In this document: positions 1-37,880 of the stretch, piece by piece
Layout of the letters: each line of letters begins with the position of its first letter
How positions within the stretch are numbered: position 1 is the stretch's first letter
Assembly: GCA_022823045.1 (NCBI GenBank)
Contig: JAJDXW010000069.1
Location: 1-37,880 of the forward strand
DNA length: 37,880 nt
DNA from: Gammaproteobacteria bacterium
GTDB taxonomy: Bacteria > Pseudomonadota > Gammaproteobacteria > HK1
Reading direction: 5' to 3'
Position numbers and translations under genes: made by a program
The notes under the pieces: model-generated
Databases searched by the model: none
What the model was told of the DNA's origin: nothing
What the model saw: only the letters and a program-made list of their open reading frames with translations

Positions 1-1547
1 TTGACGAGGAAGATCCACGGCACGGTCTCCGCCACCCGCTCCTGGATGCGCATGTCCATCGCCAGGCGCTCCGGCCCGAAGTCGGTGACGAACATCTTCT
101 CCGTCAGCTCGTTCAGCTCCGGGTCGTCGTTCTGCACCGCGTCCATCACGTTCACCTCCGGATGGGTCAGGTAGACCCACGCGGTGTAGCCGGTGTCCGC
201 GATCCAGGGCCACTGGAAGTTGTCGCAGTGCGCCATCTGCTTGCGGCTGAACTTGGTGTCCGAGTACACCGCCGAAGGCAGTCCCTGAAGCTGCACCCGG
301 ATCCCGATCTTCTCGAAGTTGCTCTTGATGAGGGTGCAGGCCTCCTCCATCTCGGAGATCGCCTTGTCGTACGAGATGGTCATGTCGAACCCGTCCGGGT
401 AGCCGGCCTCCGCGAGCAGCTTCTTCGCCGTCTCCAGGTCCTCCTTGTACACCCAGAACTTGTCGGTCGCGTTCGGATAAATCTGCGGCGTGATCGTCTT
501 GATGAGGTGGCCGCCTCCGAAGTAGACCTTCTTGTGGATGTCCTCGTAGGGGACCGCGTAGGCGAGCGCCCGGCGGACTTCCGGCTTGGCCATGATCTCG
601 TTGGTCTGCACCGGCCCGAAGTAGGGGATGAAGTTCCCCGGGTGATACGCGACCTGTAGGTTCGGGTCGTTCTCCACCTCCCGGTACTCACGCTGGCGAA
701 GCCGCATCGCGTAGTCGACCTGGCCACGCTTGAGGAGGGCGAGACGGGTCGCCGAATCGGGCACGATCTTGGCGATGACCTTCCCGACCGCGGGCCGAGG
801 TTCGAAATTGGGGTTCCGCACCAGGATGAGCTCCTGACCCGGGGTATGGCTCTCGAGGTGGTAGGGCCCGAAGCCCGCCGTGTTGTTCTTGAGCCACTCC
901 TTCGCCCACGGGTCGTCCGCCGTCGCGTGCTTCAACGCCTCGGTCGAGTCGAACACGCCGCCGTAGTAGTTCATGGCGAGAAGCTGGAGGAAGAGCGGGT
1001 TCTTCGCCTTGATCTTGAACCGCACGGTGTAGGGGTCGGGACAGGAGACATCCTCGTGCTTGTCGATGAGGAGCACCTTGGTGAAGAAGAACTTGACCGC
1101 CTTCATCTCGAAGCCGCGCTCCCAGCTCCAGCGGTGGTCCTCGCAGGTCATCTCGTTGCCGGCGTAGCTGACGATGCCCTTGCGGAGCTTGAAGGTCCAT
1201 ACGGTTCCGTCCTCGGACTCCTCCCAGCTCTCCGCCCAGCGGCCGGTGACCTGCTTCTCGCCCTCCTGGTTGACCCCGGCGCCGCACGTGCCGTGCTCCG
1301 GGTACCACACCGAGACGTACTGGACGAGGTCCCCCGCGTAGGTGTTGTACATGATGTTCTCGACTTCCATCGTGAACGCGATCTCGTCCACGGCGGGCGG
1401 GCTCGCCGCGTAGGCGGCGATCAGGGTGTGGTCCTGATCGGAGGGCGGCGGGGCCATGCAGTCGATGTCGGCGTGGGCGGCTGCGCCGAGAGCGAGCGCT
1501 CCCGTCGCCGCAATTGCCACGATGCTTCGGCGGATTTCTGTCTTCAC
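1..1547 (-). CDS. ABC transporter substrate-binding protein, family 5 (peptide type), 3' end missing
   Basis: This is a periplasmic binding protein of the SBP_bac_5 type, which delivers peptides, nickel or similar ligands to an ABC importer. The true reading frame is absent from the ORF track because it runs off the left edge. I read it by translating the minus strand from a GTG at 1547, which follows a GGAG about nine bases upstream. The N-terminus is a Sec signal (VKTEIRRSIVAIAATGALAL, then AAAHA before the mature DIDCM). The mature part shows the usual family pattern: WAESWEESEDGTVWTFKLRKG, then GFGPYHLES, then a long lobe-2 region ending near PWIFLVN. About 515 codons are visible and roughly the last tenth is missing. 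No permease is visible here; partners would lie further left. The ligand cannot be told from the sequence. Confidence 0.9.
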   Translation of the reverse strand, partial: MKTEIRRSIVAIAATGALALGAAAHADIDCMAPPPSDQDHTLIAAYAASPPAVDEIAFTMEVENIMYNTYAGDLVQYVSVWYPEHGTCGAGVNQEGEKQVTGRWAESWEESEDGTVWTFKLRKGIVSYAGNEMTCEDHRWSWERGFEMKAVKFFFTKVLLIDKHEDVSCPDPYTVRFKIKAKNPLFLQLLAMNYYGGVFDSTEALKHATADDPWAKEWLKNNTAGFGPYHLESHTPGQELILVRNPNFEPRPAVGKVIAKIVPDSATRLALLKRGQVDYAMRLRQREYREVENDPNLQVAYHPGNFIPYFGPVQTNEIMAKPEVRRALAYAVPYEDIHKKVYFGGGHLIKTITPQIYPNATDKFWVYKEDLETAKKLLAEAGYPDGFDMTISYDKAISEMEEACTLIKSNFEKIGIRVQLQGLPSAVYSDTKFSRKQMAHCDNFQWPWIADTGYTAWVYLTHPEVNVMDAVQNDDPELNELTEKMFVTDFGPERLAMDMRIQERVAETVPWIFLV

Positions 1548-1771
1548 GTCGTTCTACTCCCTGCTCCATCAATCAATCCCGGAAGGCCGGAGCGGACTCC
1601 CGGTATCGCCCGCCCTTCGTTCCGCCGGTGCTCCCTCACCTGTCGCAGAGGGCGGGTCGTGTCCCAATGTTCGCACGTTCTCGGGACGAGTGCCGGCGGG
1701 CGGGTTCGGCAGGTACGCGGCCCCGAATCCGGAACGACGGAGCGCTGCGGCGCAAGAAACGAGGGGGCGGG
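1548..1771. other. Intergenic gap upstream of the solute-binding protein
   Basis: The 224 bases between the WYL regulator stop and the GTG of the binding protein hold no convincing gene. The ORFs reported across it on both strands are out of frame with both neighbours and resemble no family. The gap is long enough for a separate promoter for the binding-protein gene, but I could not place matching -35 and -10 boxes. Confidence 0.4.
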
Positions 1772-2770
1772 TCAGGAGCCATCGTCGGAAAGGACGGGGT
1801 CGTAGATCGCGGACGCGGCGCGGAGGGCGTCCGCCACCTCGGCGCGCAAGGCCTCGGGGCCGAGCACCTCCACCTCCGCCCCGTACTTGAGGATGTTCAT
1901 GACGAGCTCGCGCGAGTCGGTGTACGGCACCTTGAGCTCGTAACGACCGTTCGCGTCGAACGCACCCTCCTGGCGCGAGTGCCAGACCTCGTCCGCCACC
2001 CAGCGCGCCTGCACCTCGGAGAAGCGAAGGTGCGCCACCCGGGGACGCCCCGCACCGGCGAAGATCCCGTAGCCCGCGCCGAGGTCCCGGTCGAGGGTGA
2101 AGTCCGCGATCTCGCGCGCCGGCTCGTCCACCACCGCCGCATCGCGGACGCAGTCGAGGGCGAAGCTCCGAAGGCCGTTGCGAAGGTGGCACCAGGCGTC
2201 GAGGTACCAGTTCTCGCGGTAGTGCACGAGGCGCTGCGGCGAGAGGGTGCGCTCCAGCGTCTCGTCGCGCGGCCGGCTGTAGTGGACGACGCGCACCCGC
2301 CGGCGGGCGAGCAGCGCCTCGCAGATGGTTCCGAACTCGGTAGAGCGGACCTCGCGGCGCGGCGCGTGCAGGATCCGAACGCGCCGCGCCACCTCCGACG
2401 ATGCCTCGCCGTCGCCGCCGAGCAGGTCGCGCGCGCGGTCGATCAACGGCTCGACATGCGGCCCGAGCAGCCCGGGGTGCACCTTCTCGAGCAGCTCCCG
2501 GAGCGCGAGGAGGGCCCGGATCTCCGCCTCGTTCAGCCACAGGCCGGGGAGGGCGTAGCGGGGCGCGGCCGGGGCGTGGTCGGCGAACCGGTAGCCGCGC
2601 TCTCCCCGGTCCCACTCGATCGGCGCGTTCAGCCGGTCGCGCAGGTACTCGAGGTCGCGCTTGAAGGTGGCGCGAGAGATCTCGAGCTCTTCGAGAAAAG
2701 TCTCGATCGGGACGACCCCTCGCTCGCGCAGCAGGGCATCGATCCGGTAGAAGCGTTCGGTCCGGTCCAC
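1772..2770 (-). CDS. WYL-domain transcriptional regulator (YafY type)
   Basis: This is a 332-residue regulator with an N-terminal helix-turn-helix (RTERFYRIDALLRERGVVPI, then SRATFKRDLEYLRD, about residues 1-50) and a WYL ligand-sensing domain (YRENWYLDAWCHLRNGLRSF, about residues 180-205), followed by a C-terminal WCX-like extension. The start is GTG at 2770, preceded by GGGAGGGG. The length matches the family. It is transcribed toward the binding-protein gene 224 bases downstream and diverges from the oxygenase gene at 2955, so either could be a target. WYL proteins sense small molecules or nucleic acids; the effector here is unknown. Confidence 0.92.
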   Translation of the reverse strand: MDRTERFYRIDALLRERGVVPIETFLEELEISRATFKRDLEYLRDRLNAPIEWDRGERGYRFADHAPAAPRYALPGLWLNEAEIRALLALRELLEKVHPGLLGPHVEPLIDRARDLLGGDGEASSEVARRVRILHAPRREVRSTEFGTICEALLARRRVRVVHYSRPRDETLERTLSPQRLVHYRENWYLDAWCHLRNGLRSFALDCVRDAAVVDEPAREIADFTLDRDLGAGYGIFAGAGRPRVAHLRFSEVQARWVADEVWHSRQEGAFDANGRYELKVPYTDSRELVMNILKYGAEVEVLGPEALRAEVADALRAASAIYDPVLSDDGS

Positions 2771-2954
2771 TCGCCCCCTCCCGTCGATTCGCCCCTTCAG
2801 CCGCCCGACGTGATCCCGGCCGCGCGGAACTACGGCAGTTTAGCCGCGCCGCACGTGGACAGGCGCCGCGAGCCTCCATAGACTCGTCCCGCCGGTGCCT
2901 GGCTCCGCTCCATAGCATGGACCCTGGGCGCCCGTCGCGACCACCACGATCAGG
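2771..2954. promoter_or_regulatory. Divergent regulatory region between WYL regulator and oxygenase
   Basis: This 184-base divergent spacer must hold the promoters of both flanking genes. An eight-base direct repeat, CTCCATAG, occurs at 2874-2881 and 2908-2915, with starts 34 bases apart. The second copy lies inside TCCATAGCATGGA, a short imperfect palindrome. These are candidate regulator half-sites, possibly for the adjacent WYL protein. I did not find a strong sigma-70 promoter. Confidence 0.3.
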
Positions 2955-4148
2955 ATGACGGACACGATGGAGACCGCGAGCGCACCCCGCCAGCCGGAGA
3001 CCCCGCCCCCGAGCCCGGCCTCGACTCCGGTGCCCACTCCCGGGCCCATGCCCGGCGCGGTGGCCCTCGCCGCGATGGACTCGGGAGAGATCCCGCGCCG
3101 CTACCTCGGAGCCGCGGCGTGGACGGGGGCGGAGATGAGGGAGCGCGACGACTGGATCGTTCGGCTCTCCGAAGCCGATCGGGCGGAGCTCGACGCGGCC
3201 TGGCGCGCGACCGCGCAGCTTCCGATCGAGTCGATCGGACCCCGCGACTTCGTGCTTCCCGCCCTCGGCCCGAAGCTCCACGCGCTCCGCGACGAGATCA
3301 TCGACGGTCGCGGATTCGTGCTCCTCCGGGGGCTCGACATCGAGGGCTGGCCGATCGAGCGTACGGCCCGCACCTGGTGGGGGATCGGCTCGTGGTTCGG
3401 CCGGGCGGTGTCCCAGAACGCGATGGGGCATGTGCTCGGCCATGTCCGCGACCTCGACTACGACACCCGCGACCCGAACGTGCGCACCTACCAGACCACC
3501 GAGCGCCAGTACTACCACTCGGACTCGTGCGACATCGTGGGGCTCATGTGCCTCCGCCCGGCGAGGCGGGGCGGCTTGAGCAGCATCGTGAGCTCGGTGA
3601 CCCTCTACAACGAGATGGCGCGCCGGCGGCCGGAGCTCGCCGCCGTCCTCTCCGAGCCGGTGCCCTTCGACCGCCGCGGCGAGGTCCCCGACAACGAGGA
3701 GCCGTTCTTCCTCAACGCCGTCTTCAACCACCACGAGGGGATGGTCTCGAGCTACGTCTCCCGGCGCTACGTCGAGTCCTCGCAGCGCCACCCGAGCGCG
3801 CCCCGCCTCGCCCCGCTCCACTTCGAGGCCATGGACCTCCTCGACGAGCTCGCCGAGGACCCCGATCTCCATCTCGACATGGAGTTCCGGCCCGGGGACA
3901 TCCAGCTCCTCCACAACCACACCATCTTCCACGACCGCACCGCGTTCGAGGACTGGCCGGAGCCCGAGCGCAAGCGCCACCTGCTCCGCCTCTGGCTGTG
4001 TCCCCCGAACGGCCGCCCGCTCCCCGAGCGCTACGCGGGCCGCTGGGGAAGCGTCACCATCGGCGATCGGGGCGGGATCGTCTGCCCCGGCACGAAGCTC
4101 CACGCCCCCCTGACCCCAGTACAGGACGGCGCACCCCGAACCCGATGA
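2955..4148 (+). CDS. TauD/TfdA-family Fe(II)/2-oxoglutarate oxygenase
   Basis: This is a 397-residue non-heme iron oxygenase of the TauD/TfdA (clavaminate-synthase-like) type. Such enzymes use 2-oxoglutarate and oxygen to hydroxylate or cleave small organic substrates. The iron ligands are visible as an HxD in YYHSDSCDIVGLM and a distal histidine in NHTIFHDRTAFEDW, followed by the 2-oxoglutarate arginine in KRHLLRLWL. The first 40 residues are proline-rich and low in complexity, so the true start could be one of the later ATGs (2964, 3048 or 3075); no start has a strong ribosome binding site. The substrate is unknown. The gene diverges from the WYL regulator and converges with the Ldh-type dehydrogenase downstream. 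Confidence 0.88.
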   Translation: MTDTMETASAPRQPETPPPSPASTPVPTPGPMPGAVALAAMDSGEIPRRYLGAAAWTGAEMRERDDWIVRLSEADRAELDAAWRATAQLPIESIGPRDFVLPALGPKLHALRDEIIDGRGFVLLRGLDIEGWPIERTARTWWGIGSWFGRAVSQNAMGHVLGHVRDLDYDTRDPNVRTYQTTERQYYHSDSCDIVGLMCLRPARRGGLSSIVSSVTLYNEMARRRPELAAVLSEPVPFDRRGEVPDNEEPFFLNAVFNHHEGMVSSYVSRRYVESSQRHPSAPRLAPLHFEAMDLLDELAEDPDLHLDMEFRPGDIQLLHNHTIFHDRTAFEDWPEPERKRHLLRLWLCPPNGRPLPERYAGRWGSVTIGDRGGIVCPGTKLHAPLTPVQDGAPRTR

Positions 4149-4445
4149 AGATGCCAAGGGCCGCCGGACGATCCGGAGAAGAGTCGGCGGGGAAGAGTTC
4201 CCCCTTCAGCCACGATCGCCATGGTGGCGGGTGCGCGGACGAGCGGTTGCTGGAGAAATCACCCGGGGGGTTCGTCGGGCACCTGCTCTCGATTCCCGAT
4301 GTCGGCGACGACACCGACTTCGAACGCGACAACTCCGGTCCGCGCCGAGCCGAGACTCGATCCTTCTCTTCAACGCCAAGGCGCTGAAGCCGACACTTCC
4401 CGACAACCGGCCCGTTCCGCTTCGCTCCGTTCGTTGAGGCGACGA
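4149..4445. other. Convergent intergenic region
   Basis: The 297 bases between two convergent genes contain no supported gene. One small perfect hairpin, GGGGAA-GAG-TTCCCC at 4189-4203, lies about 40 bases after the oxygenase stop. It is short and has no T-tract, so it is at best a weak terminator. Confidence 0.35.
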
Positions 4446-5531
4446 TCAGGCGTTGGCGAGGAGGGCGGCGGCCTCGCTTCGAGGAAGGCCGACCTGCTCG
4501 CCCGCGTCGAGGATGCCGTCCCAAGTGACCGGATCCACCGGGATCCCGTCCGCCATCCGCGCCTCGAGGGCCATCCGCTCGGGGTCGCCGGGGATGAGGA
4601 CCGGCTCGTCGGGATTCGCGGGCGGCGAGGAGGTCACGTAGTCGACGAGGGTGTCGATCTCGCGCTCCATCCATTCCGGATCGACGAGCGAGGCCGGGTC
4701 GATGACGACGGTGAGCATGTGGTTGCAGATGGTGTCGAGGCCGTGCGTCTCGGGGTTCGAGGTCCCGCCGCCGCCGAGGACCCCGGCGAGCAGCTCCGCC
4801 GCGAACAGGAGGCAATAGCCCTTGTGGAGGCCGAAGGGGAGGATCGCACCCCGCTCGGCCTCGTCATCCGGGAACATCACCTTCGGGTCCGTCGTCGGCT
4901 GCCCCCTCGCGTCGACGAGGGTCCCGGGCGGCAGCGCCTCGCCCTTGTTGAGGGCGACCCGTGCCTTCCCGACCGCTACGAGCCCGGTCGCCATGTCGAG
5001 GAGGAAGGGCTCGTGGCGCTCCGTGCCCGGCACTCCGATGCAGATGGGGTTGGTGGCGAACCGCCCGTGGCTCCCGCGGTAGGGAGCGACGAGGGGCGGG
5101 TGGCCGGTCACGTTGACGAAGTGGATCGAGACGAGCCCCGCCGCCACCGCCATCTCCGCGTAGGTGCCGATGCGGCCGAGGTGGTGGACGTTGCGGAGCG
5201 CCGCCACCACCGTGCCGAGCTCGCGGGCCCGCTCGATGAGGCGCTCCATCATCTCCGCCCCGACGCGCTGGCCGAAGCCGAAGCCGCCGTCGAACTGCAT
5301 CACCGCCCCACCGTCCCGAACGAGGGTGAGACCGGTGTTGGGGCACATCGTCCGGTTCTCGATGTTGTGGACGTAGTGCGGGATGAGCCCGATGCCGTGG
5401 CTGTCGTGGCCGCGGAGGTTCGCATCGACGAGATGGTCGGAGACCTGCGCGGCTTCGGCCGGCTCGCTGCCGGCCCGTTCGAGCAGGGTGCGGATCACGC
5501 GCCGGAGCGCGACATCTTGGAACTTGTGCAT
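4446..5531 (-). CDS. Ldh-family (malate/L-lactate dehydrogenase type) NAD(P) oxidoreductase
   Basis: This 361-residue enzyme belongs to the Ldh_2 family, whose members oxidise or reduce 2-hydroxy acids or related keto/imino compounds (malate, ureidoglycolate, sulfolactate, piperideine-2-carboxylate) with NAD(P). Family signatures are DANLRGHDSHGIGLIPHYV near residue 40, the active-site HHLGRIGTYAEMA near residue 120, and NPICIGVPG. The track ORF begins upstream at 6068, but homology starts at MHKFQDVALRRVIRTLLE, so the ATG at 5531 is chosen although its ribosome binding site is weak. It diverges from the enoyl-CoA hydratase operon. The substrate cannot be assigned; the PuuE-like gene far downstream makes ureidoglycolate one option but does not prove it. 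Confidence 0.9.
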   Translation of the reverse strand: MHKFQDVALRRVIRTLLERAGSEPAEAAQVSDHLVDANLRGHDSHGIGLIPHYVHNIENRTMCPNTGLTLVRDGGAVMQFDGGFGFGQRVGAEMMERLIERARELGTVVAALRNVHHLGRIGTYAEMAVAAGLVSIHFVNVTGHPPLVAPYRGSHGRFATNPICIGVPGTERHEPFLLDMATGLVAVGKARVALNKGEALPPGTLVDARGQPTTDPKVMFPDDEAERGAILPFGLHKGYCLLFAAELLAGVLGGGGTSNPETHGLDTICNHMLTVVIDPASLVDPEWMEREIDTLVDYVTSSPPANPDEPVLIPGDPERMALEARMADGIPVDPVTWDGILDAGEQVGLPRSEAAALLANA

Positions 5532-5624
5532 GGCGGCGCGAATTCTAGCCCGCCTTCGAGCGGGTCGGGCCGGCGCGCCTTCGCCCCCGGACCGCCGGCA
5601 TCCCCGGGAGCGCCGGCCCTGACC

Positions 5625-5630
5625 TATGAT
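5625..5630 (+). promoter_or_regulatory. Candidate -10 box for the enoyl-CoA hydratase operon
   Basis: TATGAT sits 32 bases before the chosen ATG at 5662, in the divergent spacer between the Ldh-type gene and the hydratase. No good -35 box is found 16-18 bases upstream, so an activator might be needed. The same spacer holds a short hairpin, CCCGC-N6-GCGGG. Confidence 0.35.
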
Positions 5631-5661
5631 CTGGCCTCGATTCATCATCGAGGGCACGCAG

Positions 5662-6441
5662 ATGCCGGTCGAGCTCGAGCGCCGTGACGACGTCGACATC
5701 CTCACCCTGAACCGCCCGGAGGCCCTGAACGCCTTGAGCTTCGCGGTGCTCCGCGAGATCGAGGCGCGGGTGGCGGAGGTCGAGCGGGGTATCGACGAGG
5801 GCAAGGTGCAGGCGCTCCTCGTGGCGGGGGCGGGCGACCGCGCCTTCTGCGCGGGGGCGGACGTAAACGAGCTCATGGGCCGCACCCCCCTCGAGCACCG
5901 TCGCGGGCTCCGGTTCGGCCAGGCCCTCTTCGAGCGCATCTCGGACCTGCCGGTTCCTTCGATCGCAGTCATCGACGGGTTCGCCCTCGGGGGCGGCCTC
6001 GAGCTCGCGATGGCCTGCACGTTCCGGCTCGCGACCGGGGCGGCCCGGATGGGGCTCCCCGAGATCAAGCTCGGCCTCGTGCCGGGCTACGGCGGGACGC
6101 AGCGCCTCCCGCGCCTCGTCGGCGAGGCGAACGCGCTCGACATCGTCATGACCGGGCGCATGGTGAGGGCGGAGGAAGGGCTCTCGATGGGGCTCGTCAA
6201 CCGCATCGTCGAGGGCGACCCGATCGAGGCGGGCCTCGCGTTCGCGGGGGAGATGACCTCGTACTCGCTCCCCGTGCTGAGGCTCGCACGCGACGCGGTC
6301 ACGCGCGCCCTCGACCTCCCCGTCCGCGAGGGGCTCGAGGTGGAGGCGGACATCGGCGCCCTCTCCTATCAGACGAAGGACGCGGCCGAGGGCATGAGCG
6401 CGTTCATCGAGAAGCGGGCGCCGGAGTTCCGCGATGCCTGA
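5662..6441 (+). CDS. Enoyl-CoA hydratase/isomerase family protein
   Basis: This crotonase-fold enzyme of 259 residues hydrates enoyl-CoA esters in fatty-acid or aromatic-acid breakdown. Both catalytic glutamates of classical hydratases appear to be present, one in FALGGGLELAMAC and one in MGLPEIKLGLVPGYGGTQRLPR. The oxyanion-hole region is AFCAGADVNEL. The track starts at 5626, but the ATG at 5662 follows GAGGG by seven bases and gives the normal family length (MPVELERRDDVDILTLNRPE). Its stop overlaps the start of the next gene by eight bases, indicating translational coupling with the SDR. Confidence 0.93.
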   Translation: MPVELERRDDVDILTLNRPEALNALSFAVLREIEARVAEVERGIDEGKVQALLVAGAGDRAFCAGADVNELMGRTPLEHRRGLRFGQALFERISDLPVPSIAVIDGFALGGGLELAMACTFRLATGAARMGLPEIKLGLVPGYGGTQRLPRLVGEANALDIVMTGRMVRAEEGLSMGLVNRIVEGDPIEAGLAFAGEMTSYSLPVLRLARDAVTRALDLPVREGLEVEADIGALSYQTKDAAEGMSAFIEKRAPEFRDA

Positions 6442-7156
6442 CCGGCCGCCGAAACGGGGCGCGGTCATCGTCACCGGGGCGAGCCGCGGGATCGGGGCCG
6501 CGGTCGCGGTCGAGCTCGAAACGCGCGGATTCGGCGTGTGGTCGCTCTCGCGAAGCGGCGAAGCCCCGGCCGGTCGCGCCCTTCGCTGCGACGTCACCGA
6601 CGAGCAGGCGCTCCGCGACGCGTTCGCGGCCATCGCCTCCGAAGGGCCGATCGAGGCCCTCGTCAGCAACGCCGGGGTCCACGCGTCCGCCCCCAGCCGG
6701 AAGCTCGCGACCGCCGAGTACGAGCGGGTCATGGCCCTCAACGCGACGGCGGTGATGACGGGAGCACGCGAGGTCCACCCCCACCTCGTCCGCGCGGGGG
6801 GCGGAACGATCGTCAACATGGGCTCGTTCTTCGACCGGATGGCGGTCCCCTACAACCTCGCCTACTGCGCCTCGAAGGCGGCGGTCGGAGCGATGACCCG
6901 CTGCCTCGCGGCGGAGTGGGCGACGGACCGGATCCGGGTCATCAACGTCGCCCCCGGCTACGTCGAGACCGCCCTCAACCGCGACTTCCTCGCCCGCGAG
7001 GACATGCGCCGCTACATGGAGTCGCGGGTTCCCCTCAAGCGCGCCGGCCGACCCGAGGAGGTGGCGCGGCTCGTCGCCGCCCTCCTCTCGGAGGACATCC
7101 CGTACCTCACCGGCGAGACCATCTACGTCGACGCCTCCCACGCCATCGCCCACTGA
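6434..7156 (+). CDS. Short-chain dehydrogenase/reductase (FabG-like)
   Basis: This 240-residue classical SDR has the cofactor motif TGASRGIGAAVAVEL at the N-terminus, NAG in SNAGVHASAP, the catalytic serine in NMGSFFDRM, and the YxxxK pair in YNLAYCASKAAVGAM. The C-terminus (EEVARLVAALLSEDIPYLTGE) is typical of 3-oxoacyl-ACP or 3-hydroxyacyl-CoA dehydrogenase relatives. It overlaps the hydratase gene by eight bases, so the pair may carry out consecutive hydration and oxidation of a CoA ester. That pathway link is inferred from the overlap; the true substrate is unknown. Confidence 0.93.
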   Translation: MPDRPPKRGAVIVTGASRGIGAAVAVELETRGFGVWSLSRSGEAPAGRALRCDVTDEQALRDAFAAIASEGPIEALVSNAGVHASAPSRKLATAEYERVMALNATAVMTGAREVHPHLVRAGGGTIVNMGSFFDRMAVPYNLAYCASKAAVGAMTRCLAAEWATDRIRVINVAPGYVETALNRDFLAREDMRRYMESRVPLKRAGRPEEVARLVAALLSEDIPYLTGETIYVDASHAIAH

Positions 7157-7278
7157 CGAGGCTGGGCATGCGGGCGCGCGGCCGACCACCGCCCCCGCAG
7201 CGCGCAGTCCGAGCGCCCCGGCCGGCACGCCTCCGACGAGGAGGAGGCAGCGGACGAACGGAAACCCCGGCCCCCGTG

Positions 7279-7307
7279 TTGCAAGCGCCTCCGGTTCGGT
7301 GCATAAG
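7279..7307 (+). promoter_or_regulatory. Sigma-70-like promoter for the acetamidase gene
   Basis: TTGCAA (7279-7284) and CATAAG (7302-7307) are separated by exactly 17 bases in the 204-base gap after the SDR. Transcription would begin near 7314, giving a leader of about 47 bases before the ATG at 7361. This suggests that the acetamidase has its own promoter and is not simply co-transcribed with the hydratase and SDR. Confidence 0.5.
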
Positions 7308-7360
7308 GCACGCACCCCCGCGCCGCTCGGCCCGGCCCCATCACCAGCGAGGAGATCACC

Positions 7361-8263
7361 ATGAGCTCGGTCTACCTGTTCTCGGTCACCCCGGAGACGC
7401 CGCCCGTCGAGACCATCGAATCGGGCGACGAGGTATCGCTCGTCGTTCGCGGCGCATTCGCGGACGTCGAGGACATCCGCACTGTCCCGACCCCGTTCAC
7501 CCCCGCGTGCGACGGACATCCCCTCGCCCCCGTCTCCGGGCCGATCCGGGTCAACGGGGCGGAGCCCGGGGACGCGGTCCTCATCGACATCCTCAAGATG
7601 GATGTCCACGAGGACGGGATGACCGCGATCCTCCGCGACTTCGGGGTCCTGCGGCACGAGTTCGGGGACCCGAAGCTCCTCCAGTGCCCGGTACGCGACG
7701 GAAAGGCATGGTTCGCCGACCGGGTACCGCTGCCCCTCAACCCGAACCTCGGCACCGTCTCGACGATGCCGCCGGAAGGCTACAAGCCGTCCTACGCGGG
7801 CGAGTACGGCGGCGACTTCGACCAGAAGGACGCCGGCGTCGGAAGCCGCATCCACCTTCCGGTCATGGTGCCGGGCGCGATGGTGTTCTTCGCCGACCCG
7901 CACGCCGCGATCAGCGACGGGATCATCACCGGGACGGGCGTCGAGTGCACCTCGACAGTCACCGCGCGGATCACCCTGGTAAAGAACCATCCGGTAGTGC
8001 ATCCGATCATCGAGTACGAGGACTCGATCCAGTTCGTGGGCACCGGGCCCTCGGTCGAGGCGGCGACCGAGGCGGCGGCGGAGCACGCGGTCGGCTACGT
8101 GACGGCGGGCACCGACCTCGACCGCGAGGAGGCATACATGCTTCTCAGCATCATCGGAGAGCTCCGGATCGGGACCTCGCCGCGGCCGATCATGGCCGCG
8201 CGGCTCATCGTCCCCCGCGAGACGCTGGAGCGGACCGGCTGGAGCGGACCGGTCGCGGCCTGA
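7361..8263 (+). CDS. Acetamidase/formamidase family protein
   Basis: This 300-residue enzyme of the FmdA/AmdA family hydrolyses short amides to ammonia and a carboxylate. Family signatures include TPFTPACDGHPLAPVSGPIRVNGAEPGD near residue 45, VLIDIL, a glycine-rich GEYGGDFDQKD, HLPVMVPGAMVFFADPHAAISDG, and a C-terminal LSIIGELRIGTSPRP. The ATG follows GAGGAG by six bases. The nearby promoter at 7279-7307 makes it a likely separate unit. It may supply nitrogen from amides together with other nitrogen-scavenging genes in the window, but this is inference from context. Confidence 0.92.
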   Translation: MSSVYLFSVTPETPPVETIESGDEVSLVVRGAFADVEDIRTVPTPFTPACDGHPLAPVSGPIRVNGAEPGDAVLIDILKMDVHEDGMTAILRDFGVLRHEFGDPKLLQCPVRDGKAWFADRVPLPLNPNLGTVSTMPPEGYKPSYAGEYGGDFDQKDAGVGSRIHLPVMVPGAMVFFADPHAAISDGIITGTGVECTSTVTARITLVKNHPVVHPIIEYEDSIQFVGTGPSVEAATEAAAEHAVGYVTAGTDLDREEAYMLLSIIGELRIGTSPRPIMAARLIVPRETLERTGWSGPVAA

Positions 8264-8322
8264 TCCGATCCGAAGCGCGCCGGCGCCCGGCGCCCGGGGT
8301 TCGGCTCGTCCGTGTGCCTTCC

Positions 8323-8339
8323 CCGCCGGGGGCCGGCGG
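8323..8339. terminator. GC hairpin between convergent genes
   Basis: CCGCCGG-GGG-CCGGCGG is a perfect seven-base-pair stem lying between the acetamidase stop (8263) and the converging alpha/beta hydrolase stop (8352). It lacks a T-tract on either strand, so it may serve as a bidirectional RNA end-stabiliser or a weak terminator. In DNA this GC-rich, seven-base stems also arise by chance. Confidence 0.4.
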
Positions 8340-8351
8340 CCGGACGCGGCG

Positions 8352-9149
8352 TCAGACCTGCTTCGAAAGGAAGGACCGGACAAGGGTGTTGAAGCGCTCG
8401 GGGTGCTCCAAGCTCGCGAGGTGGCGGGCGGGGATGAGCCACTCGAGCGACGCGTTCGGAATGAGGCGGGCCATCTTCTCCGTCACCTCGCGCGGCGCGC
8501 CCGGGTCCTCCGGGGTGCCAATAACGAGGGTCGGGGCGGCGATCCGCGGCAGGCGCGGGGTAGTGTGGAGGTGGCACATCGCTTCGACGGCGGCGGCGAA
8601 GCTCTGCGGGGGAAACCGCCGGATCGCGTCCGACATGTAGCGATACCCCGGAGGCTGCTCCGCCGCCGCCTCGTCGGTGAACCAGCGGGTCATCAGCGCG
8701 GCGTGCACGGCCTCGATCCCCTCCTCGAGGACCTGCCGCGCCCGCGCCCGCCACAGCGCGACCTGGTCCTCGCCGTACTCGCAGGTGGTGTTGACGAGGA
8801 TGAGGGACGCGACGCGTTCCGGATAGTCGAGGGCGAAGGTCTGGGCGATCTGTCCGCCGATCGAGACCCCGCAGAAGTGCACCCGGCCGACGCCGAGCGC
8901 GTCCAGGAGCCCGGCGACGTCCGCGGCCAGCATCTCGAGTCGGTACGGGCCGTCCGGCGCATCGCTTCCGCCGTGTCCGCGCGTGTCGTAGCGCAGCACC
9001 CGAAACCCCTCGAATGCGTCGAGGTGCCGGTCCCAGTAGTGGAGGTCGCTCCCGAAGCAGTGGTTGAGGCAGGCGACCGGCGCCCCCTCCGGCCCGGTGA
9101 GCTCACAGGCCATGCGGATCTCACCCGCATCGATCCGCCGAATCGCCAT
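8352..9149 (-). CDS. Alpha/beta hydrolase, 3-oxoadipate enol-lactonase-like
   Basis: This 265-residue alpha/beta hydrolase resembles PcaD-type enol-lactonases. The oxyanion region is CLNHCFGSD, the nucleophile elbow is CGVSIGGQIAQTFAL, the acid is in VIGTPEDPGAP and the catalytic histidine is in PARHLASLEHPERF. The track extends to 9521, but the family N-terminus is MAIRRIDAGEIRMACE, and the ATG at 9149 follows GGTGGAGACGC; an in-frame ATG at 9173 is less likely. No other protocatechuate-branch genes are next to it, so the exact lactone or ester substrate is uncertain. Confidence 0.9.
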   Translation of the reverse strand: MAIRRIDAGEIRMACELTGPEGAPVACLNHCFGSDLHYWDRHLDAFEGFRVLRYDTRGHGGSDAPDGPYRLEMLAADVAGLLDALGVGRVHFCGVSIGGQIAQTFALDYPERVASLILVNTTCEYGEDQVALWRARARQVLEEGIEAVHAALMTRWFTDEAAAEQPPGYRYMSDAIRRFPPQSFAAAVEAMCHLHTTPRLPRIAAPTLVIGTPEDPGAPREVTEKMARLIPNASLEWLIPARHLASLEHPERFNTLVRSFLSKQV

Positions 9150-9504
9150 CGCGTCTCCACCCTTCTCGCTCATCGACCAACGAACGAACCGTCTCCGGCC
9201 GTTCTCAGCGGCAGGGCCCGGGGCCCGAACGCGCCGCACCATCGTTGCCCGCACCGTTTGGCCGATATCCTGCCGCGGACGCCAATCCGTTGCTACATCT
9301 TCACCGAATTCGTCGCCGTAGCGAGCCGTACTCTTGCGACCTGCTTCGTCGACCGCTCCTTCGGTGTCTCCGGAGCCGTACAGGCGACCGGCGCGACAAG
9401 CACCGGTCTTCGCACCTTCGCGTCGCCCTCGCGGCGAAGATGGATGGGCATTGCGGGGGGACGGGCGACGAAGCGGCGATTCGGTCCGCATTCCAAATTG
9501 GGTT
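9150..9504. other. Long intergenic region upstream of the AAA ATPase
   Basis: About 350 bases between two divergent genes contain no recognisable gene. Short ORFs exist on both strands, but none has family features or a good ribosome binding site. The region is somewhat richer in A and T toward its right end, where the inverted repeat and promoter of the ATPase gene lie. Confidence 0.4.
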
Positions 9505-9539
9505 CTTGAAAATTCGGACACTAATTCCGAATTTTCAAG
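9505..9539. promoter_or_regulatory. Perfect 14-bp inverted repeat, probable operator of the AAA ATPase gene
   Basis: The arms CTTGAAAATTCGGA (9505-9518) and TCCGAATTTTCAAG (9526-9539) are perfect inverted repeats around a seven-base spacer, CACTAAT. The element is strikingly A+T-rich for this window. Its right arm ends one base before a TATACT -10 box, so it covers the region where RNA polymerase would contact the -35 area. It is best read as an operator for autoregulation or another dimeric repressor. A cruciform or recombination site is an alternative. Confidence 0.7.
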
Positions 9540-9540
9540 C

Positions 9541-9546
9541 TATACT
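9541..9546 (+). promoter_or_regulatory. -10 box giving a leaderless AAA ATPase transcript
   Basis: TATACT (9541-9546) is followed by TGTGGCA and then the ATG at 9553. A normal seven-base offset places the first transcribed base at or next to the A of the start codon, and no Shine-Dalgarno sequence is present. The ATPase is therefore probably made from a leaderless mRNA. The -35 position is not canonical and overlaps the inverted repeat. Confidence 0.5.
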
Positions 9547-9552
9547 GTGGCA

Positions 9553-10707
9553 ATGCTCCCGCGCCCCGATTACCTGCATCGGATCGAGACCGCGACCGGC
9601 CGCTCGCCGGTCACCGCGTTGCTCGGACCGCGCCAGTGCGGCAAGACGACGCTCGCCCGGCAGTTCGCCGCGACTCGCGAATCGACCAGATTCGACCTCG
9701 AGTCGGAACCGGACGTGCGCCGGCTTGCCAATCCCGAGCTGGCGCTCTCGAGTCTCGAGGGACTCGTGGTGCTCGACGAGATCCAGCGCATGCCGCAGCT
9801 TTTCAGCGCACTCCGGGTCCTCGCGGATCGCACCGAAGCCCCGGCGCGCTTCCTCGTCCTTGGCAGCGCGTCGCCCGAGCTCATCCGCGGCGTCTCCGAG
9901 TCTCTCGCCGGCCGGGTCGAGTTCATCGAGATATCCGGGTTCGACCTCGCCGAGATTGGTGCCGATTCATGGCGAACGCTCTGGCTCCGCGGCGGGCTGC
10001 CGCGCGCGTACCTGGCTGAATCGGACGACGACAGCATGGCCTGGCGCGAAGGATTCGTCCGCACGTTCCTGGAACGCGACATCCCGCAGCTCGGCATCAC
10101 GATCCCGGCCGCCGCAATGCGGCGATTCTGGACCATGCTTGCGCACTGGCACGGCCAGACCTGGAACACATCCGAGCTCGGACGAGCCATGTCCTTGTCG
10201 GACAAGACCGTGCGGAGCTACCTCGACCTGCTGGCGGGCACGTACATGGTCCGGCAACTGCAACCCTGGTTCGAGAACGTGGCGAAACGCCAGGTGAAGG
10301 CGCCCAAGATCTACCTCCGCGACACGGGCCTGCTGCACGCACTGCTGAACGTGCACGACGACGGTGCGCTCCTGGCCCATCCCCGTGTCGGCGCTTCCTG
10401 GGAGGGGTTCGTCATCGAGCAGGTCTTGCGGGCCGTGCGCCCGTCCAGCGCATGGTATTGGGCCGCCCATGGCGGTGGCGAGCTCGATCTCCTGGCCTTC
10501 GACAAGGGCCGGCGCATCGGATTCGAGGTGAAATTCAATGAAGCTCCCGACGTGACCAGGTCCATGCACGAAGTCGTGCGCCTGCTGTCCCTGGATCACC
10601 TGTTCGTCGTCTGCCCCACCCGCGACGCCTATCCCGTGGACGCGCGCATCACCGTGCTCCCGGCAAAGGACGTGCCGCGCCTTGCGGAGCGGATCGACGC
10701 CGTGTAG
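9553..10707 (+). CDS. AAA+ ATPase with DUF4143-type C-terminus
   Basis: This 384-residue protein has an N-terminal AAA domain: Walker A GPRQCGKTT near residue 26, Walker B GLVVLDEIQRMP near residue 75 and sensor 1 FLVLGSASPE near residue 110. A winged-helix-like middle (TSELGRAMSLSDKTVRSYLDLL) leads to a C-terminal DUF4143-like region. That region contains ELDLLAFDKGRRIGFEVKF, which matches a PD-(D/E)xK-like nuclease core. The track starts at 9334, but the ATG at 9553 is where family homology begins. Such genes are widespread, lone and often mobile or toxin-like in distribution; their role is not settled. No partner gene is adjacent, and the flanking genes are convergent or divergent. Confidence 0.9.
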   Translation: MLPRPDYLHRIETATGRSPVTALLGPRQCGKTTLARQFAATRESTRFDLESEPDVRRLANPELALSSLEGLVVLDEIQRMPQLFSALRVLADRTEAPARFLVLGSASPELIRGVSESLAGRVEFIEISGFDLAEIGADSWRTLWLRGGLPRAYLAESDDDSMAWREGFVRTFLERDIPQLGITIPAAAMRRFWTMLAHWHGQTWNTSELGRAMSLSDKTVRSYLDLLAGTYMVRQLQPWFENVAKRQVKAPKIYLRDTGLLHALLNVHDDGALLAHPRVGASWEGFVIEQVLRAVRPSSAWYWAAHGGGELDLLAFDKGRRIGFEVKFNEAPDVTRSMHEVVRLLSLDHLFVVCPTRDAYPVDARITVLPAKDVPRLAERIDAV

Positions 10708-10855
10708 CGGTTCGTGGCGGCTGTCCCGCCCAGGGAGATCGAGAACATCCGGCAACGAATGGGGCCCCTCCGGGGCGGCTCGGGACTGGTCCGCGGGTCA
10801 CGGACTCGCCGTGCCGTAGCAGGCCGAGACTCGGGCCGGGCGCCCTCCGGTCGCG

Positions 10856-11948
<1,093 letters not shown>

Positions 11949-11956
<8 letters not shown>

Positions 11957-12743
11957 GGCGGGGCTCCCGGGTCATCACCAGGACCTGGGCGATCACCACC
12001 AGGGTCATCGAGGTGACGAACACGAAGGTGCCGATCGCGTTGATCCGGGGATCGACGTTGCCCTGCAGGATCTCGAGGATCATGACCGGCACCGTCTTGT
12101 TGAGCCCCGACACGAACCACGCCACCGCGAATTCGTCGAAGGAGACCGCCGCGGTTAGGCAGAGGGCGGAGACGATCGCGGGGCGGGTGAACGGCAGGAT
12201 CACCGCGCTCATCGCCCGCCACTCGCTCGCGCCGAGGTTCCACGCCGCGGCCTCCAGGTTCGGGTCCATCTGCGCGAGGCGGAGCCGGATGATGGCCATC
12301 GCGAACGGGGAGCAGAGCACCACGTGGGCGACGATGATCGAGTGGAGCTGCCCCGACATCCCGATCCGGGAGAGGAGGGCCAGCATCGCGAGCCCCATGA
12401 TGACGAGGGGAATGGTCGGCGGGAGGAGCGCCAGCCCGAGGTAGGCGCCCTTCCCGAAGAAGCGGTAGCGAAAGTCGGTGTACGCGGTGCAGAAGCCGAT
12501 GAAGGTCGCGATCACGCTCGTTACCGCGGAGACGACGAGGCTGTGGCCGAACGCCTCCCGGACGTCGGGATCGCCGAAGATGCTCTCGTACCAGTGCAGG
12601 GTGAAGTGGCCGAGGGGGATCGTGGGGAAGCGGTCCGAATTGAACGAGAAGACGAAGCTCGCGACGATCGGGGCGAACACGAACGCGAACACCACCGCGA
12701 CGTAGGCGCGGAGGAACCACGAGATGGCCCGCCGCTCGCTCAC
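11949..12743 (-). CDS. ABC transporter permease, PotC-like
   Basis: This 264-residue inner-membrane permease has about six transmembrane segments, beginning at SWFLRAYVAVVFAFVFAPIVASF. The coupling (EAA) loop is EAAAWNLGASEWRAMSAVILPF. The track ORF extends far upstream, but the GTG at 12743 (SERRAISWF follows) overlaps the stop of the first permease as GTGA, a classic coupled start. With its partner permease it forms the translocation channel of the polyamine-type importer. Confidence 0.92.
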
Positions 12744-13606
12744 GCGCGCCTCCGGTAGGCAAGGGTGACCGCGGTGAAGGCGACCACGAAGAGGGTCACG
12801 ATCATCGTGCACGCGACCACCGCCGCCCGCGGCCACTGCTGCCCGGCCTTGGTGGTGTCGATGATGAGGATGCTCAGGGTGGGCGGCCGGCTGCCCCCGA
12901 GGTAGTAGGGGCTCACGAAGTCGCCGAAGGAGAGGATGAAGCAGAAGGTCGCGGCGATGATGAGCCCGATCTTCGCGAGCGGGAGGATGACGGTGAAGAC
13001 GGTGCGCATCCGCCCGCACCCGAGGTTCCAGGCCGCTTCGACGAGGCTCCGGTCGACCGCGGCGAGGCTGAAGAGCTGGAGCACCACGACCAGGGGGAGG
13101 GTGAGGGTGAGGTAGCCGACCACGGTTCCGAAGGGGGTGTTCAGCATCGGGAAGGGTCCGAGCCCGGCGAAGGAGAGGAGGCCGTTGATGATCCCTTCGT
13201 CGCCGAGAAAGATCTGCCAGGAGTAGGCGCGGACGAGGTAGCTCGTGAAGAACGGGATGATGAGGAAGAAGACGGCCCAGCGACGCGCCGCCGCCGAAAC
13301 GTGGAACGCGAGGGCGTAGGACGCGGGAAAGGCGAGGAGGCTGGTGACGGCGGTCGAGACGAGAGCCATCAGCAACGTGAAGCCGTATGCATCCCAGAAG
13401 TAGCCCCGCGTGTACATCTTCACCCAGTTGACGGAATCGAAGCCGGGGACCATCCGGTAGTTCTTGACGAGCCAGAAGGTGAGCGCGACGAGGAACAGGA
13501 GCGGGAAGACGAAGAAGACGAGCTGCCACACCACCATCGGCAGCGCGAAGGTGAGACCGTATACGGTGACCGTCCTCTTGCCGCGGAAGCGATCCGGAAC
13601 GGTCAT
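12740..13606 (-). CDS. ABC transporter permease, PotB-like
   Basis: This 288-residue permease has about six transmembrane segments and the coupling loop EAAWNLGCGRMRTVFTVILPLAK near residue 195. The first segment is LTFALPMVVWQLVFFVFPLLFLVALTF. It is the first gene after the hairpin-rich gap below the binding-protein gene, and its stop overlaps the next permease start by four bases. The ATG at 13606 has no strong ribosome binding site, which suggests low expression relative to the binding protein. Confidence 0.92.
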   Translation of the reverse strand: MTVPDRFRGKRTVTVYGLTFALPMVVWQLVFFVFPLLFLVALTFWLVKNYRMVPGFDSVNWVKMYTRGYFWDAYGFTLLMALVSTAVTSLLAFPASYALAFHVSAAARRWAVFFLIIPFFTSYLVRAYSWQIFLGDEGIINGLLSFAGLGPFPMLNTPFGTVVGYLTLTLPLVVVLQLFSLAAVDRSLVEAAWNLGCGRMRTVFTVILPLAKIGLIIAATFCFILSFGDFVSPYYLGGSRPPTLSILIIDTTKAGQQWPRAAVVACTMIVTLFVVAFTAVTLAYRRRA

Positions 13607-13824
13607 GCGCGAAGAACGGACGCGGCAGGAGGATTCGCGGGAGCGCTCACGTCATGCGCGCCGCCGTCTCTCCCCGAGCCGGGAAGAGGCGGCGCAAATC
13701 GGCGCCTCGACCTTCCCTCTCGAGGCGCCACCGGTCTTGCGCTCGAGCCGAGGCCAGCCGGAGACCGTCCGGGAGCGCGGGTTCCGGCCCGCGAGCGACC
13801 CAACGAACCGCATCGTCCACCTGT

Positions 13825-13845
13825 GCGCGGGCAGGACGCCCGCGC
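13825..13845. repeat. REP-like GC hairpin, copy A
   Basis: GCGCGGGC-AGGAC-GCCCGCGC is a perfect eight-base-pair stem with a five-base loop. A second hairpin with the same CGCGGGC / GCCCGCG core and a different five-base loop occurs at 15337-15355. The shared core suggests a dispersed intergenic palindromic element, though GC-rich DNA raises the chance of coincidence. Confidence 0.4.
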
Positions 13846-13937
13846 TCCCCGGAACGAACCCCCCTCATGCGTCGGCACCGGCAACCTCCCGACAAGGGGA
13901 GCCCGCGCCGCGCGGGAAACCGGTCCGACGCTCCCCC

Positions 13938-13968
13938 GCCCGACGGGGCAATACTTGCTCCGTCGGGC
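13938..13968 (-). terminator. Hairpin downstream of the polyamine-type binding-protein gene
   Basis: A 12-base-pair stem (GCCCGACGGGGC / GCTCCGTCGGGC with one G-T pair) surrounds the loop AATACTT, 18 bases after the stop of the binding-protein gene on the minus strand. No T-tract follows, so it is more likely a stabiliser or attenuator than a full terminator. Such hairpins are a known way to let a binding protein be made in excess of its permeases. Confidence 0.6.
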
Positions 13969-13985
13969 CGGGGGGCGCCGCCTCG

Positions 13986-15146
13986 TCAGGCGACCTTGTA
14001 CTCGGACCAGAACTCGTTCCACTCCTCGAGGCTCTGCTGCTTCGGCGTGTCGCGGTAGTGGATGCGTCCCTGGTCAATCAGGGTGATCGGGTGGTTGGGC
14101 GCCCCGTCGACCTGACCGGTGCGGGCCGCTTCCTCCGGGGTCTGCTCCCCAAGCGCCTTGAACCCCGCTCCGGTGACGACGAAGGCCGGGTAGGCCGCCA
14201 TGTTGGCTGAGCGGACCTGGCCCTCCGGGGTCATGGTGTACTGGATGTACTTGTGGACGAGGTCCTTCTTCGTGGAGCTGGAGACGACCGAGTACGACTC
14301 CGTCCACTGGATGCCGCCCTCTTCGGGCACGGTGGAGCCGACCGGCGCACCGTCCTTCTCCAGCACCCCCGTCACCCAGTCGCCGATCCCGACGCTCGCC
14401 CAGACGTCGCCGTTCTTGAGCGACGCGAACGTCCCCCCGTAGTCGAAGAAGCCCTTGACCTGGGGCTTGAGCGAGAGCGTCTTGTCGCGCACCTGGCCCC
14501 AGGCGTCGGCGGAGATGTCGAAGGGGCCCGGATCGGTGTTGCCCTCGAGGAGACTCACCTGGCCAAGGTTCGGCAAATGCCAGTCGAAGTGGCCCACCTT
14601 GCCGGCGACCTTCGGGTTCCAGTACACGTTGTAGCTCATCGCCTCTTCGAGGCTGACCTGGTCCTTGTTGTAGGAGACCCCGAGGTGCCCGAAGCGGTTG
14701 ATCACCGAGTAGAGCTTGCCGTCCTTCCAGTGGCCCGGGAAGCTCGCGAAGCTCTCGTGCAGCAGGTCGTCGAAGGGATAGTCCGCGGGGTCCAGCTCGT
14801 CGACCAGGTCTCCGCGTTCGATGAGGATCCGCGCGTACTCCGCGTCCGTGTGGATGATGTCGAAGGTGCCGGGCGGCGACTGCGCGAGCGCGGCCAGCAT
14901 GTTGTCTCCCCCGGCGTAGTACTTCGGCTTGAACTTGACGTTGTGCTCGGCCTCGAACGCCGCGACCATGTCGGGCTCGGCAAGGCCGTACCACGACAGC
15001 ATGTTGATCTCGGTCGGCTCGGCGAATGCCTTGCGGGAGGTGATGACGAAGGGCGCGGCGGCCGCCCCCGCGAGCGCGCCGGTAGCCTTGACGAAGGTGC
15101 GCCGGGAAACTGCGCCGCGACCCGGAATCTCTCGATGTTCTGACAT
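13986..15146 (-). CDS. Polyamine-type extracellular solute-binding protein (PotD-like), Tat-exported
   Basis: This 386-residue periplasmic binding protein captures a ligand, probably a polyamine or similar cation, for the importer encoded downstream. The N-terminus carries a twin-arginine signal, SRRTFVKATGALAGAAAAPFV, ending near AFAEPTE. The mature part begins INMLSWYGLAEPDMVAAFE, a family 1/PotD-like opening, and contains LGVSYNKDQV and KNGDVWASVGIGDWV. The ATG at 15146 follows GAGGAGG by about nine bases. A strong promoter and a structured leader lie upstream. The specificity is not proved: related proteins bind putrescine, spermidine or other amines. Confidence 0.9.
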   Translation of the reverse strand: MSEHREIPGRGAVSRRTFVKATGALAGAAAAPFVITSRKAFAEPTEINMLSWYGLAEPDMVAAFEAEHNVKFKPKYYAGGDNMLAALAQSPPGTFDIIHTDAEYARILIERGDLVDELDPADYPFDDLLHESFASFPGHWKDGKLYSVINRFGHLGVSYNKDQVSLEEAMSYNVYWNPKVAGKVGHFDWHLPNLGQVSLLEGNTDPGPFDISADAWGQVRDKTLSLKPQVKGFFDYGGTFASLKNGDVWASVGIGDWVTGVLEKDGAPVGSTVPEEGGIQWTESYSVVSSSTKKDLVHKYIQYTMTPEGQVRSANMAAYPAFVVTGAGFKALGEQTPEEAARTGQVDGAPNHPITLIDQGRIHYRDTPKQQSLEEWNEFWSEYKVA

Positions 15147-15163
15147 GGTTGAGTTCCTCCTCG

Positions 15164-15179
15164 GCCAAACGTCTTTGGC
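15164..15179 (-). promoter_or_regulatory. Hairpin abutting the ribosome binding site of the binding-protein gene
   Basis: On the minus strand GCCAAA-GACG-TTTGGC forms a six-base-pair stem ending directly before the GAGGAGG ribosome binding site of the gene at 15146. Two further GC-rich palindromes (GGCGCCGCGGCGCC and GCCGCCGCCGGGCGGCGGC) lie upstream in the same leader. Such a fold could protect the 5' end or tune initiation. Confidence 0.4.
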
Positions 15180-15242
15180 GCCGCCGCCCGGCGGCGGCCG
15201 GCGCCGCGGCGCCCGAGCGACCGCGCATGGATCGTTCGTCGG

Positions 15243-15270
15243 ATATTAGCGCCTCGCCCGGAGCGTGCAA
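15243..15270 (-). promoter_or_regulatory. Strong sigma-70-like promoter for the polyamine-type ABC operon
   Basis: On the minus strand TTGCAC (15270-15265) and TAATAT (15248-15243) are 16 bases apart. Both boxes are close to consensus in a region otherwise poor in A and T. Transcription would begin near 15236, giving a leader of about 90 bases that contains the hairpins described separately. Confidence 0.6.
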
Positions 15271-15309
15271 GACTATTCGGGATGCGTGCGAGGCTCGGGC
15301 CGGGACCGG

Positions 15310-15413
15310 GGCCTCCCGGGAGCACGGCTTCCCGGGCGCGGGCTTTCCGCCCGCGGACGGCCGAAGGCCCGCCGTTTCCCGCGCGCGCAGGATGACCGTG
15401 CTCCCGGGAGGCC
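15310..15413 (+). ncRNA. Candidate structured leader upstream of the BtpA-PRTase gene
   Basis: An 18-base perfect inverted repeat, GGCCTCCCGGGAGCACGG (15310-15327) and its complement (15396-15413), encloses 68 bases. Inside are two more hairpins: CGCGGGC-TTTCC-GCCCGCG (15337-15355) and GGCC-GAA-GGCC (15359-15369). The predicted fold is a long stem capped by a multi-branch junction, ending 43 bases before the start codon at 15457. Each outer arm also contains the self-palindrome CTCCCGGGAG, so an operator pair is the main alternative to a regulatory RNA. Confidence 0.5.
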
Positions 15414-15456
15414 GGCGGCACGGACCGTGCGAAGCGCAACGCAGGGGATCGAAGCG

Positions 15457-16857
15457 ATGAACCGGATGCAATTTCGCCGACTGTTCAAGACCGCCGGCCC
15501 GGCGGTGCTGCCGGTGATCCACGTGCGCGACACGGTGCAGGCGTGCCGGAACGCCTCGGTCGCGATCGAGGCGGGGGCGCAGGGCGTGTTCCTCATCAAC
15601 CACGACTTCCCCCGCGAGGAGCTGGTGCCGATCCTCGGCGAGGTGCGGGCCCGGTTCCCGTCGCTCTGGCTCGGGGTCAACTTCCTTGCGGTGACCGGCC
15701 GGGACGCGTTTCCGGTGCTCGGCCGGCTCCAGGCCGAGGGAGTCGAGATCGACGCGTACTGGGCGGACGACGCCCGGATCGACGAGCGCGCGGCGACGGA
15801 CGGGCAGATCGAGGCGGCGGCAATCGCGGCCGCCCGCGAGGAGAGCGGCTGGACGGGCCTCTACTTCGGGGGGACCGCGTTCAAGAAGCAGCGCCCGGTC
15901 GCGCCCGCCGACCACGAGACCGCGGCCCGGACGGCGGCCGGGTGGATGGACGCGGTGACGACGTCGGGGGTCGCGACGGGGAGGGCGGCGGACCGGGCCA
16001 AGATCGCCGCCTTCCGGCGCGGGTGCGGGGATGCGCCGCTCGCTCTCGCCTCCGGGGTCACGCCGGAGAACGCGGCCGGCTACGCCCCGGAGGTGGACGC
16101 GATGCTGGTCGCGACCGGGGTCAACCGCCCCGGCGATTTCTACGAGATCGACCCGGCGCGGCTACGCCGGCTCCTCGCGGCGACCCGGTCGGCGGGCGCG
16201 GCGGGCGCCGGAACCGCACCGGCCGCCTGCGCCGATTTACCGGGCGAGCGCGCCTACCTCGGGGCGATGGCCCCGAACGTCAAGGGCGAGACCTTCGCCT
16301 GGCTCGACCCGTCCACCCTCTACATCAACGCGGCCATGTTCCAGGCGGTGGTCGACGACCTCGTCGCGCCCTTCGACGCCGCCGACGTCGACGTGGTCGC
16401 GGGATTCGACGCCATGGGCTTCGTGCTCGGGTCGGCCATCGCGGTCCGGCTCGGGAAGGGCTTCCTCACACTGCGCAAGGCGGGAAAGCTCCCGGTCGAA
16501 GCCGACACCGTCGAGTTCGTGAACTACTCGGGGCGAACGCAACAGATGGAGATGCGCACCCCCGCCTTTCGCCCGGGGACGCGGGTGCTCCTCGTCGACC
16601 AGTGGGTCGAGACTGGCGGGACGATGGACGCCGGCGTGCGCCTCGTCGAGGGCCAGGGCGGGGTGGTGGCGGGGATCGCGACGGTGTGCATCGAGGAGAA
16701 CGAGCGCACCCGGGCCTTTCGCGAGCGCTACCGCTGCTCGACCTCCGTGCCCCCCGGGAGCGAGTGGCAGCGCCAGTGCAACGCCCAGCGGCTCGACACC
16801 TTCGAACGCTACGACCCCGCCGTCTACTTCCCGGAGACCGCAGCGAGCGCGCGCTGA
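15457..16857 (+). CDS. BtpA/SgcQ-like TIM-barrel fused to a phosphoribosyltransferase
   Basis: This 466-residue protein appears to be a two-domain fusion. Residues 1 to about 245 resemble the BtpA/SgcQ TIM-barrel family: AIEAGAQGVFLINHDFP, SLWLGVNFLAV, then VTTSGVATGRAADRAKIAAFR and APLALASGVTPENAAGY. Residues from about 265 to the end match type I phosphoribosyltransferases, with the PRPP loop VLLVDQWVETGGTMDAGVRL near residue 385, as in adenine phosphoribosyltransferase. SgcQ is annotated as a possible nucleosidase, so one enzyme might free a base and re-attach PRPP, giving nucleoside or base salvage; that is inference. The ATG at 15457 is chosen after GCAGGGG. It lies divergent to the polyamine-type operon. 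Confidence 0.75.
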   Translation: MNRMQFRRLFKTAGPAVLPVIHVRDTVQACRNASVAIEAGAQGVFLINHDFPREELVPILGEVRARFPSLWLGVNFLAVTGRDAFPVLGRLQAEGVEIDAYWADDARIDERAATDGQIEAAAIAAAREESGWTGLYFGGTAFKKQRPVAPADHETAARTAAGWMDAVTTSGVATGRAADRAKIAAFRRGCGDAPLALASGVTPENAAGYAPEVDAMLVATGVNRPGDFYEIDPARLRRLLAATRSAGAAGAGTAPAACADLPGERAYLGAMAPNVKGETFAWLDPSTLYINAAMFQAVVDDLVAPFDAADVDVVAGFDAMGFVLGSAIAVRLGKGFLTLRKAGKLPVEADTVEFVNYSGRTQQMEMRTPAFRPGTRVLLVDQWVETGGTMDAGVRLVEGQGGVVAGIATVCIEENERTRAFRERYRCSTSVPPGSEWQRQCNAQRLDTFERYDPAVYFPETAASAR

Positions 16858-16960
16858 CCGCAACGCCGAACGGGAAAGGCAGGCGGGCCGGAGCTCGGAA
16901 GGCCGGACGTCGCCCGGAAGGCCCGGGGCGGGCTGCCGGGGTCGAGATCGGGGTCAGCCG

Positions 16961-17614
16961 CTACCAGGGGTGCTCGCGCCCCTCCCAGGTCCAGAAGCGG
17001 CCGTGCCCCGACTCGTCGAGGGAGGCCATGAGGTCGCAGATCCCGCGGGCGCTCTCCTCCACCGAGACCGCGGCGTTGCGCCCGCCCATGTCGGTGCGGA
17101 CCCACCCGGGGTGGATGACGACCGCGAGGCAGCCCCGCTCGCGCCAGCTCCCCTCGATCTCGCGGAACCGGTCGTTGAGCGCGGCCTTGGAGTCGCCGTA
17201 CTTCCCGAGGCTCCGGGTGGAGCCGCGGCGCGCGCCCATCATGCTGGTGATGAGCGCGATCTTGCGCTGATCGCTGCGCAGCACCGCGGCCATCAGGCTC
17301 TCCGCCACCTCGAACGGGGCCTCGGCGTTGATGCGGTTGACGGTGGCCGCCCGCATGCCGCGGCCGTAGACGCCGGCGTTGTGGATGAGGACATCGACGG
17401 CCTCGTCCTCGAGGGCCTCGCGCAGGGCGCGTTGCTGCGGGCGATCCGTCACCTCGAGCCCATGGACGTGCACGTCCCCCGCGACCTCCCCGAGCGCCCC
17501 CGGGCGCCCCGGAGTGCGGGTCGTCGCGTGCACCCGCCACCCTTCGCTCGCGTACCTCTCGACGAGACCGAGTCCGATACCCCGGCTCGCCCCGATGATC
17601 GCCGCAGTGGGCAT
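16961..17614 (-). CDS. SDR-family oxidoreductase
   Basis: This 217-residue short-chain dehydrogenase has the cofactor motif IIGASRGIGLGLVERY at the N-terminus, HNAGVYGRG, the catalytic serine in ITSMMGARRG, and YGDSKAALN with the YxxxK pair. The sequence IHPGWVRTDMGG resembles the C-factor/CsgA-like and carbonyl-reductase branch. The ATG at 17614 follows GGGGAGGACGAAC, a better ribosome binding site than the upstream start in the track. It converges with the fusion gene and diverges from the methyltransferase. The substrate is unknown. Confidence 0.92.
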   Translation of the reverse strand: MPTAAIIGASRGIGLGLVERYASEGWRVHATTRTPGRPGALGEVAGDVHVHGLEVTDRPQQRALREALEDEAVDVLIHNAGVYGRGMRAATVNRINAEAPFEVAESLMAAVLRSDQRKIALITSMMGARRGSTRSLGKYGDSKAALNDRFREIEGSWRERGCLAVVIHPGWVRTDMGGRNAAVSVEESARGICDLMASLDESGHGRFWTWEGREHPW

Positions 17615-17732
17615 GTTCGTCCTCCCCGATTGCATCCCGTGCGAGCCGGGCGCGGACCGCGCACCCCGCCGCCTGCACCGTCATTATCATGGACGGACGA
17701 AGGCACGGCGATCCGGGGGGAGGCATTCCGCC

Positions 17733-18542
17733 ATGAACGAGAAGGCCGACGACAGGGCGGCAGGCCCGGAATCGGGCGCCGCTTTCCCCTTCCCGCCCCG
17801 ACCACTCGGCCGGCGGACACTCGCCGCCGCGGCAGGAACCGTCCTCGCGCTCGCGTGCGCGGCGCCTACCCAATCCGCCGACCCCCATGCCGACATGCGC
17901 CGCGGCATGCTGGAGGCGATCGCGGACACCACCGCCCGCACCGCCGGGAGCACCGGCGTCGAGGCGATCGCTCCCGAGGTGATGGACGCGATCGAACGGG
18001 TGCCGCGGCACGAGTTCGTTCCGCCCGAGATCGCGGACCGTGCCTACGAGAACCGGCCCCTGCCCATCGGCCACGGGCAGACGATCTCCCAGCCCTACAT
18101 CGTCGCCCTCATGACCCACCTCCTCGGCCTTGACTCCCCCCACCGGGTGCTCGAGATCGGCACCGGATCGGGATACCAGGCGGCGGTCCTCGCGGAGCTC
18201 GTCGAGCGGGTGCACACCATCGAGATCGTGCCGCCCCTCGCCCGACAGGCGAAGGAGCGGCTGTCCCGGCTCGGCTACCGCAACGTCGAGGTGCGCCTCG
18301 GGGACGGGTACTACGGATGGCGCGCCGCCGGACCGTTCGACGCGATCGTGGTCACCGCCGCCGCCTCCCACGTGCCGCCGCCGCTGGTCGAGCAGCTCGC
18401 CCCGAACGGGGTGCTGGTGATCCCCGTCGGCGAGCAGTTCTCGGTCCAGATGCTGCTCCTCGTGCGCAAGCACGAAGACGGCGCGGTGAGCGTTCGTCAG
18501 ATCCTGCCGGTGCGGTTCGTGCCCCTGACCGGCGGGCACTAG
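17733..18542 (+). CDS. pcm: Protein-L-isoaspartate O-methyltransferase with an export signal
   Basis: This 269-residue enzyme methylates L-isoaspartyl residues in damaged proteins using S-adenosylmethionine, starting their repair. Core motifs are RVPRHEFVPPEIADRAYENRPLPIGHGQTISQPYIVALMT, motif I VLEIGTGSGYQAAVLAEL, and NGVLVIPVGE. Unlike the cytosolic enzyme, it has about 50 extra N-terminal residues with RRTLAAAAGTVLALACAAPTQSA, a twin-arginine-like or Sec-like signal. The ATG at 17733 follows GGGGGGAGG by several bases. The next gene starts nine bases after its stop. If it is exported, the methyl donor supply outside the cytoplasm is unexplained. Confidence 0.9.
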   Translation: MNEKADDRAAGPESGAAFPFPPRPLGRRTLAAAAGTVLALACAAPTQSADPHADMRRGMLEAIADTTARTAGSTGVEAIAPEVMDAIERVPRHEFVPPEIADRAYENRPLPIGHGQTISQPYIVALMTHLLGLDSPHRVLEIGTGSGYQAAVLAELVERVHTIEIVPPLARQAKERLSRLGYRNVEVRLGDGYYGWRAAGPFDAIVVTAAASHVPPPLVEQLAPNGVLVIPVGEQFSVQMLLLVRKHEDGAVSVRQILPVRFVPLTGGH

Positions 18543-18551
18543 AGCCCGTCC

Positions 18552-21005
18552 ATGGGCGACGAAGAGCGGGCACCGGGTGTCCTGCTGCTCGCCGCGGTGG
18601 CGCTCCTCTCCGCCGCCACCCTCGGCTACGAGGTTCTGCTGACCCGGCTCCTCGCGATCGTCCAGTGGCACCACCTCGCATTCCTCGTGATCAGCACCGC
18701 CCTCCTCGGATTCGGGGCGAGCGGCGCCTTCCTGGTGGTGGTCGGCCATCGGCTCCGGGTCTCCGCCGGACCCTTCCTCGCCCTCTGCGCCCTCGCGTTC
18801 GCGGTCGCGGCCCCCGTCTGCTTCGCGATCGCCCAGCACGTCCCCTTCAACGTGCTGGAGCTGCCCTGGTCGCTCCGGCCGCTCGGCTGGCTGCTCGTCA
18901 TCGAGGTCTTCCTCGCCATTCCCTTCTTCATCGCCGCGACCGCGATCGGGCGCACCCTCATCGTGTTCGGGGACCGCCTCTCGCGGGTCTACGCGGCGGA
19001 CCTCGCGGGCGCCGGGGGCGGAGCGGTCCTCGCGGTGGCTTTGCTCTCGTGGTTCCCGGCGGAACGGACCCTGGACGCCCTCGGGGCGATGGCAGCCCTC
19101 GCGGGAGCGATCGCCGCGGTCCGGGCCCGGCGGGCGACCCGGTGGGCCCTCCTCGCTCCCGCGGCCGGCATCGTCTTCCTGCTGGTCTCCGGCCAGGGGT
19201 ACTGGAACGAGCTTCGGATATCGCCGTTCAAGCCGCTCCCGCAAGCCCTTCGGGTGAGCGGTGCGAAGCTCGCCGAGACCCGGTCGGGCCCGCTCGGGCG
19301 CGTGAGCGCGGTCGAGAACGAGAAGGTGCCGCTCCGGTGGGCGCCGGGACTCAGCCTCCTCGCCCGCGCTCCGGTCCCCGAGCAGGTGGCCCTCTTCGTC
19401 GACGGCGACGGGCCGATTGCGATTCCGCGCAAACGGCGGGAGGCACCACCGCCCGCCTATCTCGACGACCTCCCCTCCGCCCTTCCCTACTACCTCTTCG
19501 AATGGCCCCGCCGCGTGCTGGTGCTCGGGGCGGGCGGGGGTGCTCCGGTCCTCCAGGCGCTCGGAGGCGGGGCGCGTACGGTGGACGCGGTCGAGCTCCA
19601 GCCGGACATCGTCGCCCTCGCACGGGCCCGGTACCGGAGGTTCTCCGGCGGCGCGCTCGTGCATCCCGCCGTGAATCTCCACGTCGGCGACCCCCGTGCG
19701 TTCGTCGAGGCGGCGCGCGGGGAGGAGTACGACCTCATCCAGGTCGATGCGCTCGGGGCGAGCCCGTCCGGGCTCCATGCCCTCAAGGCGGAGCGGCTCC
19801 TCACCGTGGAGTCGATGCGGGCCATGCTGGCGCGGCTCGCCCCCCGCGGGCTCGTCGCGTTCACCGGCTGGAACGAGCTTCCGCCGCGGAGCGGGCCGCG
19901 GCTCCTCGCGACCCTGCTCGAATCCCTCGCGGCGGAAGGGATCGGGCCCGCCGCGGAGCACCTCGCGTGGGTCCGGAGCTGGAACACGAACACCCTCGTC
20001 GCGAGCCGTGCGCCGCTCTCCGGGGGGCAGGTCGCGGCGGTCCGCTCCTTCGCCCGTTCCCGGGCCTTCGACCTCGTCCACGTACCGGGTATGGAGGCGG
20101 ACGAGGCCAACCGCTTCAACGTGATGAAGCGTCCCTGGTTCCACGAGGCGGCGGCGCGCCTCCTCGGCCCGGAGCGGGAGGAGTTCCTCCGCGACTACAA
20201 GTTCGACATCCGGCCCGCGACCGACGACCGGCCCTACCTCTGGAGCTTCTTCCGGTGGGCGCACGCGCCCGAGATTCTCGCCTTGGGCCGCGAGGGCGGG
20301 ATCGGCCTCCTCGCGATCGGCTACCTCGCCCTCCCCGCCGCCCTCGTCCAGGCCGCGGCCGCGAGCGCGGCCCTCATCCTGCTCCCCCTCCTCCTCGTGC
20401 GGCGACGCTCCGTCGGCGCACGAGGCGGAGCGCGGCGCGGGGCGGCCCTCGCCGGCTTCTTCGCCCTCGGGCTCGCGTTCCTCATGATGGAGATCGCGTT
20501 CATCAGCCGGTTCACGGTAGTCCTCAGCCATCCGCTGCACGCCCTCGTCGTGGTGCTCGCGGCGTTCCTCGTCTTCGCCGGCGTCGGAAGCTGGCTCGCG
20601 GGCCGGCGCGAGTCGGGCGAAGAGCACGGTTCCGTCGCCTGGCCGACGGCCGGGATCGTGGTCCTCGCGTTGGCCTGTCTCGCCGCCCTTCCCCACCTCA
20701 CGAGCGTGCTCCTCGGCGCCGCGCCCCACGTCAAGATCGCGGCCGCGGTTGCCCTCGTCGCACCGCTCGCGACGTTCATGGGAATGCCCTTCCCGCGCGC
20801 CCTCGCCCGCCTCCGACGCCTCGACCCCGATCTTGTTCCCTGGGCGTGGGGGGTCAACGGCTGCGCATCGGTCATCGGCGCGGTGCTCGCGACCGGGCTC
20901 GCGATCCACCTCGGCCAGACGCTCGTCATCACCTGCGCCGCCCTCCTCTACGCCGCGGCAGCGCTCGCCCTCAACCGCATGGGAGCGCCCCGCGAGCACG
21001 GCTGA
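18552..21005 (+). CDS. Polytopic membrane protein with spermidine-synthase-like domain
   Basis: This 817-residue protein has three parts. About residues 10-215 form six or seven transmembrane helices (LLLAAVALLSAATLGYEVLLTRLLAI first). A soluble Rossmann domain of spermidine-synthase type follows near residues 310-470, with motif I RVLVLGAGGGAPVLQALGGG and the acidic residue in VDAVELQPDIV, then YDLIQVDAL. From about residue 590 a second set of helices continues to the C-terminus (LAGFFALGLAFLMMEIAFISRF). Such membrane-bound relatives are annotated as spermidine synthases, but their reaction is unknown. It starts nine bases after the methyltransferase stop, suggesting a shared transcript. Confidence 0.85.
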   Translation: MGDEERAPGVLLLAAVALLSAATLGYEVLLTRLLAIVQWHHLAFLVISTALLGFGASGAFLVVVGHRLRVSAGPFLALCALAFAVAAPVCFAIAQHVPFNVLELPWSLRPLGWLLVIEVFLAIPFFIAATAIGRTLIVFGDRLSRVYAADLAGAGGGAVLAVALLSWFPAERTLDALGAMAALAGAIAAVRARRATRWALLAPAAGIVFLLVSGQGYWNELRISPFKPLPQALRVSGAKLAETRSGPLGRVSAVENEKVPLRWAPGLSLLARAPVPEQVALFVDGDGPIAIPRKRREAPPPAYLDDLPSALPYYLFEWPRRVLVLGAGGGAPVLQALGGGARTVDAVELQPDIVALARARYRRFSGGALVHPAVNLHVGDPRAFVEAARGEEYDLIQVDALGASPSGLHALKAERLLTVESMRAMLARLAPRGLVAFTGWNELPPRSGPRLLATLLESLAAEGIGPAAEHLAWVRSWNTNTLVASRAPLSGGQVAAVRSFARSRAFDLVHVPGMEADEANRFNVMKRPWFHEAAARLLGPEREEFLRDYKFDIRPATDDRPYLWSFFRWAHAPEILALGREGGIGLLAIGYLALPAALVQAAAASAALILLPLLLVRRRSVGARGGARRGAALAGFFALGLAFLMMEIAFISRFTVVLSHPLHALVVVLAAFLVFAGVGSWLAGRRESGEEHGSVAWPTAGIVVLALACLAALPHLTSVLLGAAPHVKIAAAVALVAPLATFMGMPFPRALARLRRLDPDLVPWAWGVNGCASVIGAVLATGLAIHLGQTLVITCAALLYAAAALALNRMGAPREHG

Positions 21006-21043
21006 CGACGGGAGAGTCGTGCGAGTAACATCCACCAGACCAT

Positions 21044-21072
21044 CGCCGGACCGACGGTTCTTCCGTCCGGCG
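21044..21072 (+). promoter_or_regulatory. Hairpin in the leader of the sugar ABC operon
   Basis: CGCCGGA (21044-21050) pairs with TCCGGCG (21066-21072), with an inner CGG-TTCTT-CCG stem and a four-base bulge. It sits 22 bases before the ATG of the ATPase gene, between the membrane-protein stop and the AAGGGAA ribosome binding site. It could end the upstream transcript or shape the leader. Confidence 0.35.
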
Positions 21073-21094
21073 ACGTATCGAAGGGAACGCGAAG

Positions 21095-21892
21095 ATGAGC
21101 GACGCTGCTGACCGCGGGGCACCTGCGCCGCTCCTCGAGGCGCGGGGGATCACCAAGCGGTTCGGGGCGATCACTGCCCTCGACGGCGTGGACCTCCGCC
21201 TGTTTCCGAGCGAGGTGCTCGGGATCGTCGGGGACAACGGGGCGGGCAAATCGACCCTGATGAAGGTGCTGTCCGGCCTCTATGCCCCCACCGAGGGAGA
21301 GATCGTCTTCGATTCGAGGCCGGTCGTCCTCCACTCGCCCCGCGATGCCCAGAACATCGGAATCGAGATGGTGTACCAGGACCTCGCGCTCGCCGGGAAC
21401 CTCCCCATCCACGAGAACATCTATCTCGGCCGCGAACCGGGACGCAGGGTCCTCGGCTTCACGGTGGTGGACGAGAAGCTGTCGCGCCGGATGGCGATGG
21501 ACCATCTCGATCGGCTCAACATCACCGTCAAGTCCGTCGACCAGGGCGTCGAGGAGCTTTCCGGGGGGCAGGCCCAGGCCGTCGCGATCGCCCGCGCGAC
21601 CGCCTTCGAGGGCCGCGTGGTGATCATGGACGAGCCGACCGCCGCGCTCGCGATCCGCGAGGTCGGCAAGGTCCTCGACCTCATCAAGAGCCTCAAGGAT
21701 CACGGTGCGAGCGTCATGCTGGTGAGCCACCGGATGGATGACGTCTTCTTCGTCTGCGACCGGGTAATGGCCCTCTTCCACGGGCGCAACTTCGAGGAGG
21801 CGTCCATCGCCGAGACCAGCCGCAACGAGGTGATCGGCTGGATCATGGGGACCCGGGGCCACGCCGCCACGCCGGCGCACGAGAGGGCTTGA
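21095..21892 (+). CDS. Sugar ABC transporter ATP-binding protein (FrcA/RbsA-like, single domain)
   Basis: This 265-residue ATPase has Walker A GDNGAGKST near residue 45, the variant signature LSGGQAQAVAIARAT near residue 150, Walker B VVIMDEPTAAL and the switch histidine in LVSHRMDDV. It contains one nucleotide-binding domain rather than the duplicated form of RbsA, as in fructose-type FrcA subunits. Its stop is four bases from the permease start, so the genes form one operon. The sugar is not known. Confidence 0.93.
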   Translation: MSDAADRGAPAPLLEARGITKRFGAITALDGVDLRLFPSEVLGIVGDNGAGKSTLMKVLSGLYAPTEGEIVFDSRPVVLHSPRDAQNIGIEMVYQDLALAGNLPIHENIYLGREPGRRVLGFTVVDEKLSRRMAMDHLDRLNITVKSVDQGVEELSGGQAQAVAIARATAFEGRVVIMDEPTAALAIREVGKVLDLIKSLKDHGASVMLVSHRMDDVFFVCDRVMALFHGRNFEEASIAETSRNEVIGWIMGTRGHAATPAHERA

Positions 21893-21896
21893 GCGG

Positions 21897-22898
21897 ATGG
21901 CGGCTCAACCGGCGGCGGACGCGAGGCGGCAGCGACTGAGGTTGCTCGAGAAGTACGGCGTCTTCGGCATGGTGCTGGTGATGGCGCTGGTCCTCACCCT
22001 GCTCCAGCCGGACATCTTCCTCTCGACCCAGAACCTCACCAACATCCTGCGCCAGGTCGCGATGAACGCGTTGCTCGCGCTCGGGCTCTACGTCGTGATC
22101 CTCACCGCCGGGATCGATCTGTCCGTCGGCTCGATCATGGCCTTGACGACGATGCTCCTCGCGATGGCGGACACCTCGGGCTGGCCCTGGCCCGTCGCGA
22201 TCCTGGTGGGCCCGGCGGTCGGGGTCCTCTGCGGTCTCGTCAACGGCCTCGGGCTGACCGTGCTCCGCCTCCCCCACCCCTTCATCATGACCCTCGGCAC
22301 GCTCTACACCCTGCGCGGGGTCACGAACCTCGTCTCGGGGGGACGCCCCGTCTCCGGCGTCTCCGACCCCATCCGGTTCCTCGGGTCGGGCGAGATCCCG
22401 ATGCCCTTCCTCGGCAAGTTCGGCTCCCTTCCGGTGAGCGCGGTGGTCCTGCTGGTGTGCTACTCCGGCACCGCCTGGTTCCTGAACAAGGTCTCGATCG
22501 GCCGGCACATCTTCGCCGTCGGCGGCAATCCACAGGCGGCGCGCGTCAGCGGCATCAACGTCGATCGGATCCTCCTCATCGTCTACGCGATGTCGGGATT
22601 CTTCGCGGGGCTCGCCGGTCTCCTCATGGCCGGCCGGACCGGAGCCGGATTCCCGAATGCGGGGATCGGGGCCGAGCTCGACGCGATTGCGGCCGTCATC
22701 ATCGGCGGGGCGAGCTTCTTCGGCGGACGGGGGACGGTGCTCGGGGTCTTCGCGGGGGTGCTCGTCATGGGGCTGCTGCGCAACGGGCTCAACCTGATGG
22801 ACGTGAGCGCCTTCTGGCAGCAGACTCTCATCGGCATGATCGTGGTCGGGGCGGTGTTCGTCGACGTGCTCCGCCGCCGCGCGGCGAACCGGCCGTGA
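21897..22898 (+). CDS. Sugar ABC transporter permease (RbsC/FrcC-like)
   Basis: This 333-residue BPD_transp_2-type permease has eight to ten transmembrane segments, starting with YGVFGMVLVMALVLTLL. Typical landmarks are LTAGIDLSVGSIMALTTM, RLPHPFIMTLGTLYTLRG, FAVGGNPQAARVSGINVDRI and GGASFFGGRGTVLGVFAGVLVMG. Four bases separate it from the ATPase gene. The binding-protein gene follows after a 98-base gap that contains the folded leader. Confidence 0.94.
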   Translation: MAAQPAADARRQRLRLLEKYGVFGMVLVMALVLTLLQPDIFLSTQNLTNILRQVAMNALLALGLYVVILTAGIDLSVGSIMALTTMLLAMADTSGWPWPVAILVGPAVGVLCGLVNGLGLTVLRLPHPFIMTLGTLYTLRGVTNLVSGGRPVSGVSDPIRFLGSGEIPMPFLGKFGSLPVSAVVLLVCYSGTAWFLNKVSIGRHIFAVGGNPQAARVSGINVDRILLIVYAMSGFFAGLAGLLMAGRTGAGFPNAGIGAELDAIAAVIIGGASFFGGRGTVLGVFAGVLVMGLLRNGLNLMDVSAFWQQTLIGMIVVGAVFVDVLRRRAANRP

Positions 22899-22917
22899 CG
22901 CAGCCCACGATACCGGG

Positions 22918-22978
22918 CGGGTTCCGGCGCGCGAACTCCGGCGCCGGAACCCGTGCATTGGAAACCAACGGAGTTCGC
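22918..22978 (+). ncRNA. Candidate pseudoknotted leader of the sugar-binding protein gene
   Basis: CGGGTTCCGGCGC (22918-22930) and GCGCCGGAACCCG (22941-22953) form a perfect 13-bp stem around the ten-base loop GCGAACTCCG. That whole loop is perfectly complementary to CGGAGTTCGC at 22969-22978. Between them lies a small hairpin, TTGG-AAA-CCAA (22958-22968). The complementary segment ends a few bases before the GAGAGGAAG ribosome binding site of the gene at 22997. The layout fits a loop-to-leader pseudoknot or a pair of alternative folds that could gate translation, or protect the 5' end after processing. Confidence 0.6.
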
Positions 22979-22996
22979 AACGAGAGGAAGTGAATC

Positions 22997-23914
22997 ATGA
23001 CTCGATACACGAAGAGCCTCCTTGCCGCGGCCGGCCTCGCCGTGGCGTTCAGCGGAGCGGCCGTCGCGGAGACCAAGGTCGCGGTCATCATGTCCGATTC
23101 CGGCTCGGCCAATCCGTTCTGGGCCGCGGTCACCAAGGGAGCTCTCGACAAGGGCGCGGAGCTCGGCATCGACGTCGCGGCCGTCGCCCCGGCCGGGGGC
23201 GAGACCGACGTCGCCGGGCAGATCGCGATGGTCGAGGACCAGATCGCGAAGGGGGTGGTCGGCATCGCGATCGCACCCGCGGACACCGCCGCGCTCGTAC
23301 CGGTGCTCGAGCAGGCCCGGGAGCGGGGAGTGCACGTCGTCTTCATCGACAAACGCGCCGACATGCCGGGAACCTACATCGGGACAGACAACATCCCGGC
23401 TGCCCGGCTCGGCGCCCAGCACATCTGCGACACCGTGGAGGCAGGGAGCGACGTCGCGGTGCTGCAGGGCATCGTCACGTCCACCACCGGACAGCACCGG
23501 GCGGAGGGCGGCCGCGGCGGCCTCGTGGACTGCGGCCTCAACCTCGTCGCGGAGCAGCCCGCCGACTGGGACGCGGGGAAGGCGTTGACCACCACCGAGA
23601 ACATCCTCACCGCCAACCCCAACCTGCGGGCGATCTTCGCCTCGAACGACAACATGGCCCTCGGCGCGATCGAAGCGCTCCGCAACGCCAAGCTGCTCGA
23701 CCAGGTCATGGTCGTCGGATTCGACGGCAATCCGGACGCCGCGGAGAGCATTCTCAAGGGCGAGATGGCCGCCTCCGTCGCCCAGCGTCCGGCCGTCATG
23801 GGCGCCATGGGGGTCGAGGCGGTCCTGAAGCTCGTCGCGGGCGAGGAGCTTCCCGACGAGATCGACACCGGGGCGGAGCTCGTGACCCCGGACAACGCGG
23901 AGAGCTACCGCTAG
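22997..23914 (+). CDS. Sugar ABC transporter substrate-binding protein (RbsB/FrcB-like)
   Basis: This 305-residue periplasmic binding protein (Peripla_BP_4 type) has a Sec signal, RYTKSLLAAAGLAVAFSGAAVA, cut before ETKVAVIM. The fold is shown by DSGSANPFWAAVTKGALDKGAELGI, VVGIAIAPADTAALVPVLEQARERGVHVVFID, and the hinge region LRAIFASNDNMALGAIEAL then VVGFDGNPDA. The ATG follows AGAGGAAG. It is the third gene of the ATPase-permease-binding-protein operon but stands behind a 98-base folded spacer, which may allow its expression to exceed that of the membrane parts. Confidence 0.94.
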   Translation: MTRYTKSLLAAAGLAVAFSGAAVAETKVAVIMSDSGSANPFWAAVTKGALDKGAELGIDVAAVAPAGGETDVAGQIAMVEDQIAKGVVGIAIAPADTAALVPVLEQARERGVHVVFIDKRADMPGTYIGTDNIPAARLGAQHICDTVEAGSDVAVLQGIVTSTTGQHRAEGGRGGLVDCGLNLVAEQPADWDAGKALTTTENILTANPNLRAIFASNDNMALGAIEALRNAKLLDQVMVVGFDGNPDAAESILKGEMAASVAQRPAVMGAMGVEAVLKLVAGEELPDEIDTGAELVTPDNAESYR

Positions 23915-23941
23915 GCCGCGCGCATCTCCCTGACGGAAGCA

Positions 23942-23974
23942 CGGCCCGGGGCGCCGACGGGGCGCCCCGGGCCG
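23942..23974 (+). terminator. Strong hairpin after the sugar ABC operon
   Basis: CGGCCCGGGGCGCC-GACGG-GGCGCCCCGGGCCG is a perfect 14-base-pair stem starting 28 bases after the binding-protein stop. It is the most stable simple hairpin I found in the window. No T-tract follows, which is common for terminators or 3' stabilisers in very GC-rich genomes. Confidence 0.65.
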
Positions 23975-24013
23975 CGCCGATCGATCGACCGGCGGAACAC
24001 GGCGGCACGACGC

Positions 24014-24042
24014 TTGACATCGGGATGCGGGTGGCACGCGAT
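24014..24042 (+). promoter_or_regulatory. Possible promoter of the 3-hydroxyanthranilate dioxygenase gene
   Basis: A perfect TTGACA (24014-24019) is followed 17 bases later by CGCGAT (24037-24042), a poor -10 box. The start codon is 73 bases downstream of the -10. The perfect -35 with a weak -10 would suit an activated promoter, but the call is tentative. Confidence 0.35.
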
Positions 24043-24114
24043 CACGGTGTCCGGCACCCCGCGCGCACTGGAGGACGGGGACCATACGGAACCCGCCGCC
24101 CTGGAGGCGTAGCG

Positions 24115-24693
<579 letters not shown>

Positions 24694-24784
24694 GGAACAG
24701 GCGGCGTTCCTCCCTCCCGCGACCCCGAAGTTCGCACCGCGTACCTCGGCGAGACGGGCGGCCGGGAGCGCCTCGGACGACGGT

Positions 24785-25552
24785 TCAGCTCGAGACGTTC
24801 GGCAGCGAGCGGACCCTTCCCAGGAAGGCCGACGCTCCGGCCGCAACCCAGCGCGGCCAGGCCACGATGAGGCAGCGGACGCCGGCCGCCACGTACCGCT
24901 CCGCGTTCTCGTCATCGACCAGGGTGCCGGCGACGCGTCCGGCCGCGACGATCGCCTCGATCGCATCCGCGATCGCGTGCTGCACGGCCGGGTGGCCGGG
25001 GTTCCCGAGGTGTCCCATGCTCGCCGCGAGGTCCGAGGGCGCGACCTGGAAGACGTCCACGCCCTCCACCTGGAGCAGGGCGTCCAGGTTGTCGAGGGCC
25101 GGCGCGTCCTCGATGAGGGCGATGCACTGCACCTCGTCGTTCGCAAGCCGGAAGTAGTCGCTCGCACCGTAGCTCCGGCGGTTCCCCGCGACCCCGCGGT
25201 TCCCTTCCGGTGGGTAGCGGCACGCGCGGGCCGCCCGCTCCGCCTGCTCCGGGGTGATGACGTGGGGAACGATGATGCTGTTCGCGCCGAGATCGAGGGC
25301 GCGGAGGATCAGGGCCTCGTCGATTTGCGGGACGCGCACCGCGGTGCCCATCTCCCACAGGTCGCAGGCGCGGCTGATGTCCGAGACCTCGCGCCAGTCG
25401 AAGCCCCCGTGCTCGAAGTCCACGAACGCCGCGTCGAATCCCATCGGGCCGAGAAAATCGCACATGTCGGCCGAATTGAATCCGAGCGCGATGATCGCGA
25501 CGTCACCCGCCGCGAGACGACGGCGGAGGGGATTGGAGTGATGACCGGCCAT
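24785..25552 (-). CDS. HpcH/HpaI aldolase/citrate-lyase family protein
   Basis: This 255-residue class II pyruvate-type aldolase cleaves 4-hydroxy-2-oxo acids to pyruvate and an aldehyde in aromatic or sugar-acid breakdown. Landmarks are FDAAFVDFEHGGFDW (metal and substrate region), ILRALDLGANSIIVPHVITPEQAERAARACRYPPEGNRG, CIALIEDAPALDNLDALLQVEGVDVFQVAPSDLAASMG and the final VAGTLVDDEN. The ATG at 25552 follows AAAGGAG by seven bases, so the longer track start is rejected. It converges with the dioxygenase gene. The substrate is unknown. Confidence 0.9.
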   Translation of the reverse strand: MAGHHSNPLRRRLAAGDVAIIALGFNSADMCDFLGPMGFDAAFVDFEHGGFDWREVSDISRACDLWEMGTAVRVPQIDEALILRALDLGANSIIVPHVITPEQAERAARACRYPPEGNRGVAGNRRSYGASDYFRLANDEVQCIALIEDAPALDNLDALLQVEGVDVFQVAPSDLAASMGHLGNPGHPAVQHAIADAIEAIVAAGRVAGTLVDDENAERYVAAGVRCLIVAWPRWVAAGASAFLGRVRSLPNVSS

Positions 25553-25768
25553 GAAACGCTCCTTTCGTGACACCCGGGAAGGGCACTCGCAGCACCCGAG
25601 TCTCGCAGATTCGCGCCCCCGGCAGAACGTCCTATCCCGACCGGCCGCCTCGAACGGCCCCGGCGCCGACCGCGCCCCGCCGCCCTCACCTCGCCCCGGG
25701 ATCGCGAGCGCAGACCCCCGCGCGACCCGTCCCGGAAGCCGGGGAGAGGTCCGCAAACCCTGGAAAAC

Positions 25769-25783
25769 GCACAAACCGTGTGC
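25769..25783. promoter_or_regulatory. Short palindrome upstream of the CmcJ-like gene
   Basis: GCACA-AACCG-TGTGC is a perfect five-base inverted repeat 36 bases before the TTG start of the oxygenase gene, in the 266-base divergent spacer. It could be an operator. The rest of the spacer has no gene or clear promoter that I can support. Confidence 0.3.
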
Positions 25784-25818
25784 AACGATGGAGTGTCCTT
25801 GACTCTGGAGAGCATGCC

Positions 25819-27096
25819 TTGAGCGCGTACGAAGCCATCGAGGACCGCGTTGCGGCGGATGTGGAGACAGGTTCGTCGGGCTATGTCCCGACCCTCGAAC
25901 GCACGGCAGGACAGCCGCCGCCCATCGCGGCGAACGGCAGCCTTTCCTACATGTCGTTCGAGCGGGATGGGGATGCAGGAACCGCCGCGGCGATCGAGGC
26001 GGCGCTCGACCAGATCGCCGAAGGGCATGCTCAGGCGTTCATCGAGAAGATCGAGAACGCGCCCCCCGGCCCCATCGAGACCAAGTGGGGCCTCGGGTTT
26101 CGCGAGTACGAGGAGTGCCTGGAATACATCCGGGCGAACGACATCGAAGCCCCCGAGGGGGGCCTCGCGCTGCCGCTTCGCTACACCGTCTACGAGCAGC
26201 CGTCCTACTCCATCGTGCCGTCCAACGCCCTGTGGCGGGATCCGGCGCGTGAGGCCGACGCGAAGGCGTTTCGCAAGGCCGAAGAAGACCTCGGGCGGCG
26301 CAATCTCTACTTCCCGCAGGTGATGCGCGACGCCCGGCGCATCGGGGAGTACTACCCCGGACTCTCGGTCAGCAGCCCCGAGTGCATGGACCGGCTCGGC
26401 GTCTCGCTGGCCCATCTCGAATCGAAGTGCGCGAACTTCTACGACTCGGCGGAGGTGGAACGCGTGTTCTACCCGGAGATCGAGAAGCTCCTCCTCGACT
26501 TCTTCCCGGATGCGACCGACGCGCTCGTCTACAACCACGACGTCTTCGACAAGGACTACCAGGGCGACCGCACGGAAGACCAGGAGGCCAAGAACCCGGG
26601 AGTGAACGCCCGGTACGCCAACATCGTGCACAACGATCTCAACGACAACAGCGGCCGCGTGCGCTGCCGGGAGCTGCTGACGAAGAACCTGCGGAACTTC
26701 GGGCGCGAGCAGCACTACACGGAGGCGGAGGCCGACGCGAAGATGTCGCGGCGGTTCATGTCGATCAACCTCGCCAAGCCGATGGAGACGGTGGGCCAGT
26801 TCCCCTTCGTGCTCTGCGCCTGGCCCTCGTTCGCCGATCAGCCCTACATCACCAACTACCGCGTCTACGACGACCGCGTCGGCGAGACCACCCGCTTCAC
26901 CTACCGCCCCGACCACGAGTGGTACTGGTTTCCCCGGCAGAAGCCGACCGAGGTCTCGATGCTCAAGTGCTACGACTCGGTGACCGACGGCTCGGTCTCG
27001 CGCTGGTCCTTCCACACCGCGTGCATCGACCCGACCGCGCCCGCCGACGCGCCCTGCCGGAAGAACGTCGTGGTCCGCTCCTATGTCTTCTTCTGA
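25819..27096 (+). CDS. CmcJ/NvfI-like non-heme iron oxygenase family protein
   Basis: This 425-residue protein resembles the CmcJ/NvfI oxygenase family known from cephamycin and fungal meroterpenoid pathways. The signature half is C-terminal: ALVYNHDVFD, VHNDLNDNSG with an HxD (His-Asn-Asp), RRFMSINLAKPMETVGQFPFVLCAWPSF, YRPDHEWYWFPRQKPTEVSMLKCYDSV, SRWSFHTACIDP with the distal histidine, and the final RKNVVVRSYVFF. The N-terminal 180 residues include LSYMSFERDG and LPLRYTVYEQPSY. No ATG suits the start; the TTG at 25819, eight bases after GGAGAG, gives the best fit. The pathway is unknown, since no synthase genes flank it. Confidence 0.82.
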   Translation: MSAYEAIEDRVAADVETGSSGYVPTLERTAGQPPPIAANGSLSYMSFERDGDAGTAAAIEAALDQIAEGHAQAFIEKIENAPPGPIETKWGLGFREYEECLEYIRANDIEAPEGGLALPLRYTVYEQPSYSIVPSNALWRDPAREADAKAFRKAEEDLGRRNLYFPQVMRDARRIGEYYPGLSVSSPECMDRLGVSLAHLESKCANFYDSAEVERVFYPEIEKLLLDFFPDATDALVYNHDVFDKDYQGDRTEDQEAKNPGVNARYANIVHNDLNDNSGRVRCRELLTKNLRNFGREQHYTEAEADAKMSRRFMSINLAKPMETVGQFPFVLCAWPSFADQPYITNYRVYDDRVGETTRFTYRPDHEWYWFPRQKPTEVSMLKCYDSVTDGSVSRWSFHTACIDPTAPADAPCRKNVVVRSYVFF

Positions 27097-27195
27097 AGCA
27101 GGCGGGAAGACGCGGAGGGGGAAAGGGGAAGACGGAAGCCGCGTGCGTCCCCGTCGCCGCTCCTGAAGACGACCCGGCCGATCCCGCGAACGACG

Positions 27196-27225
27196 AGCCC
27201 CGCATCTTCACGAAGATGCGGGGCT
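27196..27225 (+). terminator. Terminator-like hairpin after the CmcJ-like gene
   Basis: AGCCCCGCATCTTC and GAAGATGCGGGGCT are perfect 14-base inverted repeats separated by two bases, so the RNA would form a 13-bp stem closed by a CACG tetraloop. It lies 100 bases after the oxygenase stop and 33 bases before the hydrolase start. No T-tract follows. It probably separates the two transcription units. Confidence 0.65.
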
Positions 27226-27257
27226 GATACGTCCCTGTTGCTCCCGGAGGGGTTTCG

Positions 27258-28151
27258 ATGGACCGGACTGCATCGACCGGCCGCCCGGACTGGGTATCGA
27301 ACGAGCTGTACCCGTTCGAGAGCAGGTTCTTCGCCACCGCGTCGGGTCACCGGATGCACTTCATCGACGAGGGCGACGGCGAGCCCATCGTCTTCGTGCA
27401 CGGAAATCCCGCCTGGTCGTTCGAGTTCCGGCATCTCGTCAAGGGGCTTCGATCCGAGTTCCGGTGTGTCGCCCCCGACCATGTCGGATTCGGTCTCTCT
27501 TCGCGAAGCGACCGGCGTGAAGACCATCGCCCCGAAAGCCACGCGAACCGGTTTGCCGCCTTTCTCGATTACCTCGATCTTCGTAACGTGACCCTGTTCC
27601 TGACCGACTGGGGCGGTCCCATCGGCCTCGACTTCGCACGCAAGCAGCCGGCGCGGGTGAAGCGCATCGTCATTTCGAACACCTGGTGCTGGCCGGTTGC
27701 GGACGACTTCCATTTCAAGTCCTTCAGCTACCTCATGTCGAGCTGGTTCGCGCAATACCTCATCAAGCACCACAACGTCTTCGTGCGCCGGCTCATGCCG
27801 CAGGCGGTCGGCGACCGGAGAGTCCTCACGCCGGAGATCATGGCGCACTACCGCAACGCACTGCCTTCGCCGAAGGCACGAGCCGCGAACGCGGCACTCC
27901 CGGGCTACATCGTCGGTGCGACCGACTGGCTGGCCTCGATCTGGCGCGAGCGCGCGGCCTTCACGGACAAGCCCGCGCTCATTCTCTGGGGGTTCGAGGA
28001 CGTGGCGTTTCGGAGGAAGGAGCTCGAACGGTGGAAGTCCGAGCTCTCCGACTTCGAGCTCCACGAGTTCGACGACTGCGGGCACTTCCTCGCCGAGGAA
28101 GCGCCCGACCGGATCCTTCCGCTGCTCCGCGCCTTCCTGGCGCGCGCCTGA
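27258..28151 (+). CDS. Haloalkane dehalogenase-like alpha/beta hydrolase
   Basis: This 297-residue protein matches haloalkane dehalogenases in length and landmarks. The oxyanion motif is FVHGNPAWSFEFRHL. The nucleophile is Asp117 in LTDWGGPIGLDFA, with the adjacent tryptophan that binds halide in true dehalogenases. The acid is probably Asp248 in LILWGFEDVAF and the base is His276 in FDDCGHFLAEEAP. An aspartate nucleophile rather than serine argues for dehalogenase or epoxide-hydrolase chemistry. The ATG follows GGAGGGG. The second halide-binding residue cannot be fixed by reading alone. Confidence 0.85.
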   Translation: MDRTASTGRPDWVSNELYPFESRFFATASGHRMHFIDEGDGEPIVFVHGNPAWSFEFRHLVKGLRSEFRCVAPDHVGFGLSSRSDRREDHRPESHANRFAAFLDYLDLRNVTLFLTDWGGPIGLDFARKQPARVKRIVISNTWCWPVADDFHFKSFSYLMSSWFAQYLIKHHNVFVRRLMPQAVGDRRVLTPEIMAHYRNALPSPKARAANAALPGYIVGATDWLASIWRERAAFTDKPALILWGFEDVAFRRKELERWKSELSDFELHEFDDCGHFLAEEAPDRILPLLRAFLARA

Positions 28152-28315
28152 CCGACCGCTCGACCGGCCCACGCCGAGCGCCGGTCCCGGTTCCAGTCCC
28201 TCACACCTTGCGGGGCCCGGCCGCTCACCGGATAGCGCCCCGCACCGCCAACACTTCCAGTAAGACGCGGGCTACCGTGTTGGACCTCCGTGGGCGCGAG
28301 GGTGAGTCGTCCTTG

Positions 28316-29269
28316 TCAGGCGAGGCCCAGGACCTCGGCGATCCCGATTCCCGACTCGCCGCCGCCGCAGTAGAGCAGGTAGGTCCTCCCGTCTTCCTCG
28401 TACACGCACGGATCCCGGAGCTGGCGCGCGAGGCCGGTGACCTCGCCGCGCGCCGACGGCTCGACGGAAAGGCCCACCCCTTCCCAGTCGTGCTCCGGCT
28501 CGAGCACCGCAGTGGTGCCTTGCTCGTGCCACCCCATCCAATCGCCATCGATGCGGACGCGCGAATGGAGGATGCGTTCCGGCGCGTCCCCGACCCTCGT
28601 CCAGAAAACGTCGAGCACATCCTCCCGATAGCGCACCGCCGCGTGGCGCATCTCGGGACGGAACAGCATCGGACCCGACTCGAAGCCGGTGAGCCCGTCG
28701 CGCGAGCGGCGGACCTCGCCCGGCATGACCAGCGCGTAGTGCCAACCCCGGTGCCGGAACACGCGAAAGTACGAGTTGCCGAGGATCTCGGGGCGGGCCG
28801 CGAAGGCGATTCCGTCCCCGGACACCGCAACCCGGGTGCGCTGCTCGCCGTTGTCGAGCATGCCGTGGTAGTACATCCGGATCTCGCAGCGGTCGTGGTC
28901 GACGTGCACGTCGGGTGAAGCGATGTGGGGGCGGAGATGGTCCCGCTCGACCGTCCACGCCCCTTCGGCACGCTTCGCGTCGGTCACCACCGAGGGGTCC
29001 GGGCGCTCGGTGGCGAAGTGCGAAGCCTCGAGCGCAAGGGTCCCCGGCGGGTGCATGCGCCACGGACCGGCGAGCGCGTCCGCGAAGGCAAGCCGAATGT
29101 ACCCACCCTTGTGATCGGCGAAGTACAGGTAATATCGGCCGAGCGGCTCATCGATCCACTCCGGAACGCGGATGAGCGAGGGCCCGTTGATGTTCGAGCC
29201 CATCCGTTCGTCCATGTGGGGCCGGATGATCGGCTCGGCAGAGAGTCGCACAACGCGCACCGATTCCAT
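28316..29269 (-). CDS. Five-bladed beta-propeller glycosidase-like protein
   Basis: This 317-residue protein looks like a five-bladed propeller of the GH43/GH32-like fold. Blade-type repeats are LGRYYLYFADHKGGYIRLAFADALAGPW, CEIRMYYHGMLDNG, WHYALVMPGEVRRSRDGLTGFESGP, VLDVFWTRVGDAPERIL and RQLRDPCVYEEDGRTYLLYCGGGESGIGIAEV. Possible catalytic acids are in the ASPDVHVD and LRDPCVYEEDG segments. There is no signal peptide, so it is probably cytoplasmic. The ATG at 29269 follows AGGGAGGG. The sugar substrate, or whether it acts on sugars at all, is unknown. Confidence 0.75.
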   Translation of the reverse strand: MESVRVVRLSAEPIIRPHMDERMGSNINGPSLIRVPEWIDEPLGRYYLYFADHKGGYIRLAFADALAGPWRMHPPGTLALEASHFATERPDPSVVTDAKRAEGAWTVERDHLRPHIASPDVHVDHDRCEIRMYYHGMLDNGEQRTRVAVSGDGIAFAARPEILGNSYFRVFRHRGWHYALVMPGEVRRSRDGLTGFESGPMLFRPEMRHAAVRYREDVLDVFWTRVGDAPERILHSRVRIDGDWMGWHEQGTTAVLEPEHDWEGVGLSVEPSARGEVTGLARQLRDPCVYEEDGRTYLLYCGGGESGIGIAEVLGLA

Positions 29270-29417
29270 GTCCCTCCCTTAAGGCGTGGGGCCTCGACGC
29301 CGCGGCATGCCACGCGACGCGGGCGCCATCTCGCGCCACTCCCCCTGCCCGCTCCTTGGGCCAGGAAGCCGGGATCTTCTCCCGCCCGGTGGACCCGGAC
29401 TCAGGGGCATCTCCAGG

Positions 29418-30356
29418 TCAGGGCTGGAACTCCTCGTGGTGGTCCAGCCACCAGTTGGCGATGTCGAGGCGCGTCGCGAACCAGACGCCGCCCTTGTCGA
29501 GGGCGTGCTCGAGGAAGTCCCGGAGCCCGGCGATGCGGGCGGCCTGGCCGACGAGGCGGGGGTGGAGTCCGACGGACATCATGCGGGGACGCTCGGCGCC
29601 CTCCTCCCAGTAGGTGTCGAATCCGCGCTTGAGGGTGGTCGCGAAGTCGTCCGGCGAGCCGTAGCCCTGGGGCAGGACGAAGCGTGCGTCGTTGTAGGTA
29701 AAGGTGTAGGGCACGATGAGGTGGCGCTTGCCCATGACCTCGGTGAAGTAGGGGAGGTCGTCGTTGTAGGCGTCCGCGTCGTAGACGAAGCCGCCCTCCT
29801 CGACGAGGAGCTCGCGGGTGTGGACGGACGGCCCGTAGCGGCAGTACCAGCCGAGAGGCCGCTGCCCGACCGTCTCCTCGAACGACTCGATCGCCCACCG
29901 GACGTGCTGGCGCTCGAGGTCGCGCCCGAGCCGCCACACCTCCTCCCAACGCCAGCCGTGGCTGCAGGGCTCGTGGATCGACTCCCGGAGCCAGGCCGCG
30001 ACCTCGGGGTTGCGTTCGAGGGCGGTCGCCGCCGCGAAGAAGGTCATGGGGATCCCGAGACCGTCCACCAGTCGCTGGACCCGCCACACCCCCGCCCGCG
30101 AGCCGTACTCGTAGACCGATTCGGCGGCGAGGTCGCGAACGGAGGAGTCTATTCCCCACGGGATCTCGGTCAGCCCGTCGTTCTGGCCGTCGCCCGCGGG
30201 ATGGGTGTACTCGGACCCTTCCTCGTAGTTGAGGACGATGTTGACGGCGACGCGGGCATCGTCCGGCCATCGCACCTTCGGGATGTGGCGGCCGTAGCCG
30301 ACATAGTCTCGCTTCGGGCCGGGAACGTCCCGATCGACGAACGGTTGGAGCGCCAT
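29418..30356 (-). CDS. puuE: Polysaccharide deacetylase family protein, PuuE/allantoinase-like
   Basis: This 312-residue protein is a NodB-fold deacetylase of the metal-light PuuE branch, which opens allantoin in purine breakdown. Landmarks are KRDYVGYGRHIPKVRWPDDARVAVNIVLNYEEGSEY, DGLGIPMTFFAAATALERNPEVAAWL, HEPCSHGWRWEE, GWYCRYGPSVHTRELLVEEGGFVYDADAYNDDLPY and MMSVGLHPRLVGQAARI. The ATG at 30356 follows AGGAGG by seven bases. Allantoinase, chitooligosaccharide deacetylase and related amide hydrolases share this fold; the PuuE reading comes from the YNDDLPY and GLHPRL segments. Other uric-acid genes are absent here, apart from a possible link to the Ldh-type enzyme. Confidence 0.83.
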   Translation of the reverse strand: MALQPFVDRDVPGPKRDYVGYGRHIPKVRWPDDARVAVNIVLNYEEGSEYTHPAGDGQNDGLTEIPWGIDSSVRDLAAESVYEYGSRAGVWRVQRLVDGLGIPMTFFAAATALERNPEVAAWLRESIHEPCSHGWRWEEVWRLGRDLERQHVRWAIESFEETVGQRPLGWYCRYGPSVHTRELLVEEGGFVYDADAYNDDLPYFTEVMGKRHLIVPYTFTYNDARFVLPQGYGSPDDFATTLKRGFDTYWEEGAERPRMMSVGLHPRLVGQAARIAGLRDFLEHALDKGGVWFATRLDIANWWLDHHEEFQP

Positions 30357-30426
30357 GGCTCGACCTCCTCGTATGCGGCTCGGGTGAGCGGTGCGTTCCG
30401 GGACGATGGTACCCGCCGCACTCCAC

Positions 30427-30451
30427 GGCCGCCAACGCGCCGGTGGCGGCC
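30427..30451 (-). terminator. Hairpin just after the lipase-like gene
   Basis: GGCCGCCA-N9-TGGCGGCC is a perfect eight-base-pair stem immediately following the stop of the minus-strand hydrolase gene. It lies between that gene and the PuuE-like gene downstream. It could reduce read-through between them; no T-tract is present. Confidence 0.45.
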
Positions 30452-31171
30452 TCAGGCCGCGGTCGCAGCGACGGGAGGAAACCGCCCCGACTCGAGGAAC
30501 CCCCGGACGAGGCCCGCGACCGCGGGGCTCCAGCAGATAGTGGTATGGGAGTGGTGCACGGTCACGTGGGGGACGTCGGGGAGGCGGGTGTTCCGCAGCT
30601 CCACCGTGCCATCGTGGGGGTCGTCGGGATCGAGGGCACGGCGGAGCCACCAGGAGGGGTGCAGCATGGTGGCGGGGCGGTCCCCCGCGATGATCCCGGA
30701 GCCGGGGAACGGGGGTGGCAGGGTGCGGACGAAGTCGGAGCCCTCCCGGAGGTCCGCGATGGCGGGGCCGCCGCAGCGCCGCGCCACCGCCGGGAGCGGC
30801 CCGGCGAGGAGCCCGACCCCGTGATTGGGCGGCGCGATCATGACGAACCGGCCGGCCGGGAACCCCGGGCGCGCGGCGAGGGCGGAGCGAAGGGCGAGCG
30901 CCCCGAGCGAGTACCCGACGAAGTGGACCGGGACGCCGCCCTCATCCCCGTTCGAGGCGGACCACTCCCTGTCGAGGAAAGCGCCGATCTCGCGTACCGA
31001 CTCCGCGGCCGGCTGGCGGTTGCCTGCGTATCGGACCAGCGAAGGCTCGAATCCCGCCCGCCGGAGAGCCCTGAGCACGACCACGAACTGGAACGGTACG
31101 AAGAAGAGGCCGTGGACCACGATCACCCGGCCCGCCGGGGCGGCCCCGGACAGCGAGTCACAAGATTCCAT
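30452..31171 (-). CDS. Alpha/beta hydrolase, lipase-like
   Basis: This 239-residue protein has the opening VIVVHGLFFVPFQFVVVLRALRRAGFEPSLVRYAGNRQ, a nucleophile elbow HFVGYSLGALALRSAL near residue 100, and NHGVGLLAG, which together suggest a PGAP1-like or triacylglycerol-lipase-like hydrolase. The final histidine may be in VTVHHSHTTICWSP. The track starts at a TTG (31180); the ATG at 31171, after GGGAAGC, is preferred. No signal peptide is seen. It diverges from the acyl-CoA dehydrogenase. Confidence 0.8.
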   Translation of the reverse strand: MESCDSLSGAAPAGRVIVVHGLFFVPFQFVVVLRALRRAGFEPSLVRYAGNRQPAAESVREIGAFLDREWSASNGDEGGVPVHFVGYSLGALALRSALAARPGFPAGRFVMIAPPNHGVGLLAGPLPAVARRCGGPAIADLREGSDFVRTLPPPFPGSGIIAGDRPATMLHPSWWLRRALDPDDPHDGTVELRNTRLPDVPHVTVHHSHTTICWSPAVAGLVRGFLESGRFPPVAATAA

Positions 31172-31252
31172 GCTTCCCAATTCGCGTTACCTCGTCCGGG
31201 AGCATGCGGCCTTGCGGCGAAGAATCAACCCCGCCCCGACTGTGCTACCGTC

Positions 31253-31286
31253 CGCGGCCCGCGAAGGCCCGCGGCCCACGAAGGCG
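31253..31286. repeat. Two tandem copies of a 17-bp repeat
   Basis: CGCGGCCCGCGAAGGCC (31253-31269) is followed directly by CGCGGCCCACGAAGGCG (31270-31286), with 15 of 17 bases identical. The pair lies in the divergent spacer between the lipase-like gene and the acyl-CoA dehydrogenase, 43 bases before the latter start. It may be a duplicated binding site. Confidence 0.45.
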
Positions 31287-31329
31287 TCGAATCGGCACCG
31301 CGGCCCCCACGAGAACCGGCACCTGCCTC

Positions 31330-32502
31330 ATGAACCTCATCGAGCGGCTCGAGAACCGGCGTGAACGAAGCGAGGAGGAGCGGCTCGTCCTCGTCCAGGT
31401 GGCGCGCCTCGCGGACGAGTCGCTCGCGCCCCGCGCGGCTCACTACGACCGCACGGCGGAGTTCCCGGCCGACAACCTGCAGGCCATCAACGAGCTCGGG
31501 CTCAACGCGATCTTCGTCCCCGACGCCTACGAGGGCGCGCTCCTGCCCTTCGGCACCTACCTCGAGTGCGTGAAGCTCCTCACCCGGGCGTGCGCGTCGA
31601 CCGGCATCATCTACGCCACCACCTTTCACGCGATGAAGCCCCTTATCGACTTCGGCTCCCCGGAGCAAAAGGCCCGCCTTCTTCCCCGGATCGCCCGCGG
31701 CGGACTCGGCTCCCTCGTCATCACCGAGCCGACCGCGGGCTCGGACGCGACCGCGATGCGCACCCGCTTCGTGCCGGACGGCGACGAGATCGTCGTCACC
31801 GGGGAGAAGACGTTCATCTCGAGCGGCGACGTCTCCGAGCTCCTCCTCGTCTTCGGCAAGTGGTCGCAGATCGACGACCCGCGGGGCGCGATCACCGCCC
31901 TCGTCGTCGAGCGCGGGGCGTCCGGCCTCTCCGTCGCCGGCCGCGAGGACAAGATGGGGATGCGGGCCTCGTCCACCGTCACCCTGCGCTTCGAGGAATG
32001 CCGGGTCCCGCGCGCGAACCTCCTCGGCGGCCCCGGCGACGGGCTCCGCATCCTCCTTGCCTCGCTCAACAAGTCGCGCCCGTCGATCGCGGCCCACGCC
32101 CTCGGCATCGCACGCGCCGCCTTCGACGACATGGTGGGATGGATGAACGAGCGCCGCCAGTCCGGACGCGCGATCATCGACTTCCAGGGCAACCAGTTCC
32201 TCCTCGCGGACCTCGCCTCGGAGCTCGTCCTGACCGAGGCGTGGCTCGACTACGTGGCGGAGCTCGTCGAGGGCGATGCGGGAGCCGGGGACTACGCGAT
32301 GGAGGCGTCGATCGCGAAGCTCCGCGCTTCGGACCTCGCGATGCGGATGACCACCGAGGCGGTCCAGATGCACGGAGGCTACGGCTACATCAAGGACTAC
32401 CGCGTCGAACGGCTGATGCGGGACGCGAAGATCACCCAGATCTGGGAGGGGACGAACCAGGTCCACCGCCAGCTCATCGGCCGGCACTTCCGCGCCCGCT
32501 GA
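31330..32502 (+). CDS. Acyl-CoA dehydrogenase family protein
   Basis: This 390-residue flavoprotein oxidises an acyl-CoA to an enoyl-CoA. Signatures are LGSLVITEPTAGSDATAMRTR near residue 135, GEKTFISSGDVSELLLVFGK, RASSTVTLRFEECRVPRANLLG, VQMHGGYGYIKDYRVERLMRDAKITQIWEGTNQVHRQLI. The glutamate in IWEGTNQ corresponds to the catalytic base of classical members. The ATG at 31330 has a weak ribosome binding site; no better start is seen downstream. It converges with the TauD-like gene. Together with the hydratase and SDR it suggests CoA-linked catabolism, though the three are not adjacent. Confidence 0.93.
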   Translation: MNLIERLENRRERSEEERLVLVQVARLADESLAPRAAHYDRTAEFPADNLQAINELGLNAIFVPDAYEGALLPFGTYLECVKLLTRACASTGIIYATTFHAMKPLIDFGSPEQKARLLPRIARGGLGSLVITEPTAGSDATAMRTRFVPDGDEIVVTGEKTFISSGDVSELLLVFGKWSQIDDPRGAITALVVERGASGLSVAGREDKMGMRASSTVTLRFEECRVPRANLLGGPGDGLRILLASLNKSRPSIAAHALGIARAAFDDMVGWMNERRQSGRAIIDFQGNQFLLADLASELVLTEAWLDYVAELVEGDAGAGDYAMEASIAKLRASDLAMRMTTEAVQMHGGYGYIKDYRVERLMRDAKITQIWEGTNQVHRQLIGRHFRAR

Positions 32503-32546
32503 GCCCGGCTGCCCCGCCGGCAAATTCCGCGCCGGCCCCGACCCTT

Positions 32547-33506
32547 TCAACCGCGGTAGCGGCGCGCCCCGCCGTCGCGGTGCCAGAGCCTCAGCATGAG
32601 GCGCTTTCGCTCGGGGTCCGGGTGGTCGGTGTAGGACGCCCGCCCGTGGCCGCACCAGCGGTTGTTCACGAACTGGAGCTCACCCGGCTTCAGGGTGAAC
32701 TCGCAGCAAAGGGACGGATCCTCCACCACCCGGGTCATCGTCTCGAACGCGGCGCGCGTCTCCGCGTCCATCTCCACCCCCGCCGTCTCGTAGCCGGCCG
32801 GGATGGTGAAGTGGGTGTAGCGGCAGCGAAGCTCCGGCCGCAGCTCGAACACCGGGAAGAACACGGTCTGCGGCTCGTCCGGCCAGAAGTCGCCCTGGCG
32901 GTCCTGGTAGAACGGCCGGTAGAGGCGGTCCAGCGCCTCCGGGTGCTCGGCGAGCAGCGCGTTGTGGACCGAGTAGAAGCTCACGAAGCGGCTCGCCCCG
33001 CCCTCGCGCGCCGCGCGCAGGCAGAGCAGGCTCACGTGGTCGGGCGGGGTGTGGTTGAAGGAGTTGTCGACGTGGGGGGGCTGGGCGACGTTGGTGCGAA
33101 AGCCCCGCACCCCGATCCGCTTCGGGACCCCGGTATCGGTCACCTCCACCATCACCTCCCCGTCCCGGGTCTGGACGACGGGGCGCCCCACCATCGCCCC
33201 GAGGAGCCAGAACGCCCCCTCGATGCGCGGGCGCGCAGGGAGCTCCTCGATCGGCACCCGGTCGACCACCACCACCCCGGGCCCGTCGTCGAGCCGGCGG
33301 CGCACCTCGGCCATGAGGCCGCGGCACGCGTCGAGCTCGTAGTCGGCGGGGTCGAGGAGGAAGGATGGGACGGGGTCGCGTTCGAGGGTGCGGGCGAGTC
33401 GCTCGATCTCCGCCGCGCACCCCTCCGGCATCGGGATGCGCCAGTCCTCGTCCCGGATGGTGGCGCGGGTCCAGGCCCTCGGCCCGGTGACCGGCTCGCG
33501 GATCAT
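32547..33506 (-). CDS. TauD/TfdA-family Fe(II)/2-oxoglutarate oxygenase
   Basis: This 319-residue oxygenase has the iron-binding HxD in AQPPHVDNSFNHTPPDHVSLLCLRAAREGG, the distal histidine in FVNNRWCGHGRASYTDHP, and the 2-oxoglutarate arginine in RKRLMLRLWHRDGGARR. The N-terminus starts at the ATG at 33506. It begins 13 bases after the stop of the PhyH-like gene and is surely co-transcribed with it. It is similar in build to the oxygenase at 2955-4148 but clearly a different sequence. The substrate is unknown. Confidence 0.88.
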   Translation of the reverse strand: MIREPVTGPRAWTRATIRDEDWRIPMPEGCAAEIERLARTLERDPVPSFLLDPADYELDACRGLMAEVRRRLDDGPGVVVVDRVPIEELPARPRIEGAFWLLGAMVGRPVVQTRDGEVMVEVTDTGVPKRIGVRGFRTNVAQPPHVDNSFNHTPPDHVSLLCLRAAREGGASRFVSFYSVHNALLAEHPEALDRLYRPFYQDRQGDFWPDEPQTVFFPVFELRPELRCRYTHFTIPAGYETAGVEMDAETRAAFETMTRVVEDPSLCCEFTLKPGELQFVNNRWCGHGRASYTDHPDPERKRLMLRLWHRDGGARRYRG

Positions 33507-33519
33507 GGGCGCGGCAGGG

Positions 33520-34491
33520 TCAGTCCGCGGCCGCCGCGCGCTCGCGGGCCGCACCCTGCTCCGACTCCGACTCCGACTCCGACTCCGGTGCCGGCTCCGG
33601 CTCGTCCGCGGTCGCGAAGTAGCGGTGGCCGAGGGTGCGCTGGTTCTCGTAGAGCGAGCCCTGGTGGACCGCCTTGGGGAGCGGGATCCGGACCGGCGCC
33701 GGGGCGAGCCGGGGCTCGAGGGTCGGCTCGCCGTGCACCACCCGGCGGTTGAACCCGTCGAGGTCGTCGAGGGGCTCGGTCCCCGCGAGCGGCCAGGCGT
33801 CCGCCGCCGCGTACTCGAAGAACAGGAGCCGGCGCGGCCGCTCGCTCCGGTTGACGGCCGAGCCGTGCACGAGGCGCGCATGGTGGATGGTGACGCTCCC
33901 GGCGGGCGCAGTGAGGGCGACCGCCCCCGAAAGGTCGAGCGGGGTGCGCGCGAGATCGATGCCGCCGCAGAACGCCCCGTCCGCATCGTGGTGGTCGTGG
34001 ATCGGCCCGCGGTGGCTCCGGGGGAGCACCATCATCGGGCCGTTCCCCTCGTCCATGTCGTCGAGGAGGATGCCGACCGCGAGCACGTCGTCATTGGTGT
34101 GCGGGTAGAAGGCCCAGTCCTGGTGCCACTCGACGGGCGCGCCGTAGCCCGGCGACTTGAGGTTCACCTTGCCGCCCGCCCGCACCCGGATGTCGCGGCC
34201 GATGAGGGGCTCGAGAGCGGCCATCACCGGCGGGTGGCCGGCCATGTCCCAGTAGAAGGGATGGGCGAGGTGGGGGCTCTTGATGCGCCGGACGCGCGGG
34301 CGCTCCGGGGTATGGGTGGGCTCGAGGTCGAGGACCTTCGTGTGGTCGGTGAGGCCGCGCGCGCCCGCGACCACCTCGTCCGTAACCCGCCGGAGCTCGC
34401 CGAGGGTGTCCGCGTCGAGGAGCCGTTCGACGACGACGTAGCCCTCGCGCCGGTAGTGCTCGATCTGTTCTCGCGTCAGCATCGTCCGCAT
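33520..34491 (-). CDS. Phytanoyl-CoA dioxygenase (PhyH) family protein
   Basis: This 323-residue non-heme iron oxygenase opens with LTREQIEHYRREGYVVVERLLD, typical of PhyH-type enzymes. The iron motif HxD is in VEWHQDWAFYPHTNDDVLAVGILLDDMDEGNGPM, and the distal histidine and arginine are in ARLVHGSAVNRSERPRRLLFFEYAA. The start is taken as the ATG at 34491; the ATG at 34482 (MLTREQ) is equally possible. The C-terminus ends in a low-complexity PEPAPESESESESEQ tail from a hexamer repeat. It forms an operon with the TauD-like gene downstream. Confidence 0.9.
   Translation of the reverse strand: MRTMLTREQIEHYRREGYVVVERLLDADTLGELRRVTDEVVAGARGLTDHTKVLDLEPTHTPERPRVRRIKSPHLAHPFYWDMAGHPPVMAALEPLIGRDIRVRAGGKVNLKSPGYGAPVEWHQDWAFYPHTNDDVLAVGILLDDMDEGNGPMMVLPRSHRGPIHDHHDADGAFCGGIDLARTPLDLSGAVALTAPAGSVTIHHARLVHGSAVNRSERPRRLLFFEYAAADAWPLAGTEPLDDLDGFNRRVVHGEPTLEPRLAPAPVRIPLPKAVHQGSLYENQRTLGHRYFATADEPEPAPESESESESEQGAARERAAAAD
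33559..33582. repeat. Four-copy hexamer tandem repeat in the PhyH-like gene
   Basis: CTCCGA is repeated four times without error and is followed by degenerate copies. On the minus strand it encodes alternating serine and glutamate near the C-terminus. The repeat is in frame, so copy-number change would lengthen or shorten the acidic tail without a frameshift. Confidence 0.8.
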
Positions 34492-34620
34492 CCGCTCCCG
34501 TCTCGCCCTCGCCCTCGCGCCGGCGCCGGCCTCGTCGTCCCCGCGTGCTGGCAACCCCGCCGCGCACCGCCGAGCGCACTCCGCCGCCCGCTTCCGTGCC
34601 GCCCACCGGGCGGTGCCATC

Positions 34621-34648
34621 ATAATATCGCGCGGCGCGATCCCGACAA
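34621..34648 (-). promoter_or_regulatory. Promoter with an embedded operator for the PhyH-TauD operon
   Basis: On the minus strand TTGTCG (34648-34643) and TATTAT (34626-34621) are 16 bases apart. The spacer is almost entirely occupied by the perfect palindrome ATCGCGC-G-GCGCGAT (34626-34640). A protein bound there would block RNA polymerase. Transcription would start near 34614 with a leader of about 120 bases; a further inverted repeat, CCGCCC-ACC-GGGCGG, lies around 34599-34613. Confidence 0.5.
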
Positions 34649-34703
34649 GCGGCGACGGGCCAGCCCCAGCCACTGCCCTCGCAGGGACCCGCGCAAGCTC
34701 CAG

Positions 34704-36005
34704 ATGAAGTCCATCGGACCGGACCGGCCGCCCGCCGGAACAGCCCCCGACGCCGCCCCGCCCGGCACCCCGGCTAGCGTGTCGGTCGACGCCGCGGCGG
34801 CGGCCCGGCCGTCGAAGTGGTTGTGGCTCGCGGTCGTCGCGATGCTCATCCAGCAGTCCTTCTCCTACATGTCGACCCTGGTGCTGCCCGTCGCCGCACC
34901 CGCCATTTCCGAGGCAACCGGGCTCGGCATCTCCCTCGTCGGCGTCTACACCGCCATCATGTACGTCGCGTCCACCCTCTCGGCGGGCGCCTCCGGGGCC
35001 TTCATCCAGCGCTACGGGGCGCTCCGGGTGAGCCAGGCCGCCCTCGTCCTCATGGGGCTCGGGCTCGTCTTCTCGTGGCCGGGCTGGGCGCTCCTCTTCG
35101 CACTCACCGCGTTCGTGATCGGAGCAGGGTCGGCCGTCTCGACCCCCGCGAGCTCGGACATCCTCGGCCGTTACTGCCCACCCCGGCGCGCCCCGCTCAT
35201 CTTCTCCATCAAGCAGACCGGGGTGCCGGTCGGGGGCATGCTCGCGGGCGTCCTCGTGCCCGCGTTCACCATCGCCCTCGGGTGGGAGGGGGCGTTCCTC
35301 GCGTGCGGGGCGATGTGTCTCGTCCTCGCCTTTCTCCTCCAACCGCTCCGCGCGGAGTTCGACCAGTACCGGAGCCCCTCGCACCGCATTTCGATGCGGG
35401 CGGTGGTCCACACCGTGCGCGGGGTGCTCGGACACCGGCGGCTCCGCGAGCTCGCCCTCTTCTCGGTCTCCTGGGTAGGACTTCAGGCCATCTACGGGGC
35501 GTTCCTCTTCGCGTTCCTCGCGGACGGGCTCGGCTATCCGCCGGAGACGGCGGGGTGGGTGTTCGCGGCCGGGAACGCGGCGGCGATCGGGGCGCGGATC
35601 CTCTGGGGCTGGATCGCGAGCCGCTTCGTCAACGCACGCATACTCCTCGGCTGGCTCGCGGTGGTCATGGCGGGGGCGAGCATCGCAACCGCCGGATTCG
35701 GACCCGGCTGGCCGATCGTCGCCATTGCCGCCGTCTCGGTGGTGTACGCGGGAACCGCGATCAGTTGGCACGGCGTGCTGCTCGCCGAGATCGCGCGCCT
35801 CTCCCCGGTCGACCGGATCGGCGCGATGACGGGGGGCGTGCTCCTCTTCACGAGCACCGGCATCATGGTGTACCCCCTCCTCTACGGCGCGATCCTCGAG
35901 GCAACGGGAAGCTACGCCCCGGGGTTCATCGTCGCCGCCGTCCCCGCCCTCTACACCGGCCTGCGCATGCTCCTCCGCCGACCTCGCCGCCCATCCCGGC
36001 GCTGA
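34704..36005 (+). CDS. MFS transporter
   Basis: This 433-residue inner-membrane transporter has about twelve transmembrane segments, starting at WLWLAVVAMLIQQSFSYMSTLVLPVAAPAISE. The conserved loop after segment 2 is ASGAFIQRYGALRVSQAALVLMGLGL, and the first half continues with AVSTPASSDILGRYCPPRRAPLIFSIKQTGVPVGGMLAG. This build resembles oxalate/formate or nitrate/cyanate-type MFS members. The ATG at 34704 has a poor ribosome binding site, and the first 35 residues are proline- and alanine-rich, so the exact start is uncertain. It diverges from the PhyH-TauD operon and may import its substrate, but that is only proximity. Confidence 0.9.
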   Translation: MKSIGPDRPPAGTAPDAAPPGTPASVSVDAAAAARPSKWLWLAVVAMLIQQSFSYMSTLVLPVAAPAISEATGLGISLVGVYTAIMYVASTLSAGASGAFIQRYGALRVSQAALVLMGLGLVFSWPGWALLFALTAFVIGAGSAVSTPASSDILGRYCPPRRAPLIFSIKQTGVPVGGMLAGVLVPAFTIALGWEGAFLACGAMCLVLAFLLQPLRAEFDQYRSPSHRISMRAVVHTVRGVLGHRRLRELALFSVSWVGLQAIYGAFLFAFLADGLGYPPETAGWVFAAGNAAAIGARILWGWIASRFVNARILLGWLAVVMAGASIATAGFGPGWPIVAIAAVSVVYAGTAISWHGVLLAEIARLSPVDRIGAMTGGVLLFTSTGIMVYPLLYGAILEATGSYAPGFIVAAVPALYTGLRMLLRRPRRPSRR

Positions 36006-36226
36006 CCCCCTCGCACGCCGCATTACGGGCCATCGGATGGCACTTGGAGGTGAGTGCGGTAGACGACCCGCCGCTGAAGACGTAGCCGGGCAATCCAATC
36101 AACGCGCCGCCATACCCCGACCGTCATCGACGGTTCCCGCGGATTGACGATCCATCGAACCGACAGAGCGAAGCCGGGCTGGTGACTCGGACGGAAACCG
36201 GCGTGAAGCTAGCCCGAACTCCGACT
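36006..36226. other. Convergent intergenic region
   Basis: The 221 bases between the transporter and the converging AlbA_2 gene hold no recognisable gene. Base composition is slightly lower in GC than in the neighbours. Short ORFs on both strands have no family features. I see no clear terminator hairpin. Confidence 0.35.
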
Positions 36227-37880
36227 TCAGCCATCGAAACGATAATCGAACACGCAAGAGGAGCCCACCATCTCGCGAAACCACAGTGTGGCCCCGACAC
36301 CCATCGAATCGGTGAGATGCACCGGTTCGTTCAGGCTGAATTGCACCGGCTGTTGCATGCCGTCATTGATCGCCACGTTGTCGGCGTAGAGATAGGTTCG
36401 ATCCAGGTTGTCGAGTATCGGGTTCAGCCGGCCCTGGATGCCCGGAAGATGTCCCGAGCGATTGGCGATGATCTGCGAGCCCCCGGCGGTTGCCGGCCGC
36501 ATGCCGAGCTCTATCGGCTGGCCGCCGGGCACCTGTCCGCCCGCCGTGCGTGCCATGAAGCCCGTTGCAGCGCACAGCACGGTCATCGGCAGCCTCGCGT
36601 GGAGCACGAAATCGGCGTGTCCGAATGCGTCGGTCCGCGCCTCCCGATACGTCTTGTTGGGATAGAGCATCAGCACGTGCACGCGCGGCAACGGCTCCCC
36701 GGTTTCATCGTTGCGGACCACGATGCGCGCCGCGACCCCGTCGGGCAGCGGGGGACTTGCCGCCGGCAAGACGAGTTGCAGCTCCCGCTCGCCGATCATC
36801 TCGAAGACGGGCTTCTCGCCGGCGAGCGAAAACGTCTCGTCCTCGATTACGGCGATGCCTTCGCCCCGCCGTTCAAGGAAGTACCGCCGCCCTCCGGCGC
36901 CGGGCACGTCGCCAACAGGACATTGGCCGAGCCGGGAAGCGAGGAGCTCGTTCCGGGTGAACTGGCTGGTTCGCAGATCGTCCGTCGTCATGGAGTTGCA
37001 CAGGCCGCCGGGCGAATAGAGCTCCAGGCGATCGTCGAACATGAACAGGCGGATCCGCGAACCCGAAACCGCGTAGTCCCGGTGCACCACCGCGTTGACC
37101 ACGGCTTCGAATACCGCCCGTTCGCTGAACTGCGGCACGTCGGCGCGCGCCGGCTCCTTGCGGGCGGCTACGCTCCGATTTCGGATCACGAAGCGCATCG
37201 CCTCCCGGACCTGCCGGTCCAACGGTCCCGCAATGTCCTGGGCATCGAGCTGCCGGTCGCCGTCCATGCGATTACCCTGGTAACGCACGGCCTGGATGTA
37301 TGCGTTCGGCAGCCACTCGCGAGGGTCCTCGGCACCGAGCAGCACGCCGCCGACCGTCGCCCGGGGGGTGCCCTGTCGATCGTCCTTCAAGAATTTCAGC
37401 TTCGAAAGGGTGACTTCGGGGGGCTCGCTGGCACGCGAGCTGGCGTATCGCCTCCACAGCTCCGGGCGCAAGCTGTTGATGCCGGTGCCATGGACGACCT
37501 GAGTATCGGTGGCCGCGGCGTCGGACTGCCCCCGCGCCTGCAACAGCCGCCGGATCTCGGCGGGCGGCATCTGCCGCCTTGAATCTCCGCGGCGCCGAAA
37601 GTAGCCGCGACGCGTGCGGTGAACGGCGGCGCCCGCCGGTATCTCCACGAGCAGGACGCCGCCCTCCTCCGGAGGCGGCGCCGGAACCCGATGGATGTCG
37701 AAGTCGAGCGGTGGCTCGATGCCGTCGGAACAGATCTCGCCCACGAGGCTTGCCAGCGCATCCAGTTGCTCCGGGTCGAGCGACTGCGGGCGGCGATCGT
37801 CCGAAACCCCCAGGACGAGACGGCCGCCCGTGGCGTTGGCGAACGCCGCGAGCTCGTCGGCAAGATCGTCGCGGCGGGGG
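36227..37880 (-). CDS. AlbA_2 / HATPase-type protein with a C-terminal beta-domain, 5' end missing
   Basis: The frame is open to the right edge; about 550 residues are visible, more than the 505 in the track. The first visible part is an AlbA_2 (Schlafen-like) domain: DDLADELAAFANATGGRLVLGVSDD. Then follows a GHKL-type ATPase (HATPase_c_4): FEAVVNAVVHRDYAVSGSRIRL with the N-box, and LELYSPGGL. Beyond it the protein departs from the usual build: GVAARIVVRNDETGEPLPRVHVLMLYPNKTY and RTDAFGHADFVL look like a carboxypeptidase-regulatory-like beta-sandwich. After that comes a final stretch, GRLNPILDNLDRTYLYADNVAIND, that I do not recognise. AlbA_2 proteins include regulators and defence-associated proteins; this one's role is unknown. 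Confidence 0.78.
   Translation of the reverse strand, partial: PRRDDLADELAAFANATGGRLVLGVSDDRRPQSLDPEQLDALASLVGEICSDGIEPPLDFDIHRVPAPPPEEGGVLLVEIPAGAAVHRTRRGYFRRRGDSRRQMPPAEIRRLLQARGQSDAAATDTQVVHGTGINSLRPELWRRYASSRASEPPEVTLSKLKFLKDDRQGTPRATVGGVLLGAEDPREWLPNAYIQAVRYQGNRMDGDRQLDAQDIAGPLDRQVREAMRFVIRNRSVAARKEPARADVPQFSERAVFEAVVNAVVHRDYAVSGSRIRLFMFDDRLELYSPGGLCNSMTTDDLRTSQFTRNELLASRLGQCPVGDVPGAGGRRYFLERRGEGIAVIEDETFSLAGEKPVFEMIGERELQLVLPAASPPLPDGVAARIVVRNDETGEPLPRVHVLMLYPNKTYREARTDAFGHADFVLHARLPMTVLCAATGFMARTAGGQVPGGQPIELGMRPATAGGSQIIANRSGHLPGIQGRLNPILDNLDRTYLYADNVAINDGMQQPVQFSLNEPVHLTDSMGVGATLWFREMVGSSCVFDYRFDG

Follow-up and report, generated by a model that had tools for sequence, protein, structure and literature searches.

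Comparison of homologous leaders indicates that a real RNA element, conserved in distantly related bacteria and apparently undescribed, lies between the permease and the substrate-binding-protein genes of a CUT2 ABC transporter operon, where it probably sets the amount of binding protein that is made. We see an even chance that it is a cis-acting H-type pseudoknot, placed between the two cistrons, that raises or tunes binding-protein output; this reading draws on its presence, position, gene association and the covariation of both of its helices. The sequence analysed (the window, 37,880 nt) is positions 1 to 37,880, forward strand, of contig JAJDXW010000069.1 of assembly GCA_022823045.1, from a Gammaproteobacteria bacterium (GTDB HK1). 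The first-pass annotation had presented the structure as a leader RNA. Instead, it is intercistronic, since it is sited between the permease gene (stop codon at 22898, 19 nt before the first helix, S1) and the binding-protein gene (22997-23914), and not at the operon start (Table 1). In NCBIfam, the best matches of the ATPase are of the YtfR/RbsA/XylG type, every one under cut-off; the permease is RbsC/AlsC-like and the binding protein AlsB/RbsB-like, both also under cut-off, and the latter has 2ioy and 1gub as PDB relatives. No terminator-like site was found in 20900-24600 and no U run follows S1 in the window, so the GC-rich hairpin plus U run of an intrinsic terminator or attenuator is not present. 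The gene 3' of the binding protein depends on the lineage, being a Gfo/Idh/MocA oxidoreductase in Taklimakanibacter (L060:3967-5085), a 2-hydroxyacid dehydrogenase in the beta lineage (L065:3828-4997) and a 3-hydroxyanthranilate dioxygenase-like (3-HAO-like, Pfam PF06052) gene in the window (about 24100-24435). The 3-HAO-like gene has an in-frame TAG at 24433-24435, with recognisable C-terminal sequence past it in an unchanged frame, which denotes either an assembly error or a broken gene.

Table 1. Features of the transporter operon and of the intercistronic element in the window.
Feature	Position	Strand	Basis or remark
Single-domain CUT2 ABC transporter ATPase gene	21095..21892	+	Pfam ABC_tran 4.8e-30
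CUT2 permease gene	21897..22898	+	Pfam BPD_transp_2 3.6e-44
S1 5' arm CGGGTTCCGGCGC	22918..22930	+	sequence; S1 covariation in 27 homologous leaders
Hairpin loop GCGAACTCCG, 10 bases	22931-22940	+	sequence
L1 (GC), 2 nt, spans S2	22931..22932	+	8-bp S2 with 2-nt L1 kept in L004
S2 5' strand GAACTCCG (in loop)	22933..22940	+	comparison of leaders, loop/partner swap test
S1 3' arm GCGCCGGAACCCG	22941..22953	+	sequence; S1 covariation
L3 linker, 15 nt	22954..22968	+	length 8-19 in homologs, sequence variable
Loop complement CGGAGTTCGC	22969-22978	+	exact 10-base match to loop GCGAACTCCG
S2 3' strand CGGAGTTC, upstream of Shine-Dalgarno (SD)	22969..22976	+	comparison of leaders, swap test
SD-like GAGAGGAAG of binding-protein gene	about 22982-22990	+	sequence
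Substrate-binding-protein gene, RbsB/AlsB-like	22997..23914	+	Pfam Peripla_BP_4 1.1e-53
Strong hairpin, 14-bp stem, 5-nt loop, no T run	23942..23974	+	27 nt 3' of binding-protein stop

The perfect stem that had been noted at 22918-22953 is confirmed, with Watson-Crick pairs at 13 of 13 positions, and so is the exact complementarity of its ten loop bases to a stretch upstream of the SD-like sequence, which itself lies outside both S1 and S2, before the ATG at 22997. When 22890-23010 was folded, the minimum-energy structure was S2-based and the centroid contained S1. The sister species L004, whose binding protein is 92% identical to that of the window, helps to delimit the second helix. Conservation between both sequences is concentrated in S1, the loop (10/10) and the antiloop (9/10), while the upstream region and the linker drift. 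In S1, one T-A pair has become C-G on both sides, a G-C pair has become T-G, and a mismatch is found near the base. L004 does not have the pair at loop position 2, which leaves an 8-bp S2 with a 2-nt L1, a size that an H-type pseudoknot can hold. Thus, the ten-pair loop helix proposed earlier stands as complementarity in the window (10/10) and is rejected as a 10-bp S2, only 8 pairs being continuous in L004. A TTGG-AAA-CCAA mini-hairpin, also proposed for the linker, is not conserved, as L004 reads CTGGAAGTCGA at the corresponding site.

We give next to no credit to the idea that the complementarity arose by chance or that the sequence is an operator at the DNA level or a dispersed repeat. Among 18 placements of hairpins with a stem of at least 9 bp on the + strand of the window, the S1 hairpin (two nested placements) is the only one with a loop having at least 8 complementary bases within 60 nt, and the same scan on 30 dinucleotide shuffles of the window yielded none. 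When a hairpin plus loop-complement search was limited to the window's leader, 0/150 shuffles matched it, so the suspicion that the ten-for-ten match is hard to put down to chance agrees with the controls. The S2 sequence pair is single in the 4.77-Mb assembly, except for one long perfect palindrome elsewhere; a 58-nt perfect palindrome, GAACTCCGGGGCGGGAAGCCGGGCCGCGCG..., is located at G000:C391:17424-17481 (L286) of that assembly. A dispersed origin finds some support in the fact that the assembly contains one further, weak match to the leader, but this match sits in an apparent coding gene, and the hairpin core has many, but degenerate, near matches. The many genomic copies of a REP/BIME repeat were not seen in the assembly, where one exact copy occurs and the near matches carry 2-3 mismatches. 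Orientation and place are, besides, fixed relative to one gene, and the S1 pairing is kept while the S1 sequence differs completely between lineages, a covariation that already contradicts the chance or repeat origin.

The same layout, with S1 after the permease stop and its loop paired upstream of the SD, precedes orthologous CUT2 binding-protein genes, and in all homologs with the element the gene 3' of it is the binding-protein gene. Both helices occur in about 37 leaders, from the sister species, Rhizobiales (Taklimakanibacter, Aestuariivirga, Bauldia, Pelagibacterium and other genomes of those families), Burkholderiales (Comamonadaceae and relatives) and a Rhizobium plasmid. In these leaders the anatomy is kept and the sequences are different: S1 has 6-13 bp, S2 5-8 bp, L1 1-7 nt, L2 0-3 nt and L3 8-19 nt, with 12-27 nt from S2 to the binding-protein ATG. 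In some Pelagibacterium-type leaders (L070, L231), S2 is reduced to a 4-bp core. S1 starts 1-20 nt past the permease stop in most leaders and after apparently longer gaps in a few, in a scan of these gaps and of RNase E sites that picked the wrong frame for several leaders. An RNase E site 5' of S1 was dropped as a candidate feature, because few leaders contain the consensus RNWUU. Only 10 of the 398 genomes sampled from the Rhizobiales order have the ortholog at all, and 8 of these 10 have the element. On the protein tree, in which many forks are unresolved, element presence clusters, with about 5 gains or losses vs 12.2 when shuffled. The closest relatives after L004, the Rhodobacteraceae L005-L007 (binding protein 75% identical to that of the window), contain right after the permease stop a short hairpin of about 6-7 bp without loop pairing, possibly a reduced form of the element. 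S2 is also absent in leaders of SAR11 and of the Rhizobiales L056 and L232, so this helix is dispensable. Some candidates were not counted, namely the SAR11 first-scan matches L011 and L025, which are inside a coding region or at its start, and the AT-rich SAR11 leader L008, matched by 55/150 shuffles; a pattern scan of viral contigs gave chance matches only.

A covariance model (R1) was built with five leaders from a single group, and it located the element where expected in L058, L075, L227, L234, L065, L071, L230 and L062, which belong to other lineages. A second model, R2, was searched against 398 Taklimakanibacter-order genomes, where seven matches reached E <= 1.4e-7 (rough E-values), every one before the binding-protein gene. 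Weaker R2 matches in Rhizobiales genomes appear to be chance matches to terminators or coding sequence; a hairpin, GGACCCGGCGGCAGTCTCCCGGCCGGGTCC, between apparent TRAP-transporter genes around position 1500 of L250 also had a weak R2 score, probably by chance. As MAFFT alignments A2-A5 misplace S1, the S1 counts were taken from A9, an alignment of 27 sequences fitted by the model to S1, with S2 outside the model, and S2 was dissected by hand. In A9, 96% of the S1 cells are paired and 7/8 pairs change on both sides, which is decisive for compensatory change in this helix. The covariation score for S1 and S2 together was 0.414 vs 0.094±0.016 in shuffled alignments and a maximum of 0.046 in slid registers. 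The automatic hairpin plus loop-complement search was successful in each of the 20 positive leaders examined; no shuffle equalled 15 of these, and five were equalled by 1 to 16 of 150 (L060 being the weakest). In 5/6 negative leaders it found no such structure.

The evidence for S2 has two levels. Its CUCC/GGAG core is invariant in A9, which is consistent with pairing and is not a proof of it, and compensatory change is found outside the core, where the outer pairs vary in step: GAACUCCG/CGGAGUUC, ACUCCG/CGGAGU, CUUCUCCG/CGGAGAAG, GUCUCCC/GGGAGAC, GUCUCCGG/CCGGAGAC, CACUCCA/UGGAGUG, UUCUCCA/UGGAGAA and CGUCUCU/AGAGACG. S1 might be functional by itself, as a stability or processing hairpin between the two cistrons, S2 being a by-product of an SD-like GGAG; we hold this to be improbable. 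Such an explanation would fit the leaders of Rhodobacteraceae and L056, with S1 and no S2, and the similarity of the S2 core to SD/anti-SD, but it does not account for the covariation outside the core, nor for the Rhizobium plasmid, where the core itself changes in step to CUCU/AGAG. Swapping partners also lowers complementarity. For each loop, we measured the complementarity to the downstream sequence of the leader it comes from and to that of the other leaders, a design that avoids the choice of columns, with S2 partners and loop boundaries assigned by hand. The summed longest complement was 170 for native combinations vs 142.7±4.8 permuted, and 79 vs 57.3±3.6 for the 11 distinct S2 types, with 0/20,000 permutations as high in both cases; these differences are inflated by relatedness, though the permutation retains the shared CUCC/GGAG core.

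Whether the two pairings form a pseudoknot or mutually exclusive folds had been left undecided in the first-pass annotation. The arrangement is that of an H-type pseudoknot in that a hairpin loop pairs with a downstream single strand and that both helices covary (S2 outside its core). A pseudoknot of this type needs an L1 of at least 1 nt over S2 and an L3 long enough over S1, and the lengths observed here (L1 1-7, L3 8-19) are sterically compatible. In computed nested folds, S1 is stabler than S2 only in most leaders, and these results together make the pseudoknot the preferred form. However, the S2-only fold is better in L065, L227, L228, L235 and L269, and for this reason mutually exclusive folds are still a candidate. 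At -4 to -12 kcal/mol, the SD region is another possible partner of the loop, usually a weaker one than the S2 partner (-5 to -14 kcal/mol); hence S2 may keep the loop off the SD.

If S1 and S2 fold together in the mRNA, the pseudoknot would raise or tune binding-protein output relative to the permease and the ATPase. It may shield the binding-protein cistron on its 5' side, and/or hold the region before the SD open for ribosome entry, and it would occupy a loop otherwise able to pair with the SD. On the 3' side there is usually a strong hairpin, located about 20 nt past the binding-protein stop at most homologous loci, so that the cistron would be flanked by structure at both ends; these 3' hairpins could be no more than terminators of the operon.

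A different possibility is a new small riboswitch, in which the transported solute or a metabolite would change access to the SD as in SAM-II, SAM-V and preQ1. A compact H-type pseudoknot near the SD of a transport gene, with strong covariation and a loop able to pair with the SD region instead, is what such a switch might look like. SAM-II and SAM-V are described as simple pseudoknots near the start codon in alphaproteobacteria (PMC2704228). They share with our element the compact H-type form, that position and covarying helices, but they have many conserved ligand-binding loop bases and another gene context, and their Rfam models do not match the element. Unlike in known aptamers, no base identity is kept between lineages in the unpaired L1, L2 and L3, which thus give no sign of a ligand pocket, there is no Rfam riboswitch match, and the element, being inside the operon, would control the binding protein only. 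We therefore consider a riboswitch unlikely and, from the lack of any conserved unpaired base, favour a cis-element that serves the last cistron of the transporter and acts on translation or mRNA stability.

Translational coupling could be another explanation: the ribosome ending the permease would open the S1 5' arm and free the loop to pair elsewhere, and translation of the binding protein would then track that of the permease. Most S1 helices start 1-20 nt past the permease stop, which is within the footprint of a terminating ribosome. The gaps nevertheless vary, a few being apparently longer, and a conserved alternative structure was not found in the leaders, so this sensor seems distinctly unlikely to us. 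The element may also represent an undescribed regulatory RNA class, a pseudoknot behind the permease stop whose loop would switch between the SD-like partner and the true SD in response to a signal; a protein, the solute that the transporter carries or a terminating ribosome passing by could provide this signal. We mention it as a doubtful but possible reading; if true, binding-protein supply would be controlled apart from the rest of the transporter.

The earlier statement that no leader of this kind is described agrees with Rfam 15 and with the literature searched. In Rfam 15, the whole window matched no family at the gathering threshold, SAM-II, SAM-V and preQ1 included, and 21500-24500 gave no match up to E = 10. 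Among 18 homologous loci, no family passed the gathering threshold save an unrelated FMN riboswitch (RF00050) near the operon of a Pelagibacterium genome (L070:6349-6497, - strand), and weak-threshold scans of two members gave sub-threshold matches to unrelated families only. The gene context of the element was not found in the part of the RNA motif-discovery literature covered.

Among known systems, the translational activator pseudoknot before the replication genes repZ/repA of IncI-alpha/IncB plasmids is similar in that a hairpin loop pairs just upstream of the SD of the controlled gene. It is described as promoting translation, whereas activation by our element is a proposal from sequence, and it differs in serving a plasmid replication gene, which a leader peptide and an antisense RNA control; the two sequences are not expected to be related. 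The phage T4 gene 32 pseudoknot also lies in an mRNA leader and is tied to translation and mRNA stability, but it acts in autoregulation by the gene product, and gene and sequence are unrelated. In the malE-malF REP region, intercistronic hairpins set subunit ratios in a transport operon. Both cases place a hairpin between transporter cistrons with a proposed role in differential expression; the REP sequences, however, belong to a dispersed repeat and follow the binding-protein gene, and our element is single-copy, precedes that gene, and has a second covarying helix. The livJ and msiK motifs are structured RNAs that, like the element, are sited upstream of ABC-transporter component genes (PMC11109978, PMC2864571). 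As described, livJ differs in its mostly Streptomyces distribution, P1/P2 stems and gene, and msiK in being a bulged hairpin before another gene, a layout that is not the pseudoknot of our element.

ABC importers need their binding protein in far larger amount than the membrane subunits. To our knowledge, how operons with the binding-protein gene in last position reach such excess is mostly unknown. The element adds an RNA family absent from Rfam 15, and a pseudoknot that precedes one transporter gene in lineages of alpha-, beta- and gammaproteobacteria would constitute a concrete RNA device for binding-protein excess.
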